Assembly (NCBI RefSeq): GCF_018390735.1
Contig: NZ_JAHBCL010000002.1
Location: 124,001-188,000, forward strand
Length of the DNA: 64,000 nt
Direction of reading: 5' to 3'
Source: Fusibacter paucivorans
GTDB lineage: Bacteria; Bacillota; Clostridia; Peptostreptococcales; Acidaminobacteraceae
Shown piece by piece: positions 1 to 64,000 of the stretch. The notes under the pieces were generated by a model that saw nothing but the letters and a program-made list of their open reading frames with translations, did not search any database and was not told the DNA's origin. Both the position numbers and the translations under genes were made by a program. The first letter of the stretch is position 1. The number at the start of each line of letters is the position of its first letter.

Positions 1-1686
1 TCGATCCAAAATCGCAGCAGAGATTGCAAGTTCAAGCGGATCAATAAACGCCTGTTCGCCGCCGTCTGTTCCAACACCGGCAATTTCAAAGTTGCCAGTG
101 CCTAAAGCCTTTACATATAACTCGCGGAACAAGTTCTGAAAAGTTCCTTTCCCGGAGGCGCCGTCACCGGGGGCAAAGTATTCCTCTGATGCTGTGGCAA
201 TGTCGTAGTTAACCCGTACCACATAGTGGTATTCCATATCCGTCCATTTTTGCCCCACCTTAGGATCGCCGGCAATGACTGTGACTGCATTGATTGTGTA
301 GTCTGCAATCCGTTCTGTTGAGGCAATATTTTCTTCCATATGAGACTTTAACCAGATATTCGCTGCGGTTTCGCCGATGACCTGTACAGGTTCATCAGGC
401 TTGATAAAAAAGGAAAGTGCGATGTGCTGTGAAGGGGTTGATTTTTCGGAATTTTCAGTGATTTCGGACGTTGCGCTGCTAGGGGCTGTTGAATTTTGCG
501 ACTGCTTTACAAAAGAAATGTAGAATCCTTCAAAATCCTCTAGGTAAATGATGTTTTCATTCAGACCGCTCTGATACAAGTGGTTTCCTGCATATTTTTC
601 ATCCAGTCCCACACCTTGAAAATTGTGTTCCGGCATACTGCCGGGAATGTGCAGAATGCTGTCTAATGTACCTATTTCATAAGCGTTGGCAGGGAGCGCA
701 CCAACAGTTTTACGATTGCTTTCATATAGTGCATTATTTGTCATAATGATTGCTTTGCTGCGAGGGTTTGCCATAAGGCCGACAATCATGGTACCGCAAA
801 ACACGATGGCTATCACTGCAATCCAGAAAGGCTGTTTTTTATAGTTCAGCACATTTTTGATGCGGCTTTTCGTATCCCCTTCGCCAAAGGCCAAAGGAGT
901 ACCGCCGATCATCCGTCGTTCGACAGCAAGAGAGAGTAGTGAGGCAGAGTATTCTTTTTTTACATCATTACCCAGTTTTTTGATAACTGTTTCATCGCAG
1001 GACATTTCCATATCCCGACCAGAGAGGAAAAACGCTACCCATGCCAATGGGTTGAACCAATGAATACAAAGCACCAGAAAGCTGACAAGCTTAATAAGAT
1101 AATCAAGCCTGCGGATATGCGTCTGCTCGTGAAGCAGAATGTAGCGTTTTTCCGTTTTGGAAAGTGACAGCGGTAGATAGATTTTAGGCTGAATCACGCC
1201 CATGACAAAGGGCGTCGACAAGTTGGCTGAAAGATAAATATTCTCCGTATCATGTACAGCGCCTTTGAGCTGTTTTTTCAGTTTCAGCATCATCATTAAA
1301 TTGTAAATCATCAAAGTAGCTATCCCTATGAGCCAAATCAATGTAAAGATATTATCGAAAAGAGGTTCTTTCAGCGCATGAGAAACAGGGGCTAGCATTA
1401 TCCCGTCCCCATTAGTGATCACAGAGCTGTGGACTGTTCCCAGCGTCACAAATTGTTCGGGAAGAGGCTGAAACTGCTCTGTAGTTCTTCCGCCTATTGA
1501 TAGCAAGCTGAAAGCACTTTCAAATGACCACGGGCAGATGAGCCGAAATAAGACGACGCTCCACAGCGTATAGGAAAAACGCTTAGGCGCTTTTTTGATC
1601 AAAAGTCTTATCAATAGAACAGCAAGGATGACATAGCTGGCGGTATAACTCATATTTAGGATCTTTAAAAAAACTGTATCCAGCAC
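1..1686 (-). CDS. BlaR1/MecR1-like M56 family sensor peptidase (3' end outside window)
   Basis: Membrane zinc peptidase that typically senses an envelope signal and inactivates the BlaI repressor encoded just upstream. The frame is open for 562 codons and leaves the window without a stop. I chose the GTG at 1686 because AAGGAGG lies just before it; it follows the blaI stop by 2 nt. The N-terminus has closely spaced membrane helices. The metal motif HEQTH lies at about residue 186 (1117-1131), followed by a DMEMSCDE segment typical of M56, then another membrane helix and a long extracytoplasmic C-terminal part. That C-terminal part does not look like the penicillin-binding domain of true BlaR1, so the inducer is unknown. 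Family assignment is firm; a link to beta-lactams is not shown. Confidence 0.85.
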   Translation of the reverse strand, partial: MLDTVFLKILNMSYTASYVILAVLLIRLLIKKAPKRFSYTLWSVVLFRLICPWSFESAFSLLSIGGRTTEQFQPLPEQFVTLGTVHSSVITNGDGIMLAPVSHALKEPLFDNIFTLIWLIGIATLMIYNLMMMLKLKKQLKGAVHDTENIYLSANLSTPFVMGVIQPKIYLPLSLSKTEKRYILLHEQTHIRRLDYLIKLVSFLVLCIHWFNPLAWVAFFLSGRDMEMSCDETVIKKLGNDVKKEYSASLLSLAVERRMIGGTPLAFGEGDTKSRIKNVLNYKKQPFWIAVIAIVFCGTMIVGLMANPRSKAIIMTNNALYESNRKTVGALPANAYEIGTLDSILHIPGSMPEHNFQGVGLDEKYAGNHLYQSGLNENIIYLEDFEGFYISFVKQSQNSTAPSSATSEITENSEKSTPSQHIALSFFIKPDEPVQVIGETAANIWLKSHMEENIASTERIADYTINAVTVIAGDPKVGQKWTDMEYHYVVRVNYDIATASEEYFAPGDGASGKGTFQNLFRELYVKALGTGNFEIAGVGTDGGEQAFIDPLELAISAAILDR

Positions 1687-1688
1687 AG

Positions 1689-2051
1689 CTATCCCTCCTT
1701 ATGTGTGTCAATCAAACGTTGGATCTCCAAAATTTCTTTTTCGCTCAATTTATTTCTGCGGGTGAAAGCGGCAAGAAACTGCGGCAGAGATCCATCAAAC
1801 GTTTCTGTCAAAAACTGTTCCCCCTGTATGACTAAAAAATCTTCACGGGCGATTAGCGCCGTAACCGTTCCCTTTTGGTTTTCAAATATACCCCTGTCAC
1901 ACAATCTTTTGAGCATGGTGTACGTCGTGGATTTTCTCCAGTCAAATGCTGTATCACAAAGCTTGACAAGCTCTCCTGAGGAAATCGGTTCACGCTGCCA
2001 AATCAAATCTGCAAACCGTTGTTCCATTTCTCCAAGTTTATAAGTTTCCAT
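1689..2051 (-). CDS. blaI: BlaI/MecI/CopY-family transcriptional repressor
   Basis: Winged-helix repressor of 120 residues, the usual size for BlaI. The N-terminal half holds the DNA-binding helices (stretch with DWRKSTTYTMLKRL at about residues 37-50), and the C-terminal half is the dimerisation region that partner M56 proteases inactivate. ATG at 2051 follows GGGAGG at a suitable distance. It is the first gene of a two-gene operon with the M56 protease. The promoter upstream is overlapped by two copies of a 15-bp palindrome, so autorepression with release by the protease is likely. The regulated target beyond the operon is unknown. Confidence 0.92.
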   Translation of the reverse strand: METYKLGEMEQRFADLIWQREPISSGELVKLCDTAFDWRKSTTYTMLKRLCDRGIFENQKGTVTALIAREDFLVIQGEQFLTETFDGSLPQFLAAFTRRNKLSEKEILEIQRLIDTHKEG

Positions 2052-2076
2052 ATAGTAAGCCTCCCGATAAAAAAAG

Positions 2077-2116
2077 TCTAATCGTGTTAGACCTATGTAA
2101 GTCTAACACGATTAGA
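2077..2116. promoter_or_regulatory. Double BlaI-type operator
   Basis: Two 15-bp imperfect palindromes, TCTAATCGTGTTAGA at 2077-2091 and its reverse complement TCTAACACGATTAGA at 2102-2116, are 25 bp apart centre to centre. The first lies between the promoter and the blaI start; the second overlaps the -10 region and spacer. This is the expected arrangement for a BlaI dimer pair, though the sequence differs from the staphylococcal TACA/TGTA consensus. Confidence 0.8.
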
Positions 2117-2128
2117 CCCGATTGTCAA
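2100..2128 (-). promoter_or_regulatory. Sigma-A promoter of blaI operon
   Basis: On the minus strand a perfect TTGACA (2123-2128) is 17 bp from TAGACT (2100-2105). The -10 element is inside the second operator palindrome. Confidence 0.75.
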
Positions 2129-2252
2129 CGTGTTGATTGCAGTATGCCGCTTTATCAGTGATATAACGACTTGGAATGCCTGTGCGGCAGTTGTGCTCAA
2201 AATCGAGCAGCTTACGAATGAGATCAGTGTCTCGACTTGTCGTTATGAATGT
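2112..2252 (-). other. Short open frame without start codon, possible gene remnant
   Basis: Between blaI and the sigma-54 activator a minus-strand frame of 46 codons has no start codon and ends inside the BlaI operator. Its composition (SRDTDLIRKLLDFEHN, then CRTGIPSRYITDKAAY) looks protein-like, but I do not recognise it. The same DNA has ATAACGAC at 2163-2170 pairing with GTCGTTAT at 2239-2246 and an inner hairpin at 2194-2209. It may be a decayed gene or chance. Confidence 0.15.
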
Positions 2253-2265
2253 TTAGACGCCAATG

Positions 2266-3681
2266 CTATTTTTTTAACTTTCGATACAGTGTCATACGCT
2301 TGATTCCAAGGAGATCAGCAGCTCTCGACTTATTGTTGTCGCAGAGTTTTAATGTATCTTCAATGATCTGCGATTCAATTTCTCGCATGATATGGTTTAG
2401 GGTACTGCGGTTTTCAAGCAGGTCATTTGGATCGTACTGATCGGCGTAAAGGGAAAAATGCGCTTCTAGAATATCCTTTGGAATGAGCTCGTGATTGATC
2501 GTCTCAGCTTCGGCAATGACCATTAAGCGATAGACGATATTTTTAAGTTCGCGAACGTTTCCCGGCCAACCGTAAGCGGTTAGTATTCTCAATGCTTCTT
2601 TTGAAAAGACCTTATAAATACCGTTTTTTTGATAAAAAAGCGATTTAAAATGTTCAATGAGTAGCGGGATATCCTCTGAGCGCTCTCTCAGAGAGGGGAT
2701 GTTGAGGTTGAGTACGTTAAGACGATAATATAAATCAGAACGAAAAGTTTTGTTTTCAATATTTTCTAAGAGATCGACATTAGTTGCTGCAATCACGCGA
2801 ACATCAATTTCACGTGATTCACTGCTGCCGATTTTTTCGATCTGATTTTCCTGTAAAACGCGAAGGAGTTTAGACTGCATCATTGGCGGCAATTCGCCAA
2901 TTTCATCAAGGAAGATGGTGCCGCCCTGTGCCATTTCAAATTTGCCGATTTTTCCCTGTTTGCTGGCACCGGTAAAAGAGCCAGCTTCATAGCCGAAGAG
3001 TTCTGATTCAATAAGGGTATCGGGAATAGCGGCACAATTGATACTGACGAATGGTTTGTCGCTTCGTTTGCTCGCATTGTGAATGGCGTGTGCAAAGAGT
3101 TCTTTACCGACACCGCTTTCACCGGTAATAAGCACGGGAAGATCTGTTTTGGCGAATGAGCGTGCACGCTGTTTAAAGTGCATAATGAGCTTTGATTTAG
3201 AAATAATATCGTCAAAAGTGTATTTTGCCTGATTTGGCCCGCCATCCGTTATTTTGTCAAAAGGATAGTCAGGGCGAATTTTGCGAATGATGGAGCATCT
3301 GATTTTGTTCTCAATGCAATCAGGTGGTAAATTGTCCATGAAGACAATGCCTGCGCCGCCAATAACGCGATCACCATCGAAAATGGGAATGCGATCAACA
3401 ATTGCTTCTTGGCCGGATTTAAAGCGGTGCTTGTGACCAATTTCAGGAATGCCGGTCTGGAGGACGACTGGAAAACGCGTCGTATTGTCAATATCGACGA
3501 GATTCTGGCCGACAGTGTCCTTTAACGGCAAATTAAGGTATTCTACAAATGCGCGATTCATGACGAGAATATTGCAATTATGATCGACAAAATTAATGGG
3601 AAGCGATAATTCATTAAACAGCGACGCAGGAATGTCTTCCATGAATTTGTCGAGTTTTTGATTCAACATATATTCGTTCAT
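2266..3681 (-). CDS. Sigma-54-dependent PAS/AAA+/Fis-type transcriptional activator
   Basis: Bacterial enhancer-binding protein of 471 residues. An N-terminal PAS-like sensor (about residues 15-120) precedes a sigma-54 interaction AAA+ domain with Walker A GESGVGKE near residue 188, the sigma-54 contact loop as GSFTGA instead of the canonical GAFTGA, and Walker B-like IFLDEIGEL. It ends in a Fis-type helix-turn-helix (NNKSRAADLLGIKRMTLYRKL). The ATG at 3681 is chosen because GAAGGGGG precedes it. It is divergent from the KAS III-like/CoA-transferase pair, whose promoter carries a -24/-12 element, so it very probably activates that operon in response to a small molecule bound by the PAS domain. 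Confidence 0.9.
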   Translation of the reverse strand: MNEYMLNQKLDKFMEDIPASLFNELSLPINFVDHNCNILVMNRAFVEYLNLPLKDTVGQNLVDIDNTTRFPVVLQTGIPEIGHKHRFKSGQEAIVDRIPIFDGDRVIGGAGIVFMDNLPPDCIENKIRCSIIRKIRPDYPFDKITDGGPNQAKYTFDDIISKSKLIMHFKQRARSFAKTDLPVLITGESGVGKELFAHAIHNASKRSDKPFVSINCAAIPDTLIESELFGYEAGSFTGASKQGKIGKFEMAQGGTIFLDEIGELPPMMQSKLLRVLQENQIEKIGSSESREIDVRVIAATNVDLLENIENKTFRSDLYYRLNVLNLNIPSLRERSEDIPLLIEHFKSLFYQKNGIYKVFSKEALRILTAYGWPGNVRELKNIVYRLMVIAEAETINHELIPKDILEAHFSLYADQYDPNDLLENRSTLNHIMREIESQIIEDTLKLCDNNKSRAADLLGIKRMTLYRKLKK

Positions 3682-3884
3682 AGTGCCCCCTTCTATCAAT
3701 TTGACTCAAATAATATCCCTCTAAATTATATCATTGATGCGGCGGAACGCATACTGTCACAAATTATCAAACTGTATCATGGCGTTACGGCAAACCGTGT
3801 CGCTCTTGTCGTTCCACAAAAAATATACGGAATAGATATATTAAAATTTCAATGTTTTCATACTGTTTGGACGATTTTTATGCT

Positions 3885-3901
3885 TTGGCAGCAATTTTGC
3901 A
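3885..3901 (+). promoter_or_regulatory. Sigma-54 (-24/-12) promoter
   Basis: TTGGCA-GCAATT-TTGCA places GG at -24 and GC at -12 with exact spacing, about 26 nt before the ATG at 3927, leaving a short leader with AGGAGG. A 12-bp dyad, ACGG-CAAA-CCGT at 3787-3798 about 90 bp upstream, could be an activator site; that part is speculative. Confidence 0.8.
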
Positions 3902-3926
3902 ATAGTATCGTTCAGGAGGTAATCAC

Positions 3927-4952
3927 ATGAAAAAACAAAACATAGGGATTGTCGATTTTGAATTGTATTTGCCCGAGGAGACTGTGAGTGCTGAAATGCT
4001 AAGTGAAGCAGTCAATATTCCTGCAAATGTCTTAAGGGAGAAGATGGGCGTGAACGCAAAACACGTCGGCGGTCCGGAAGATCATTCAGCCATGATGGCA
4101 ACAAAAGCGTCGAAACGGCTTTTGGAGAAAACGGGTACAGACCCAAATGAACTGGATATGATCTTATATGCAGGTGAAACTTATTGCGAGTATATTTGCT
4201 GGACAGCAGCGATTAAAATTCAAAATGAGCTCGGTGCGGACAGAGCCTATGCATGGGATATGGGCTTCCGCTGTGCGGCAACGCCGCTGGCGCTAAAGGT
4301 GGCAAAGGATATGATGCTGGCGGATTCATCGCTAAATACGGTTCTCGTGACAGGCGGAAATACCAACGCATACCTGGTAGACTATCAGGACAAAAACCAG
4401 TCTTTCATGTTTGACATGAGTCCGGCAGGGTTGGCTTTACTGCTCAAGAAAGACCACAATCATAATATCATTTTGGAGACGGGGATTATAACCGATCATG
4501 TTTTTTGTGATGATGTTATTGGCAAATGGGGTGGTTCACTATATCCGATTACAGATGAAATTGCAAGCGATTCTGAAAGTTTGCGACGCGCTAGGCTATT
4601 GCATCTACCGGATCCGGCGGGGATGAAAGTCAGACTAGGCGAACGCTCACTGCCGAATTTTGTTGAAGCAGTCAATCGGGCAAAAAAGGGTTCCGGTTTG
4701 ACGGCGCCACTTGATTTTATCGGCATTACACATATTAATCCAAAGGCGCACCAGGCGATTTTAAAAGCGATTGACATGCAGGAAAATCAAAGTGTTTACC
4801 TGTGTGATGATGGCCACTGCGGTCATGTTGATCAGTTTTTGGCGCTGCAATATGGTTTGGAACGCGGTCTCGTAAAAGCGGGGGATTATGTTGGGCTGCT
4901 TGGCGCCGGCACTGGCTATGCTTTTGCCTGTACCGTGGTGAAATGGGGGTAA
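3927..4952 (+). CDS. KAS III (FabH)-like beta-ketoacyl synthase family protein
   Basis: Thiolase-fold condensing enzyme of 341 residues, the length of FabH. A cysteine in the segment FRCAATPLAL (about residue 118) sits where the catalytic Cys of KAS III lies, and THINPKAHQ (about residue 271) carries the His position. The usual Asn of the third motif appears replaced in DGHCGHVDQF, so the Cys-His-Asn triad is not intact and the enzyme may act on free acyl-CoA thioesters rather than in fatty-acid initiation. It is the first gene after the sigma-54 promoter and is followed 4 nt later by a CoA-transferase, which argues for a role in short-chain acyl-CoA or ketoacid metabolism. The substrate is unknown. 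Confidence 0.75.
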   Translation: MKKQNIGIVDFELYLPEETVSAEMLSEAVNIPANVLREKMGVNAKHVGGPEDHSAMMATKASKRLLEKTGTDPNELDMILYAGETYCEYICWTAAIKIQNELGADRAYAWDMGFRCAATPLALKVAKDMMLADSSLNTVLVTGGNTNAYLVDYQDKNQSFMFDMSPAGLALLLKKDHNHNIILETGIITDHVFCDDVIGKWGGSLYPITDEIASDSESLRRARLLHLPDPAGMKVRLGERSLPNFVEAVNRAKKGSGLTAPLDFIGITHINPKAHQAILKAIDMQENQSVYLCDDGHCGHVDQFLALQYGLERGLVKAGDYVGLLGAGTGYAFACTVVKWG

Positions 4953-4956
4953 TGAC

Positions 4957-6285
4957 ATGCAATATGAAAGAGAAAGACAGCATAAAACGATGTCGATTGA
5001 GAATATTTTATCGACTATAGAGGACAATGACTTTATCGTGGTGGGGCTGGGCGGCAGTGAACCCATACCATTAATGGAAGCAATGCATCAGCTGGCGGCA
5101 TATGATGTCAAGGGATGCGAACTCTCCAATACATTGCCTGTGGGCAATTATCCGTTTTTTGATATGCCGGCGTTAAAGGAGACGCTGCATATCAACAGTT
5201 GGTTTTTTAATGGCGGTCTGCGGAAAGCACATGGAAAGGGTCATATTTCATTTCAACCGCAGCACCTTCACCGCGCTCTGGATAAGCGACTTGATGCAAT
5301 GACAGGAAGGCGAAAAGTGTTGATGGCCGTTGCATCACCTATGGATGAACATGGCTATTTTAGCTTATCAATCGGCAATACCTATGAGATGCAGCTTATT
5401 CGCTCGGGTAATGTTCACATTATTTTAGAAGTGAGTCCGCATTTTCCAAGGACGTTTGGTGACAATCAGGTACATGTAAAAGATGTTGCTTGTATTTTGG
5501 AAACAACGCGCAGTTTGCCGATTTTGCCGGCAGGCGAGATTAGCGAAAAGGATGAGGCAATCGGCGCCTATATTGCAGAACTGATTGAAGACGGTGCCAC
5601 CATACAGCTGGGAATCGGCGGCATTCCAAATGCAGTTGCAAAGGCATTAAAGACAAAGAAAAATCTCGGGATTCACACAGAAATGTTTACAGACGGTATG
5701 ATTGATTTAATTGAGTCGGGTGCGGTGACCAATAAAAACAAAACGCTGTACCCAGATAAGACCATTTGTACTTTTGCGCTGGGTAGCCAAAAGCTCTATG
5801 ACTATATTCACAACAATCCATCTGTTTGGTTTATGCCGGGCAGATGGACAAATGATCCTTATGTCATTCGTGAAAATGACAACATGGTTTCTATTAACAC
5901 GACAATAGAAGTCGATCTGACGGGGCAATGCTGCTCGGAGAGCATTGGCTACAAGCAATTTTCAGGAACAGGCGGGCAGGCGGATACGGCAATTGGCGCA
6001 CAGCTCTCCAGAAATGGGAAGTCTATTATTGCGCTCTATTCGACGGCATCTGTCAAAAATGAAAACGGCGAGAAGGTACTGACATCCAAAATCGTACCGT
6101 GTTTAAAAGAAGGTGCCGTTGTTTCCCTTACCCGCAACGATGTGGACTATGTCGTCACAGAATATGGTGTCGCATGGCTGCGAGGACAGTCGATTGGCGA
6201 GCGCGCCAAAAGGCTTATCGCCATTGCACATCCCGATTTTAGAGAAACACTGACGGCTGCGGTTAAGACATATTGCTATTTTTAA
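4957..6285 (+). CDS. Acetyl-CoA hydrolase/transferase family protein (4-hydroxybutyrate or butyryl-CoA:acetate CoA-transferase type)
   Basis: Family I CoA-transferase of 442 residues, moving CoA between an acyl-CoA and acetate or another carboxylate in the cytoplasm. The signature IQLGIGGIPNAVA (about residues 215-228) binds CoA, and the Glu in IHTEMFTDG (about residue 243) is at the position of the catalytic glutamate that forms the glutamyl-CoA thioester. The C-terminal EYGVAWLRGQSIGERA stretch is typical of Cat1/AbfT relatives. ATG at 4957 follows GGGGGT. It is translationally close to the KAS III-like gene and under the same sigma-54 promoter. Exact substrate cannot be told from sequence. 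Confidence 0.85.
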   Translation: MQYERERQHKTMSIENILSTIEDNDFIVVGLGGSEPIPLMEAMHQLAAYDVKGCELSNTLPVGNYPFFDMPALKETLHINSWFFNGGLRKAHGKGHISFQPQHLHRALDKRLDAMTGRRKVLMAVASPMDEHGYFSLSIGNTYEMQLIRSGNVHIILEVSPHFPRTFGDNQVHVKDVACILETTRSLPILPAGEISEKDEAIGAYIAELIEDGATIQLGIGGIPNAVAKALKTKKNLGIHTEMFTDGMIDLIESGAVTNKNKTLYPDKTICTFALGSQKLYDYIHNNPSVWFMPGRWTNDPYVIRENDNMVSINTTIEVDLTGQCCSESIGYKQFSGTGGQADTAIGAQLSRNGKSIIALYSTASVKNENGEKVLTSKIVPCLKEGAVVSLTRNDVDYVVTEYGVAWLRGQSIGERAKRLIAIAHPDFRETLTAAVKTYCYF

Positions 6286-6356
6286 CGGATTTGGATAAAA
6301 ATTTTAGAAAAAATTTTAATCTAGCCATAACCAATAAACAGATGCAATAGACTTAA

Positions 6357-7766
6357 CTATTTAGGTGTATGACGTGATGCTGACAACTGTTTTGAAAAAG
6401 TCTGCTGTTTAAAGGTCACAGAAGCCGAAAGATTGTGAAGCGACAGGTGTTCATCAGGTGCCAGTGACTGCATGTAAAGTGACAGTGCCTGTCTGAGGGC
6501 TCTGTCGCTGTCATTTTCATCGGGGTCGTATTCAGATGTGGCAAAAGGGTGACGTACCAGCAGTGCAGCCAATGTTATATCAGGAAGTTTACGAAATAGC
6601 CTATGCAGTGTTTCCGGCGGCATTGGCACATCTAGCAGCAGATTTTCGAGATCGCGAAAGTTATGGACATCTTTTAACAGCAGCTGGCATTGATCTTTAG
6701 CATGGCGGCAGCTTATCAGTTCATGATAAAGGCGTCGATAATCTGGAAGCGGCATGGTCGTCGATGCATCTACAAAAACCAAATCTCTTTTGATAGGTGA
6801 ACGAACAATACAGAGCCGCTGTTCCAGCGTATCGGTTTCGATAGCAAAATGGAAGTTGTGGTAAAGTTCGCGTTCATAAGCCAAAAGATAATTCGAGGCA
6901 AGCGATGAGGCCGTTAAGTTTAAAAGTACAATTAGGTGCAAAAGACCGAGATGAATGGTCTCGGAGAGATCCTCTTTCATCGAAAGAACTGTATACAGCT
7001 GTGCGGCATCGGTGGCTGACAGATTCAGCTGAAGTGGTGGACGTCCAGCGTACAAGCAGCCTAAAGCCTGCGTCATCATGATATCCAATAAATTGACGAT
7101 CATGATGGCATAATGACGGTGGTACCGACGCATACAGTCTAGGATCGCCTTTTTTGGAAAGGCACTGAGAATGAGATTTTCAAGGTAGATTGCCTCTAAA
7201 TAGTCAATGATGAATTCAACGCCCTCTGAAACTGGACGCGGCGAAGCAGTTGGGTAATCTGCTGTAATGTGTATTTCATGCGCGGCATAAATCGGGTCAT
7301 ACAATTTTAAAAAACCTTTAATACCGCCGCGGATCGTCGATTGATAGACGTGATTGTTAACTGGACAGCGGGTTTTAAGGACTTCAAGATGGCGATGTTT
7401 GACAGTGTTGATTTTTATGCAAATACGTTTTTGTCCAATTTCAAAGAGCTGATCAACGCGACTGCTCTTCACGAGGTTTACGGCATTTATAACAGACATG
7501 GGTTTTAAGCCGATACCAATGGTGTAGAGGATGGAAATGAGAACGTTTTCAGCAAATTCAGCGGGAACAGAACTGCTCTCTCCAAGTGTGTAACGCGAAA
7601 GCAATGACGCTAAAAGCGCATAGGTTTCTGACTCGATCCGATCAAGCTGATTTTGAAGAAACCGGTCACATAAGCTTCTAAAATAATGGCGGGTGGCGCA
7701 GGTGTATCGCATGGTTTCAAATTGATCAAAAGGTGTTGAGAGCGCATTTGAAGATGATATTGTCAT
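6357..7766 (-). CDS. DUF6179-like protein of unknown function
   Basis: A 469-residue soluble protein, rich in helices and leucine, without signal peptide, clear membrane helix or known catalytic motif. I believe it matches the uncharacterised Firmicutes family DUF6179, which I recall as being encoded next to DUF6323 proteins, as here. Notable segments are GLKPMSVINAVNLVKSSRV near residue 85 and a central RYHRHYAIMIVNLLDIMMT near 218. It overlaps the upstream 158-residue gene by 4 nt (ATGA), so translation is coupled and the two products probably act together. It ends at 6357, convergent with the CoA-transferase gene. Function unknown; family name from memory. Confidence 0.6.
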   Translation of the reverse strand: MTISSSNALSTPFDQFETMRYTCATRHYFRSLCDRFLQNQLDRIESETYALLASLLSRYTLGESSSVPAEFAENVLISILYTIGIGLKPMSVINAVNLVKSSRVDQLFEIGQKRICIKINTVKHRHLEVLKTRCPVNNHVYQSTIRGGIKGFLKLYDPIYAAHEIHITADYPTASPRPVSEGVEFIIDYLEAIYLENLILSAFPKKAILDCMRRYHRHYAIMIVNLLDIMMTQALGCLYAGRPPLQLNLSATDAAQLYTVLSMKEDLSETIHLGLLHLIVLLNLTASSLASNYLLAYERELYHNFHFAIETDTLEQRLCIVRSPIKRDLVFVDASTTMPLPDYRRLYHELISCRHAKDQCQLLLKDVHNFRDLENLLLDVPMPPETLHRLFRKLPDITLAALLVRHPFATSEYDPDENDSDRALRQALSLYMQSLAPDEHLSLHNLSASVTFKQQTFSKQLSASRHTPK

Positions 7767-8239
7767 TTTTCAACCTCCGAAAGGGCGTATTTGGCAGCGC
7801 GGGTAAAAGGCATGCCCTGATCAAGTGCAGAAGCAAGCGATGGCAGGATTAAATCTGTCAGCAGCGTGACAGCGCCGTTACAGGGATCGTCATAAGCCCT
7901 TCGCATAAATGCAATAAGGGCATCATCCCCCATGCGGTCGTGCAGTTCGTTTTTAAAATAATAAAAGGCATCAATGAGATCGGTGAGTGTTTCAACGTAT
8001 TCCGATGCCATTAGATAAGGTGAATCATAAAAAGCTTCAATTATTTTGTCAATGATCCCACTGCCGAATTCCAGTCTTCCCGTTGATTTTAAAGCGGTGT
8101 CGCGTGTGGCTAACAGCAGTGCCGCATCCGCCTGCGTCAAAGATAAACCGTAGGGAGCGGTTATGTCATTAAGCGTCATTAATTGCGGGACGGTGGTTTT
8201 TAATTGTCTAGGGACGAGATCAATCGCGTTGAGCGGCAT
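7763..8239 (-). CDS. DUF6323-like protein of unknown function
   Basis: A 158-residue, acidic, helical cytoplasmic protein. The segments YGLSLTQADAALLLATRD (about residue 30), SGIIDKIIEAFYDSPYL (about 60) and IDAFYYFKNELHDRMGDD (about 87) agree with my memory of the DUF6323 family. ATG at 8239 has AGGAG just upstream. It is the first gene of a two-gene operon transcribed from a consensus promoter at 8348-8376, leaving a leader of about 100 nt that is overlapped by an opposite promoter and terminator. Function unknown. Confidence 0.6.
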   Translation of the reverse strand: MPLNAIDLVPRQLKTTVPQLMTLNDITAPYGLSLTQADAALLLATRDTALKSTGRLEFGSGIIDKIIEAFYDSPYLMASEYVETLTDLIDAFYYFKNELHDRMGDDALIAFMRRAYDDPCNGAVTLLTDLILPSLASALDQGMPFTRAAKYALSEVEK

Positions 8240-8262
8240 AAAGAACTCCTTTCAAAAAACAT

Positions 8263-8291
8263 TTGACAAAACGATTTAAATATGCTATCAT
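8263..8291 (+). promoter_or_regulatory. Plus-strand sigma-A promoter inside the opposite leader
   Basis: TTGACA (8263-8268), 17-bp spacer, TATCAT (8286-8291). No plus-strand gene begins for about 160 bp, and a terminator lies about 100 bp downstream, so this promoter seems to drive a short RNA. Confidence 0.65.
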
Positions 8292-8347
8292 TTTATTGTA
8301 ACATAGGCTTGCTGTTTTGACTGTAAAATACGGCGCGTGTAAGTTTA

Positions 8348-8376
8348 ATTATATGACTTCTGGTGATTTTTGTCAA
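8348..8376 (-). promoter_or_regulatory. Consensus sigma-A promoter for DUF6323/DUF6179 operon
   Basis: On the minus strand TTGACA (8371-8376) and TATAAT (8348-8353) are both perfect and 17 bp apart. Transcription would start near 8341. Confidence 0.8.
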
Positions 8377-8393
8377 GTACCGGAAGTTTTTTT
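8356..8393 (+). terminator. Rho-independent terminator of the short RNA
   Basis: ACTTCTGGT (8356-8364) pairs with ACCGGAAGT (8379-8387) with one G-U pair, followed by seven T. The same dyad spans the spacer and -35 region of the opposite promoter, so it could also serve as an operator. Confidence 0.55.
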
Positions 8394-8454
8394 AATGCAC
8401 AAATCATATGAAGTGGTATGATGATAATGACGAACAATAAAAGGAGTGAAAAGT

Positions 8455-8913
8455 ATGTCTCTGGAAATTGTAAGAGGTGATATCACGAGATTTAGCGTTG
8501 ATGCGATTGTCAATGCGGCCAATACATCTTTGCTGGGAGGAGGCGGTGTTGACGGTGCGATTCACCGAGCGGCCGGACCGGAGCTCTTGGCGGCATGCCG
8601 GCTTTTAAATGGCTGCGCAGTTGGTGATGCGAAGATAACGGCTGGCTATCAATTGCCTTCGGCGCATGTCATCCATACCGTCGGACCAATTTGGCGTGGC
8701 GGTACGCAAAATGAACGTGCCCTTTTAACCTCGTGTTATAAAAAATCAATTGCACTTGCAAAGGAACATGGCTTAAAGTCGATTGCTTTTCCATTAATTT
8801 CATCAGGTGCATACGGCTATCCAAAAGCTGAAGCGCTTGAAGTCGCGGTCAATACGATTTTAGACAGTATCACTGACGCAGACCTTAAGGTTATACTGGT
8901 ACTTTTCAGATAA
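8455..8913 (+). CDS. Macro-domain (ADP-ribose-binding, YmdB-like) protein
   Basis: Single macro domain of 152 residues that binds or hydrolyses ADP-ribose adducts such as O-acetyl-ADP-ribose. Visible motifs are [18 protein letters not shown] at the N-terminus, the [14 protein letters not shown] loop and [14 protein letters not shown] place the start at the ATG at 8455 since AAGGAG lies 8 nt before it; an upstream GTG at 8446 overlaps the ribosome site. The protein stops right after the last strand (LKVILVLFR), about 20 residues short of YmdB, so the final helix is missing. It is a lone gene followed by a terminator. Confidence 0.9.
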
Positions 8914-8915
8914 TT

Positions 8916-8958
8916 AATCCCCCATCCAGAACACAAATGTTTTAGGTGGGGGATTTTT
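8916..8958 (+). terminator. Rho-independent terminator
   Basis: AATCCCCCA (8916-8924) pairs with TGGGGGATT (8947-8955) and runs into T. It ends the macro-domain gene and separates it from the convergent regulator gene. Confidence 0.85.
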
Positions 8959-8977
8959 GAAACTTTAAGAAAAACGG

Positions 8978-10324
8978 TTAAACCTGAAATCGGATGAGGT
9001 TGCCGTTAGAATCTAAAAACAGCATTTGATAATATTTTTTAGGGCGTCCTTTGGACGCTTGTTTTTTTTCTGTCATGACAACGGCACCGCCATGATCGAC
9101 AATGCGATTTAAGATGCGGTTGGCAGATCGAAGCGCAATATCTAAAAGTGATGCCACTTCGTCAGTAGCAAGGCGATTCGTTTTATTTTTTGCAGCGTAG
9201 GCGATCAATTTTTGAAGGTAGGCGCTACTGATGTTTAAATCATTTGACAGGCGCATGATTGCGCCATTTGGCTGATTTGAATATAACAGTCGTTCACCTG
9301 CTTCCAGTGGACCGAAAACCCTGTGGTCGTCATCGACAAAATAGCTTTTGTCACCGCCGGATTCAAGTGCATTGTTCAGCGCAGTCACGGCATTTGTCTT
9401 TGCCTGTGTTATGTTTTGGCCGCTGCCGTATCCGATAGCGATTTTTTTTCGAATAGTGTCTTTGAAGTGCAGTTGCAGCTGACAGTTCGTAAAGTCATTG
9501 GTAATGAGCGCAATTTCTTCAAATGTCGAAAACATGGCAATGACTTCTTCCCGCTGCTGGATGACGAACTCGTAGTCTGATGTTTTGGCGAAAGACATCG
9601 TTTCCCGATAGAGCTTGTCAATATAGTATTCCCGCTCGAAATTGTCTTGTGAAAGGCGTTCGTCTGGTGCAAACGAAATATAGCCAACGACGATCTTATT
9701 GGCACTTAGCTTTTCAAGTTTGACATGATTAATGGCCTGCATTAGTAAGTTATAAACGTATTTTTCAGATGGCTCAACAAAATAACAGCGCATACCGGCA
9801 GCTTTCATTCGATCGATGTGCATACCGAAGCGTGTGACAGACAAGTCGATTTGATTGTTCTGCCAAAGCGACAAATGCTTTTGAAATATTCTTTCTGCAT
9901 ACAGATCAAGATCTTCTTCAAAAAAAGGAAAGACATAGGGTCTTTTATCTGCGGGAAATATTTCTGAGAGTGTTTCGATCATATTATCACTGGCAGAATC
10001 GAAATAGACACGAGAACTGTCAATTTCTGGATGATTGACAAAGAGCTTGAAAAGATGCTTTAAAATATTGGCATCATCGTCATAAATGACATAACAGGGT
10101 TTGTCGATCGGATTTATGTTTTTGTTGAGATAATTACTGAGGGTGGGACCGCTGAGGATAAAAGCATCAACGTCGTTGTAGTGTTTTAAATAACAATTGA
10201 CGATGTCGGGAAAATCTCTAATAACGCATAATTGCATCTGGCAATAGCGTTCGAGTTTTTGCTGCATCTCTTTAATATACACAACATGACTTTCAGAAAT
10301 GATTAAGCCCAATTTAACGATCAA
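8978..10324 (-). CDS. Transcriptional regulator with GGDEF-like/CdaR-type middle and C-terminal winged helix
   Basis: A 448-residue cytoplasmic protein. The N-terminal third is an alpha/beta region resembling a receiver or ligand-binding fold (segments DAFILSGPTLSNYL and SSRVYFDSASDNMIETL). The middle has a stretch KIAIGYGSGQNITQAKTNAVTALNNAL-like in layout, reminiscent of the degenerate GGDEF domain of CdaR/PucR regulators. The C-terminus has a helix-turn-helix region (NRLATDEVASLLDIALRSAN) and a basic tail. A TTG at 10324, nine bases after AAGGAG, is the likely start; an earlier TTG at 10333 abuts the ribosome site. It is divergent from the amidohydrolase/DUF5058 operon and probably controls it. 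Exact family not recognised. Confidence 0.65.
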   Translation of the reverse strand: MIVKLGLIISESHVVYIKEMQQKLERYCQMQLCVIRDFPDIVNCYLKHYNDVDAFILSGPTLSNYLNKNINPIDKPCYVIYDDDANILKHLFKLFVNHPEIDSSRVYFDSASDNMIETLSEIFPADKRPYVFPFFEEDLDLYAERIFQKHLSLWQNNQIDLSVTRFGMHIDRMKAAGMRCYFVEPSEKYVYNLLMQAINHVKLEKLSANKIVVGYISFAPDERLSQDNFEREYYIDKLYRETMSFAKTSDYEFVIQQREEVIAMFSTFEEIALITNDFTNCQLQLHFKDTIRKKIAIGYGSGQNITQAKTNAVTALNNALESGGDKSYFVDDDHRVFGPLEAGERLLYSNQPNGAIMRLSNDLNISSAYLQKLIAYAAKNKTNRLATDEVASLLDIALRSANRILNRIVDHGGAVVMTEKKQASKGRPKKYYQMLFLDSNGNLIRFQV

Positions 10325-10469
10325 AAAAATCAACTCCTTGTAGCAAGTATACCATTATTCAATGAAAGACGGTAACCTAAACCTAGAAAATCATTGACGA
10401 AAATTAATATGTTTGTTAAGGTTTATTAAAGGACGTGACCATAAATGTCATAAAATGTGGAGGGAAATT

Positions 10470-11687
10470 ATGGAATTGAAAGCACGATTATTGGAATCAT
10501 CAAGGGCGATGCAGGATGAACTCGTTGCATTTAGACGATATTTGCATCAGAATCCAGAACTTTCACTGGATTTGCCTATCACGACAAAATTCGTGAAGGA
10601 ACAGCTTATCGCGATGGGTTATGAACCTCAAGACTGCGGGAAATCAGGTATTGTTGCCATCGCAGGTGGACAACGGCCAGGAAAAGTATTTTTGATCCGG
10701 GGGGATATGGATGCGCTTCCTGTCGAAGAGGCAGCAGATGTCCCTTTTAAATCAGTCAATGGCAATATGCATGCCTGTGGTCACGACCTACATACGGCGA
10801 TGCTTCTGGGTGCAGCTAAATTACTTAAAGCGATGGAACCCGATATTCAGGGACAAGTAAAGTTAATGTTTCAGCCGGCAGAGGAAACCTTAGCCGGTGC
10901 AAAGAACATGATTGAAGCTGGTGTTTTAAAGGCGCCGGATGTCGACGCAGCGATGATGATTCACGTGATGACGGGATTTCCGCTGCCTGCCGGCAAAGTA
11001 ATTGTTTCCCAGGCTGGGCTTACAGCGGCAGCATCCGATTGGTTTGAGATACATGTTCAAGGAAAAGGCGGTCATGGTGCGATGCCCAATAATGCCGTCG
11101 ATCCCATCAATGCTGCAACACATATTTTTCAAGCGATCCAGACGATTCACAGCAGAGAATTGGCACCGGGACAGGCTGTAGCATTGACGATCGGCAAATT
11201 TGTCTCCGGAACAACTTCAAATGTCATTCCGGATACAGCGCATATGTATGGAACACTTCGTACTTATGAGCCGGAAACGCGAACTTTTGTCAGAGAGCGT
11301 CTCGAAGCCATTGCCAAGGCAACGGCAGAAGCAGTACGTGCGACAGCTGAAGTGAAAATAGTAGATGGTTGCCCTGCGCTTAATAATGATGCGGCACTAG
11401 TTGAATCAACCAGAACGATTTTGAAAGAATTACTACCTGAAAATGATTTGCTCGATATGAGTGTTTTAACAGGTGGTGGTAAAATGAGCGGTTCTGAAGA
11501 CTTTGCCTATGTTAGTGAAAAAGTGCCGACAGTCATGCTGGGGTTATCTGCAGGCAATGCTGACGAAGGTTATCGCTTTCCACAGCATCATCCGAAAGCT
11601 ATTTTTGATGAGAGCGTTCTGTCAACTGGCGCAGCTGTCTATGCTTATGCGGCAGCAAGATGGCTGGATGAACACAGCAAAGCGTAG
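10470..11687 (+). CDS. M20D amidohydrolase (N-acyl-amino-acid/hippurate hydrolase type)
   Basis: Zinc amidohydrolase of 405 residues cleaving N-acyl or peptide-like amides. Family motifs are RGDMDALPVEE, ACGHDLHTAMLLGAA (Cys and His metal ligands), FQPAEET (catalytic Glu pair region) and a C-terminal SGSEDFAYVSEKVP. A dimerisation lid with HGAMPNNAVDPI lies at mid-protein. I chose the ATG at 10470, preceded by GGAGG, not the upstream in-frame ATG at 10413. It leads an operon with two membrane proteins that probably import its substrate or export its product, opposite a dedicated regulator. Confidence 0.88.
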   Translation: MELKARLLESSRAMQDELVAFRRYLHQNPELSLDLPITTKFVKEQLIAMGYEPQDCGKSGIVAIAGGQRPGKVFLIRGDMDALPVEEAADVPFKSVNGNMHACGHDLHTAMLLGAAKLLKAMEPDIQGQVKLMFQPAEETLAGAKNMIEAGVLKAPDVDAAMMIHVMTGFPLPAGKVIVSQAGLTAAASDWFEIHVQGKGGHGAMPNNAVDPINAATHIFQAIQTIHSRELAPGQAVALTIGKFVSGTTSNVIPDTAHMYGTLRTYEPETRTFVRERLEAIAKATAEAVRATAEVKIVDGCPALNNDAALVESTRTILKELLPENDLLDMSVLTGGGKMSGSEDFAYVSEKVPTVMLGLSAGNADEGYRFPQHHPKAIFDESVLSTGAAVYAYAAARWLDEHSKA

Positions 11688-11702
11688 AGAGGGGGCGCAC
11701 AG

Positions 11703-12425
11703 ATGACTTTTTTTGAAATTTCAAACAGTAAACTGCTTTATGGACTCGTTATTATTGGTCTGCTCTATATTTTGGGATTTGCAGCTGTTTTTTTAAAGCG
11801 CAGTTACCAGCGGTGTGTCGAACTGGGGATTGACCGTTCGACTGTTAACGATGTTATTAAGTCGAGCCTTGCCTTTACGCTGGTGCCAAGTATCGCCATC
11901 GTAATTGGGTTCTTTTCACTTTCGGCAGTCATGGGAATTCCATGGCCGTGGTGGCGTCTTTCGGTACTCGGTTCTGTTGGTTATGAATTGATGGCAGCCG
12001 ATCTTGCTTCGAAGGGTATGTCTTATGCCAATGTTGCGGCAATGGCTGAAGCCAATGATCCACAGGTTTTTTCAGTTATCATGATTGTGATGACCATTGG
12101 TATACTGGGCGGATTTTTAGTGCTGCTGCCATTTGGCAAGAAAATGACGACAGGTCTCATGGCTGCACGGGAGAAAAAAGACAGTACGTGGGGCATCGTC
12201 ATGAGCAGCTGCTTTATGCTGACATTGGCATCTGTTTTTTTGCCAGTCATGATCTTTGGCGATGCCGTCAGTGCAGCGACGCTTTTTACGAGTGCGCTGA
12301 TCACACTGTTGATGACGCTGATCATTAAACAATTTAAAATACACTGGCTTAGTAACTTTGTACTGGCGGTAACGCTGCTTTTGTCGATGGTTGCTTCTGT
12401 GGGATGGCAATCAATCTTAGGATAG
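11703..12425 (+). CDS. DUF5058 family membrane protein, putative transporter subunit
   Basis: A 240-residue integral membrane protein with about six hydrophobic helices. The N-terminus FFEISNSKLLYGLVIIGLLYILG and the following charged loop KRSYQRCVELGI fit my memory of the DUF5058 family. It is 15 nt after the amidohydrolase and 10 nt before a second membrane protein, so the three genes form one transcript. The family is uncharacterised; co-occurrence with M20 amidohydrolases suggests transport of an acylated amino acid or its products. That role is inference. Confidence 0.7.
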   Translation: MTFFEISNSKLLYGLVIIGLLYILGFAAVFLKRSYQRCVELGIDRSTVNDVIKSSLAFTLVPSIAIVIGFFSLSAVMGIPWPWWRLSVLGSVGYELMAADLASKGMSYANVAAMAEANDPQVFSVIMIVMTIGILGGFLVLLPFGKKMTTGLMAAREKKDSTWGIVMSSCFMLTLASVFLPVMIFGDAVSAATLFTSALITLLMTLIIKQFKIHWLSNFVLAVTLLLSMVASVGWQSILG

Positions 12426-12435
12426 GGGGGAAACC

Positions 12436-13170
12436 ATGAAAGAGAAGAAAGAAACCGTTATACTTGATGACTACACGAACTGGGTGCACCGCTTCGGTCG
12501 CATTGGTGCGTTAATTGCCATTCTTTATATGATGTTTATTCCAATTGCAATTGCAGTAGCTTATGATAGCTTTCCGCCCCTTTCGGCTATTTTAAAAGGT
12601 GGTATTGGCGTTATGGCGCTCTTCATCCCAATTGGTATTTCAGAAGTTATTAGTTATACGCCAATCCTTGGCTCGGCGAGTTACTTGACATTCTTGACAG
12701 GGAATATCTTAAATTTAAAATTGCCTTGCGTACTCAATGCGTTAAAATTAGCAAAAGCGGATCAGAATACACCGGAGGGCGATGCAATTGCAACTGTTGC
12801 CGTAGCAGCATCTTCCATACTGACAATGCTGATTATTGCAATTGGCGTATTACTGTTGGTACCGCTTCAACCGCTCTTTCAGACTGAGTTTGTCAAAAGT
12901 GCGACCTCCTATATGCTGCCGGCGCTCTTTGGCGGTATGTTCTTAGGCATCCTTGGCCCTGAACAGGGTTCATTTCGCATTAAAAACAAACTGCTCATCA
13001 TGATTGTTCCAGTAATCATTGTATCGATAACCGTGATTACAGGTATCCTTATCAGCGGATTAGAAGGTGTGGCCATTCTGCTTATGCTGCCGATTGCTAT
13101 TGGTATTGCAAGAGTTTTATGGAAAAAGGGTATCGTTCACGTTGTGGCCAATGAAGTGAAAGATAATTGA
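12436..13170 (+). CDS. Membrane protein, partner of the DUF5058 protein, putative transporter subunit
   Basis: A 244-residue protein with about six to seven hydrophobic helices and a short cytoplasmic N-terminus. It carries conserved-looking motifs GISEVISYTPILGSASYLTF (about residues 68-87) and LFGGMFLGILGPEQGSF (about 166-182). The size match to its neighbour and their tight spacing suggest a two-component membrane carrier. I do not know a named family for it. GGGGGGAAACC precedes the ATG. No terminator is evident before the next gene. Confidence 0.6.
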   Translation: MKEKKETVILDDYTNWVHRFGRIGALIAILYMMFIPIAIAVAYDSFPPLSAILKGGIGVMALFIPIGISEVISYTPILGSASYLTFLTGNILNLKLPCVLNALKLAKADQNTPEGDAIATVAVAASSILTMLIIAIGVLLLVPLQPLFQTEFVKSATSYMLPALFGGMFLGILGPEQGSFRIKNKLLIMIVPVIIVSITVITGILISGLEGVAILLMLPIAIGIARVLWKKGIVHVVANEVKDN

Positions 13171-13260
13171 TCAAAAAGTGATGCATTTATAAGAACCGAC
13201 CGATTGAATTGCTCAAGCGTATCATGCTGGAAGGCGTGATGACTTCCATGTGCCCTTTGT

Positions 13261-13288
13261 TTGAAATGCACTGTAAAAAGAGTATAAT
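13261..13288 (+). promoter_or_regulatory. Sigma-A promoter of the aldo/keto reductase gene
   Basis: TTGAAA (13261-13266), 16-bp spacer, TATAAT (13283-13288), 34 bp before the ATG. Confidence 0.65.
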
Positions 13289-13321
13289 AATGCTAGAGAC
13301 AAAGTGTAAGGAGGGAATCGA

Positions 13322-14443
13322 ATGACGTATTTAGGTGAAGACATTCGTAAATTAGGGTTCGGACTAATGCGCCTGCCAAAGCGTGACGGCGAAATTGATA
13401 TTGAACAGACAAAAGCGATGGTAGATGTCTTTATGGCAGAAGGCATGACGTATTTTGACACAGCTTATGGCTATGATAATGGCAAATCAGAGGAAGCGGC
13501 TAAAATAGCTTTAGTGGATCGATACCCAAGAGATTCATTTCAGCTGGCTACAAAGCTTCCGGCATGGGCTGGTGCCAAGAGTGCAGAGGAAGCAAGGCAA
13601 ATGTTCTGGACGTCACTGGAAAGAACGGGTGCCGGGTATTTTGACTTTTTCCTGCTCCACAATCTAGGCGATGATAGAACCAAGTGCTTTGATGATTACG
13701 ATATATGGACATTTCTTGAAACGCAAAAATCAAAAGGGTTGATTAAGCACTTGGGTTTTTCATTTCACGATAAAGCGGCAGTGTTGGATAATCTATTGAC
13801 GAAACATCCGGAAATGGAATTTGTTCAGTTGCAGATTAATTATGCTGATTGGGAAAGTTATGCCATCGAATCCCGAAAATGCTATGAAGTTGCAAGAAAA
13901 CACGGTAAGCCGATTATTATTATGGAACCGGTCAAAGGCGGTCTTTTGGCGTCGCTGCCTAAAGGGATCGACAACTATTTCCTTGAATATGCACCGACGG
14001 CATCCGTGGCTTCATGGGCGGTTCGGTTTGCTGCTTCTCTTGAAAGCATCATAACAGTGTTAAGTGGTATGTCATCCATTGAGCAAATGCAAGATAATCT
14101 TTCTTATATGAAATCATTTAAGCCGTTGGTTCACGATGAGCGGCAAATTATTGAAAAAGTGCAGAAAGAGCTTGATAAAATAGACAGCATTCCATGCACA
14201 GACTGCCAGTACTGCATGAAAGACTGCCCTGAAGGCATCCCGATTCCAAAAATCTTTGATGCTGTCAATCTTTATTATATCTATGACGATTTGTCAACTG
14301 CCAAGCGCAAATATGGTTTTGCGACTTATAACAGCAGTCTTGCATCACAATGTATTGCCTGTGGTCAATGTGAGACAGCTTGTCCTCAGCATATTCAGAT
14401 TATTGAGGCATTGAAGCAATCGGCTGTATTACTTGAAACATAA
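13322..14443 (+). CDS. Aldo/keto reductase with C-terminal 2x[4Fe-4S] ferredoxin domain
   Basis: A 373-residue oxidoreductase. Residues 1-270 form an aldo/keto reductase barrel with FDTAYGYDNGKSE (Asp and Tyr of the tetrad), the Lys in LATKL and the His in FLLHNLG. The C-terminus adds two CxxCxxCxxxCP clusters, CTDCQYCMKDCP and CIACGQCETACP, so electrons can pass to or from ferredoxin rather than only NADPH. This fused type is common in anaerobes; substrates are unknown. AAGGAGGG precedes the ATG. Single-gene unit with its own promoter and a strong terminator. Confidence 0.92.
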   Translation: MTYLGEDIRKLGFGLMRLPKRDGEIDIEQTKAMVDVFMAEGMTYFDTAYGYDNGKSEEAAKIALVDRYPRDSFQLATKLPAWAGAKSAEEARQMFWTSLERTGAGYFDFFLLHNLGDDRTKCFDDYDIWTFLETQKSKGLIKHLGFSFHDKAAVLDNLLTKHPEMEFVQLQINYADWESYAIESRKCYEVARKHGKPIIIMEPVKGGLLASLPKGIDNYFLEYAPTASVASWAVRFAASLESIITVLSGMSSIEQMQDNLSYMKSFKPLVHDERQIIEKVQKELDKIDSIPCTDCQYCMKDCPEGIPIPKIFDAVNLYYIYDDLSTAKRKYGFATYNSSLASQCIACGQCETACPQHIQIIEALKQSAVLLET

Positions 14444-14471
14444 TAGAGATGCGGTTATAAAGACAAATAAG

Positions 14472-14510
14472 AAACGCCTGCAAAGCATATTTACTTTGCA
14501 GGCGTTTTAA
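14472..14510 (+). terminator. Rho-independent terminator
   Basis: AAACGCCTGCAAAG (14472-14485) pairs perfectly with CTTTGCAGGCGTTT (14494-14507), loop of 8, then a short T/A tail. Confidence 0.85.
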
Positions 14511-14637
14511 AATGACACAAACATTACACAATTGCAAGGTTTGGGAGAAGAAAACTACTTTTCATAGGCATGATAATGGCATAAAATAGGTTATAATAGT
14601 AATTTGATACCAAAATAATTAACAAAGGAATAGTAGT

Positions 14638-15870
14638 ATGAAACAATTGGATATCTATACGGTTGTTCAGATTTTTATTCTCATCCGCTTGGTCTGTACA
14701 GCTGTACTCCTTTTTTTATGGATAAAATATGGGAACCGCTATCTAGGTATTCGGGATATGGCGTTATCATTCGGTTTAACGGCAATCGCACTAATTCTTT
14801 TCCTCTTTGCTGATCAGCTGTCGGTTTTTGCAGGACTTGCATTGCCGAATATACTGGTATTGGTGGGGATTTGTACTTTTGGCATAGGTGTGCTGACTTT
14901 TGCTGAAGCAGCAGTCCACAAAAAAGAACTGATTGCTTACGTGGCTATTTTTGTATGCGTCATGAGTTATTTTACATACAATCAGTTTTCGGTTCGTTAC
15001 ATAATGCTAATTTCGTCAAGTTTTACGATACCTGTGTATATTTATATTATATGGCAGCTTCATTGGCGAACATCCACCTTTTACCGTACCTTTACAGCCA
15101 GTGTTCAATGGGTTGCATGCGGGTTTGTCTTGATGCATATGATGAGAGTGGGCTGGCTGCTTTATTGCCATCCCGTTTTGAATTATCATGGAGACTGCGA
15201 CAATACTCAAACGCTCTTGTTTGCCCTATCGCAAGTGCTGACGCTCTTGCTGGCATTTGCCATTGAGCATATGATCGCCAATAAGCGTGCTCATGAAGCG
15301 TATAATGAAACGAAGACATTGGCAATACAGTTGGAAAAAAAGGAAGCGCTTGCATCGACAGATGCACTGACGGGGATTTACAATCGTCGTAAAATTGAAT
15401 CGCTCATTCGCGAACAGCATCATATTCTGGTTAGTGCTGGAACGGCTTTCTCAGTTTTGCTCATTGATGTAGACCATTTCAAGAATGTGAATGATCAATA
15501 TGGGCACACTGCCGGTGACGCTGTACTCAGGCACTTATCGCAATGTATTCGAGATAATATCAGAGGATTTGATGATGTCGGCAGATGGGGTGGGGAAGAA
15601 TTTCTCGTCCTTTTGCCAAATGCTGCTCTGGATGAGGCGCGAAAAACAGCGGAAAGACTTCGCCGCATTGTATCTGACAATGCTTATACGCAATTGCCTG
15701 AATTGACACTGACCATTAGTATTGGGGTCATTGAAGCCAGCAGTGCGATGAGTATTGACGAAACGCTTAAAAGGGTTGATCAAATGCTTTATAGTGCAAA
15801 AGCCAATGGTCGGAACAGTGTGTTTTCGGGGAATGCTGAAGTGCTGACATCCGTTTCCGGAGTTGATTAA
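14638..15870 (+). CDS. Membrane-bound diguanylate cyclase (GGDEF)
   Basis: Makes cyclic di-GMP. The first about 210 residues hold several membrane helices (seven-helix type sensor of unknown ligand), followed by a short coiled linker and a C-terminal GGDEF domain beginning at DALTGIYNRR. The active-site motif is GGEEF (in GRWGGEEFLVLLP), an active variant, and the product-inhibition I-site RxxD is present as RGFD five residues before it. A TATAAT box at 14592-14597 precedes the gene. It stands alone, with an inverted repeat after it. Two chemoreceptors elsewhere in the window suggest a motile cell in which this signal matters. Confidence 0.92.
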   Translation: MKQLDIYTVVQIFILIRLVCTAVLLFLWIKYGNRYLGIRDMALSFGLTAIALILFLFADQLSVFAGLALPNILVLVGICTFGIGVLTFAEAAVHKKELIAYVAIFVCVMSYFTYNQFSVRYIMLISSSFTIPVYIYIIWQLHWRTSTFYRTFTASVQWVACGFVLMHMMRVGWLLYCHPVLNYHGDCDNTQTLLFALSQVLTLLLAFAIEHMIANKRAHEAYNETKTLAIQLEKKEALASTDALTGIYNRRKIESLIREQHHILVSAGTAFSVLLIDVDHFKNVNDQYGHTAGDAVLRHLSQCIRDNIRGFDDVGRWGGEEFLVLLPNAALDEARKTAERLRRIVSDNAYTQLPELTLTISIGVIEASSAMSIDETLKRVDQMLYSAKANGRNSVFSGNAEVLTSVSGVD

Positions 15871-15891
15871 GTTAGCGAAATATCGATCCTC

Positions 15892-15924
15892 AATAACAGC
15901 GGATTATCTTCGCTGTTATTTTAA
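15892..15924 (+). terminator. Probable terminator after the GGDEF gene
   Basis: AATAACAGCG (15892-15901) pairs with CGCTGTTATT (15911-15920), loop of 9, followed by TTTT within TTATTTTAA. The T tract is short. Confidence 0.6.
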
Positions 15925-16040
15925 TGCAAATATTGATCTGCCAAGTGCTTGACATTATGAAATACATATTGTAAAGATTACTTGCAGCAAACAGCTGAAC
16001 TTGCAACGGCATATAATTTTCAATATAATATGAAGGGTAC

Positions 16041-16139
16041 ATGAAAGAGGATTCTTTCTATCAGCAGGAAATCGCTCAGTACAAATCTATTGAGTTTATG
16101 CCGACAATGTATGCAATAGGATTTGACAAATCTATATAA
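16041..16139 (+). other. Possible 32-residue peptide or gene remnant
   Basis: ATG at 16041 with AAGGGT upstream opens a 32-codon frame (MKEDSFYQQEIAQYK, then SIEFMPTMYAIGFDKSI). It looks like the N-terminal piece of a larger protein, and the DNA from 15925 to 16164 otherwise shows no gene. A TTGACA is present at 15950 but no convincing -10. Could be a truncated gene or chance. Confidence 0.2.
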
Positions 16140-16164
16140 GCATTTGACTTAAGGAGTATTTCGT

Positions 16165-17013
16165 TTGAATGAATTAGTCGTTATAACCATGATCTTGTGT
16201 GGCATTTTGAGCATCCCCTGGGGAATCTATGCGCTTTCTGCCAATAAAGAAATGCGATTTTTTGAATGGGTGGATTATAAACAAATATCAAAGTTTGAAT
16301 TTATCTTTCTCGGTCTGTGCATCGTATGGCTTTATTTAACCAATACGATCAAGGTCATTCCATTTGTCATTGCATTGTTTATTTTACTATTTTCTCTGGA
16401 TTCTATTTCAAATGACGCGATTAAAATTGAAAAAAATCAAAATTTAATGAAGGCGTTTGTTGCCTCATTTCTGTTGTATATGAGCATACAGCTCGCCTGC
16501 AAATACTTAAATCTGTTTAGCAATGTGCATCTGTATAGACTTGTTTTAACCACCAGTGTTTTTTTAGGTTACTTGTTTAACATTAAAGTGAGCAGCTTTC
16601 ATTGGACGACAGCCATTAAAACTATTATAGTGATGCTGGTTGTTTATTTTTTTATCGAGATCCCATATTTGCTTATCTATGATATTGAAGCGTTAAAGGC
16701 TGTAACATTCAGCGGCTATTTAGCAAGCTTTGTGGGATCACTTTATTTTCCAAGCATTGTAGAGGAAGTGATTTTTAGAGGATTTTTACTTGGGGGTCTT
16801 GTTTCGCTTGGCATTAGAAAAGATAAAGCAAATATTTTTCAGGCGATTGTATTCGGTTATATTCATCTTTTAAATTATGAATCAATCACCCTCGTTTCTT
16901 TTTTATGGCCAAGTTTTCAAGTGTTCGCAGGGTATCTCTTTGGCAAAATCTATTTATCGACAAAATCATTAACGCCATGTTTGATTTTACATGCGCTGTT
17001 TGATACGATTTAA
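16165..17013 (+). CDS. CPBP family intramembrane glutamic protease (Abi/CAAX type)
   Basis: A 282-residue membrane protein with about eight helices. The family motifs are in the C-terminal half: EEVIFRGFLLG (Glu-Glu-x3-Arg, about residue 197), then GYIHLLNYES (His motif) and a final LILHALFDTI. The family cleaves within membranes, processing prenylated or peptide substrates, and often gives self-immunity to bacteriocins. The start is TTG at 16165, 8 nt after AAGGAG; an out-of-frame ATG nearby hits a stop at once. It stands alone, so its substrate cannot be guessed. Confidence 0.85.
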   Translation: MNELVVITMILCGILSIPWGIYALSANKEMRFFEWVDYKQISKFEFIFLGLCIVWLYLTNTIKVIPFVIALFILLFSLDSISNDAIKIEKNQNLMKAFVASFLLYMSIQLACKYLNLFSNVHLYRLVLTTSVFLGYLFNIKVSSFHWTTAIKTIIVMLVVYFFIEIPYLLIYDIEALKAVTFSGYLASFVGSLYFPSIVEEVIFRGFLLGGLVSLGIRKDKANIFQAIVFGYIHLLNYESITLVSFLWPSFQVFAGYLFGKIYLSTKSLTPCLILHALFDTI

Positions 17014-17192
17014 TGTCAGCGTTTATACTTGTATCTGCAATGGATAAAGACAGAGAAAGTTACATCATTCAAATATTAATCCTTTCGGCAAATTAGGGCT
17101 GGTTTTCATGAGATGGAAATTTAACCAATTGTGGTGAAGGATCAACGAAAGGCTATTATTCGATTGCCTTGAATAGCAGAAAAGAGAAAATT

Positions 17193-17465
17193 ATGAGAAA
17201 AGAAAATTTTAGTGAACGCATCATCATGGCAGGCTATAAAACGATTGTTCTGGGTATTTGTCTGTACATTATTGAATTAATGCTGCTGCCCATCTTTGGT
17301 TTTCTGCAAAAAGAACAAGTAAATGGCAATGGTTTTTACACGGAGTTTTGGCGATATACAGGCGAGCAGCCCTATCCAACGATTTTTTTCTTAACGGGTG
17401 TCATCGTTGTGCTGGGCGTGATTTTGCTATACCTCGGCATGCGTGAAAAGAAAAAGAATGGCTAA
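17193..17465 (+). CDS. Small two-helix membrane protein, unknown
   Basis: A 90-residue protein with two membrane helices (about residues 14-35 and 62-82) joined by a polar loop with aromatic residues (GFYTEFWRYTGEQPYP), and a basic tail ending MREKKKNG. ATG at 17193 has only a weak ribosome site (AGAGAAAA); a TTG at 17169 is an alternative. I do not recognise a family. It sits between a CPBP protease and decayed sequence. Confidence 0.45.
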   Translation: MRKENFSERIIMAGYKTIVLGICLYIIELMLLPIFGFLQKEQVNGNGFYTEFWRYTGEQPYPTIFFLTGVIVVLGVILLYLGMREKKKNG

Positions 17466-17790
17466 TGGATCAATCGATTAGCGTTGCTGGCAAAAGAATT
17501 TCTAAACAATCGTGAAAAATGTTGGCGATTTATTTGGAGAAGATGGTGAATAAGCTGATTTCGGTGAGCCTTGGGATGGTGTAGGAAAAATGGCTTACTA
17601 AATTTGGCATTGCGGCAAAAAAACCTTTATGAGATAATAAATGCAGATGTGATAGCATACTGGGAAATGATGTCATATTTGACGATTACAATCACGTGAA
17701 CTTGTTCACTTTTTTGAAGCAAATAGGGATGGGGCCTAAAGTAGATGACGTATATAATCGAAATGATCCTTTTTTGTTTTTCTAAGCAAT
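17466..17790 (+). pseudogene. Decayed coding sequence, unidentified
   Basis: No intact gene in this stretch. Several frames show protein-like runs broken by stops: NVGDLFGEDGE, stop, ADFGEPWDGVGKMAY, stop (about 17518-17600), and in another frame GNDVIFDDYNHVNLFTF followed by LKQIGMGPKVDDVY, ending in NDPFLFF and a stop at about 17785. The runs suggest one former gene with frameshifts and nonsense changes. The family is not recognised. Sequence from 17791 to 17879 shows nothing. Confidence 0.3.
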
Positions 17791-17912
17791 GGCAATATGG
17801 AATCACTGTAATATGAAAGTAATCATGATATTTGTACCGTTATCATTAATCATTAGAAGGCATCGTAAACCGACTAACGGTGAATTGTTTGATTGAAGGG
17901 ATGTTCAATAAG

Positions 17913-18470
17913 ATGAATAGGATAAAATGGGTCAATCAATTGGCTGTTTTGATGACAATGTGTATGATGCTGATCGGTTGTACAGGCGGAGTTCTAGAAG
18001 AAACAGCGACAGAGGATGTGCAGATGCGTGATTTGCTGGAAAATAAAATGCAGTATGTCAGCGATCGTACACAACTTGTGACCTTAATAGATCTGTTGCC
18101 GATGCCAGCTGGTATAAACCACCTCACAACGACTGTGGAGACGTCGGATTCGTCAAATGGTGTTGCTGTTGATTATGAGGTCTTTCATTATGACGGCATT
18201 TCGCCGAAAGGTTATATTGAAGAGGCACCTTTTTTTAGAAGTGCTGTTATACTGCTAAGTTTAATTGAAAATGCAGATTTTGTAACCTATCATTTGGTCG
18301 ATAAACAATCAGAATATCCTGGTGCTGAGTATAGCTATACCATTACAAGAGAAACAGCTGATGAGCAATTAGGTTATGCTGTCCTATCGCAGACTGATTC
18401 GTTAGCAAATTTTGAATTATTGCTTGCAGATATTGAAAGTAAAATAGTAGAAATGGATTCACCTCAATAA
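17913..18470 (+). CDS. Lipoprotein, DUF4825-like
   Basis: A 185-residue exported lipoprotein. The signal peptide ends in a lipobox LIGC (Cys at about residue 23). After it comes LLENKMQYVSDRTQLVTLIDLLPMP, which resembles the start of the DUF4825 domain as I remember it, and ends with an ETADEQLGYAVLSQTDS-like region. That domain is often found on M56/BlaR1-type sensors and lone lipoproteins. ATG at 17913 is picked; 17901 is also possible. Function unknown. The next gene is a tiny membrane protein about 110 nt downstream. Confidence 0.65.
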   Translation: MNRIKWVNQLAVLMTMCMMLIGCTGGVLEETATEDVQMRDLLENKMQYVSDRTQLVTLIDLLPMPAGINHLTTTVETSDSSNGVAVDYEVFHYDGISPKGYIEEAPFFRSAVILLSLIENADFVTYHLVDKQSEYPGAEYSYTITRETADEQLGYAVLSQTDSLANFELLLADIESKIVEMDSPQ

Positions 18471-18586
18471 CGGTTGTATCCTTAAGATCAATACGAGTGA
18501 ATATGCAAAACGATGAACTGTTTTTATACAGCATGATGTTACAAAATAATGTTAAAAAAATGAAAATCAAAAGTGGGGGAATAGCC

Positions 18587-18727
18587 TTGATAATGCAATT
18601 GATAAACCTAATAATCTTTCTGGCGCTTCTGATAGGCGTGCCGTATTTTATGTTTATGACATTAAGAACATTGGACCGCATTGAACAATTATTAACCGTA
18701 CTTGTTGAAAAATCAAATCATGAATAA
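18587..18727 (+). CDS. Tiny single-helix membrane protein
   Basis: A 46-residue protein made of one membrane helix (LINLIIFLALLIGVPYFMF) and a polar tail with LRTLDRIEQLLTVLVEK. A TTG at 18587 follows GGGGG with 7 nt spacing and is my choice; an in-frame GTG at 18497 would add 30 polar residues. This pattern, one N-terminal helix followed by a short amphipathic helix, is common in small Firmicutes proteins of unknown function. Confidence 0.4.
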   Translation: MIMQLINLIIFLALLIGVPYFMFMTLRTLDRIEQLLTVLVEKSNHE

Positions 18728-18825
18728 ATAGAAGCTATTAAACAGGATGCTGTTTATTAAAGATATAGGGAACTTTTTGCATACGGACAACGTCTTATCA
18801 TATGACATAAACAGGAGGGATCTAC

Positions 18826-19848
18826 ATGAAAAAAATGATAAAAACTTTTACCGCAGTCGGATTGATGCTGGTTATCAATACATCTATGGTATTTGCATCA
18901 GTGCCATTTAACGATACGGCGATGACATCTTATAACGATGCCATTGAAGCGCTTGCCTCGCAGGAAATTGTTGGCGGTGTGGGGCATGGTTTATTCCAGC
19001 CGGATCGACAGATTACCAATGCTGAAGCAATCCAAATGATTACAAAAGCATTTAATATTAATCTTTCGTATATGACATTTATCAAGGCGCCTGAATTATC
19101 AGATTTCTTTGATTTTGCCAGTGCAGATGCATGGTATGAGGATGCGTTTATTAATGCCGGCGCCAACGGATTGCCGATAGATCGTACAATTATGCCAAAT
19201 GAAAGTATGACACGCGAAAACTTTTACAGCATTTTAGAAGCGGCAATGGAAATGCGTAACGAATTGCCCATGATCAATTTAATCCCAACTGCCATTGAAG
19301 ATTTTGAAAGTATGGACGTTCTAAAGTCAGGTGCCATTCACAGGGCCCTTGCTTATGGTATTTTAAAGTTAGACGAAGACGGAATGTTCTATCCAAATGC
19401 ATACCTTACGCGGGGAGAAGCTGCACAAGCAGTATATGATGCTATGAATGTGGAACATAAACTTGAAGCAGCAGGTAATGCAATGACAGGGAAATTAGAA
19501 GTGACAGAGGCTGAAGATGGTGTGACGTTGACGTTTACAATGAAAAACGATTCCGACGAAACGGCGCTGCTAACGTATCATAACGGTCAACGATACGATA
19601 TTTACATTTATGATTCTTATGGTACTTTAATTTATCAATGGTCAAATGATAAAGTCTTTACCATGGCAATTGAAAGTGTCGTCGTCGATCCCGGTAAAAC
19701 CATTGAATATGAAACTGTTTGGCCGATGACAGATAATGAAGGCAAACGGGTATTGCGCGGTCAATACAACGTTGTCTTTGAAAGTGCTTATGACATCGTT
19801 GGCAATAAGGCAACCACGACAGACAGTATGTTTATCATTGTACCGTAA
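18826..19848 (+). CDS. Exported SLH-domain protein with C-terminal BsuPI-type domain
   Basis: A 340-residue cell-envelope protein. A signal peptide ends near ASVPF (about residue 25). Two S-layer-homology repeats follow (about 35-100 and 150-205, with segments FNDTAMTSYNDAIEALAS and YPNAYLTRGEAAQAVYDAM), which would bind pyruvylated wall polymer. Residues about 225-340 match the BsuPI intracellular-proteinase-inhibitor fold, with YDIYIYDSYGTLIYQWS and VDPGKTIEYETVW. AGGAGG precedes the ATG. It likely displays an inhibitor or sugar/peptide-binding module on the surface. Single gene with its own terminator. Confidence 0.85.
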   Translation: MKKMIKTFTAVGLMLVINTSMVFASVPFNDTAMTSYNDAIEALASQEIVGGVGHGLFQPDRQITNAEAIQMITKAFNINLSYMTFIKAPELSDFFDFASADAWYEDAFINAGANGLPIDRTIMPNESMTRENFYSILEAAMEMRNELPMINLIPTAIEDFESMDVLKSGAIHRALAYGILKLDEDGMFYPNAYLTRGEAAQAVYDAMNVEHKLEAAGNAMTGKLEVTEAEDGVTLTFTMKNDSDETALLTYHNGQRYDIYIYDSYGTLIYQWSNDKVFTMAIESVVVDPGKTIEYETVWPMTDNEGKRVLRGQYNVVFESAYDIVGNKATTTDSMFIIVP

Positions 19849-19861
19849 AAAAGTAAATGGC

Positions 19862-19906
19862 CCCGTTATGACATGATTGCGATCAATGTCGTAACGGGTT
19901 CTTTTT
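19862..19906 (+). terminator. Rho-independent terminator
   Basis: CCCGTTATGACAT (19862-19874) pairs with ATGTCGTAACGGG (19886-19898), then TTCTTTTTTT. Confidence 0.9.
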
Positions 19907-20044
19907 TTGCTGTGGTTTGTTAGGTCATGTTATTTTGAGGTATAAATGCAATAAGTTTATAATGAGGTTATTTAGCCAATGGTCATGTGTCATAATCAGA
20001 AATAAATAGATTATTCTTGGTAGGTGCTTAGTACAGTTCCAAAA

Positions 20045-20132
20045 GCTGAACAATGCAGATGGCTAAAAGATCAGTTTGACGTTCCGTGGAAAACTGGATA
20101 TTGCTGCAATTGATGCCGCCCGAGGAGAATAA
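20045..20132 (+). pseudogene. Internally deleted PhnB/VOC-family gene remnant
   Basis: Frame 1 reads AEQCRWLKDQFDVPW from 20045, matching the conserved QCGWLKDKFGxxW segment of PhnB-like VOC proteins. A second frame directly after it reads GKLDIAAIDAARGE then TAA at 20132, matching the usual KLDIAAL-type C-terminus of the same family. About 30 residues between the two motifs and the whole N-terminal domain are missing. The intact SRPBCC gene follows at once; these two families are often neighbours. Confidence 0.65.
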
Positions 20133-20189
20133 AAGTCTTTGGAAGAAGCGGCTGAAATAATTTTCAACAATTTTTTAAGGAGGTTTACA

Positions 20190-20606
20190 ATGTCAAAGAC
20201 GGTTATTCAAATTGGCACAAAAGTAGGCAGCACGCTTGAGAAAGTATGGCAGTACTATACGATGGCAGAACATGTTGTGAACTGGAATCATGCCTCTGAT
20301 GACTGGTATACCCCGGAAGCGGAAAACGATCTAAAAACAGGCGGATACTTTACGTACAAAATGGCGGCAAAAGACGGCAGTTTCAATTTTAATTTTGCAG
20401 GAATTTACACACTCGTCGAACCGCTTAAAACCATTGCTTATACACTGGGTGACGGCCGTAAAGTAACAATTGTTTTTTCTGAAGCAGAAGATGGTATTGT
20501 CATTGATCAAAGTTTTGAAGCGGAAGCGGTTCACGATGTCGAAATGCAGCAGCAGGGTTGGCAGGCAATTCTTGACAACTTTAAACAATACACAGAAACC
20601 CATTGA
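20190..20606 (+). CDS. SRPBCC (AHSA1/START-like) domain protein
   Basis: A 138-residue single-domain protein with a hydrophobic ligand pocket. The N-terminal part with VWQYYTMAEHVVNWNHASDDW and the middle GYFTYKMAAKDGSF, followed by IVIDQSFEAEAVHDVEMQQQ-like and GWQAILDNFKQY, are typical of AHSA1-type SRPBCC proteins. ATG at 20190 follows AAGGAGG. Ligand unknown. It was probably once paired with the PhnB-like protein whose remnant lies upstream, and is followed 27 nt later by a DNA glycosylase. Confidence 0.85.
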   Translation: MSKTVIQIGTKVGSTLEKVWQYYTMAEHVVNWNHASDDWYTPEAENDLKTGGYFTYKMAAKDGSFNFNFAGIYTLVEPLKTIAYTLGDGRKVTIVFSEAEDGIVIDQSFEAEAVHDVEMQQQGWQAILDNFKQYTETH

Positions 20607-20633
20607 AATAAATTCGGAAGATAAGGAGAGGTC

Positions 20634-21251
20634 ATGCAGCAATTGCAAACAACACAATCGGCATGTGACTGCTTAGCCAATGATCCCATTATGGCAAAAC
20701 TAATGGATACGATTGGGCCATTGTCATACGCGCTGAGCGACAATCAGTTTACAGGGCTGGCGAGCACCATTATCGGACAACAGCTTTCCAATAAAGTGGC
20801 AAGTGTTATATGGGGGCGTCTGCACACTTATTTAGAGGGTAATGTAACGCCTGACTCTGTATTGGCAGCTGATGCAGCGTCGTTGAGAGCACTTGGGATC
20901 TCATATGCCAAAATACGTTATATTAAGGATTTGGCTGAACACGTTAAAGACGGAAGACTCGTCTTTGATGAACTGCCGACGATGGCAGACGATGATGTCA
21001 TGAAGAAGCTGACGGCGGTTAAAGGCATCGGCCAGTGGACAGCAGAGATGTATATGATCTTTGCGCTGGGACGCAAAGATATTTTTTCACTGGGAGATGC
21101 GAGCTTGCAGGGTGCCATTCAATCGTTGTATGGCGTAGCCGGCAAGACGTCTTTAATTGAACTGTCGGATAAATGGCAGCCTTATAGAAGTATCGCTTCA
21201 CTCTATTTGTGGGCATATATTGATCAGGATATACAGAGCCTGTGGGCATAA
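20634..21251 (+). CDS. DNA-3-methyladenine glycosylase (AlkA/HhH-GPD)
   Basis: Removes alkylated bases such as 3-methyladenine. At 205 residues it is the short AlkA type lacking the N-terminal beta domain. The helix-hairpin-helix VKGIGQWTAEMYM lies at about residues 130-142, and the catalytic Asp is in SLGDASLQ (about 156). The segment STIIGQQLSNKVAS is the family opening motif. AAGGAG precedes the ATG. A second AlkA domain is encoded at 33932 fused to Ada, so this copy is probably constitutive. Confidence 0.9.
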   Translation: MQQLQTTQSACDCLANDPIMAKLMDTIGPLSYALSDNQFTGLASTIIGQQLSNKVASVIWGRLHTYLEGNVTPDSVLAADAASLRALGISYAKIRYIKDLAEHVKDGRLVFDELPTMADDDVMKKLTAVKGIGQWTAEMYMIFALGRKDIFSLGDASLQGAIQSLYGVAGKTSLIELSDKWQPYRSIASLYLWAYIDQDIQSLWA

Positions 21252-21436
21252 GGCGAAGCTTAAAAAATCGATTTAGAAAAGGCAGAGATGTAAAACCGCT
21301 GCAAATCAATTAATTTAATAATGTAAGATGCCATTAAATGGGCCGTATAAACGAAATGTTTTTCAAGTTTGTTGTTTATAGGGTCTATTTTAATACTTTT
21401 AAACAGTTGTATTGGATTGCAGCAGAGATCACAATT

Positions 21437-21496
21437 TTGGACTACGCCAAAAAGCGTTATTTGGTACTTTTGGAATAGTCCAAGAAGTGCTATAAT
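21437..21496 (+). promoter_or_regulatory. Promoter and MocR-type operator of the peptide-salvage cluster
   Basis: A TATAAT at 21491-21496 with TTTGGA (21469-21474) 16 bp before it. Around it are a direct-repeat element TTGGACTA (21437-21444), TTGGTACT (21461-21468) and an inverted repeat TTGGA-ATAG-TCCAA (21470-21483). Mixed direct and inverted half-sites over the -35 region are the usual layout of MocR/PdxR sites. Confidence 0.55.
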
Positions 21497-21534
21497 TCAC
21501 TTCATAAATATGACAAATTCTTAAAAGGTGATGT

Positions 21535-23022
21535 ATGGAGATTAAAATTATTAAAGATCACAAGACACCTCTTTACATGCAAATACGCAATGCCATCGTG
21601 GATATGATTATACGTGGCGAGCTTTCCGACGGCAATAAATTGCCAACGGAACGCGCACTGGCAAAGCGTTTGGCAGTACACCGAAATACAGTCATCAAAG
21701 CTTACAGTCTATTGGTTGATGAAAAATATATTCGTGTTTCACAAAAACCGAAAGGTTATTTTGTGACCTACGGCCAAGGTGAAGCGAATCGTCAAAATCA
21801 TTTTTTGGCACGACACTTTACGCCATTTGAATACATTGTTTCAGATGAGTTCTTACAGACAAATGCACTTTTTAGCCGATTGTTTCATACATCAATTGAC
21901 CGTAAGATCATTTCATTTGCCACGGCGATGCCGTCTCCAGCGTGCTATCCAAAGGATGACTTCAATGCTATTCTGACAAATCTCGTTGCAGAGAAAACAG
22001 ATCAAATTTACGGCTACGCCAGTCCTCAGGGAGTAATGCCCCTTAGGAAACAACTTTCAGAAATGCTTGAATCCAATCACATATACGCGAATGCATCCGA
22101 AATAACCGTTTGTGCAGAGACATACCAGGCGCTGGATTATCTTGTAAAATTAACGGTGTCGCCGGGTGAAACCATTATTGTTGAAGAACCAATTAATCCG
22201 GATATTTACGATCTCATCAAACTTCTTGGGATCAATATTGTGACGATTCCAACCGATGAAGACGGCATGATCGTCGCTTATTTGGAAAATCTCATCTTGA
22301 AATTTAAACCAAAATTTATTTTAACCATCCCAACATTTCATAATCCGACGATGACCGTTATGTCGCTGAACCGACGCGAGAATCTTCTTGAGCTTTCTTA
22401 CCGCTATAATATACCCATTATTGAAATAAATCATGACTCTGGTCTTCGCTATGAAGGCATTGCAATACCTTCACTAAAGGCGATGGATACACTTGGCAAT
22501 GTCATTTACATCGATTCTTTTATCTTCCGTGTTATCCCGGGGGTGAAAATCGCCTATATTGTTTTGTCAAAGGGAATTGCGCAAAAGTTAGCGCGTATCT
22601 TGGAAAAAAATCAAATCTTTCTGAGCTCTTTAGACCAGTATGCGATGGCGGCATACTTAGAATCCGGTGTGTATGAAGCACACCTTGCGGAGATTACGGA
22701 TACTTACCGTGAAAAACGCGATTTTATGGTGGCCATGCTGCGGCAATACTGTTCAGATTACTTAACGTATGCCATTCCGGCGGGGGGCGCCAGTCTTTGG
22801 TGCCGATTTAAAGTGCCAATTGATCAAACCAAACTGCTGATCCATGCTGAGACGGCTGGTGTTTCCTTTGCGCCGGGACATGTATTTTACCCGTATGGCA
22901 ATGCCGATGCCGATTATATTCGTTTGAGCTATAGTGCCATGGAAAAACGGGATATTAAAGAGGGGGTAAAATTGATGCAAATAGCGATTGAAAAAGCCCT
23001 GTCGAATGAAAAGAAAACCTAG
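21535..23022 (+). CDS. MocR-type GntR/aminotransferase-like regulator lacking the PLP lysine
   Basis: A 495-residue protein with an N-terminal GntR winged helix (DGNKLPTERALAKRLAVHRNT, about residues 35-55) and a fold-type I aminotransferase-like C-terminal domain. The core motifs are eroded. The normal SFSK motif reads SFIF (residues 328-331), replacing the Schiff-base lysine with Phe331. The EDDY motif reads EINH (297-300), losing the Asp that pairs with the pyridine nitrogen and the Tyr. HNPTG reads HNPTM. PLP should therefore not bind in the usual way. It heads a cluster for peptide uptake and hydrolysis and probably senses a peptide-derived ligand. Confidence 0.85.
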   Translation: MEIKIIKDHKTPLYMQIRNAIVDMIIRGELSDGNKLPTERALAKRLAVHRNTVIKAYSLLVDEKYIRVSQKPKGYFVTYGQGEANRQNHFLARHFTPFEYIVSDEFLQTNALFSRLFHTSIDRKIISFATAMPSPACYPKDDFNAILTNLVAEKTDQIYGYASPQGVMPLRKQLSEMLESNHIYANASEITVCAETYQALDYLVKLTVSPGETIIVEEPINPDIYDLIKLLGINIVTIPTDEDGMIVAYLENLILKFKPKFILTIPTFHNPTMTVMSLNRRENLLELSYRYNIPIIEINHDSGLRYEGIAIPSLKAMDTLGNVIYIDSFIFRVIPGVKIAYIVLSKGIAQKLARILEKNQIFLSSLDQYAMAAYLESGVYEAHLAEITDTYREKRDFMVAMLRQYCSDYLTYAIPAGGASLWCRFKVPIDQTKLLIHAETAGVSFAPGHVFYPYGNADADYIRLSYSAMEKRDIKEGVKLMQIAIEKALSNEKKT

Positions 23023-23032
23023 GAGGATGCCT

Positions 23033-24013
23033 ATGCCTATGATAAATCTGATTACCAAACCGATTATAAAACCAAAAAGGCTTAAACCTGGCGATACCAT
23101 TGCCATCGTATCACCATCAAGCGGTATTTGGGAACGACGGGAGCTTTCACAGAGCATTGAGGCGCTGGAGTCAATGGGGTATCATGTCAAACTTGGCGAT
23201 CATGCACTGAAACGTCATTACTACTTGGCCGGATCAGATGAACAAAGGGCAGAGGATCTCATGTGGGCATTTTCTGATGACACTGTTGATGCCATTTTTG
23301 CAAGTCAAGGCGGCTACGGTGCCGCAAGGCTGTTAAAGCATCTTGACTTTGATAGGATACACCAGAACCCAATGATCTTTATGGGGTACAGTGATATTAC
23401 ATCGCTTCACTTAGCCATTGCAAAAGAAACCGGACTTGTGACATTTCATGGTCCAAGTGCCCTTAGCTTTGGATCTGAAGCAATGACGCCCTATCGTATG
23501 ACGGGTATTCAAAAGGCGATTATGCTGTCAACACCTATTGGTGTGATAAAAAGAGGCTCATTGCCAAAGGCGATTGTCAAGCTCAATGGCGGGACTGCTG
23601 AAGGGGCGCTTATCGGCGGCAATTTGTCGCTGGTATGTGCGACGCTTGGGACGCCTTGGGAAATTGATACGCGCGGCAAAGTCCTGTTCCTTGAAGATAT
23701 AGAAGTCGAACCGTGGCAAATGGATCATTTGCTGACCCATATGATGAACGCCGGAAAATTTGAGAATGCAGCGGCAATTGTCATTGGCGAATGCAAGGCG
23801 TGTGAACCTTTTGAGCATCGGCCCGGTTTTCCAAACCAATGCAGTTTGGAAAATTTAATTTATGAGTTTTTTGAAGGACTTGAAAAACCTGTCCTGTATG
23901 GCTTTCCAATTGGACATACCAAGGATTTAGCAACACTTCCCATGGGTGTCAGGGCGAGGGTCAACGCAGATGACGGCGTTTTTGAAGTAATAGAAGCAGG
24001 TGTCTGCGATTAA
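23033..24013 (+). CDS. LD-carboxypeptidase (S66 family, LdcA/MccF-like)
   Basis: Cytoplasmic serine carboxypeptidase of 326 residues that trims the terminal D-amino acid from murein peptides (LdcA) or cleaves acyl-adenylate adducts (MccF). Catalytic Ser is in MGYSDITSLH, Glu in FLEDIEVEPW and His in FPIGHTKDLATLP, so the S66 triad is complete. Several close ATGs exist; the one at 23033 has the best spacing from AGGAGG. It is 10 nt after the MocR-like gene and leads into an oligopeptide importer, consistent with recycling of imported muropeptides. Confidence 0.9.
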   Translation: MPMINLITKPIIKPKRLKPGDTIAIVSPSSGIWERRELSQSIEALESMGYHVKLGDHALKRHYYLAGSDEQRAEDLMWAFSDDTVDAIFASQGGYGAARLLKHLDFDRIHQNPMIFMGYSDITSLHLAIAKETGLVTFHGPSALSFGSEAMTPYRMTGIQKAIMLSTPIGVIKRGSLPKAIVKLNGGTAEGALIGGNLSLVCATLGTPWEIDTRGKVLFLEDIEVEPWQMDHLLTHMMNAGKFENAAAIVIGECKACEPFEHRPGFPNQCSLENLIYEFFEGLEKPVLYGFPIGHTKDLATLPMGVRARVNADDGVFEVIEAGVCD

Positions 24014-24055
24014 AAAAAGAAATTAACGTTTAATGATTGACAAGGAGGGGGAACA

Positions 24056-25879
24056 ATGAAAAAGAAAATCAGTATCATGTTGGTCACAATACTGGTGCTC
24101 ATGAGTGCAATGCCACTGATGAGTTTTGGTGCAGCACAAGATGAGACCATTTTAAAAATCGGCGTCAAACAAGAGCCCGATTCACTCAACCCATTTGTTT
24201 CATGGGAAATGGCATCTTTTGAAATCTTTATGCTGACGTATGATTCACTGGTCAAATTTGACCGCAATTACGAAGTGGTGCCGTCACTGGCAACGTCGTG
24301 GGAACTTTCAGACGATCAACTCACTTGGACATTCCATTTGAGGGATGACGTCAAGTGGCATGATGGTGAGCCCTTTACATCGGCTGATGTAAAGTATACC
24401 TATGAAGCATTTCAAGAAAGCGAAATGGGCATGTATTATACATCACTCGGTGGTATTACGGCGATTGAAACACCGGATGATTACACAGTTGTTATCTCAA
24501 CTGATTCGCCTAAGGCCAATATGCTGCAGAATGTGACACCGATTTTACCGGCACATATCTGGCAGGATCAGCCGCTTGACAGTATTGCCGATTTTGAGGA
24601 TACGGCAATGGTCGGTACGGGGCCGTTTAAATTTGTCAGCTGGGATATGAACCAGCAGGTCGTTCTTGATAGAAACCCAGACTATTTTGGTCAGCCTGCT
24701 AATGTTGACCACTTAATTTATGTCATTTACGCCAATAACGACACCATGGTTCAAGCCATTCAAAACGGCGAAATTGATGTGGCGCTTGAACTGGACTATG
24801 TTGATATAAAAAGTGCATTGAGCAATGAAAATATTACGGATTATGCTTATGAAGAGAATGGCTTTACGGAATTGGCGTTTAACCAGTCTGAATGGTCAGG
24901 CAACTTCAATCAATTAATACAAAATAAAATGATCAGACAAGCCATCAGTTATGCTATAGACAAACAGAAAATTGTTGATCTGGTATATGACGGTTCTTCG
25001 ACGATCGGCTCTACTTATATTCCACCATCACAAGGTGAATGGCATTATGCGGTGGAAGGCGATAAGTTAAGAGGCTACGATCCTGAAAAAGCGATTTCGC
25101 TCTTAGAAAGTGAAGGTTTTACAAGTGTTGATGCCGATGGTTACCGAAGCAACGATTCAGGTGATAAGCTGTCATTCTTGCTGTTGTCCAGAAGTGACAA
25201 TACTTCAGAAGTCAAAGTTGGACAGATGGTTCAAAGTTATTTAAAAGCAGTGGGGATTGAACTCAATATTGAAACCGTTGATGACGGCGTACTCTATGAT
25301 CGAACCATGGGCGAAAAAGACTATGATATGTTTATATGGGGATGGGGCGGCGACATTGACCCAACCGTTCTTTTAAATGTCTTGACAACAGACAATATTG
25401 ATAATCTAAACGATATTTTTTATTCTAATCCAGAATACGATGCCATTGTGGAAGCGCAGACGCATGAAATGGATCGCGCAAAACGTGTTGAAATGGTTCA
25501 TGAAGCACAGGCACTTCTTTACGAAGAATTGCCATATGATATTTTGTATTACGCTGAAAACCATCAGTTAGTGCGCAACGACCTTATTACGGGGCTTACA
25601 CCAACTGTTTCGGGCGCAGTATTTTTCGCCAATACCATTGTCAACTATGCGGATGCTACTTTTATAACAGAAGCTGCTGAAAGCAGTATGAACAGCAGTG
25701 CGCCTGCCGAAAATACAGCTGACAGTACGCCGGCAGAAAGTGAAAGTGAAAGTGATGGCGGCGGCAGCAGCGGACTCGTCATTGCCATTGTGGTGATTGT
25801 CGTCATCGGCGGCGGATTCTTTATATGGCAACGAAACAAATCGAAGAAAGCGAATGAAAACCAGAAAAATGAATGGTGA
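24056..25879 (+). CDS. Oligopeptide ABC transporter substrate-binding protein with C-terminal membrane anchor
   Basis: A 607-residue family 5 (DppA/OppA) binding protein. A signal peptide (about residues 1-25, ending near SFGA) has no lipobox Cys. The body has family motifs such as LNPFVSWEM near the start, ATSWELSDDQLTWTFHLRDD and AISYAIDKQKIV. Instead of lipid anchoring it has a Ser/Glu/Gly-rich linker (about 545-575) and a C-terminal membrane helix (GLVIAIVVIVVIGGGFFIW) with a basic tail. AGGAGG precedes the ATG. First transporter gene of the cluster. Confidence 0.92.
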   Translation: MKKKISIMLVTILVLMSAMPLMSFGAAQDETILKIGVKQEPDSLNPFVSWEMASFEIFMLTYDSLVKFDRNYEVVPSLATSWELSDDQLTWTFHLRDDVKWHDGEPFTSADVKYTYEAFQESEMGMYYTSLGGITAIETPDDYTVVISTDSPKANMLQNVTPILPAHIWQDQPLDSIADFEDTAMVGTGPFKFVSWDMNQQVVLDRNPDYFGQPANVDHLIYVIYANNDTMVQAIQNGEIDVALELDYVDIKSALSNENITDYAYEENGFTELAFNQSEWSGNFNQLIQNKMIRQAISYAIDKQKIVDLVYDGSSTIGSTYIPPSQGEWHYAVEGDKLRGYDPEKAISLLESEGFTSVDADGYRSNDSGDKLSFLLLSRSDNTSEVKVGQMVQSYLKAVGIELNIETVDDGVLYDRTMGEKDYDMFIWGWGGDIDPTVLLNVLTTDNIDNLNDIFYSNPEYDAIVEAQTHEMDRAKRVEMVHEAQALLYEELPYDILYYAENHQLVRNDLITGLTPTVSGAVFFANTIVNYADATFITEAAESSMNSSAPAENTADSTPAESESESDGGGSSGLVIAIVVIVVIGGGFFIWQRNKSKKANENQKNEW

Positions 25880-25888
25880 TGGTAAAAA

Positions 25889-26857
25889 ATGAATCGAAAG
25901 TATATTGTCAAAAAACTCTTTTATGCATGTATTACGTTGATGGGCGTTCTGCTCATCAACTTCTTTCTATTTCGCATCATGCCGGGTGATCCCGTCAGCA
26001 TGCTCGTTCGAAACCCCAACGCCAATATTGAGACGGTTGAGAAAATGAAAGCAGCTTATGGTCTTGATAAATCGTTGGCTGCACAGTTTGTAACGTATGT
26101 CAGCAGTATGTTCATCGGCGATTTTGGCACCTCGTTTCATTACAATATGCCGGTGATGAAGGTCATTGGTGACCGCGTGTTTGCCACCATTCTCCTTGTT
26201 GGGACAGCAGAGATCATCGCCATCATCTTTGGTACTTTTCTCGGAATCGTTGCAGCGCACAAAAGGGGAACAAAACTGGACGTCGGTGCACTAAGCTTTT
26301 CACTTGTCACTTATGCGATGCCGTCATTCTGGCTCGGCATTCTTATGATTGCCTTTTTCAGCGGTTTTTTGGGTATTTTACCGACTTCCGGCATGACATC
26401 GCCTTCTCTCTATTTTGCTGTGGGCATGCAGCGGGCGTCTGATATAGCGGTGCACTTAGTGCTGCCCGTATTGACGCTTGCACTGGTATTGCTGGGAGAG
26501 TATATGCTGGTGATGCGCAGTTCGCTGATTGAGGTACTGACGGAAGACTATATTCTAACAGCGCGCGCAAAAGGATTCGATGATAAAACCATTCTAAAGA
26601 AACACGCGCTGCCCAATGCCATGATACCAATGGCGACACTTGTGGCAATGAGTCTTGGCTTTGTGATTGCAGGCGCGCTGCAGGTAGAGACTGTCTTTTC
26701 ATGGCCGGGACTGGGGCGTTTGATGTATGACGCGCTCCAAAACAGAGATTATCCGCTGCTGCAGGGGATCTTCTTTATCACGAGCATGTGCACCATTGGC
26801 ACGAATCTTATCTCAGATCTGTTATACGGCTACCTTGATCCAAGGGTAAAAGAGTAA
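25889..26857 (+). CDS. Peptide ABC transporter permease, DppB/OppB type
   Basis: A 322-residue inner permease with six membrane helices, N-terminal KKLFYACITLMGVLLINFFLF and the family FRIMPGDPV motif. The EAA loop lies at about residues 215-240 (LTARAKGFDDKTILKKHALPNA), which contacts the ATPases. It begins 9 nt after the binding protein gene. A 136-nt gap with a short direct repeat separates it from the next permease. Confidence 0.93.
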   Translation: MNRKYIVKKLFYACITLMGVLLINFFLFRIMPGDPVSMLVRNPNANIETVEKMKAAYGLDKSLAAQFVTYVSSMFIGDFGTSFHYNMPVMKVIGDRVFATILLVGTAEIIAIIFGTFLGIVAAHKRGTKLDVGALSFSLVTYAMPSFWLGILMIAFFSGFLGILPTSGMTSPSLYFAVGMQRASDIAVHLVLPVLTLALVLLGEYMLVMRSSLIEVLTEDYILTARAKGFDDKTILKKHALPNAMIPMATLVAMSLGFVIAGALQVETVFSWPGLGRLMYDALQNRDYPLLQGIFFITSMCTIGTNLISDLLYGYLDPRVKE

Positions 26858-26882
26858 AGGCATCAAAAGGCATCAAAAGGCG
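26856..26882 (+). repeat. Short 10-bp direct repeat between permease genes
   Basis: The unit CATCAAAAGG occurs twice (26861-26880), preceded by a partial copy and followed by a diverged one. No gene lies in the 136-nt gap. Confidence 0.5.
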
Positions 26883-26993
26883 TGGAAACACAATAAAGGG
26901 TTAACATCGTGACATATAAAAGGACAATCGCTTATTAGCAATATAAAGCGAATTGAAGCAGTAACGAATAAAGCAACATAAAGGATTTAACAT

Positions 26994-27842
26994 ATGAAAG
27001 AAAATCAGTTTATCAAACAGTTTCTGAAGAATAAAATGGGCGTCGTCGGGTTTAGTATGCTCGTCATCTTCATACTCATTGCACTCTTTGGCCCAATGAT
27101 CGTCCAATACGATCCTCAGGTCTTCGGCGAGAGAGCAGATGTTTTGAATCCGCCAAGTGCGGCACACTGGCTTGGAACCGATGATCTGGGGCGAGATGTC
27201 TTTAAAGCGCTGATTGCCGGCAGCCGCGTCTCCTTAATCGTCGGTGTTGCGGCGACGTTTATCTCGATGTTTATTGGCACCAGCGTCGGTATTTTCTCCG
27301 GCTATCTGGGCGGAAAGACGGACAACGTGCTCATGCGCATTACCGATGTGTTTCTGGTTTTACCGTGGCTGCCGCTAATGCTCGTGCTTGCGGCACTGCT
27401 TGGCTCAAATATCTGGAATATTATTTTTGTCATTGGCATCACGGGGTGGGCGGGTACCGCCAGAATTGTCAGAGCGCAGACACTCACTGAAAAAGAGCGT
27501 CAGTACATTGAACGGTCAAAATCGTTTGGGGCATCGAATCTCTTTATCATTTGGCATCATATATTCCCAAATGTATTCCCGTTGGTATTTGCCAATACGA
27601 TTTTGGTGACAGCTACCTCTATTTTGTCTGAAACGACGCTGAGTTTCCTAGGCATGGGGGATGTATCGAAGCCGAGCTGGGGAACGACACTGCATTTTGC
27701 CTTTGAATCAGGTGCACTGAGCAATAAGGCTTATTGGTACTTTATGCCGCCCGGGGTTTGCGTGCTGCTGTTGGTGCTGGCATTTACACTTATGGGGTTT
27801 GCACTGGATGAAATCGTTAATCCTAAATTGAGACAACGTTAA
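26994..27842 (+). CDS. Peptide ABC transporter permease, DppC/OppC type
   Basis: A 282-residue permease with the DppC hallmark HWLGTDDLGRDVF at about residues 57-69 following the first helix, and an EAA loop near IERSKSFGASNLFIIWHHIFPN (about 170-190, quoted in part). Six helices. AAAGGATT precedes the ATG. It pairs with the DppB-type protein to form the channel of the importer. Confidence 0.93.
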   Translation: MKENQFIKQFLKNKMGVVGFSMLVIFILIALFGPMIVQYDPQVFGERADVLNPPSAAHWLGTDDLGRDVFKALIAGSRVSLIVGVAATFISMFIGTSVGIFSGYLGGKTDNVLMRITDVFLVLPWLPLMLVLAALLGSNIWNIIFVIGITGWAGTARIVRAQTLTEKERQYIERSKSFGASNLFIIWHHIFPNVFPLVFANTILVTATSILSETTLSFLGMGDVSKPSWGTTLHFAFESGALSNKAYWYFMPPGVCVLLLVLAFTLMGFALDEIVNPKLRQR

Positions 27843-27856
27843 ACGGGGAGGCACAA

Positions 27857-28816
27857 TTGGCATTATTAGAGGTTGATTCACTAAAAATAGCATTTGAACT
27901 CACCGGCGGCAAACGCTTAAAAGCGGTTAACGGGATCAGTTTTTCCCTAGATGAAGGCGAAACACTGGCACTCGTAGGCGAATCCGGTTCGGGTAAAACG
28001 ACGGCAGCGCTGTCGCTAATGCGGCTGTTGCCTAAGAATGCCGTCATTGATGGCGGTGAGATTCGATATAAGCAGAGAGATGTCCTGACGGCACCGGAAG
28101 GCATGATCCAAAAGTTAAGATGGAAAGAGATCGCCATGATTTTTCAAGGGGCGATGAATGCATTAAATCCCGTTTTGACCATTGAAAAACAAATGGTTGA
28201 GGCGATTTTACTCCATGAAACGGTATCAAATGAGGCCGCCTACGCGCGTGCTGAAATGCTGATGCGGCGCGTGGAGATTGACCCAAAACGGTTGAAACAG
28301 TATCCGCACCAGTTCAGCGGTGGCATGCGTCAGCGGGTTATGATCGCAATGGCGCTTGCATGTGAACCGAAAATTGTTATTGGTGATGAGCCGACGACAG
28401 CATTAGACGTCATGGTACAGGCACAAATCTTTGAATTGCTGGAGTCATTGAAAAAGGAAATGGGCTTGTCCATGATTCTCATTACACATGATTTATCCAT
28501 TCTTGGGGACATCTGTGATAAAGTAGCGGTTATGTATGCAGGTGAAATTGTGGAAAGCGGCAGTGTAGAAGCGATTTATGAAGATGCTCGTCATCCCTAT
28601 ACGCAAAAACTGCTGGCGGCATATCCGATTATTGGGAAAAAGAGAGGGTTGCCGGATTTTATTCCCGGTCAACCACTGGATATGACGAAACCTGTACAAG
28701 GATGTGCTTTTTACAGCCGATGTCACAAGGCAATGCCGATCTGCCTATCGCGGCCGCCGCTGCGAACGGTTGAGGGTGCACATCAATTTCTTTGTCATTT
28801 AGAGGGGGAAGCATAA
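27857..28816 (+). CDS. Peptide ABC transporter ATPase, DppD/OppD type
   Basis: A 319-residue ATPase with Walker A GESGSGKTT, Q-loop in IFQGAMNALNPV, signature FSGGMRQRV, Walker B IVIGDEPTTALD and the C-terminal oligopeptide domain with the four-Cys iron-sulfur motif region (GCAFYSRCHKAMPIC and LCHLEGEA). The start is TTG at 27857 after GGGGAGG. It overlaps the next gene by one base. Confidence 0.93.
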   Translation: MALLEVDSLKIAFELTGGKRLKAVNGISFSLDEGETLALVGESGSGKTTAALSLMRLLPKNAVIDGGEIRYKQRDVLTAPEGMIQKLRWKEIAMIFQGAMNALNPVLTIEKQMVEAILLHETVSNEAAYARAEMLMRRVEIDPKRLKQYPHQFSGGMRQRVMIAMALACEPKIVIGDEPTTALDVMVQAQIFELLESLKKEMGLSMILITHDLSILGDICDKVAVMYAGEIVESGSVEAIYEDARHPYTQKLLAAYPIIGKKRGLPDFIPGQPLDMTKPVQGCAFYSRCHKAMPICLSRPPLRTVEGAHQFLCHLEGEA

Positions 28817-29829
28817 TGGACGCATTAATTGAACTTAAAAATGTCACCGTGAAGTTTCCTGTAAAGCCCAGTTTTATAGATGTGCTAAAAGGCAAGCCGC
28901 AACGGGTTGTCCACGCGGTAAATGGCGTTGATTTAACCGTGATGCCCGGTGAAATCATAGCGCTTGTCGGTGAAAGCGGTTCTGGCAAGACGACGTTGGG
29001 CAAGGCAATCAATGCACTTCATCCAAGTGAGGTTGTGGGCGGTACGATTTGCTTTGAAGGGGAGCCGATATTTGGTACGGATGGAAAATTAAAACCGGGT
29101 TACCGTGAAAAAGTCGCCATGATTTTTCAAGATCCCTATCAGTCGCTTAACCCTAAGCAAACCATTGAAAAAATTGTCGCAGAGCCCCTTATGATTCAAC
29201 AGAAGAATCTCTCGCGGGATAAAATGCGGGCAAGTGTTGTGACAGCATTGGAGCAGGCTGGTTTAACACCGGGAGAATCGTTTTTAAATCGGTATCCCCA
29301 CGAACTCTCCGGCGGGCAGCGCCAGCGTGTTGTCATAGCAGGTGCGCTTATTGTTAAACCAAAATTGATTATTGCCGATGAACCTGTTTCAATGCTGGAC
29401 GTATCCATCCGCTCTGAGATTTTAAAATTACTGATGGAATTGAGAGAACGCCAACAGATTGCCTATCTCTTTATTACACATGATATTGCTTTGGCTTGGG
29501 CCATTGCAGATAAGATTGCCGTGATGTACCTAGGGACGATTTTAGAGTATGGCAGTGCTGAAAATGTTATTCAATCACCCAAAAATCCCTATACGCAAGC
29601 ACTGATTGAGATCATGCCAAAGATGAAGATGCGACGTTCGGAAAAGCGCGCACTGTTGACTGGTGAAATGCCTGATCCAATTGATTTGCCTAAAGGCTGT
29701 GTTTTCCAAAGCAGATGTCCACGTGCAGCAGATGGGTGCATGCATGAAAAACCTAAGCTGACCCTTGTGGGTGAAGCGCATTACAGTGTGTGCGAATGTC
29801 AATTAGAGGAGATGCGTGTGAATGAATAA
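28816..29829 (+). CDS. Peptide ABC transporter ATPase, DppF/OppF type
   Basis: A 337-residue ATPase with Walker A GESGSGKTT, signature LSGGQRQRV, Walker B LIIADEPVSMLD and a C-terminal oligopeptide-ABC domain with GCVFQSRCPRAADGC. I use the ATG at 28816 (overlapping the previous stop, TAATG) because GAGGGGG precedes it. It overlaps the following peptidase gene by 8 nt, so importer and peptidase are translationally coupled. Confidence 0.93.
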   Translation: MDALIELKNVTVKFPVKPSFIDVLKGKPQRVVHAVNGVDLTVMPGEIIALVGESGSGKTTLGKAINALHPSEVVGGTICFEGEPIFGTDGKLKPGYREKVAMIFQDPYQSLNPKQTIEKIVAEPLMIQQKNLSRDKMRASVVTALEQAGLTPGESFLNRYPHELSGGQRQRVVIAGALIVKPKLIIADEPVSMLDVSIRSEILKLLMELRERQQIAYLFITHDIALAWAIADKIAVMYLGTILEYGSAENVIQSPKNPYTQALIEIMPKMKMRRSEKRALLTGEMPDPIDLPKGCVFQSRCPRAADGCMHEKPKLTLVGEAHYSVCECQLEEMRVNE

Positions 29830-31030
29830 TCATCACTGGATTTGGGATGTAGTAACGTCGGACGAAGTTGTTGAGGCGACGGCAAATGCAGTCAAAACGG
29901 CAAGTTATTCGGGATTAGAGAATCAGGAAGCGCAGATGGCAGCCTATATTGGCCGTATTCTGGCTTCAGAGGGGATTGAACATACAATTGAGTGCGTCGA
30001 GAAGGGGCGCTATAACGTCATTGCAAGACTGAAAGGCGGGCGAAAAGGCAAAAGACTGATACTGAACGGCCATATGGATACGGTGCCGCTTTATGGTATG
30101 TATGATGGTTTAATGCCACGCATTGAAGACGGCAAGCTGTATGGACGCGGTGCCGTTGACATGAAAGGCCCTTTGATGGCGATGCTCTACGCGATCATTG
30201 CCATCAAGCGCAAAGCGATTGCCTTTGACGGTGAAATTATACTGGTGTGTGTTGCCGATGAAGAAGAGCGCAGTCTTGGCAGTATTCATTATTTGGAAAA
30301 TCATACAGATGGCGCTGATGGCGTCGTCGTGGGCGAACCGACAAATTTAATCATATGTCCTGCTCATCGCGGGCTGCAATGGATTGAAATTATGGTTGAA
30401 GGCAAAACCGTGCACGGCGGTAATCAGGCATCAGGGCTCAATGCCATTGACGTAGCAGGTGAATTGATCTGCTATTTAAAAGTCGAGATGGCAAAAGTTA
30501 TCGAAGCATCCAGCCATCCGCTGATTGGCAAGGGCTCTTTTAATATTGGAACGATCAATGGCGGCACACAGCCGAGTACAGTTGCAGGAAAATGTATGCT
30601 CACTTTTGATCGAAGATGGGTGCCGGGCGAAACGCTCGAGACCATACTCAGTCAAGTGTCAGCGATGCTCGAATGTTTTCTGAAATTGCATCCGGGGTAT
30701 AAAATATCGTATCGGTCAATGGCAGAAAACGTTATGAAGGGCGACTACAGTCATGAGAGCATGAACACACCATTAAATGCGGCAATTGTACAGGCTGCGG
30801 TGAAATCAGTCGAATCGATTGGCCGCCAAAGTGAAATCAGCTTTTTTCCCGCGTGGAGTGATGGCGCACTTTTTCAGCATTTTTTTAATATGCCGACGAT
30901 TGTTTTCGGACCCGGCAATTTAGCGACGGCACACTCGGACGAAGAATACATTGAAATTGAAGAACTCGTTGCAGGAACAGAAGCATATGCGGGATTAATA
31001 CGATCTTTTTTTGAAGAGACGGTGGTGTGA
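29822..31030 (+). CDS. M20 family peptidase (ArgE/DapE/carboxypeptidase type)
   Basis: A 402-residue zinc peptidase with metal-site motifs NGHMDTVPL (His and Asp), GRGAVDMKGP and VADEEERSLG (catalytic Glu). The lid domain begins after EPTNLIICPAHRG. It starts inside the last codons of the importer ATPase gene. Likely role: hydrolysis of imported peptides or N-acylated amino acids in the cytoplasm. The precise specificity of M20A members cannot be read from sequence. Confidence 0.88.
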   Translation: MNNHHWIWDVVTSDEVVEATANAVKTASYSGLENQEAQMAAYIGRILASEGIEHTIECVEKGRYNVIARLKGGRKGKRLILNGHMDTVPLYGMYDGLMPRIEDGKLYGRGAVDMKGPLMAMLYAIIAIKRKAIAFDGEIILVCVADEEERSLGSIHYLENHTDGADGVVVGEPTNLIICPAHRGLQWIEIMVEGKTVHGGNQASGLNAIDVAGELICYLKVEMAKVIEASSHPLIGKGSFNIGTINGGTQPSTVAGKCMLTFDRRWVPGETLETILSQVSAMLECFLKLHPGYKISYRSMAENVMKGDYSHESMNTPLNAAIVQAAVKSVESIGRQSEISFFPAWSDGALFQHFFNMPTIVFGPGNLATAHSDEEYIEIEELVAGTEAYAGLIRSFFEETVV

Positions 31031-32445
31031 TGCATAAGCAGAAACAGAAACGTGATTCGAAGCGTGCTTTTAAAGCGTTGGATCGCCTTAAATTTAATAA
31101 AGATCTTTCACAGTTAATTGCCATTCAAAGTGTTTCTGAAAATCCGACAGGCGTTAAGCAAGCACTGCATACAATGCTTACCTTGGGCAAAGCAATGGGG
31201 TTTGAGACACATGCGCTGCTTGAAGATCGCGTCGGGGTTATCGAAATCGGAAAAGGCCTTGAAACCGTAGGGATTCTCGTGCATGTTGACGTCGTCCCGG
31301 CCGGCAATGATGCACATTGGCATTATCCGCCGTTTGAACTGACAGAAGCACATGACAGCTACTATGGACGAGGTGTGGCAGATGACAAAGGGCCTGCTTT
31401 GGCAGCGCTTTATGCGATGGCACAGCTTCTGCCCTATAAAAACGAAATGAAAAAACGCGTTCAGATGATTGTCGGGACACAGGAAGAAACCACTTGGCAT
31501 GATATGGCTGCTTATTGCGAAACACAAGTGCTGCCGGATTACGGTTTTACGCCAGACGGTGAATTTCCCATTACCAATATGGAAAAAGGTTATGTTGACG
31601 TCGAATTAAAATTCCCTCGGCATTTTCAAGGCAGGACAATTGATTTGATGGGCGGTGATTCCAAGAACACCATTCCAGATTTTGCACAAATTGAATTGAG
31701 TCATTTTTCTAAGGAGATGCTCAGTGTCTTGCGGGACACGGAGACAATGACTGAAAACGATAATGGTACGACAACCGTGCGCGCTATGGGAAAATCAGTT
31801 CATTCCTCAAGCCCTCAAGATGGTGAAAATGCCATTGTCAAACTTTGCCACACACTTTTTGGCAAACTGTCATTGCTGCCGGAAATTGCAGCACTCGTCA
31901 TTTTTGTTGAAAGAGAATTGAAAGACGATCTCTTTGGGACTTCTTTGGGACTGAATAGGGGACAGCAGATTTATGAAGGCCAAGATGCGCATGTCACCGT
32001 GATATCGCCAACCATGCTGCGAACAACTGAAGATTCCTTTATTTTAAATATCAATATGCGCCAAACGATTGGACTGACTCAATCGCAAATTGCTGCAGCT
32101 TTTCATGAAAAGGCGGCATGTTATGGATTCACATTTGAGATCGTCGACTACAAACCTTTTTTGTATGTTTCACCGAAACGGCCATTTCTACAGTGTATGG
32201 CTGAGGCATATGAAAAGGAAACCGGAAGGGAAAATGCGTTTGTTTTGGCACATGGGACTTCATATGCAAAGGCAATGCCGAATTTTGTAGCGTGGGGTCC
32301 TTATTTTCCTGAGGATGAAGACACCTGTCATGAAAATGATGAAAGTATTCGGATAGAAACGCTTCATGCTGCTTACCGCGTTTATGCAGAGGCGCTGTTT
32401 CAAATGGCGTTTGATGAGCGGCTTTTAATAGGCGGGAATGATTGA
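31030..32445 (+). CDS. M20 dipeptidase, PepV/Sapep-like
   Basis: A 471-residue dinuclear zinc dipeptidase. Motifs are VHVDVVPAGND, YGRGVADDKGPALAALYA and IVGTQEETTWHD, with the larger insert of PepV-type enzymes (471 residues against about 400 for ArgE types) and a terminal GTSYAKAMPNFVAWGP. ATG at 31030 overlaps the TGA of the previous gene (TGATG). It completes the peptide-salvage cluster and releases free amino acids from dipeptides. A bidirectional terminator follows after a repeat block. Confidence 0.9.
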   Translation: MHKQKQKRDSKRAFKALDRLKFNKDLSQLIAIQSVSENPTGVKQALHTMLTLGKAMGFETHALLEDRVGVIEIGKGLETVGILVHVDVVPAGNDAHWHYPPFELTEAHDSYYGRGVADDKGPALAALYAMAQLLPYKNEMKKRVQMIVGTQEETTWHDMAAYCETQVLPDYGFTPDGEFPITNMEKGYVDVELKFPRHFQGRTIDLMGGDSKNTIPDFAQIELSHFSKEMLSVLRDTETMTENDNGTTTVRAMGKSVHSSSPQDGENAIVKLCHTLFGKLSLLPEIAALVIFVERELKDDLFGTSLGLNRGQQIYEGQDAHVTVISPTMLRTTEDSFILNINMRQTIGLTQSQIAAAFHEKAACYGFTFEIVDYKPFLYVSPKRPFLQCMAEAYEKETGRENAFVLAHGTSYAKAMPNFVAWGPYFPEDEDTCHENDESIRIETLHAAYRVYAEALFQMAFDERLLIGGND

Positions 32446-32481
32446 ATCGTGTGATACATGGGGCGCTTATGTCATCATATC

Positions 32482-32588
32482 GCCATTGAACCATCTATTG
32501 AACATCCATAGAGCCATCCATCGAACCATCCATTGAGCCATCCATATCCATCGAGTCATCCATAGAGCCATCTATAAAACTATCTAAA
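32482..32588. repeat. Degenerate 12-bp tandem repeat
   Basis: About nine imperfect copies of a 12-bp unit resembling CCATCCATNGAR lie between the dipeptidase stop and the terminator. On the minus strand it could read as repeated Met-Asp-Gly-Ser, but no start signal or long frame supports a gene. Confidence 0.75.
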
Positions 32589-32638
32589 AAGCCGATCGAT
32601 ACGCTTTCCCATAAGAAAGTTTAGTCGATCGGCTTTTA
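32589..32638. terminator. Bidirectional terminator between convergent genes
   Basis: AAGCCGATCGA (32589-32599) pairs with TCGATCGGCTT (32625-32635), with an inner CTTTC/GAAAG stem. A-run before and T-run after allow use on both strands. Confidence 0.85.
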
Positions 32639-32666
32639 TCATGGCTGAATGAATAAGGTGATTGAT

Positions 32667-33719
32667 CTAATGAAGCGCATCAATGAATTTTATCAGTGTT
32701 TTAACATCTTCGGGACGCGTTGCCCAGCTTGTGCAAAAACGAACGGCACTGTGTGTCGCATCAATGCGCTCGATGTATGCGTAAGTAAAATATTTTTCAA
32801 TTTCTAGGAGATCGGCATCAGGTAGAATAAAGAATTGCTGATTGGTGGGGCTGTTGACATAAGGGGTATAGCCCTTTGCCAGCATTGCGGTCTTTAAATG
32901 CATTGCCAACTCATCTGCGTGATTGCCGAGCCGACGATAGAGATCCTTTTCAAAAAAAGACAGAAACTGAATGCCCAGCAGGCGGCCTTTGGCGAGCATA
33001 GCGCCCTTTTGCTTCATGATATATCGAAAATCCTGCTTTAGCGCCGGATGATTAATGACGACAGCTTCGCCAAAGAGTGCACCCATCTTTGTACCGCCAA
33101 TGGTAAAAACATCAGAAAGCGCTGAAAAAGTCTTATCATCCAGATCATTGTCAGCGCTGCTGAGACCGTAGCCGAGACGCGCACCGTCGATAAAGAGATA
33201 GAGACCATGTTTCTGGCATATTTGATAGATAGCGGTTAAGGCATCTTTCGAATAAATGGTGCCAAGTTCTGTTGGCTGAGAAATATAGACCAATTTAGGC
33301 TGTGTGATGTGTTCGTGTGTTTCATCATTATAATGTGCTTTAACATAGGCGTCGATTTGCTCGGCGGTGATGGTGCCTTCGTTGTGCGGCAATCCGATAA
33401 CCTTGTGGCCGCAGGCTTCAATGGCGCCTGTCTCATGGACATTGATATGGCCCGTCTCTGCACAGATAACGGCTTGATGCGGTCTTAGGGCCGCGGCAAT
33501 TACAGTTAGATTGGCTTGCGTGCCGCCGACGAGGAAGTGAACATCAGCCTGTTGACATCCGAATTGACGTTTAATGGCATCGCGGGCAGAATCGCAGAAA
33601 GGGTCTTCGCCATACCCGGCGGTTTGAATCATATTGGTTTCGTTAAGACGTGCCATAATCTCTGAATGCGCGCCTTCGCTGTAGTCGTTGTTGAATCTGA
33701 TTTTCATTTCAGGTTTCAT
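32667..33719 (-). CDS. Threonine aldolase family (beta-eliminating lyase) protein
   Basis: PLP enzyme of 350 residues converting L-threonine or allo-threonine to glycine and acetaldehyde. The PLP Lys is in TIGGTKMGALFGEAV (about residue 203), the pyridine Asp in LFIDGARLGYGLSS, and the N-terminal part has FLVGGTQANLTV. An AGGAG ribosome site precedes the ATG, and a TATAAT at 33755-33760 on the minus strand is the likely -10. Monocistronic. It lies convergent with the dipeptidase gene. Confidence 0.9.
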   Translation of the reverse strand: MKPEMKIRFNNDYSEGAHSEIMARLNETNMIQTAGYGEDPFCDSARDAIKRQFGCQQADVHFLVGGTQANLTVIAAALRPHQAVICAETGHINVHETGAIEACGHKVIGLPHNEGTITAEQIDAYVKAHYNDETHEHITQPKLVYISQPTELGTIYSKDALTAIYQICQKHGLYLFIDGARLGYGLSSADNDLDDKTFSALSDVFTIGGTKMGALFGEAVVINHPALKQDFRYIMKQKGAMLAKGRLLGIQFLSFFEKDLYRRLGNHADELAMHLKTAMLAKGYTPYVNSPTNQQFFILPDADLLEIEKYFTYAYIERIDATHSAVRFCTSWATRPEDVKTLIKFIDALH

Positions 33720-33931
33720 AGCGTACTCCTTTATAATGGCTTGTTCTGAACAGCATTATACGCTTTGTCTGCTAAAAAAGCAATGAAGAGGGCGATGATT
33801 ACAATTTATGTATCTATGCGGCTTCAGCAAAAAATGATCAAGAGACTGATGAGATACAATTGCCGAAAAGTGCTAGAGCCGGTGTGTCCTTTTAAGGTAT
33901 AATGACCATAAGGGTAGGTGATGAGCTAAAG

Positions 33932-35386
33932 ATGAAATCAACAGTTACTGAATTGGAATGGCTTAATTTTGAAAAAGCGAGGCAACAAAAGGATATGGGC
34001 TTTGACGGCGTATTTTACTTTGCCGTTAAAACCACAGGCATTGTCTGCAGACCCTCTTGTCCGGCACCACCGGCAAAAAAAGAGAACGTCACCTATTACA
34101 AACAGTTAAAAGATGCCTTTGAAGACGGCTATCGGCCTTGTCACCGATGTCATCCCGAACGCGTCACCCTCGTTGATGAAGCTGCGCAAATTGTTTCCAA
34201 AGCGATGATGCTGTTGGGAAGCGGTGCCTTAAACGGTGCAGATACTGAAAAGCTTGCAAAAGCACTATTTATTAGCGAGAGACGATTAAGACAGGTTTTT
34301 AAAACCGTTCTGGGCATTTCGCCGACAAAAGTTTTAAATTATCAGCGTATTCTGTGCGCCATTCCACTTATTCAAGAGACGGCACAAAGTATGACGAGCA
34401 TTGCATTTGAAGTAGGATACAGCTCCGTTAGACAATTTAATGCGCAGTTCAAATTAATTGTCGGATGTACGCCGACGGCAATGCGCGATAAAATGATGCC
34501 GACTTATCCAATGCCTAAACTCACGCTCTATCTTCGGTCGAAATCTGAAGTGGGATTTGAAACTGTTTTTTCATTTATGAAACCAAGACTCTTGCGCGGG
34601 GTTGAGGCGATAAACGGTGATGCCTATCAACGTACATATTATATTGAAACGGGCAGCGGCTATTTTACAGTTTGTCCCGGCGATCATCCTGCATTACTAA
34701 AGCTTGACGTTTATACTCGTGATTTTGACAGCATTTTTGACGTTTTTCTGCGTGTTCGGCGGATGTTTGATATGGATGCTCCCATTTCAGAGATCACAGC
34801 CTATTTAAAGCGTTTTGAAATGCTGCAATCAGGCTTTGTCGATCAGTATGTACCGCGACTGCCGACAGCATTTGATGCTTTTGAATTTTTAGTCAGGGCT
34901 ATTTTAGGACAGCAAATCACCGTGAAGGCGGCAACGACTTTAGCCCAACGCATTGTCGAAAGGGCGGATTTGAAAACAGCCGATGATTTTCCGACTGGCT
35001 TGACACATTTTTTTCCCAATATTAATACGTGCAGTGTGCTTTCGCTTGAAGGATTGGGGATTACAGCAACGCGTCAGGCGACGCTAAAGCGCGTCATGCA
35101 AGCATTGTTGGACAATGAATTCAGTTTATCACCCTACCAGTCCTATGACGTTTTCAAAAAGGCGTTTGGTGTTGTAAAAGGCATTGGCGACTGGACGGTC
35201 AATTATGTTGCCATGCGCGGGCTAGGCATGAAAGACAGTTTTCCGGCATCGGACCTCGGTGTGATAAACGTTCTGGCGGCTATGAACGATGGACAAAAGA
35301 TGAAGCCGAAGGCAATTGAACAGCTTGCCGAACAATGGCGGCCGTATCGGGCGTATGCAACGCTTTGCCTGTGGCGAAACTATTAA
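33932..35386 (+). CDS. Ada-AlkA fusion: methylphosphotriester-sensing AraC regulator with 3-methyladenine glycosylase
   Basis: A 484-residue fusion. Residues 1-75 form the Ada zinc domain with the methyl-acceptor Cys in GIVCRPSCPAP and the other ligands in YRPCHRCHP. An AraC helix-turn-helix pair follows (about 85-190, ISERRLRQVFKTVLGISPTK). The remainder is AlkA, with ILGQQITVKAA, VKGIGDWTVNYVAMRG and catalytic Asp in PASDLGV. It both senses phosphate methylation and excises alkylated bases. I chose the ATG at 33932; the one at 33902 overlaps a TATAAT (33898-33903). Ogt follows. Confidence 0.92.
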   Translation: MKSTVTELEWLNFEKARQQKDMGFDGVFYFAVKTTGIVCRPSCPAPPAKKENVTYYKQLKDAFEDGYRPCHRCHPERVTLVDEAAQIVSKAMMLLGSGALNGADTEKLAKALFISERRLRQVFKTVLGISPTKVLNYQRILCAIPLIQETAQSMTSIAFEVGYSSVRQFNAQFKLIVGCTPTAMRDKMMPTYPMPKLTLYLRSKSEVGFETVFSFMKPRLLRGVEAINGDAYQRTYYIETGSGYFTVCPGDHPALLKLDVYTRDFDSIFDVFLRVRRMFDMDAPISEITAYLKRFEMLQSGFVDQYVPRLPTAFDAFEFLVRAILGQQITVKAATTLAQRIVERADLKTADDFPTGLTHFFPNINTCSVLSLEGLGITATRQATLKRVMQALLDNEFSLSPYQSYDVFKKAFGVVKGIGDWTVNYVAMRGLGMKDSFPASDLGVINVLAAMNDGQKMKPKAIEQLAEQWRPYRAYATLCLWRNY

Positions 35387-35447
35387 ATAGAATAAATTGA
35401 TAAGCGATTTGAAGCGGCAGTCAGTACAATATATTGGAGGCATAGAG

Positions 35448-35918
35448 ATGAAATACACATCTTTTGAAACGAAATTCGGCATGATCACCGTTGTTGGCGA
35501 TGAAGAAGGGATTCAAATTGTCCATATTGAGACGCCTGAAAGTAAACGGACATTAGCATTGGCGCCGGATTGGCGGCGGGATGATTTCTTTTTTGACGAA
35601 GTGAGACGGCAGCTTGTTGAATACTTTGATGGTCAACGTAAAACATTCGATGTAAAGCTGAATCCTCAGGGAACTGTTTTTCAAAAACGCGTTTGGCATG
35701 CACTTAAAGCTATTCCATATGGTGAGACGCGAACTTATGGTGAAATTGCGGCAGCCATTGAGATGTCAACGGCAAGCCGCGCTGTAGGTGCGGCCAATGG
35801 GCGCAATCCGATTCCAATTATCATACCGTGTCATCGCGTAATCGGACAAAACGGCAAGCTCACGGGATTTGCCTTTGGCCTCGAAATGAAACGGCAGCTA
35901 CTGGGTCTTGAGCAATAG
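35448..35918 (+). CDS. ogt: O6-methylguanine-DNA methyltransferase
   Basis: A 156-residue suicide methyltransferase with the acceptor motif PIIIPCHRVIG (Cys about 126) and the Arg-finger/helix region RTYGEIAAAIEM. Start at ATG 35448 with TTGGAGG upstream. It is 61 nt after the Ada-AlkA fusion in the same orientation, so the fusion plus Ogt replaces the classical Ada (which carries both phosphotriester and O6 activities) as an inducible alkylation response. Confidence 0.93.
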   Translation: MKYTSFETKFGMITVVGDEEGIQIVHIETPESKRTLALAPDWRRDDFFFDEVRRQLVEYFDGQRKTFDVKLNPQGTVFQKRVWHALKAIPYGETRTYGEIAAAIEMSTASRAVGAANGRNPIPIIIPCHRVIGQNGKLTGFAFGLEMKRQLLGLEQ

Positions 35919-35977
35919 AAGGGAATGACCTTTTACGTAATCTTTACAGAATGGCAATGCATCATGCCGTTGATTTA

Positions 35978-36006
35978 TTGAATAAAAATCATGAGCGGGG
36001 TATAAT
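35978..36006 (+). promoter_or_regulatory. Sigma-A promoter of the J-domain gene
   Basis: TTGAAT (35978-35983), 17-bp spacer, TATAAT (36001-36006), only 21 bp before the ATG at 36028, giving a very short leader. Confidence 0.7.
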
Positions 36007-36027
36007 AGTGAAAAGAAAAAGAACTGA

Positions 36028-37185
36028 ATGGAAAACATTATGCCTCAAAGAAAAGCAAAATATCACGATAAAAACTATATTATGAATTGTATGATGCCTT
36101 CTCAACTTTTTACAGTGAAAGGCATAAAAGGTGAGTATAGAGCGCTTGCGAAAATATGGCATCCGGATGTGTCCGATGTAAAGGAAGCACTTTTTATCAT
36201 GAGTAAAATTAATGCGCTCTACAATGAGGGGCAGTTGCTGATCAGCGAAAATCGCTTTTACGAAAAAGAGCGAATCCTCAACCGCAATCGGCATAAGGAC
36301 GCGTATGAAAAAGACAAAATGGCAGCAGCAGATTGGCATACATCATTTGCTGGTGAAGATACGGCACGTTCAAATGTTCAAAAGGATCCATTTAAAAGGG
36401 CACCTCAAAAGCGCAGCAAGAAAAAGCGTACGATTGAACTCATTGCCACAAGCGGCAAATGTATACGCTTTAAGTATTTAAAACGCGTTATGATTGAACT
36501 GGGATTTATGTACGTTTCAGAAACTTACATTATGCTGGAAATTACGAAACTCAAGCTCAAAATATTTTTGGATTCACTGCACATTGTCGAAGAACAGCCT
36601 GAAAATTATTTTCATATTTCAACGCCCCAGCTCATCGACAGTTTTGAGACGACTTCACACGGATATCTCGTCTTCAAGAAAGAACGGGGCATTGAACCCA
36701 TCGTTGTTTTGGAAACGGTTATGGGCTATTTAAAACCGCTGGGATGCCGTAAAATATGTGAGGGACTGTTCTACGATTTAACAGCACTCAAACATCAGGG
36801 ACTGACGTCTACAGGATTAGACAAGGACTTGTGGTTTATAGATGTCAACACTGGAAAACTCTATAATTTCGGCTTGTTTTTCTACTTGCACGAATTTAGC
36901 TCTAAATTAAGTCGAGCGCCCAGTGAGATAACGGATATTTTAAATGCATTGCAGCCAAAAGACAATGAATCAATGATTATCGATCTCGTCAAAAAGGCAA
37001 TTATGGCATTGAGTGTCAAGAGCGGGCTTAAAAAAGATGATTTCTATTGCTGGCTCGAAGCGCTTGGCAGCGATTCGCTAGAGGCTTCGCTTGCGGAAAG
37101 TCAAGTATTCAACCGTTCAATTGCATCGGTGACAACGCATGGTTTTGACTTGGATTCTTATTACCGTGCGATTTCCTATTCATAG
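36028..37185 (+). CDS. J-domain protein with unidentified C-terminal domain
   Basis: A 385-residue cytoplasmic protein. The N-terminus holds a J domain: YRALAKIWHPDVSDV with the HPD tripeptide at residues 45-47, flanked by helices, so it should stimulate a DnaK ATPase. A basic linker (KRAPQKRSKKKR, about 123-134) leads to an about 240-residue domain. Within it DLWFIDVNTGKLYNFGLFFY (about 278-297) has the look of a kinase-like catalytic/NFG segment, but no clear Gly loop or catalytic Asp is visible, so any kinase-like fold would be inactive. It lacks the zinc and G/F regions of true DnaJ. Client and partner unknown. Own promoter; bidirectional terminator follows. Confidence 0.65.
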   Translation: MENIMPQRKAKYHDKNYIMNCMMPSQLFTVKGIKGEYRALAKIWHPDVSDVKEALFIMSKINALYNEGQLLISENRFYEKERILNRNRHKDAYEKDKMAAADWHTSFAGEDTARSNVQKDPFKRAPQKRSKKKRTIELIATSGKCIRFKYLKRVMIELGFMYVSETYIMLEITKLKLKIFLDSLHIVEEQPENYFHISTPQLIDSFETTSHGYLVFKKERGIEPIVVLETVMGYLKPLGCRKICEGLFYDLTALKHQGLTSTGLDKDLWFIDVNTGKLYNFGLFFYLHEFSSKLSRAPSEITDILNALQPKDNESMIIDLVKKAIMALSVKSGLKKDDFYCWLEALGSDSLEASLAESQVFNRSIASVTTHGFDLDSYYRAISYS

Positions 37186-37275
37186 GAATGGTATCACAAG
37201 TGAGATGATATCATACTGCAACTTACATTTTAAGATTAAACGAAAAGCTAGATTTTATCTATTGTAGGGCATAAA

Positions 37276-37312
37276 AAAAGCGCCGAAAGCCATGTTGGTT
37301 TTCAGCGCTTTT
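37276..37312. terminator. Bidirectional terminator
   Basis: AAAAGCGC (37276-37283) pairs with GCGCTTTT (37305-37312) with an inner GAAA/TTTC stem. The minus strand has the longer T-run. It lies between the J-domain gene and the convergent TPM gene. Confidence 0.85.
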
Positions 37313-37369
37313 AATCATTTTACAAACAGTGTGCGATTGAAACTTGACGGAATGGTTTTGGAATCCCTG

Positions 37370-38122
37370 TTAAAAGCTTCTGGAACTGCCGCCGCCGCCG
37401 CTTCGACCACCGCCGCCGCCGAAGCCGCCACCGCCGCCTCTGCCGCCGCCTCGCATGGATGCGTAAGCGAGCATTCGGATAATGCGGCCGCGGTTAAAGA
37501 TAATATCAAACAGCATTAAGATGAATACGATAATGCCGATAATGATTTTGCCAATCGTAATGCCGCCGCTGTCACTGGTTTCGGCAACTGGATTGTAATA
37601 AACATTCTGCGCTGCCAAATCGTCAGCGCTTAAATCGTATTCTTGATAGACTTCTTCGGCAATGGCGAGGTAAGTGCCGAGGACGCCTGCATCATAGTCA
37701 CCGGCTTTAAGGTTTTCGATAAGGTAGTCATCTTGAATCCTACCGGTTTTACCATCGTTCAAAATGCCTTCGAGACCGTATCCAACTTCGATTCGCGTCA
37801 TTCGGTCGTCCATTGCAATCAGAAGGAGAACGCCGTTGTTTTTATCGGCATCGCCAATTCCCCAATTTTGGAATAAATTATAGGCATAGTTTTCAACAGT
37901 ATCGCCTTCAAGCGAGGGGACGGTAACGACGACAATCTGAGCGCCTGAAGCGGCTTCAAGCGCTGCTGATGTTTCAATGATGGTCTGTTCAGTATCACTC
38001 GCCAAGAGATCTGCATAATCTTCTACATAGAAATCACTGGTAGGTGAAGGATAGTCAACGGCAAATGCAAAGGGCATTGCCAATATGAGTATTGCGAGCA
38101 AAACAATTAGCTTTTGCTTCAA
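37370..38122 (-). CDS. TPM-domain (YgcG-like) membrane protein
   Basis: A 250-residue protein with a signal peptide (about 1-22), an extracytoplasmic TPM domain (about 30-150; YADLLASDTEQTIIETSAAL and NGVLLLIAMDDRMTRIEVGYGLEG), one membrane helix (IGKIIIGIIVFILMLFDIIF, about 195-214) and a Gly-rich tail ending SSRSF. TPM domains include acid phosphatases and assembly factors; activity here is unknown. It follows lemA by 25 nt, the usual LemA-TPM pairing. Confidence 0.9.
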   Translation of the reverse strand: MKQKLIVLLAILILAMPFAFAVDYPSPTSDFYVEDYADLLASDTEQTIIETSAALEAASGAQIVVVTVPSLEGDTVENYAYNLFQNWGIGDADKNNGVLLLIAMDDRMTRIEVGYGLEGILNDGKTGRIQDDYLIENLKAGDYDAGVLGTYLAIAEEVYQEYDLSADDLAAQNVYYNPVAETSDSGGITIGKIIIGIIVFILMLFDIIFNRGRIIRMLAYASMRGGGRGGGGGFGGGGGRSGGGGSSRSF

Positions 38123-38147
38123 AATAACCTCCCGGTATGGTTAAGTG

Positions 38148-38717
38148 TTAATTGGTAAAGTCGACTGTTGGCACTGTTTCGGCACCTTCAGCTGCTTCAA
38201 AATAGTTGACGGTTTCAAAACCGAACATGCCGGCAAAGATGTTCATAGGGAATTGTTTAACTGAAGTATTAAAAGTCCTTGCTACACCGTTGTAAGACTG
38301 CCTAGCGACAGCAATGCGATTTTCAGTGCCTGCCAGTTCATCTGAAAGCTGTATAAAGTTTTCATTGGACTTGAGTTCTGGATAACTTTCAGAAATTGCG
38401 AGGAGCCTTGACAACGAAGAAGACAGTGCCGCATCGGCCTCGGCTTTTTCTGTGATGCCTGTGGCACCAATCAATTTAGAACGTGCATCGGCAACGTTTT
38501 CGAATATTTCTTTTTCTTGTGAAGCATAGCCTTTAACCGTTTCAACAAGATTTGGAATCAAATCGTTTCTGCGCTGCAGTTGATTTTCAATTTGACTTTC
38601 CGCTTCATTGACCTGTTCGCTTAGAGAGACCAGTGCGTTATATTTGGAAATGATTGACCCGCCAATTGCGAAGATGACGAGTACGATGACGAGCAGTACG
38701 ATCATGCTTTTTTTCAT
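38148..38717 (-). CDS. lemA: LemA family protein
   Basis: A 189-residue membrane-anchored coiled protein with one N-terminal helix (MIVLLVIVLVIFAIGGSII), then EAESQIENQLQRRNDLIPNLVETVKGYA, the LemA hallmark (quoted in part), and a C-terminal FPMNIFAGMFGF. AGGTGAATT precedes the ATG. A TATAAT on the minus strand near 38757-38762 may be the -10. Works with the TPM protein encoded next; molecular function of the pair is not established. Confidence 0.93.
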   Translation of the reverse strand: MKKSMIVLLVIVLVIFAIGGSIISKYNALVSLSEQVNEAESQIENQLQRRNDLIPNLVETVKGYASQEKEIFENVADARSKLIGATGITEKAEADAALSSSLSRLLAISESYPELKSNENFIQLSDELAGTENRIAVARQSYNGVARTFNTSVKQFPMNIFAGMFGFETVNYFEAAEGAETVPTVDFTN

Positions 38718-38994
38718 AATTCACCTCAATAAGTATTTGTAATGTTTACATCATTTATTATACTGAACGAAAGTTAAAAAACTGTTAATAAAAGCCTTAA
38801 AAAACATTAAACAGCGAAATATTGATTGGTGTGCCTCTATATAGAAGGGTAAAATGTTGCTGGGGAAGAGTAAAAAATTGATATAAGACGTGTATTGTTG
38901 CATCTCAATGTCGCTCACTGAGCATGATATTAAAGAATATAAGCTATAAGTCCTATGTTTATATGCTTTTCGATTGACAAGCGAAAGGCAAAAC

Positions 38995-39101
38995 ATTAAA
39001 ATTGACACAGGGAAACGAGAGTCTTTACCACAATTAAATGAATTGAGCAAAGCAGCTCTATGCCATCTATAAAGAGAAATGGCATAGAGTTTTTTGTTTT
39101 T
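38995..39101 (+). promoter_or_regulatory. Structured leader with terminator upstream of chemoreceptor gene
   Basis: No gene in 38718-39217. From about 38995 small hairpins follow one another: GAC/GTC (39004-39023), CAATT/AATTG (39031-39045) and GAGC/GCTC (39045-39058). The last competes with a strong terminator whose arms CTCTATGCCAT (39056-39066) and ATGGCATAGAG (39079-39089) are perfect and followed by TTTTTTGTTTTT. No plus-strand gene lies upstream, so the terminator looks like an attenuator for the chemoreceptor. The core ACAGGGAAAC and GCAAAGC weakly recall cyclic-di-GMP-I riboswitches, but the GNRA hairpin is absent. Confidence 0.45.
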
Positions 39102-39217
39102 AAATGTGTTGAGGAAAAATGGTGACTGATATTCACCATAAGAGAGAAATGAAGGGCAAATGTACGGTATTGTTCCAAACAAATGGGCAAATAAAGAGAG
39201 ATAAAGGAGATGAAGTC

Positions 39218-41398
39218 ATGAATATCGTTAGAAGAAAGCTCTCGTTTTTCCTAAACCCGGGGCTAAAAGGTCATACAGAAAACACATTCAACGGCATCGC
39301 AAAAGGCAGGGAAAAAGCACTATACAATTGGTTTGATGATTCTTGGACGGCTATGATGCTCACTGTTAAGCGCTTGCTCGTCGAACCATCAAACCTTACG
39401 AAGGAAACGTCATCGGCATTAAACAATTGCTTAAAGCAGCAGCATGCACTTTTTAGTGATTTTTCAGAACTTTTTGTCGCGAATGCCAAACAAACGGTTA
39501 TTGCATCGACGCATGCATCACACATGGGGAAAAAAATTAATAAACCCTATGTGAGCGCATTTGGGAGTGCGCCCTATATGTATGGTCCCTATGCAGATGA
39601 AGATACCATGACGGTAAAGCACTTTAATTCACGATTTTCAGATGAGATCACGCTGATGTTTATTCAGCCGATTCCGGTAGAGGATGCCGTATTCTACTTA
39701 TGTGGAAGGGTTCCGAATGATGTGATGAGCGATGTGCTTCAAGATGAAGATGCCCATGTTTATAAAGAATCAGGAGACAACTATTTGTTTATGATTCAGA
39801 ATAAACGCGGTATACCTAAAGGCAGTGCCATTTCAAGGAGTCGTTTTGAAGACAACGCTTTTACGCTTGGCGACAATTTAAAAGACGGCATTCGAACCAA
39901 TGGTTTTGGGACGGTAAAAGTAAAAAAATATACAGAATTTGAGATTGTTTTTAACGACCCAGCGACGGATAAACTGCATGAAGGCGTACAAAAGACAATT
40001 GATAATGGCGAAAATTTGAATGCATGGCCGGGTTATCCGGAATATCGTCATATTGATGTTGGCGGCAAGGGGATTACAATAAGGCCGCCGCATACAGATG
40101 AAATCTGGGGCCTTCTATGTGAGGGCGATATTGATGAAATCTATAAATACAGAAGTCTCAATTTGAAATTTTTACTGGCGCTTGGTTTTTTGTATGCATT
40201 GATTCTGATTGTCGGCAGTGCTGCTGGTACGATGCTTCACGGAAGCGAAAGCATACGCATGATCGTAGAATGGTTGCTGCTCTTGTTAAGTGCTGTTGTG
40301 ACGCTGAATATATTGGCGATTAGGCCGTTGAGCGATACGATTGGTCTTGTCAATGAAATTGCAGAGGGTGAAGGTGATTTGACGAAGCGCGTCAAAAGCA
40401 ATAAATACGATCAGATGGGTGAACTGTCAAAGTGGTTTAACAAGTTTATCAACAACCAGATGAATATTATTAAACGCATTAAATTTGCAACCAATATTTC
40501 AAAGTTTTCTGTGGATGAAATGGAAAAACTCATGGGAGATATCAATGATAACTCAACGCAAATTGACGGCACAATGCAAAATGTGCTTCATGTATTAGAA
40601 CAATCCACAACGGATTTAAACCATATGAAAACGGATTTTGGAAAATTGAGCAAATCCATTGATGATGTTAATCAGACTATCTTGGAAGCAACCAGCCAAA
40701 TGCAGTACATTAATAAAAATGCACTAGACAGCAAGGAAATTTCAATGGAAACGTTTAAGATTATGTCTGAAATCGTCGGTGAGATTCAAGAGACGACACA
40801 GTCGATTAATCAATTAAAAAAGTATGCTTTTGAAATTAACGAAGTGATTGATATCATTGGCAATATTTCGAGTCAGACAAAGCTGTTGGCACTTAATGCA
40901 TCCATTGAAGCTGCAAGGGCAGGGGAACACGGTCGCGGTTTTGCCGTCGTTGCTGATGAAATTGGTACGCTTGCTGAAATGACAATGGATTCAACGAAAA
41001 AAATATCGGAGAAAATTGTGAATATTCAAGATGAAGTCAATGTAAATACCGGCAATATTCTTCAAATCAGCGATCGTATTAATGCAGGCAGCGACAGCGT
41101 TAACAAGACGATTGACAGTTTTTCTCAAATTCAGCTGGATATCGATAAAGTCACAGGTGATATTACGGCATTGTCTAAACAGATGAAGGCGGATACAAAG
41201 CTTATTGGAGATATATTACAGGCCCAGGATCGGTTTATCGACAGTTTTGAGCGCAAATCATCCGAGGCGCAAAGCGACAGTAAACGTATGATGCGAGCGC
41301 TTGAAAGCAATAGTCTCAATTTGCAGCAAGTAAAGGAAACGCTTAATTATACGGCATCCAACATGTATGCGATTGTTAGTCAATTTACCATTGAGTAG
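39218..41398 (+). CDS. Methyl-accepting chemotaxis protein with large N-terminal region before the membrane helices
   Basis: A 726-residue chemoreceptor. There is no N-terminal membrane helix: about 310 residues of unknown, probably cytoplasmic domain come first. Two close membrane helices follow (about 315-365, [18 protein letters not shown] and [15 protein letters not shown]), then HAMP and the signalling domain with the tip [21 protein letters not shown] (quoted in part) and [19 protein letters not shown] at 39218 follows AAAGGAG. The gene is alone, behind an attenuator-like leader. Signal unknown; the layout suggests sensing inside the cell. Confidence 0.88.
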
Positions 41399-41467
41399 TA
41401 GATCGCAATGAGGCAATAGCAGCAGCTGGACCATATGTATCGTATGATAATAGAATAATGGATAAAA

Positions 41468-41510
41468 GAAACCAGCTTTTGAGGCGTGCTAATCGCAAAA
41501 GGCTGGTTTC
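41468..41510 (+). terminator. Terminator after the chemoreceptor
   Basis: GAAACCAGC (41468-41476) pairs with GCTGGTTTC (41502-41510), with inner TTTTG/CAAAA pairing. The T tract is weak. Confidence 0.65.
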
Positions 41511-41528
41511 TCGATGTTCATTGTTATA

Positions 41529-41576
41529 GAAGTGATGCTGGAAGTGATGCTGGAAGTGATGCTGGAAGTGATGCTG
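41529..41576. repeat. Four perfect copies of a 12-bp tandem repeat
   Basis: GAAGTGATGCTG occurs four times without change in the gap 41399-41734. No gene is seen in that gap; the rest holds the terminator before and a promoter after. Confidence 0.9.
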
Positions 41577-41620
41577 CGGACTAGATTAGTACAATGTAGG
41601 GGCGGGTTCTTTACAGCGAT

Positions 41621-41650
41621 TTGACTTCGCGGTAAACTGAGTAATAAGAT
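41621..41650 (+). promoter_or_regulatory. Possible promoter of pxpABC
   Basis: TTGACT (41621-41626), 18-bp spacer, TAAGAT (41645-41650), 85 bp before the pxpA start. Confidence 0.4.
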
Positions 41651-41734
41651 AAAATGTGTTTTCGATCAAGGGGTATATATTAGATAAATGCAGGATGAAT
41701 GCTTCTCGTTGAGAACGGCTAAGGAGTGGATACA

Positions 41735-42460
41735 ATGAAGATTGATATTAACAGTGATGTAGGTGAGAGTTTTGGCATTTATACCTTGGGCAATGATGCT
41801 GCGTTGATGCCCTATATTACATCGGCAAATATTGCATGTGGTTTTCATGCCGGCGATCCATTCGTGATGAAGCGAACGGTTGCACTGGCTTTGAAACATT
41901 ACGTTAAAATTGGGGCGCATCCCGGTTTCGATGATCTTGCTGGATTTGGCAGAAAGACAATGAATATATCGCCTGCTGAAGTTGGACCGCTCATGCATTA
42001 TCAAATTGGTGCGCTTTACGGTATCGTTCGGGCGCAAGGCGGAGAATTACACCATGTTAAGCCGCATGGTGCGCTTTATAATATGGCTGTTAAATCAGAT
42101 GTGCTGGCAGAGGCTGTTGTCGTGGCCGTTAAGGCATTTAATCCGGCGCTTTTTCTTTATGGTTTACCCAATAGTGCTCTTGAAAGAGCAGCACATAAAT
42201 ATGATTTACCATTTAAAGCGGAAATTTATGCTGATCGGAATTTGACGGATGAAGGGATGTTGGTACCTCGGGATGCGTCAAATGCGATGATTCATGATGT
42301 CGACGTCAGCGCGGAGCAAATTATGCGCGTTATTGAAGAAGGCTGTGCGTTAAGTGTGCATGGTAAATGTATACCAATGCGTGGCGAAACAGTATGTGTA
42401 CATGGTGATAATCCTGCAGCGGTGACATTCGCCAAGACGCTTTATGCACGCTTGAAATAG
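41735..42460 (+). CDS. pxpA: 5-oxoprolinase subunit A (LamB/YcsF family)
   Basis: A 241-residue subunit of the prokaryotic ATP-dependent 5-oxoprolinase, which opens pyroglutamate to glutamate. The opening DINSDVGESFG, NIACGFHAGDP, GAHPGFDDLAGFGR and HVKPHGALYNMA are family hallmarks. ATG at 41735 lies 8 nt after AAGGAG. The three subunit genes follow each other, though 132 nt separates pxpA from pxpB. Imported peptides processed by the nearby peptidases could supply pyroglutamate; that link is inference. Confidence 0.94.
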   Translation: MKIDINSDVGESFGIYTLGNDAALMPYITSANIACGFHAGDPFVMKRTVALALKHYVKIGAHPGFDDLAGFGRKTMNISPAEVGPLMHYQIGALYGIVRAQGGELHHVKPHGALYNMAVKSDVLAEAVVVAVKAFNPALFLYGLPNSALERAAHKYDLPFKAEIYADRNLTDEGMLVPRDASNAMIHDVDVSAEQIMRVIEEGCALSVHGKCIPMRGETVCVHGDNPAAVTFAKTLYARLK

Positions 42461-42592
42461 ATGTTTTGGGAATGTTCCGGGTGAGTGTTTAAAAATTGGG
42501 AATAGGAACATCTGATAGAAAACACTTGAATGGATCGTTTGAACAACCACTGGAAAGTGGTTACGATTTAAGATAACAGACTGGGGCGCAGT

Positions 42593-43309
42593 ATGATGAA
42601 AAAAATTGAAATAATGACAGAAAGTGAGTCGATGCTGCTCATTCGATGGCAATCAGTCATCGATGTATCATTAAACCAGCAAGTGCATCACACAGCACAA
42701 GCAATTCGTACGGTATTTAATGAATCGATACGCGATGTTATTCCGGCCTATCATAGTATTGCGGTGATCGTTGATCCTCTGGAGACTTCCGTGAGCTCAC
42801 TTTGTGATGCCGTCGAAGCATTTCTGCTTACATTTGATGAAGTGATGATACAGCATACCATACGTAAGCTTTATATTCCGGTGTGTTACGAAGGTGATTA
42901 TGCACCGGATATGGATGAACTTAGCCAATACGCACAGATGATGCCGGATGAAGTTGTAAAGCGCCATACGGCGCCAGACTATCCAGTTTACATGATTGGC
43001 TTTTTGCCTGGATTTCCATATTTAGGCGGTCTTGATGAAAAGCTTCATATGCCAAGAAAAGAGCGGCCTAGGAAAGCTATTGCAGCGGGTTCGGTAGGCA
43101 TCGCAGGTGGACAGACCGGCATTTATCCGCTTCAAAGCCCGGGCGGCTGGCAGCTGATTGGCAGAACCCCTATAAAACTTTTTGATGTGGCGGCACTTTC
43201 GCCTTCGTGTATTCACGCAGGCGACGTGGTAAGGTTTGTCGCTATTTCTGAACAGGATTATGATGCGATAGAGAAAGGTAAAAAAAGATGGGATCTATAC
43301 ACGTTGTAA
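42593..43309 (+). CDS. pxpB: 5-oxoprolinase subunit B (KipI family)
   Basis: A 238-residue allophanate-hydrolase-subunit-1-like protein with the cyclophilin-like motif GFLPGFPYLGGLDEKLHMPR and the C-terminal GSVGIAGGQTGIYPLQSPGGW (quoted in part). Works with PxpC in the ATP-dependent step. It overlaps pxpC by 22 nt. Its B. subtilis relative KipI also binds the sporulation kinase KinA; nothing in this window shows that role. Confidence 0.94.
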   Translation: MMKKIEIMTESESMLLIRWQSVIDVSLNQQVHHTAQAIRTVFNESIRDVIPAYHSIAVIVDPLETSVSSLCDAVEAFLLTFDEVMIQHTIRKLYIPVCYEGDYAPDMDELSQYAQMMPDEVVKRHTAPDYPVYMIGFLPGFPYLGGLDEKLHMPRKERPRKAIAAGSVGIAGGQTGIYPLQSPGGWQLIGRTPIKLFDVAALSPSCIHAGDVVRFVAISEQDYDAIEKGKKRWDLYTL

Positions 43310-44331
43310 ATGCAGGCGGAATGGTCACGGTTCAAGACATGGGGCGATATGGCTATCAGTCGCTGGGGGTACCTGTCAGCGGTGCAATGGATACGAATGC
43401 CCTTAAAATTGCCAATCGTCTCGTAGGAAATGATGATGGTGAAGCGTGTTTGGAATTTGTGATGACAGGTGGTCAATACCATTTCAGTACTGATACGGCG
43501 GTAGCGCTGACCGGTGCTGATATGGATTTCAAAGTAAATGACCGGACAGTACCAATGTATGAGACGCTTTATCTCCATCAGGGTGATGAACTAACGGCAA
43601 ATTACGCCAAAATGGGCGTTTATGCCTATATGGCGGTTTCGGGTGGCATTGATGTGCCCAAGGTACTTGGAAGTCGATCCACTTTCATAAGAGGGCGATT
43701 TGGCGGTGTAGAAGGACGGGCGCTGAGGCCTGGCGATCAATTGCCGCTTATTGATACGGCAATGCCCAAATACTTAAAAATGCCAAATTCGCTGGTTAAA
43801 ATACCTTATGAGGAAAGAACGGTGCATTTTACACCTTCTTCAGTTGACCGTGAGCAGTGCGCATCCTATCATCAGTTATTTCAAAAAAATGATTATCGCA
43901 TTGACGCGATGTCTGATCGAATGGGGTATCGACTTTCAGGTGATGCGATTCAAATGATGGGCGGCAATGACATGCTGTCAGTGCCGGTGGGGGCTGGCAC
44001 AATACAGCTTCCTGGTAATGGACAACCAATTGTCCTGTTGGCGGATCGTCAAACAACGGGTGGGTACAGACAGCTTGGTCAAATATGGACATCGGATATG
44101 TCGTATTTCGTTCAGCAGCAGGCTGGTAGCCGCATACGGTTTTGCGCCGGAGCGATATCGGCAGCTCGGGCGCAATTAAAGGCCTATGAGGATGCGTTAA
44201 CGGCTTTTTTTTCAAATTCGCCATCCAAGAAAGTAAAAAATGCGGCACCAAAACGGTACCGCATTACCATAGCCAATAAGACATATCAGGTTGTTGTCCA
44301 GCCATTAAATTCTGATGAGTCTATCTTTTAA
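43288..44331 (+). CDS. pxpC: 5-oxoprolinase subunit C (KipA/biotin-dependent carboxyltransferase family)
   Basis: A 347-residue subunit. It opens with TVQDMGRYGYQSLGVPVSGAMD, and LADRQTTGGYRQLGQI and AVSGGIDVPKVLGSRST are visible, all typical of KipA/allophanate hydrolase subunit 2. ATG at 43288 lies inside the end of pxpB. Completes the oxoprolinase complex. Converges on the chemoreceptor gene at 44444 with no strong terminator seen. Confidence 0.94.
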   Translation: MGSIHVVNAGGMVTVQDMGRYGYQSLGVPVSGAMDTNALKIANRLVGNDDGEACLEFVMTGGQYHFSTDTAVALTGADMDFKVNDRTVPMYETLYLHQGDELTANYAKMGVYAYMAVSGGIDVPKVLGSRSTFIRGRFGGVEGRALRPGDQLPLIDTAMPKYLKMPNSLVKIPYEERTVHFTPSSVDREQCASYHQLFQKNDYRIDAMSDRMGYRLSGDAIQMMGGNDMLSVPVGAGTIQLPGNGQPIVLLADRQTTGGYRQLGQIWTSDMSYFVQQQAGSRIRFCAGAISAARAQLKAYEDALTAFFSNSPSKKVKNAAPKRYRITIANKTYQVVVQPLNSDESIF

Positions 44332-44443
44332 AGCTATTCTGACTGATCTATCTGTGCAAAGCTTCAACATTAGATTTAAATGAGATCATGATGTCATTAC
44401 TTTAAACAGTACTTTATACATTACTTTAAATAAGCGGCAATCG

Positions 44444-46078
44444 TTATGAAAGGGCGTTTTCACCTTTAAAATGCATAAAATCTGAGGCTTCAAGGCCGCA
44501 TTGAACGACGTATTGATGATCGTTCGTAATGATACCCGCATACTTGAATAGTTTTCCGTCGACATCTCTAAAATCTGATTTTTGGTTGACGCGACGTGAT
44601 GGGTTTTTGAAAATTTGCATAAAGTCATAAGTTTGAGAACCGGGTTCACTGGAAAATTGAAAACCGATAATGGCTTGGCTGCTGCTGAATTTAATAAAAC
44701 CATTGCGATCGATAATATGAATTTCTGTTAGACCGACGGTTTTAGACAAGGTGATCAATGCCTCATTGGAGAGCGGCAGACGAGAGGCAATCTTTTCGCA
44801 GACGGCAAGCAGTTGATCGCCAATATTACTGTCGAATACAGCCATTGTTTTGTCAAGGTTACTGGCAATTTTCAGTAGGTCAGCAGCGCTCTGATTATTC
44901 TGAGCGAGAAAGTCGAGCTGTGTTTCGACAACACTGGTAATTTCTTCGACTGACGCTGTGCCGGTTTCGGCCTGTGAAGTGATTTCCTGAATGCTGGCAG
45001 AGATCCCGGTCGTATTGTCTGATTGAAATTTTACATCATTGGAAATATTATCAATAAGCGTTTCTGCCAGAGATACGGCACTAATGATATTAGCTAAACT
45101 ATCGCCTGCATTTTCGGCGACGCCGACGCCTTCATCCGCTTCATCATGTACTTTTTGAATGGATTTGACAACATCGGCAACCTCAATCTGCATTGCGCTA
45201 ATAAGGGTATCAATCTTTTGAGCGGCATGATGACTTTCGTCGGCGAGCTTTCTTACTTCGTCTGCAACGACAGCAAAGCCTCTGCCGTATTCGCCGGCAC
45301 GTGCGGCTTCTATGGCGGCATTTAATGCCAATAAGTTTGTCTGCTCTGATATTGCGGCAATGGTTTCTGTAATATTGCCGATCTCAGATGAAGCTGCTTC
45401 GAGTTTTAAAATCATGGCTTGTGCATTCTTAACATCTAAATTGATGCGCTTCATAGCACCAACGACTTGTGTAACGGCTGCACCGCCGGATTGAGCGGTA
45501 TCAGATGCGCTGTGCATTTTGGCCACTGCTTCATTGCTATGATCGGCGATGGTTGTACTGCTCTGTGCCAAATCAACAGTTAAGCCGGAAATGTTGGAGA
45601 GCATATGTGTTGTCTCTTCAAAGATCTTTCGGATATCACTGAGACTGTGGTTGAGGACCTGGATGCTGTCGAAAGTTTGTGTTGTTGCTGTGTTGATTTT
45701 TTCAGAAGATGTTTTGACAGCAACAGCAGAGTAAAGCAAGTCTGTCATCCATTGATTAAACATTATTCTGAGTTTCTCAAAGAGCGTGCCGGTTTTGCCG
45801 AAATGCATATGTTTCGATTCGGCAGCAGCCAAAGAGGTAAAATTTCCGTTGCTAAGTGAATCGAGATTGTCGTTGACGGTTTCCATTAATGACGAGGCTC
45901 GTCTGTTGGCAGCCCAAAGTAAAATAGCGCTGAAAATAAAGATGATGATACCAATAATTAAGGCAATGATCGGTGTACTGAATTTCGTATGGTATTGAAA
46001 GGTCAAAGTCAGATAAAAGACGATGCTGTTGATAACTGCCAAAATTAGGGCATAGATTAGGATATTTTTATTACGCAT
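44444..46078 (-). CDS. Methyl-accepting chemotaxis protein with C-terminal sensor-like domain
   Basis: A 544-residue chemoreceptor with two N-terminal membrane helices close together (about 6-26 and 34-55), almost no external loop, then the signalling domain with tip [17 protein letters not shown] and [16 protein letters not shown]. After the signalling domain an extra 110-residue C-terminal region ([20 protein letters not shown], then [12 protein letters not shown]) looks like a PAS/Cache-type fold. ATG at 46078 is 7 nt from AGGAGG; an ATG at 46084 is too close. The sensor at the C-terminus suggests a cytoplasmic signal. Confidence 0.9.
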
Positions 46079-46204
46079 GTGCATGCCTCCTTTATGTTTA
46101 TGTAATGTGCAAAATGATACTGCTAACGACTTGTATAAAATATGGTAAAACATCACAGAAAGAAGGGAAAATGCAGACGGTTTCAACGTCTTAGAAAGTT
46201 AGAA

Positions 46205-46243
46205 ATGCGAAAACAAGCTTTGTCATAAAGCTTATTTTCGCAT
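46205..46243 (-). other. Long perfect-arm hairpin in the chemoreceptor leader
   Basis: Seventeen-base arms (46205-46221 and 46227-46243) with one mismatch and a 5-nt loop, located 127 bp ahead of the chemoreceptor start on its strand. The following minus-strand sequence is T-rich (TTTCTAACTTTCT) but not a classic T-run. It may be an attenuator. Confidence 0.55.
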
Positions 46244-46293
46244 CGTTGCGACATAGTTTTCTTCAAAAGAAAATGATGTATTTAGACTAAAAC

Positions 46294-46341
46294 GACAAGT
46301 AAGGCAGAAATATCTGCGGCAACGTTTGCCCTTACGCTGTC
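46294..46341 (-). ncRNA. Candidate three-way-junction RNA in the chemoreceptor leader
   Basis: Outer stem GACA/TGTC (46294-46297 with 46338-46341) continues as GTAAGG/CCTTAC (46299-46304 with 46330-46335). It encloses hairpins CAGA-AATA-TCTG (46305-46316) and GCAA-CGT-TTGC (46319-46329). The shape is a compact three-way junction, upstream of the long hairpin and the chemoreceptor gene. Strand is inferred from the gene it precedes; the pairing works on both strands. No known RNA family recognised. Confidence 0.35.
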
Positions 46342-46410
46342 CATTACTTATCATTTGAATAGTATTTGATAATATTATCACATTCACCTTTGAATCTCAA
46401 GTCTTGACAC

Positions 46411-46436
46411 AAAAAAAGCCAGCTGAAAGCTGGCTT
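46411..46436 (-). terminator. Terminator of the LysM gene
   Basis: AAGCCAGC (46417-46424) and GCTGGCTT (46429-46436) form a stem; on the minus strand it is followed by seven T (46417-46411). Confidence 0.88.
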
Positions 46437-46451
46437 AAAATGATCTAATCG

Positions 46452-47423
46452 TTATTTTACAGGTGTCCTGTTTGCATATGCATTTGCAAGTGCCCCTAGA
46501 AAATCGCCATGGGCATCACGAATCGACATTGTCGCACCTGAGACGACGTCAACATGGACTTGCATTTCGTCCGGTGTAAGTGCTGCCAGTTTGGCGAGAT
46601 CCTCTTCATTTGTCGTATCAAGTTTGATCGGACGTCCCGCTGATGTTGTGTTCTTTGCGAACCATTCTTCCAGTTCAGCGACTGTTTTACCAACGAAGAA
46701 TGATTGATAAAAGTCCATTTGCTCATACCATTCATTGGATTCATTCATATGGTATGAATCACCGCGCTGGCGCTTTGTTACCCAAGCGTTGACTTCTGCG
46801 GCAGCCGATTCGGCAGTATTAACAGATACACCTGAAACTTTTTCTGTTTCGTGATCCGTAATATTGTAACCTTCTTTATCGGGCCATCCTGAAAAATGCG
46901 GCATAGAGGCACCATCGTAATTTGGCGTCGCAATTTCGTAACCATCAATGAAAACGTCTACGATACGGCCTTCAGCATCAAAAATGGCACTTGCCATCGC
47001 AATGTTAAAGCTGTATACAGGAACATCTTCGCTGTCTTTTCCCGGGCCGTTTCTAAAAGCGACGGTATGGCCGAGACCTTGGTAGAGCTGACCGTTTACC
47101 GCAGTCATGGCAATTGATGCTTTGAGGTTGAGCACTTGGCCAACTGCGATGCTGTCTGGTGTTTTAAGCTGTGGATTAACAGCAAGCAGTTCTTTTAAAG
47201 TCATACCATTGTCCATTGCGATTTTCCATAAGACATCGCCGGCTTTAACGGTGTAAGTGGCATAGTTGCCTGATACGGCAACCGGCACAGCAATTGACGG
47301 ACCCATCGTCGGCGTCTCTTCAACCCAAGTAGACGCTGAAGTCGTTGCATCGACATCGCCGAAAACGAAAGTAGATGACAACATGACAAAAAGAGCAAGT
47401 GCAATTGAAAATTTCTTGTTCAT
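46452..47423 (-). CDS. Exported LysM protein with FMN-binding (flavinylation) motif
   Basis: A 323-residue wall-associated protein. Signal peptide about 1-22, then a LysM peptidoglycan-binding domain (YTVKAGDVLWKIAMDNGMTL, about 57-105). The rest resembles FMN-binding domains: YQGLGHTVAFRNGPGKD, then VYSFNIAMASAIFDAEGRIV, and a C-terminal DVVSGAT (residues 292-298), which fits the motif where ApbE links FMN to the Thr. It would be a covalent flavoprotein held in the wall, possibly for extracytosolic electron transfer. ApbE is not in this window. GGGAGGGG precedes the ATG. Confidence 0.75.
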   Translation of the reverse strand: MNKKFSIALALFVMLSSTFVFGDVDATTSASTWVEETPTMGPSIAVPVAVSGNYATYTVKAGDVLWKIAMDNGMTLKELLAVNPQLKTPDSIAVGQVLNLKASIAMTAVNGQLYQGLGHTVAFRNGPGKDSEDVPVYSFNIAMASAIFDAEGRIVDVFIDGYEIATPNYDGASMPHFSGWPDKEGYNITDHETEKVSGVSVNTAESAAAEVNAWVTKRQRGDSYHMNESNEWYEQMDFYQSFFVGKTVAELEEWFAKNTTSAGRPIKLDTTNEEDLAKLAALTPDEMQVHVDVVSGATMSIRDAHGDFLGALANAYANRTPVK

Positions 47424-47732
47424 AGGACCCCTCCCTTTAATAATTTCAGTAGATGATCAATCATTATCTATAATCTGTATGATTGTAAACACCTCACATC
47501 GTTTATATATTAACACTATTATAAATAAAATTCTATGATATTTTTTGAAAATTCAAAAAAAAGCAAACGCATTGTAAATAGCACGGTTGATGGGGTGTGT
47601 GAATTTTGAAAATGAAGTTTTTAAAAGCAAATAACGGGTATAATATATTATTAATACTGTTATAAACAAGTGTGTGTGCGGCAACAATAAAAGATCTCGT
47701 TATATTTATGACGATAATGCCCTGCAGTGACA

Positions 47733-47761
47733 TTGACGACCTGAATGATAATGATTATACT
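47733..47761 (+). promoter_or_regulatory. Sigma-A promoter of the IscA-like gene
   Basis: TTGACG (47733-47738), 17-bp spacer, TATACT (47756-47761). The gap 47424-47732 is AT-rich and shows no gene; a lone TATAAT sits at 47639-47644. Confidence 0.7.
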
Positions 47762-47789
47762 CAAAGTGTAAAGTATGAGGAGGCTGAGT

Positions 47790-48077
47790 ATGCAAATTGA
47801 AATATCTGAAAAGGCTAAAAATTATCTGGACAAAAAGAAATCGAATATCTTAACGGTAGGACTTGTGATTGCAGGTGCCTGTGTTGAGATTGGCGAGCCC
47901 AATGTTACTATAGGCGAACCGAAAGATGATGTCAGCAAATACGACGTTTTTAATGTTGAAAACTATACGGTATATTTTTACAAGAATCCAAGTTTAAAAA
48001 CGGATACGGTTACGATTGATACGAGTAAATTTCTCGGCATGGAATCATTATCCGTCAAAGGACTGAAACTGATGTAG
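47790..48077 (+). CDS. Small HesB/IscA-like protein (CC/Se-motif-like family, motif lost)
   Basis: A 95-residue protein beginning EISEKAKNYLDKKKSNILTVGL and ending KFLGMESLSVKGLKLM, the layout of the small IscA-like family known for a CC or Cys/Sec motif. Here that region reads AGACVEIGEP, a single Cys, so the redox pair is absent. A central IGEPKDDVSKYDVFNVENYTV-like stretch and the VYFYKNP strand fit the fold. GAGGAGG precedes ATG 47790. Function unknown; assignment from memory of the family pattern. Confidence 0.5.
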   Translation: MQIEISEKAKNYLDKKKSNILTVGLVIAGACVEIGEPNVTIGEPKDDVSKYDVFNVENYTVYFYKNPSLKTDTVTIDTSKFLGMESLSVKGLKLM

Positions 48078-48165
48078 ACTGAGCAGCAGATGGACAGGTG
48101 CTTTTAAAGGATTAGGTAAATGCTCTACAGCATCTGAAACGCAATTGATTCAAAGGAGTATTCAT

Positions 48166-49128
48166 ATGAAACCTACGATCCTTGTGACACAGCAACTGCC
48201 GGAATCGGTGAGTGCTTTCTTAAACGCGCATTGCGAATGCCGTTATTGGACACCAAATGACAACAGTTCAATAGAAGAAGCGCTTAAAGATGTTGATGGC
48301 GTTATGGTCAGCGGTATGCCAGTCACGGAAAAAACACTGTCGAAGGCAGATCAATTAAAAGTTGTCAGCACTATTTCAGTAGGATACAATCATTTGGATT
48401 TAGAGGCAATGAAAGCGAAAGGCGTTGTTGGGACTCATACACCGGAAGTATTGGATGATACCGTTGCAGATCTCGTCATGGCTTTGATGCTTGGGACTGC
48501 CAGGCGTATTGCCGCACTGGATTCTTATGTTAAGTCCGGCAATTGGCAGCCAACTGATGTAGAGACCCTCTTTGGCTTGGATGTTCACCATAAAAAATTA
48601 GGCATCATCGGCATGGGGCGTATCGGCAGAAAAATCGTTCAGCGGGCAAAAGCCGGATTTGACATGTCGGTGGTGTATCATAATCGACACCGTGATGAAG
48701 ATGCTGAAAAGGCATGGGGGATCGCATATGCGTCAATGACAGCATTGCTTTCAGAATCGGATTTTGTCATTCTCATGGTGCCGCTGACTGAATCAACGTA
48801 CGGCATGATGGATGCTGCTGCTTTCAAGCAGATGAAAAAGACGGCTGTTTTTATAAATGCTTCAAGAGGTCAAACAGTTGACGAAGCCGCACTGTTTGAT
48901 GCCGTTAATACAGGTGGTATATGGGGTGCTGGATTAGATGTATTCTGCCATGAACCCATCAATACAGATAGTCCGCTGTTAAAGCATCCAAGGATCTTAA
49001 CGGTACCGCATATAGGATCGGCAACAGAAGAAACGCGAACGCGTATGGCAATGGCGGCTGCTGAAAGCCTTGTTGCTGTTCTTTCAGGTAAAGAAGCCCC
49101 ATATCTTATCCCAGAATTTAAAAAATAG
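48166..49128 (+). CDS. D-2-hydroxyacid dehydrogenase (glyoxylate/hydroxypyruvate reductase type)
   Basis: NAD(P)-dependent reductase of 320 residues interconverting 2-oxoacids and D-2-hydroxyacids. The nucleotide motif GIIGMGRIGRKIVQRA lies near residue 147. Catalytic Arg is in INASRGQTVDE, Glu in FCHEPI and His in TVPHIGSATEE. The segment VSTISVGYNHLDLEAMKAKG is the usual substrate-side motif. ATG at 48166 follows AAAGGAG with 7 nt spacing. Monocistronic. Natural substrate cannot be fixed. Confidence 0.9.
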   Translation: MKPTILVTQQLPESVSAFLNAHCECRYWTPNDNSSIEEALKDVDGVMVSGMPVTEKTLSKADQLKVVSTISVGYNHLDLEAMKAKGVVGTHTPEVLDDTVADLVMALMLGTARRIAALDSYVKSGNWQPTDVETLFGLDVHHKKLGIIGMGRIGRKIVQRAKAGFDMSVVYHNRHRDEDAEKAWGIAYASMTALLSESDFVILMVPLTESTYGMMDAAAFKQMKKTAVFINASRGQTVDEAALFDAVNTGGIWGAGLDVFCHEPINTDSPLLKHPRILTVPHIGSATEETRTRMAMAAAESLVAVLSGKEAPYLIPEFKK

Positions 49129-49352
49129 TGTTTTTAAATGTACAAATAATTTTTAGGAACGGTTTTAAAATGATTATTTTGAATCGGCTATCCAATCAGT
49201 TCGTTTTTATGCAAACTGATTGAGTGCGGTTCATAATGCATTTGAGATCGTTCTTTTTTGTTAAAAGAAAGTATAAAAGAGATAAATATAGTAAAATGCG
49301 TTTAAAACGAAAATAAACGAGTATAATAAAAAATAAAAGAAAGCGAATCGTA

Positions 49353-49381
49353 TTGACATTTGAATAAAACTAAATTATCAT
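49353..49381 (+). promoter_or_regulatory. Sigma-A promoter of the fructose PTS operon
   Basis: Perfect TTGACA (49353-49358), 17-bp spacer, TATCAT (49376-49381). Transcription would begin near 49388. The upstream gap 49129-49352 holds an inverted repeat (49194-49221) and a second TATAAT at 49322 but no gene. Confidence 0.75.
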
Positions 49382-49387
49382 AATTTT

Positions 49388-49421
49388 AAAACGACAAAAC
49401 GAAATAAATCGAAACGAATCA
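49388..49421. promoter_or_regulatory. Phased AACGA/CGAAA repeats, probable FruR operator
   Basis: AAAACGAC, AAAACGAA, AATCGAAACGAA follow one another at about 9-11-bp steps right at the start site. Similar AAAACGAAAATAAACGAG lies at 49306-49322. Serial half-sites near +1 suit a DeoR-family repressor such as the FruR encoded next. Confidence 0.45.
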
Positions 49422-49508
49422 AAAAACAAATTAAAACAAGGCGAACTGAAACAGAGCATAACAATCGCAACGGTTGATACACAAAATGATAAATGTTTGG
49501 AGGCATTA

Positions 49509-50309
49509 ATGTTTGCAGAAGAACGAAAACGGGAAATACTTAGATTGCTTCATATGAATGGCAAAGTAAGAAATCTGGAATTGGCACAAAAATTCGCTGT
49601 TTCAGAGCCGACAATTCGAAAAGATATCAGCGAATTGGAAGAACAGCATTTACTGATTAGGACGCATGGCGGTGCAATGGCCATTGATGAAGGCGAGTGG
49701 GAACCGACTTATATTGAAAAGTCAGATCGCTATCAAGAAGAAAAGCGTACGATTGGTTTTTTGGCGGCAATGATGATAAAAGATCATGATGTTGTGATTT
49801 TGGATGCGGGCACGACAACGGTTGAAATTGCAAAGCGCATTAAAGCGAAGCATTTTACGGTCATTACCAATTCTCTTGATGTCGCCAATGTGTTGGAGAA
49901 TAATCCCGATTGTGAAATCATAATGACCGGCGGTATGATGCGATGGAAAACGCATGCGCTGGTGGGGCCACTGGCAGATAAAAATCTTCAAACACTAAGT
50001 GCAGATATCGCATTTATTGGTACCAATGGGATTTCTAAAGATGGCTTTTCAACGCCGAACTTGATTGAAGCTGAAACGAAGGCGACGATGATCAAACGGG
50101 CTCGCCGAAACTTTATCGTTTCAGACAATAACAAGTTTGGTCATGTAAGTTTGGCGTACTTTGCCGATTTAACGGAAGTAGACGGAATCATTACCGATCA
50201 GTCCCCTAATAAAGAATTTTTTGAATTATTTGAAAAATCAGGGGTAGATTTAATCATGAAAGCAGGTGATTCAATTGATATTAACGGTAACACTGAACCC
50301 GGCAATTGA
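49509..50309 (+). CDS. fruR: DeoR-family repressor of the fructose operon
   Basis: A 266-residue regulator with an N-terminal DeoR winged helix (RKREILRLLHMNGKVRNLEL and FAVSEPTIRKDISELE) and a C-terminal sugar-phosphate sensor domain (IILD-like motif VVILDAGTTTVEIAKRI, then IMTGGMMRW). Usually released by fructose-1-phosphate. ATG at 49509 is 5 nt from GGAGG. Its 3' end overlaps fruK by 35 nt. It heads the operon and likely represses it through the repeats at 49388-49421. Confidence 0.88.
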   Translation: MFAEERKREILRLLHMNGKVRNLELAQKFAVSEPTIRKDISELEEQHLLIRTHGGAMAIDEGEWEPTYIEKSDRYQEEKRTIGFLAAMMIKDHDVVILDAGTTTVEIAKRIKAKHFTVITNSLDVANVLENNPDCEIIMTGGMMRWKTHALVGPLADKNLQTLSADIAFIGTNGISKDGFSTPNLIEAETKATMIKRARRNFIVSDNNKFGHVSLAYFADLTEVDGIITDQSPNKEFFELFEKSGVDLIMKAGDSIDINGNTEPGN

Positions 50310-51204
50310 CAGAACGATTATTATCGACAACTTTCGTGTTGATCAAGTTAATCGTGTTCAGCGCATTCGCCGTGATATTGGCGGCAAAGGATTAAATGTT
50401 ACAAAGACCATTAATGCCATGGGCGGATCTTCTAAGGCGCTCCTCGTGCTCGGCGGTGAAAACGGCAAGTTTATCAAAGAAAGGGCTAACGCTGACGGGT
50501 TAAATATTGCAGTATTCGAAATAGAGGGTAATACACGTGAGAATATAAAGCTAGTTGATCCGGTCGATCATACATTTACAGATGTTAATGAACCGGGGCC
50601 TGCATTAAATAGGGAAACATGCCAATTGTTGGCGAAGACGATTACACAAGCCGTTAAACAACGCGATTGGCTGGTGATTTCCGGATCATCACCCAAAGGG
50701 ATTGATACAGCATTTTATGAAACGATCTTCTCACATGCTGAAGCCATTGGTGTAAAGATTATTGCTGATGTCAGCGGAAAACAACTGGAAACACTGCTTC
50801 AATATAAGCCGTGGCTCATCAAGCCCAATATTCATGAACTCGGTGAATTGTTTGATGTCGAAATAGAAGATTCAGTATCTGCCATAGCATATGCAAGGCA
50901 AATTATCAAAAGAGGTATCTCAACGGTTGTCGTCAGTATGGGGGAAAAAGGTTTGCTTTGGGTTGATGCCGAGCGGGCCATTGTAGCAAATGCAGTGAAG
51001 GTTCCGGTTAAGTCAACGGTTGGTGCAGGTGATGCCATTGTAGCAGGACTTACACTCGGACTTAGCCGTGGTGAAGCACCGGAGACGATTATTCGCGAAG
51101 CCATAGCGGCAGCAACCTGTGTTATTACTACAGAGGGCAGTATGACAGGTGATTTGGCAAAGATGCCTGATTATCAAAAGCGTGTGATTGTTCAAAAATT
51201 ATAG
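50275..51204 (+). CDS. fruK: 1-phosphofructokinase
   Basis: PfkB-family kinase of 309 residues that phosphorylates fructose-1-phosphate to the 1,6-bisphosphate. Typical N-terminus ILTVTLNPAIDRT starts at a TTG at 50275 (a GTG at 50266 is the alternative; the shorter form matches FruK). Motifs are GGKGLNVTKTINAMGG, KPNIHELGELF and the C-terminal anion-hole/base STVGAGDAIVAGL. Embedded in the fru operon, so substrate assignment is strong. Confidence 0.92.
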   Translation: MILTVTLNPAIDRTIIIDNFRVDQVNRVQRIRRDIGGKGLNVTKTINAMGGSSKALLVLGGENGKFIKERANADGLNIAVFEIEGNTRENIKLVDPVDHTFTDVNEPGPALNRETCQLLAKTITQAVKQRDWLVISGSSPKGIDTAFYETIFSHAEAIGVKIIADVSGKQLETLLQYKPWLIKPNIHELGELFDVEIEDSVSAIAYARQIIKRGISTVVVSMGEKGLLWVDAERAIVANAVKVPVKSTVGAGDAIVAGLTLGLSRGEAPETIIREAIAAATCVITTEGSMTGDLAKMPDYQKRVIVQKL

Positions 51205-51347
51205 CGTGTTTAAGCAAGCGCGAGCGTTTGGGATAAGTTGTACTCAGATCTCGACGACAGTCTTCATTGAATGATTTAACCATCATATCATTTAACGTGT
51301 AGGATAGGTGAGAATGCTTGTATTCACATAATAGGGAGGAGCAAAGG

Positions 51348-51794
51348 ATGATAACGGATTTATTGACAAAAGAACTTTTTATTGAATCGCTTGAAGCAAC
51401 TGAAAAGGCAGATGCGATTGAAGCGATGATTGATTGTTTGGAAGCGAGCGGAAAGCTCAATAATCGAAGTAAGTATGCGGAAGCTGTATTTCATAGAGAG
51501 GCTGAATTCAGTACGGGTATTGGCATGGGCGTTGCTATCCCGCATGGCAAGAGCGATGGCGTTAAAACACCGTCGCTGGTATTCGCCAGAAGCCAAAAAG
51601 GCGTTGAATTTGAATCGATGGATGATGCGCCGGCTTATCTGCTTTTTCTGGTAGCCGTTCCTGAAGCAGGAGGCGATGAACATCTTAGAATTCTTGGGAT
51701 GCTCTCGCGAAAATTGATGCATCAAGCGGTTAGAGATGCGTTGATGCAAGCCAAAAGCTATGAAGACGTGATTCGCATCTTAGAGGAATCATAA
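51348..51794 (+). CDS. PTS fructose-specific enzyme IIA
   Basis: A 148-residue IIA(Fru) domain accepting phosphate from HPr on the His in GVAIPHGKSDGVK (about residue 62). The FESMDDAPAYLLFLVAVPE and HLRILGMLSRKLM segments are typical. ATG at 51348 is preceded by GGGAGGAG. It is a free-standing IIA; IIB and IIC are fused in the next gene. Confidence 0.93.
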   Translation: MITDLLTKELFIESLEATEKADAIEAMIDCLEASGKLNNRSKYAEAVFHREAEFSTGIGMGVAIPHGKSDGVKTPSLVFARSQKGVEFESMDDAPAYLLFLVAVPEAGGDEHLRILGMLSRKLMHQAVRDALMQAKSYEDVIRILEES

Positions 51795-51830
51795 ATTTAA
51801 TTGAGGTTGTTTTGAAAAGGAGGCATTGCT

Positions 51831-53201
51831 ATGAAAATTGTAGCTGTAACTGCATGTCCAACCGGGATCGCCCATACTTATATGGCGGCCGAAGCACTCC
51901 AAATCGCAGCAAATGAAATGGACATCAACATGAAGGTTGAAACAAGAGGGTCAGTTGGTGCAGAAAACGAATTGACTGAAGCGGATATTGAAACAGCGGA
52001 TGCGGTGATTATTGCAGCGGATACAAATGTGCCGCTCGAACGGTTTGCCGGTAAAAAACTCGTGAAAGTATCTGTTAAAGATGCCATTAAAAATGCTAAG
52101 GGTCTAATTGATGAAACGAAGACGGCATCTGTTTACGGCAGTGACTTGCTTGAACAAGTCGCATCTGCGAAACAGGACAAGAAATCCAAACAGCCAGCTT
52201 TTTATAAGCATTTAATGACGGGGGTATCTTTTATGATCCCATTTGTCGTCGCAGGCGGTATTTTGATTGCATTGTCGTTCGTATTTGGCATTCAAGCATT
52301 CCAGGAGGAGGGAACAGTTGCAGCAGCGCTTATGACTATTGGCGGCGGATCAGCTTTCGCACTGATGGTGCCAATCTTAGCTGGTTATATTGCATACTCC
52401 ATTGCCGATAGACCAGGTTTGGTTCCCGGCATGGTTGGAGGGATGTTGGCAGCATCTATCGGCGCAGGTTTTCTAGGCGGCCTTCTCGCAGGCTTCTTTG
52501 CAGGCTATACCGTTGAAGCCTTGAAAAAAGTGATTAAATTGCCGAAGACACTTCAGGGGCTAATGCCAGTTCTTATTTTACCAGTACTGAGTACGTTAAT
52601 TGTCGGTCTCGGCATGATTTATATTATCGGCGGACCGGTCAGTGCAATCAATACAGCGTTAAACAACTGGTTGTCTGGCATGAGTGGTACCAATGGTTTT
52701 ATACTGGGGATTATCTTGGGAGCAATGATGGCATTTGATATGGGCGGGCCTATTAACAAGGCTGCCTATGCCTTTGGTGCCGGCACCCTGGTAGCGGGTC
52801 AACCTTCGATGGTCATGGCAGCTGTCATGGCAGCCGGAATGGTGCCACCACTTGGTATTGCCCTTGCAACCACACTTGCAAAGAAAAAATTTACAGTTGA
52901 AGAATATGAAGCCGGTAAAGCTGCCTATGCACTTGGTGCTTCCTTTATTACAGAGGGCGCCATTCCGTTTGCAGCGGCAGATCCAGCACGTGTTATTCCA
53001 GCCATTGTCATTGGTTCTTCTTTGGCAGGCGGGTTGTCAATGCTCTTTAACTGCGGCTTAGCAGTACCGCATGGCGGGTTATTTGTTTTCTTTATACCAA
53101 ATGCCGTCACCAATTTGTTAATGTACGTGGTATCAATTGTTGCTGGATCAGTAGTAACCGCTGCCATTTTGGTAGCCATAAAACCCAATAAGCGAGACTA
53201 G
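51831..53201 (+). CDS. fruA: PTS fructose-specific enzyme IIBC
   Basis: A 456-residue membrane transporter. The IIB domain (1-100) has the phospho-Cys in VAVTACPTGIAHTYMAAEAL. A linker (KQDKKSKQPAFYKHLM) leads to a IIC domain with about eight to ten helices, MTGVSFMIPFVVAGGILIAL, GAMMAFDMGGPINKAAYAF and TEGAIPFAAADP being signatures of the fructose family. It imports fructose as fructose-1-phosphate, feeding FruK. AAGGAGG precedes the ATG. Confidence 0.94.
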   Translation: MKIVAVTACPTGIAHTYMAAEALQIAANEMDINMKVETRGSVGAENELTEADIETADAVIIAADTNVPLERFAGKKLVKVSVKDAIKNAKGLIDETKTASVYGSDLLEQVASAKQDKKSKQPAFYKHLMTGVSFMIPFVVAGGILIALSFVFGIQAFQEEGTVAAALMTIGGGSAFALMVPILAGYIAYSIADRPGLVPGMVGGMLAASIGAGFLGGLLAGFFAGYTVEALKKVIKLPKTLQGLMPVLILPVLSTLIVGLGMIYIIGGPVSAINTALNNWLSGMSGTNGFILGIILGAMMAFDMGGPINKAAYAFGAGTLVAGQPSMVMAAVMAAGMVPPLGIALATTLAKKKFTVEEYEAGKAAYALGASFITEGAIPFAAADPARVIPAIVIGSSLAGGLSMLFNCGLAVPHGGLFVFFIPNAVTNLLMYVVSIVAGSVVTAAILVAIKPNKRD

Positions 53202-53221
53202 ATAGACATGCACTTTGCTGC

Positions 53222-53253
53222 AAGGCGATTTTGGTGACAGGCCGAAATCGCCT
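53222..53253. other. Intercistronic hairpin between IIBC and ptsI
   Basis: AAGGCGATTT (53222-53231) pairs with AAATCGCCTT (53244-53253), loop of 12, with no T-run after. It may act as an mRNA processing or stability element setting the level of ptsI-ptsH against the sugar genes. Confidence 0.55.
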
Positions 53254-53286
53254 TCATCAAAGATTAGTAGAATGTGAGGTTAAATC

Positions 53287-54996
53287 ATGAATGGAATTGC
53301 GGCATCCGACGGAATCGGCATTGGAAAGGCACGAATTGTCAACAAGCCAATCATAGAAGTGACAAAGCAGAATAAGGTACAAACTGATGTAGAACGGCAA
53401 AAATTGACGGACGCTGTAGCGATGACAGAAAAACAGCTTAAAAATTTAGAAGACGTAGCTAAACGGCAGATTGGTGAAGATGAAGCGAAGGTTTTTGAGG
53501 CGCATCAAATGATTCTTCAGGATCCCGAGTGGATGAGCAGTATTGAACAAATTCTCAAAGAAGAGAAGTGTGATGCGGCCTATGCGACTGATAAGGCGAC
53601 GCGTGCCTTTATTCAAATTTTTGAAGGGATTGACGATGCCTACATAAAAGAGCGCGTTGCAGATCTGCGAGATGTTTCGCATCGTTTGCTCAGTAACATG
53701 CTCGGCATCGATCTTGTGGACTATTCACTTATTCAAGAAGACACTATTCTCGTTGGCCGTGATTTTGAACCCTCAGATACCGTTGGCTTTACAAATCCAT
53801 TTATTAAAGGGTTTATCACTGAAATTGGCAGTGCCAGTTCACATTCTGCCATTATCGCTAAAACGATGGGACTTCCAGCTGTCATTGGTGTTCCCGAAGC
53901 AACAAAAAAAATTGAAGAGGGCATTCAACTGATTATTGATGGCGGTACAGGCGAGGTTTTTGAATCTCCTAGTACAGATATGATGCAAAAGCTAACGACA
54001 AAACTTGAACAGCAAAAAGAAGAAGCGGAAGCGCTTAAGAAACTGATTACAGCTGAAAGTATGACGATAGATGGCATTGCCGTTGAGATTTCCGGCAATA
54101 TCGCTAATCCGAAAGATGCTGTTCACGTTATGGAAAACGGTGGTGATGGTGTTGGACTCTTTAGAAGTGAGTTTCTCTTTATGGATCGTGAAACGGCACC
54201 AACGGAAAATGAGCAGTTTGAAGCGTATAAACGCGCGGCTGAGATTTTAAAAGGCAAGCCCCTAATCGTTCGGACATTGGATGCAGGCGGTGATAAGCAT
54301 GTACCTTACTTAAATATCGCTTCAGAAATGAATCCATTTTTAGGCTATCGGGCGATTCGCATATGTCTCGACCGCGATGATTTGTTTCAGACGCAGCTCA
54401 GGGCAATATTGCGGGCAAGTCATTACGGCTTTGTCAAAATTATGTTTCCAATGATTGCAACATATGATGAGCTTCGGTCGGCAAAAGAAGCTGTTCAAAA
54501 GGCGAAAGAGACATTAAAAAAATTGAATCAGCCTTATGACGAGGCAATTCAAGTGGGAATTATGGTAGAAGTGCCTTCGGCAGCTGCGATTGCCGATATT
54601 TTAGCGACAGAAGCTGATTTTATGAGCATTGGTACCAATGATTTGACACAGTATGTTATGGCAGCTGATCGTATGAATGAATTGCTGGGCAATTTGAACA
54701 ATACTTTCCATCCTGCTGTTTTGAGGATGATTTATCAGACCATTAAAGCGTGTAAGAATGCAGGTAAAATGGTTGGCATGTGCGGTGAAGCAGCTGGTGA
54801 TAAATTATTAATTCCGCTTTTACTGGGTATGGGACTTGAAGAATTCAGCATGTCGCCAACAAAAATTCTAAAATCAAGAGAGATTATTCGTCGTTTGGAT
54901 ACAAGAGCGCTTGGTACATTGGTGGATACCGTGATGGCACTTAAAACAGCTGACGAAATAAAAGCATATCTCGAAACATTTTCAAGGAGGTTATGA
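53287..54996 (+). CDS. ptsI: PTS enzyme I (phosphoenolpyruvate-protein phosphotransferase)
   Basis: A 569-residue enzyme I, normal length. The phospho-His is in SASSHSAIIAKTMGLPAVIG (about residue 187), where the common GGRTSH is replaced by GSASSH. PEP-binding motifs include DGVGLFRSEFLFMDR, RTLDAGGDKHVPY and the C-terminal Cys in MVGMCGEAAGD. It takes phosphate from PEP and gives it to HPr. It lies in the fru operon with ptsH next, not in a separate pts locus. Confidence 0.95.
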   Translation: MNGIAASDGIGIGKARIVNKPIIEVTKQNKVQTDVERQKLTDAVAMTEKQLKNLEDVAKRQIGEDEAKVFEAHQMILQDPEWMSSIEQILKEEKCDAAYATDKATRAFIQIFEGIDDAYIKERVADLRDVSHRLLSNMLGIDLVDYSLIQEDTILVGRDFEPSDTVGFTNPFIKGFITEIGSASSHSAIIAKTMGLPAVIGVPEATKKIEEGIQLIIDGGTGEVFESPSTDMMQKLTTKLEQQKEEAEALKKLITAESMTIDGIAVEISGNIANPKDAVHVMENGGDGVGLFRSEFLFMDRETAPTENEQFEAYKRAAEILKGKPLIVRTLDAGGDKHVPYLNIASEMNPFLGYRAIRICLDRDDLFQTQLRAILRASHYGFVKIMFPMIATYDELRSAKEAVQKAKETLKKLNQPYDEAIQVGIMVEVPSAAAIADILATEADFMSIGTNDLTQYVMAADRMNELLGNLNNTFHPAVLRMIYQTIKACKNAGKMVGMCGEAAGDKLLIPLLLGMGLEEFSMSPTKILKSREIIRRLDTRALGTLVDTVMALKTADEIKAYLETFSRRL

Positions 54997-54998
54997 TC

Positions 54999-55253
54999 AT
55001 GAAACAAGAAATCGTTATCGCAGCAGAGGCAGGCTTTCACGCAAGACCAGCTTCTATTTTTGCCAAAAAAGCAATGGGTTATCAGTGTGATATTAATATC
55101 TCTTGTGAAGGAAAAGAGATAAACGGCAAATCCATCATGAGTATTTTAACGCTTGGTGCCGCAAAGGGGTCTGTTGTAACACTTACTTGCGAAGGTGCAG
55201 ATGAAGCAGAAGCGATGGCTGAATTGGCTGCTTTTATTGAAACCATGGATTAA
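54999..55253 (+). CDS. ptsH: PTS phosphocarrier HPr
   Basis: An 84-residue HPr with active His15-type motif GFHARPAS and the regulatory Ser in NGKSIMSILTLG, so it can be a target for HPr kinase and CcpA control. ATG at 54999 is 8 nt from AAGGAGG; another ATG at 54993 is too close. Last gene of the operon, followed by a terminator. Confidence 0.95.
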   Translation: MKQEIVIAAEAGFHARPASIFAKKAMGYQCDINISCEGKEINGKSIMSILTLGAAKGSVVTLTCEGADEAEAMAELAAFIETMD

Positions 55254-55341
55254 TGATGCCGTTACAATGGCGATGTATAAATAGGAAGATCAAAGAGAAT
55301 GTATCAAGTGAACCAAGTTAATGGACACGAATTTTAATACA

Positions 55342-55380
55342 AAAAGCTGTCAGATCATCAAGTGAATGACAGCTTTTTTA
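55342..55380 (+). terminator. Terminator of the fru-pts operon
   Basis: AAAAGCTGTCA (55342-55352) pairs with TGACAGCTTTT (55367-55377), followed by a T-run. Confidence 0.92.
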
Positions 55381-55430
55381 TCGTTACAAACGGTTTACAT
55401 AATCGTTACAAAAAAATATGTAAAAACCCC

Positions 55431-55459
55431 TTGAAATTTTTAGAAGGAGGGTGTATAAC
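55431..55459 (+). promoter_or_regulatory. Sigma-A promoter of hsp20
   Basis: TTGAAA (55431-55436), 17-bp spacer, TATAAC (55454-55459), placing the start at about 55466, just before the CIRCE element. Confidence 0.75.
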
Positions 55460-55470
55460 ATAATTAAGAG

Positions 55471-55497
55471 TTAGCACTCAACGAGATAGAGTGCTAA
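55471..55497. promoter_or_regulatory. CIRCE element (HrcA operator)
   Basis: TTAGCACTC (55471-55479), 9-bp spacer, GAGTGCTAA (55489-55497): a perfect match to CIRCE. It lies in the 5' leader of the small heat-shock gene, so HrcA should repress it. Confidence 0.97.
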
Positions 55498-55545
55498 CAA
55501 TTCAAATATATTACCAATTATAAAAATTGAAAGGAGTTGTTTAAC

Positions 55546-55983
55546 ATGACAGGTTTAGTACCATTTAACAGAAGAAGAGGCGATGTTTTTAGTAATGATT
55601 TTTACAATGTTTTAGACGACTTTTTCTCAGATAGCTGGCCAGCACGCAGAAGTCTCGCAGCAGATACGTTTAAAGTTGATGTTAAAGATGAAGCTGATCA
55701 CTACGAAATCGTCGCAGAAGTGCCAGGCGTTCGTAAAGATGAAATTAATGTTACATTAGATGAAAATCGGCTGATGATTAACATTGATCGCGATGAAACA
55801 GTAGAAGAAAAAGAAAATAATTACCTTCACAGAGAAATAAGAAAATGCGCCATGAAGCGCAGTGTCTATTTAGGTGATGTCGATTCTGAAAACATCAGTG
55901 CGAAATTAGAAGATGGCATGCTGAAACTTTATGTGCCAAAACAGCAAAAAATCGAAAGCAAACGACAAATCGAAATTCAATAA
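55546..55983 (+). CDS. Hsp20/alpha-crystallin small heat-shock protein
   Basis: A 145-residue holdase chaperone. The alpha-crystallin domain runs from about residue 40 (FKVDVKDEADHYEIVAEVPG) to the C-terminus with NYLHREIRKCAMKRSVYLG and LEDGMLKLYVPK; the tail is short and ends in QIEIQ. ATG at 55546 follows AAAGGAG. Directly controlled by CIRCE, which in most Firmicutes marks groESL and dnaK operons. Monocistronic with a terminator. Confidence 0.95.
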   Translation: MTGLVPFNRRRGDVFSNDFYNVLDDFFSDSWPARRSLAADTFKVDVKDEADHYEIVAEVPGVRKDEINVTLDENRLMINIDRDETVEEKENNYLHREIRKCAMKRSVYLGDVDSENISAKLEDGMLKLYVPKQQKIESKRQIEIQ

Positions 55984-56067
55984 TCTGCACATTTGTGTGT
56001 GATTGGCAACCTAATATAAGGGAGGTTGTTTCGAAGCGATTTAGAAAAGCGATGCAATTTATTTTAA

Positions 56068-56111
56068 CCTTTGGAAATAGCCAATTGAGTTGGCGTTCCA
56101 AAGGTTTTTTT
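56068..56111 (+). terminator. Terminator after hsp20
   Basis: CCTTTGGAA (56068-56076) pairs with TTCCAAAGG (56096-56104), followed by seven T. The loop contains a CCAATT/AGTTGG inner pairing. Confidence 0.88.
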
Positions 56112-56158
56112 ATGTTATAATGAGCATGAGTATAACAATATAAAGAGGGAGATTAACC

Positions 56159-56983
56159 ATGTTTATCGTTAACCAAGAAAAATGTACAGGGTGTGGAAAA
56201 TGTATAGCGGATTGTTTTCCAAGAGATATCAAGATGAATGAGAATGGCAAGGCTGTTATCCGAAATCGTACTTGTATTGCCTGTGGGCATTGCGTTGCGA
56301 TTTGCCCCGTAAACGCGGTGACTTGTGATCATTTAGACATGTCGGAAGTTGTTGAATACAATGCTGATGACTTTGATATTGCGCCGAAAAAGTTGATGAA
56401 TTTTATTCATTTCAGACGTACGATACGCAATTTTAAGAATCAGCCATTGACACAAGAACAGATTTTGAAAATTATTGATGCAGGCAGATTTACACAAACC
56501 GGCGGCAACTTGCAAGATGTTTCATTTATTGTTGTACAAAAAGAACTCGATGCTTTAAAAAGTCTTATCTTTGAAAGTTTAAATGACGCGGCAAAGTTTT
56601 TTATTAAAGAAGTCGAAGAAGGCAAACGCGAATCGTCCGGCTATGCAAAGCTGTGGTTAAAAATGTATGAGGCATATCAGCTGGATCCGGTTGCCAATGA
56701 CCGACTTTTCTTCAATGCGCCCGCCATTATTGTCGTCGTTGCTGATTCGCAGGTAAACGGCGCATTGGCATCTTCGAATATGGAACTAATGATAAACGCA
56801 ATGGGTCTCGGAACCATGTTTAGCGGTTTCTTTATCCGAGCATCTGCGATGAATCCGAAAATTGCTGATTTTTTAGGTGTGCCAGATCGTACGAAAATTG
56901 TGACATGCATGGTTGTTGGGCAGCCAAATGTCACCTATAAGCGAACGGTGCCGAGGAATAAACCGGATGTTGTTTGGATGTAG
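56159..56983 (+). CDS. Nitroreductase with N-terminal 2x[4Fe-4S] ferredoxin domain
   Basis: A 274-residue fusion. Residues 1-60 hold two cubane motifs, CTGCGKCIADCFP and CIACGHCVAICP. The rest is an FMN nitroreductase fold (RRTIRNFKNQPLTQEQILKII, then AGRFTQTGGNLQDVSF, and GLGTMFSGFF). Typical anaerobe enzyme using ferredoxin-level electrons on nitro compounds, quinones or flavins; natural substrate unknown. A TATAAT at 56116-56121 sits 37 bp upstream. Bidirectional terminator follows. Confidence 0.93.
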   Translation: MFIVNQEKCTGCGKCIADCFPRDIKMNENGKAVIRNRTCIACGHCVAICPVNAVTCDHLDMSEVVEYNADDFDIAPKKLMNFIHFRRTIRNFKNQPLTQEQILKIIDAGRFTQTGGNLQDVSFIVVQKELDALKSLIFESLNDAAKFFIKEVEEGKRESSGYAKLWLKMYEAYQLDPVANDRLFFNAPAIIVVVADSQVNGALASSNMELMINAMGLGTMFSGFFIRASAMNPKIADFLGVPDRTKIVTCMVVGQPNVTYKRTVPRNKPDVVWM

Positions 56984-57066
56984 TGCTTTTAACTGGTATT
57001 AAAAGTACAATAAAGATTTTTGCATAAACAGGATTTTTATTGATTTCACAGCGTATTGATCATCGA

Positions 57067-57104
57067 AAAACGGTATCCATCATCAGTGTGTTGGATACCG
57101 TTTT
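57067..57104. terminator. Bidirectional terminator
   Basis: AAAACGGTATCCA (57067-57079) pairs with TGGATACCGTTTT (57092-57104). A-rich and T-rich flanks allow both strands; it separates convergent genes. Confidence 0.85.
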
Positions 57105-57138
57105 GTATAAACTAAAAAAATTGACTGTATTTGAATAC

Positions 57139-57915
57139 TTAGGGAAGCCGAATCTGCTGTCGATGATTATAAAGAGATTGATAACCAAAAGTGAGTGATA
57201 AAAAGACAGAAAGGCAAACCGCTGTACAGATGGCAACCATAATGGCGATTTGATACATGATTGCTGTAAGCGGAAGTGTCCCCGAAAGAATTTGACCGGT
57301 CATCATCCCCGGAAGTGAGATGATCCCCATGCTCAACATGCTGTTGAGCGTCGGTAATAATGCTGTCTCAAGCGCTTGATTAACATAGGGCAATAGTATT
57401 TTCCGCGGTTCGACACCAAGATTCAGCAGGGTGTCTATTTTATTGCGATCTGAGGCGAGGTTCGTCATAAAAGTTTTTATGCCAAGTGAAACGCCAGTCA
57501 TTGCATTGCCAATAATCATGCCGCCTATGGGAATGGTATATTGCGGATTGAAAACGCTGATTCCAATGACACCGCCGATAAAGTAGAGAATGACAAGTAA
57601 ACCGCTCAGGGCAATGGAAATCATAATGCCGATTTTGAAGGCGCGATTGAGCCCCGGCTGTTTTGACAGAACACGGTGAAAAGCAAAGGCGATCATCGAA
57701 AAGATATAGAGAAGCGTCCAGAGCGGGTGTGGATTATCAAAGATGTAAGTGAGAACAAGCCCTGCGAGAATAAGCTGTATCGTCATGCGAATACTGGCGA
57801 TGACCAGCAGCTTTGACTGTTCTATTTCGGCACGTTTCATGACAGCTAGAACGACGAGCAAAAGCAGGTAAATGCTGCTGAACTGAATGAGGTTTAACTG
57901 AATAATATCATTCAT
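57139..57915 (-). CDS. fetB: FetB-like (UPF0014) ABC transporter permease
   Basis: A 258-residue protein with about seven membrane helices. Hallmarks are the GGMIIGNAMTGVSLG segment (about 133-147), VEPRKILLPYVNQALETALLP and SMGIISLPGMMTGQIL. The family exports iron, helping oxidative-stress resistance in E. coli. It follows the ATPase gene by 3 nt. Metal specificity here is inferred from the family only. Confidence 0.88.
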   Translation of the reverse strand: MNDIIQLNLIQFSSIYLLLLVVLAVMKRAEIEQSKLLVIASIRMTIQLILAGLVLTYIFDNPHPLWTLLYIFSMIAFAFHRVLSKQPGLNRAFKIGIMISIALSGLLVILYFIGGVIGISVFNPQYTIPIGGMIIGNAMTGVSLGIKTFMTNLASDRNKIDTLLNLGVEPRKILLPYVNQALETALLPTLNSMLSMGIISLPGMMTGQILSGTLPLTAIMYQIAIMVAICTAVCLSVFLSLTFGYQSLYNHRQQIRLP

Positions 57916-57918
57916 GGA

Positions 57919-58599
57919 TTATGCCTCCTTTTGGGTCAAAGCCGTATTGACGACAGATCGCTGAGTCTGTTCTTTTATAGCATCAAGGTCGATGACAGCA
58001 TCTGCATATGTTTCGATCAGCCGCTGGTCATGACTGACGACAATAAGCGTCCTGTTTGTATCAGTCATCAGTAGTTTTAGGTTTTCAAAGAGTTTCCGGC
58101 TCGTCGTTTCGTCAAGTGCCGAAGTTGGTTCGTCAAGCATCAAGACGTCTGATTGAAATGAGAGAAAAATTGCGATATAAATGCGTTGCCGTTCACCGCC
58201 GGAAAGTGTTTGACAGTGTGTATCCAGTGGAAACGGTGCTAAACAGAGCGTGAGATACTTTTGTATGGTGTCATCATCGGGTATTGCCAAATTTCGATAA
58301 CGGTAGTAATGGGCGAAATTTTCGCGAATGGTGCTGTCGAATAAGTAGACGGTTTGACCACATAGCAGCAATTGTTGCCGCAGCAAAACTGCGTCAATAG
58401 AATCGATGGATTCATCATTTAAACAAATGGTGCCGGATGCAGGTGATGTCGTCGCATTCAACAGTTTCAGCAGTGTTGTTTTGCCGGTACCGCTTGGTCC
58501 TTTAATAAAAGTAAGCTTTTCAGCCTGAATTTGAAGATCCGGATACCGAATCATATGGTTAAAATTAAGAGATTCTGTTTTTATTAAAATACGTGGCAT
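57919..58599 (-). CDS. fetA: FetA-like ABC transporter ATPase
   Basis: A 226-residue ATPase with Walker A GPSGTGKTTLLKLL, signature TLSGGERQRIYIAIF and Walker B VLMLDEPTSALDETT. ATG at 58599 follows AGGAGG; an upstream in-frame ATG at 58626 has no ribosome site. With FetB it makes the exporter. It is divergent from a PadR-type regulator across a 142-bp region containing a palindrome. Confidence 0.88.
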   Translation of the reverse strand: MPRILIKTESLNFNHMIRYPDLQIQAEKLTFIKGPSGTGKTTLLKLLNATTSPASGTICLNDESIDSIDAVLLRQQLLLCGQTVYLFDSTIRENFAHYYRYRNLAIPDDDTIQKYLTLCLAPFPLDTHCQTLSGGERQRIYIAIFLSFQSDVLMLDEPTSALDETTSRKLFENLKLLMTDTNRTLIVVSHDQRLIETYADAVIDLDAIKEQTQRSVVNTALTQKEA

Positions 58600-58681
58600 A
58601 AATGCCTCCTTAGCAGGGTATATCATTCATGGTTGATCGGTTGAAATAGAGATGCCGCCATGTTACAATATCATTACGGTA

Positions 58682-58706
58682 AACGATATCGAAATACGAT
58701 ATCGTT
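58682..58706. promoter_or_regulatory. Palindromic operator between fetAB and the padR-like gene
   Basis: AACGATATCG (58682-58691), 5-bp spacer, CGATATCGTT (58697-58706): a perfect inverted repeat in which each arm is itself partly palindromic (CGATATCG). Probable PadR-type binding site acting on both genes. Confidence 0.7.
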
Positions 58707-58741
58707 ATTAATAATCATATTATAGCAGTAGGAGGCAATTG

Positions 58742-59056
58742 ATGCAAGAAAGGATCTTGAGAAAGCTTTTTCTCGGTTTTATAGAAGTTCATATTTTATA
58801 CCATGCGGAAAAAGCGCCTGTTTATGGCGCTTGGCTAATTGACGAACTCGCTTCACATGGCTATGCGCTTAGCCCTGGAACACTTTATCCTATTTTAAAG
58901 CAAATGCTGTCTATGGAACTTTTAACGCAGGAAATGGTAACCGTTTCAGGAAAACAACGGAAGTACTACTACATAACACCGACTGGCAGGACGGCGCTAG
59001 ATGAGGCAAAAAAGCGCGTTGATTTGATGCATGAAGAATTAAATGGTGATCATTAA
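58742..59056 (+). CDS. PadR-family transcriptional regulator
   Basis: A 104-residue one-domain winged-helix protein with VYGAWLIDELASHGYALSPG and TLYPILKQMLSMELL, the PadR signature, and a short C-terminal helix, so the small PadR class. ATG at 58742 lies 6 nt after AGGAGG. Divergent from fetAB with a shared palindrome, so it probably controls the exporter and itself. Inducer unknown. Confidence 0.9.
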   Translation: MQERILRKLFLGFIEVHILYHAEKAPVYGAWLIDELASHGYALSPGTLYPILKQMLSMELLTQEMVTVSGKQRKYYYITPTGRTALDEAKKRVDLMHEELNGDH

Positions 59057-59250
59057 CAGCCTTAAATATGATTTAGCAAGTATAAAACGACGCAAGCGTT
59101 GGTAAAAAATATCAAAACGATGCGAAAAAAACGCGAGCAACTTGGGAAAATTTTACCTTTCTAACTTGCAGATGTACGTCAAACAGTACAATATGCGCAA
59201 TTCTATGTTTGGCATGACATTTGCAACGTATATTAGTTGTGGAGGTGCAA

Positions 59251-59817
59251 ATGGGAAACCAATTATTATCTGGTCTTCATATTAATCCTATCATTGCAGC
59301 TATCCATCATGAAGATGCACTGGATGAAGCGCTTAATTCACAAGTGGAAATTGTTTTTCTTCTGACGAGCAATATTCTGTCACTTGAAGAAACGGTGAGT
59401 CGTGTGAAGGCGACCGGTAAAAAAGTATTTGTTCACGCAGACCTTGTGGAGGGATTGTCGAGGGATTTAATGGGGCTGAAATTCATATGTGACGTCACGA
59501 AGCCCGACGGGATCATTACGACAAAAACGCATTTGATTAAGGCGTGCAAAAAAATGAATGTCATGGCCATTCAACGTATTTTTTTACTGGATTCTCACAA
59601 TTTTGAATCAGGTGTGAAGTCCGTGTACGACTGTTCTCCCGATGCAGTGGAAATATTGCCAGGAATCATGCCGACGATGACCAGTCAGTTTGTCAGCTTA
59701 ACGAAGAAGCCGATTATAACTGGCGGCCTCATCACGACAAAGGATGACATTATCCAGAGTCTGAAGGCAGGTGCGAGCGGTATTTCAACGAGCAAAAGGG
59801 AAATATGGAACGACTAA
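59251..59817 (+). CDS. glpP: Glycerol-3-phosphate-responsive antiterminator
   Basis: A 188-residue TIM-barrel RNA-binding antiterminator. Features are the opening INPIIAAIHHEDALDEAL, VFVHADLVEGLSRD, PDGIITTKTHLIKACK and the C-terminal PIITGGLITTKDDII, all typical of GlpP. With glycerol-3-phosphate it binds leader RNA and lets polymerase pass a terminator. GGAGGTG precedes ATG 59251. It opens the glycerol operon, and a likely target leader lies at 62121-62172. The gap 59057-59250 shows no clear terminator. Confidence 0.93.
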   Translation: MGNQLLSGLHINPIIAAIHHEDALDEALNSQVEIVFLLTSNILSLEETVSRVKATGKKVFVHADLVEGLSRDLMGLKFICDVTKPDGIITTKTHLIKACKKMNVMAIQRIFLLDSHNFESGVKSVYDCSPDAVEILPGIMPTMTSQFVSLTKKPIITGGLITTKDDIIQSLKAGASGISTSKREIWND

Positions 59818-59835
59818 GAGAAGGGGTGGAATGAA

Positions 59836-60186
59836 GTGAAACATTTATTTACGATCATTGGAACTGCGATTGCAGGTATGTTCGTCATGAGCGTTTGGGG
59901 CGCATTCTCAGGTGCTTACGGCATTGGCGGCGGCTGGTTTGCCGGCTTTTTAATTATCGGCTCAATGTGGTATATGAATCACTATCTCGGTGTACATAAC
60001 AATGACGGCGCTTGGGTAGACATGGCACTCGGTATTGGTACGGCGGGTTTAATGCGCGGCGTGTTTGAAAATGGGATCAGCGTTGGCGTGGATGCGCTTC
60101 CAACTTTATTATTTGTTGCTATCGGTGGGATTCTTGGTGGGGTCACAGCCGTTGCTTTTCAACGCTATAAAGCGAAAGCAGAATAG
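59836..60186 (+). CDS. Small membrane protein, Lin0368-like putative glycerol transporter subunit 1
   Basis: A 116-residue protein with about three to four membrane helices. It shares the layout GGGWFAGF, WYMNHYLGVHNNDGAWVDMALG with the next gene product (GGWMAASF, WTINHGVGLIVQTGAWVDMAFA), so the two are paralogues and may form a heteromer. GTG start at 59836 after AAGGGGTGG. The position between glpP and glpK, where glpF usually sits, suggests glycerol entry. I recall related Listeria proteins being called putative glycerol transporter subunits; no mechanism is known to me. Confidence 0.7.
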   Translation: MKHLFTIIGTAIAGMFVMSVWGAFSGAYGIGGGWFAGFLIIGSMWYMNHYLGVHNNDGAWVDMALGIGTAGLMRGVFENGISVGVDALPTLLFVAIGGILGGVTAVAFQRYKAKAE

Positions 60187-60197
60187 GAGGCGGAATC

Positions 60198-60527
60198 ATG
60201 ACAATGGCAAATATCATTACGACAATCGCTGGTGGTTTTATTTTTCCATTTTTAGTCAGACTTTTATGGGATAAGTTTGTTGAAGATTTTGGACCGATTG
60301 GTGGCTGGATGGCTGCATCATTTATCGTCGGTCTTGCATGGACCATTAATCACGGCGTCGGTTTGATCGTTCAAACAGGCGCATGGGTAGATATGGCATT
60401 TGCAGCGGGTATTGGCTTGTTCGTTGCCTCTGCTGTTTCTGGTGATCACGTTGGCAAAGGCCTTACCAATGCACTCTTTGCAATTATCGGTGGTACACTC
60501 GGCGGTTTCATTTTATCTTGTTTATAA
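60198..60527 (+). CDS. Small membrane protein, Lin0368-like putative glycerol transporter subunit 2
   Basis: A 109-residue membrane protein with about four helices (FPFLVRLLWDKF, ASFIVGLAWTINHGVG, MAFAAGIGLFVASAV, ALFAIIGGTLGGFILSCL). The shared motif TGAWVDMA links it to the upstream gene product. AGGAGG precedes ATG 60198; glpK begins 19 nt after it. No aquaglyceroporin NPA motif is present, so it is unrelated to GlpF. Role in glycerol uptake is inferred from context and from memory of the family name. Confidence 0.7.
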   Translation: MTMANIITTIAGGFIFPFLVRLLWDKFVEDFGPIGGWMAASFIVGLAWTINHGVGLIVQTGAWVDMAFAAGIGLFVASAVSGDHVGKGLTNALFAIIGGTLGGFILSCL

Positions 60528-60534
60528 TATTTAA

Positions 60535-62043
<1,509 letters not shown>

Positions 62044-62052
62044 TTATCCGGC

Positions 62053-62081
62053 TATACAGGACAGTTTGACTGTGATATACT
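62053..62081 (+). promoter_or_regulatory. Possible internal promoter of the G3P dehydrogenase genes
   Basis: TATACA (62053-62058), 17-bp spacer, TATACT (62076-62081), just after the glpK stop; start near 62088. Confidence 0.45.
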
Positions 62082-62120
62082 GGAAATAACAATTGGATAT
62101 TGAAAGGTAAGAGTGATGAG

Positions 62121-62172
62121 AACCGCTAATAAGTGGCCCACGGGAGTGGGCTTGCTTAGTAGCGGTTTTTTT
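62121..62172 (+). terminator. Attenuator-type terminator, probable GlpP target
   Basis: AACCGCTA (62121-62128) pairs with TAGCGGTT (62160-62167), with inner GCCCAC/GTGGGC, then eight T. It sits about 140 nt before the dehydrogenase start and downstream of a promoter, the arrangement of GlpP-controlled leaders. It would also end the glpK transcript unless antiterminated. Confidence 0.75.
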
Positions 62173-62310
62173 TATGAAGAGATCATAGAAGAGATCATAT
62201 AGATTTAAACCTGTCCTTGGTAGCCATGAACCAAGGTGCAGTTTGATATAGACGCTGTTGGGATCGTCTCGGCGGCGGGATGGATCAAATGGAAATCTAG
62301 GGGGATATCT

Positions 62311-63771
62311 ATGTACGATATTGCAATTATTGGTGCGGGCGTTATTGGCAGCGCCGTGGCAAGAGAACTCTCACGCTATGCATTAAAGATCGTCATACTT
62401 GAGCGTGGCAACGATGTCGCCGTCGGTACGACGAAGGCAAACAGTGCGATTGTTCATGCAGGCTATGATGCACCTGCGACTTCATTAAAAGGCAAAATGA
62501 ACGTGAAGGGGAATGCCATGTACGATGAAGTCTGCCAAGCACTGGATGTACCTTTTAAACGCGTGGGATCACTGGTCGTGGCGCAGCATGATGAGGAACT
62601 TGAAACACTGGAATCGCTGCTGGAAAACGGTAAATTGCTTGGTGTTCCCGGACTCGAAATTTTGTCAGGCGATGCCGTTGCTGCGCGAGAGCCGAATCTT
62701 AATCAGTCTATAAAAGCAGCACTGTATGCGCCAACAGCAGGTATTGTCGAACCGTGGGAACTTGCAATTGCCTATTGTGAGAACGCAATGGACAATGGTG
62801 TATCGTTAAAGCTGAATTTTGAAGTTAAGGGAATTGATCGGAAGGCAGGATGCTTCGAAATTCATTCAAAAGATGAAACGGTGACTGCTAGCACCGTTAT
62901 CAATGCGGCTGGTGTCTATGCAGATGCCGTTTACAATATGGTTGCTGATTCACACTTTACAATAAAACCAAGACGCGGACAGTACTATTTACTTGACAAA
63001 GAAGCGAATGGCCTTGTCAATCACGTTATTTTCCCATGTCCGAGTAAACTCGGCAAAGGGATACTCGTCGCACCTACTATTGACGGCAATGTGCTCATTG
63101 GCCCTGATTCGCAGGACTTAACGCCATTTGATAAGGAAGCGACCAATACCACCGGGGATCGGCTGCAATATATCAGGGAGACAGCGGCCGCTATATGTGA
63201 AGTTGTGCCTTATAAACTGAATATAACAACCTTTGCGGGTCTTCGTGCAGAACCGTCAACCGGCGATTTTATTATTGAAGAATCAATGGAAGTCAAAAAT
63301 TTCATTAATGTAGCCGGCATAAAATCGCCTGGGTTGTCATCAGCGCCCGCCATTGCAGAGCGCGTTGCCAGTATTTACCTTGACATTAATCCGAATACAG
63401 CTGAAAATCCGGCCTTTAATCCAATCAGGCGACCGAGGGTCAAGTTTGCGGATATGACGATTGAGGCAAAACAGGAGATGATTGAAAAAGATCCGCGATA
63501 TGGCAGGATTATTTGTCGGTGTGAGATGATTTCAGAAGGTGAGATCATTGATGCGATACACCGCAATGCCGGAGGCAGAACACTCAACGGCATTAAGCGG
63601 CGTGTGAGACCGGGAGCCGGTAGATGTCAAGGCGGTTTTTGCGGCCCACGCGTAATGGAAATTCTGACGCGGGAACTTTCACTCAAGATGACAGATATCA
63701 AACAAGAAGGTTTGGATTCTTATATCTTGACGGGCAAGACAAAACGGGGGGATGAAGATGACGCAATATGA
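62311..63771 (+). CDS. GlpA-like FAD-dependent glycerol-3-phosphate dehydrogenase with C-terminal BFD [2Fe-2S] domain
   Basis: A 486-residue flavoenzyme. FAD motif [18 protein letters not shown] lies at the N-terminus and [15 protein letters not shown] follows. The DAO-type body ends near 390, and the tail is a BFD-like iron-sulfur domain with CRC and CQGGFCGPR (C-x-C...C-x4-C). ATG at 62311 follows AGGGGG. Preceded by the attenuator and followed by a second flavoprotein, as in anaerobic GlpABC-like systems. L-2-hydroxyglutarate oxidases are related, but the operon favours glycerol-3-phosphate. Confidence 0.82.
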
Positions 63772-64000
63772 TATTGTTGTAATTGGAGGCGGTCCGGCGG
63801 GGTTGGCTGCGGCAGTTGAAGCGCGGGAGCAAGGGGCTAAGTCGATTTTGGTCATTGAGCGCGATCGCGAGCTTGGCGGTATTTTGCAACAGTGTATTCA
63901 TAACGGTTTTGGTCTTCGCGTGTTTAATGAGGAATTGACAGGACCGGAATACGCAGAGCGGTTTATCGATGAACTTGAAGCAATGGCCATTGAATACCTT
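63758..64000 (+). CDS. FAD/NAD(P)-dependent oxidoreductase, N-terminal part (runs off window)
   Basis: The first 81 codons are present. The N-terminus [20 protein letters not shown] is an FAD-binding Rossmann motif, followed by [13 protein letters not shown] as in the pyridine-nucleotide-disulfide-type partner of GlpA-like dehydrogenases. ATG at 63758 overlaps the previous gene by 14 nt, with a GGGGGG ribosome site. It probably passes electrons from the GlpA-like enzyme onward; a DUF1667-type iron-sulfur subunit would be expected next, outside the window. Confidence 0.8.

Follow-up and report, generated by a model that had tools for sequence, protein, structure and literature searches.

To our knowledge, dependence on PLP is taken as part of the definition of a MocR protein. 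The regulators characterised so far work with PLP, either alone or coupled to an amine (PMC8739950, PMC6677901), every MocR cluster is described as conserving the PLP-binding Lys (GabR Lys312) and the pyridine-N Asp (GabR Asp279) (PMC6677901), and mixed direct and inverted repeats are usual in MocR operators (PMC5320631). The window analysed here, 64,000 nucleotides of Fusibacter paucivorans DNA, encodes on its plus strand a regulator of 495 aa (21535..23022, ATG start), the frame of which is intact, with no internal stops. Pfam assigns residues 13-71 to a GntR winged helix-turn-helix (PF00392, 49.8 bits against a cut-off of 27) and residues 152-478 to the fold-type-I aminotransferase domain Aminotran_1_2 (PF00155, 53.8 bits). 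The top NCBIfam model is PdxR (NF052282), although at 312.6 bits the regulator falls slightly below the curated cut-off of 320 and so outside that equivalog. The N-terminal helix-turn-helix, the C-terminal aminotransferase domain and a predicted operator with direct and inverted repeats are all features of MocR membership, and the regulator is a MocR by architecture and descent. The PLP-binding Lys and the pyridine-N Asp are absent from it, and the label 'PLP-dependent MocR regulator' would therefore be wrong. In an AlphaFold model (mean pLDDT 79.8, built on a shallow nine-sequence alignment) the overall aminotransferase fold is unchanged, with matches to kynurenine aminotransferase II homologues and LysN (Z 47), GabR (Z 41) and PdxR 7pq9 (Z 40).

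Changes in the former PLP site were read from an alignment with Lys-bearing MocRs, and GabR numbering was taken from an alignment with GabR. The Schiff-base Lys, GabR Lys312, is Phe331 (FSK to FIF), the EDDY motif is EINH, with GabR Asp279 and Tyr281 corresponding to Ile298 and His300, and HNPTG is HNPTM; these three changes had been named in the original prediction and are real. Its count of three lost cofactor contacts holds for the Lys and EDDY sites but not for HNPTG, where the Asn (AspAT Asn194) is retained and the altered Gly makes no cofactor contact itself. Losses beyond that list are the phosphate-cup Gly (GabR Gly180), which is Glu195, the phosphate-binding Arg (GabR Arg319), which is Lys338, and the AspAT Tyr225 position, which is Asp301. 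With the Lys, the phosphate cup, the phosphate Arg and the pyridine Asp all altered, the proposal of a PLP site dismantled by more than one mutation is borne out. Arg463, aligned to the aminotransferase carboxylate Arg (AspAT Arg386), is retained. From the altered contact residues we infer that PLP is not bound, and the cup Glu would be hard to square with binding of a phosphate dianion. A Schiff-base Lys shifted to position 332 was considered and rejected, as two relatives have Lys332 and the window protein has Arg332. The regulator in another genome of the same genus (L097, 99% identity) has the same residues, and those of two other genera (L098, 59%; L099, 57%) have the same residues at the Lys, cup and EINH positions; Phe331, EINH-DS and HNP(T/S)M are common to all three.

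The loss of the Lys extends well past these relatives. With 80 neighbourhoods fetched, we compared 78 Lys-less rows, representing 76 distinct genes since two rows repeat a gene, with 51 Lys-bearing rows, and the diagnostic motif columns were taken out before tree building. All 78 Lys-less rows fall on one branch in a quick tree (SH-aLRT 99), and a mixture-model tree of 64 rows recovers the clade with a bootstrap of 100 and an SH-aLRT of 100; Lys loss within a single clade is thus demonstrated for at least 76 sampled genes. As the branch nests within several Lys-bearing lineages, the loss is derived, most simply in a single event. Strong profile matches occur in 89 of 394 genomes of the order, some of them being Lys-bearing MocRs, and in a further family of the same order 112 of 350 genomes match the Lys-less profile strongly, with up to four copies each. 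Outside the window's order, the best matches read from samples of the class and the phylum (about 790 genomes) included no Lys-less member, and all of them retain the Lys and the cup Gly.

Column statistics show what has taken the place of the cofactor contacts. The Lys is absent in 78/78 clade rows, its position being occupied by Leu, Phe, Gly, Ala or Met. At position 195 every Lys-bearing row (51/51) has Gly, and the Lys-less rows have Glu (73/78) or Asp (3/78). Two proteins of the arginine clade described below (L134:9024-10532 and L135:9170-10669) have the cup Gly and still no Lys. Position 338 is Arg in all 51 Lys-bearing rows and in a minority of the Lys-less rows, and in the window subtype Lys338 is conserved. 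No Lys-less row keeps the AspAT Tyr225 position, and the pyridine-N Asp position, Ile298 in the window type, is filled by Glu or Asp in most of the other clade members. Averaged for seven columns that formerly contacted PLP, net charge is +0.33 in Lys-bearing proteins, -1.0 in the window type and -3.4 in the arginine deiminase clade.

The regulator heads a run of plus-strand genes for peptide uptake and hydrolysis. It is followed by an S66 peptidase of the LD-carboxypeptidase family (23033..24013, PF02016 and PF17676; likely start ATG 23033 after AGGAGG), an oligopeptide-type solute-binding protein of family 5 (24056..25879, PF00496 at 330 bits; Opp4A at 210 bits, below its cut-off), OppB-type (25889..26857, PF00528 and PF19300) and OppC-type (26994..27842, PF00528 and PF12911) permeases, OppD-type (27857..28816) and OppF-type (28792..29829) ATPases, each with PF00005 and PF08352, an M20 peptidase of the ArgE/DapE deacylase family (29822..31030, PF01546 and PF07687; TIGR01910 at 223.7 bits, cut-off 217.6) and an M20 dipeptidase of PepV/Sapep type (31027..32445, PF01546; TIGR01887 at 332.7 bits, cut-off 207.95). 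These domain and family matches confirm the neighbours first named from the bare sequence: LD-carboxypeptidase, oligopeptide importer and two peptidases. The signal peptide of the solute-binding protein lacks a lipobox Cys, and at the C-terminal end a hydrophobic stretch precedes basic residues; the protein may therefore be anchored at its C-terminus and not be a lipoprotein. A 136-bp gap separates the OppB and OppC genes and could conceal a second promoter. The order regulator-S66-SBP-OppB-OppC-OppD-OppF-M20-M20 is unbroken in all four genomes, from three genera, that carry the window subtype, and in this respect the suggested peptide-salvage context stands, but the clade as a whole reaches wider than peptide salvage.

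Upstream of the regulator lies a candidate operator of three boxes: box 1 (21436..21444, plus strand, TTTGGACTA, an exact match), box 2 (21460..21467, plus strand, TTTGGTAC), a direct repeat of box 1 with a start-to-start distance of 24 bp, and box 3 (21476..21483, minus strand, TAGTCCAA), an inverted copy of box 1. A TATAAT on the plus strand, the probable -10 element (21491..21496), follows box 3 by 7 bp, and this overlap of the predicted operator with the regulator's promoter suggests autorepression. From box 1 to the ATG, genomes G000 and G001 are identical, and the DNA immediately upstream has diverged. The TTGGAC...TTGGTAC direct repeat also lies upstream of the L097, L098 and L099 regulators. 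The gapped pattern TTTGGTACYT-N(2-7)-AATAGTCCAA occurs once per genome in G000, G001 and G007, only upstream of the regulator, and is absent from G017, where the direct repeat is kept and box 3 is not. A pattern of the box 3 type, TGG(T/C)AC-N8/9-T(A/G)GTCCAA, precedes the L099, L109, L110 and L112 regulators, and related patterns precede those of an amidohydrolase subclade. Across 1.38 Mb of fetched DNA there are seven inverted-type matches, six of them before regulators of the Lys-less clade, and four direct-type matches, all before such regulators.

Elsewhere in the clade the neighbours differ. Most clade members stand immediately before arginine deiminase operons: in the larger subclade the regulator is closely followed by the genes for ornithine carbamoyltransferase, arginine deiminase and carbamate kinase (arcB-arcA-arcC). 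Counting four genes downstream, at least one arc gene is present for 46 of the 54 arginine-clade regulators, and all three are present for 34. Of the eight regulators with no arc gene nearby, four reach a contig end. At L104:9183-14273 and some 45 similar loci the Lys-less gene is directly upstream of arcB-arcA-arcC. Two smaller subclades adjoin, respectively, a prolidase-like amidohydrolase with an MFS transporter, and MFS and M20 amidohydrolase genes. At L156:4665-10508 (G240:C40) two tandem Lys-less regulators each have their own M20 and MFS genes, which suggests duplication of the whole cassette. Judged by gene content, the clade neighbourhoods have in common the uptake and degradation of amino acids and peptides, and the arginine, M20, prolidase-like and MFS neighbours therefore have as their common factor amino acids or peptides with a free carboxylate, and not muropeptides in particular. 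Separately, at L002 and L004 (G000:C66:137366-140133), L157, L164, L165 and L176, Lys-bearing MocR genes are next to a gene for a free-standing aminotransferase that has the same fold, a possible conserved pairing of regulator and enzyme.

We propose a model in which the window regulator is a PLP-independent MocR descendant, the former PLP pocket of which binds an amino-acid or peptide ligand non-covalently, and which controls itself and, most likely, its operon; we hold this to be probable. The helix-turn-helix would bind the three-box operator overlapping its own promoter, giving self-control, and, from adjacency and the predicted operator, would most likely also control the S66-Opp-M20-M20 operon. 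The aminotransferase-like domain would no longer carry PLP. In its place, the pocket once used for cofactor and substrate would take in a small ligand derived from amino acids and bearing a free carboxylate, most likely a di- or oligopeptide that has been imported, or a hydrolysis product; Arg463 would hold the ligand, Glu195 would probably touch it, and its binding would alter DNA affinity. Retention of the carboxylate Arg, the Glu in the cup and the gene neighbourhood together point to an amino acid or peptide that carries a carboxylate and is bound non-covalently, and both the ligand class and the direction of regulation are what we infer here. In the window type Lys338 could neutralise Glu195, leaving a pocket with no obvious ammonium site. 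In the sister subclade before arcB-arcA-arcC the same pocket is strongly acidic and the likely ligand is arginine; such a pocket would fit a cationic ligand, and the more neutral one of the window branch would fit peptides. As the Lys is absent, the PLP-amine chemistry of MocR regulators is closed to the Lys-less clade. A broader form of this model, in which a whole MocR lineage dropped PLP in one ancestral event and its pocket became a direct amino-acid or peptide receptor, with Glu replacing the phosphate cup, the main branch sensing arginine and the window branch peptides, we judge somewhat better than an even bet.

Other readings fit parts of these observations. The domain might be a ligand-free dimerisation scaffold, acting in a constitutive autorepressor or in one that responds through a partner protein; many pocket residues have altered together, the Lys position varies among Leu, Phe, Gly, Ala and Met as if drifting, and several of the replacements in the window type are hydrophobic (Phe331, Ile298, Met273). 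However, Arg463, Pro271, Glu297, Gly418, Trp422 and Gly448 are invariant over the 78 Lys-less rows, the Glu195 column ranks 44 of 489 in conservation, and residues vary systematically with the adjacent metabolic genes, which would be needless for a mere scaffold, and we regard this reading as unlikely. Slightly less likely still is the original suggestion that the inducer is a murein-derived peptide and that the operon recycles cell wall, a possible reading that we do not favour. The sole muropeptide hint is that the first gene after the regulator encodes an S66 peptidase, of the family of LdcA, and the dpp-ykf operon of Bacillus subtilis also pairs an S66 peptidase with a dipeptide ABC importer. 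Yet this S66 peptidase scores 165 bits against the PRK11253 model for muramoyltetrapeptide carboxypeptidase (LdcA), the cut-off of which is 378, an epimerase and a gamma-D-glutamyl peptidase are absent, the PepV/Sapep-type dipeptidase points to ordinary dipeptides, and relatives of the regulator serve arginine genes and other hydrolases.

Continued sensing of vitamin B6, whether as PLP, PMP or a PLP adduct, held non-covalently or by a different Lys, Lys338 for instance, would be in keeping with the unchanged fold, with PdxR as the best NCBIfam model and with the conservation of Lys338 in the window subtype. It is made improbable by a Glu in the phosphate cup, by Ile in place of the pyridine-N Asp, by loss of the phosphate Arg in most of the clade and by the neighbourhoods, as no vitamin B6 gene was recognised beside the clade members examined; furthermore, EnuR Lys302His, in which the Lys alone is altered, is already without the colour of bound PLP (PMC8739950). 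Finally, the loss of several canonical residues might be put down to sequencing error or a decaying pseudogene, but a Lys at position 331 is missing from close homologues too, the same residues recur in three further genomes and the loss is clade-wide, the predicted operator is conserved and the frame intact, and a dN/dS of 0.094 (G000 against G001), similar to that of the remaining operon genes, places the regulator gene under purifying selection. The homologues refute this reading and we give it virtually no weight.

We found no description of Lys-less MocRs, or of a MocR with arginine deiminase, in the literature searched; Bramucci 2011, Milano 2015 and the Tramonti 2018 review lay outside that search and an earlier mention is possible, but the branch is apparently undescribed. 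A monophyletic group of at least 76 sampled genes without the Lys would show that an aminotransferase fold can be converted to a cofactor-free receptor, and its sister groups, which adjoin genes for arginine, peptides and other hydrolases, offer a natural series in which to learn how ligand specificity comes to be re-set. For the arginine branch, a single purified protein and a single amino acid would be enough to put the ligand question to a direct test.

Set against known systems, PdxR of Bacillus clausii (PDB 7pq9) shares with the window regulator a GntR helix-turn-helix joined to a fold-type-I domain, and operators of mixed direct and inverted repeats (PMC5320631), but it responds to PLP, whereas the window regulator has its cofactor contacts altered and no adjacent B6 gene. 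GabR of Bacillus subtilis (PDB 4n0b, 5t4j) is alike in domain layout and fold, and its working concept, autoregulation with an amino-acid-like effector, is the one that we apply here; however, GabR uses Lys312-bound PLP and an external aldimine with GABA, chemistry that is unavailable without the Lys. The EnuR Lys302His protein resembles the clade as a MocR without the PLP lysine, although it is a laboratory mutant with a single engineered change, and the clade represents a natural, clade-wide loss accompanied by the cup Glu. LysN and the KAT-II-like aminotransferases (2zyj, 1x0m), the nearest solved folds, have the conserved carboxylate Arg as the regulator does but, unlike it, are active PLP enzymes without a DNA-binding domain.
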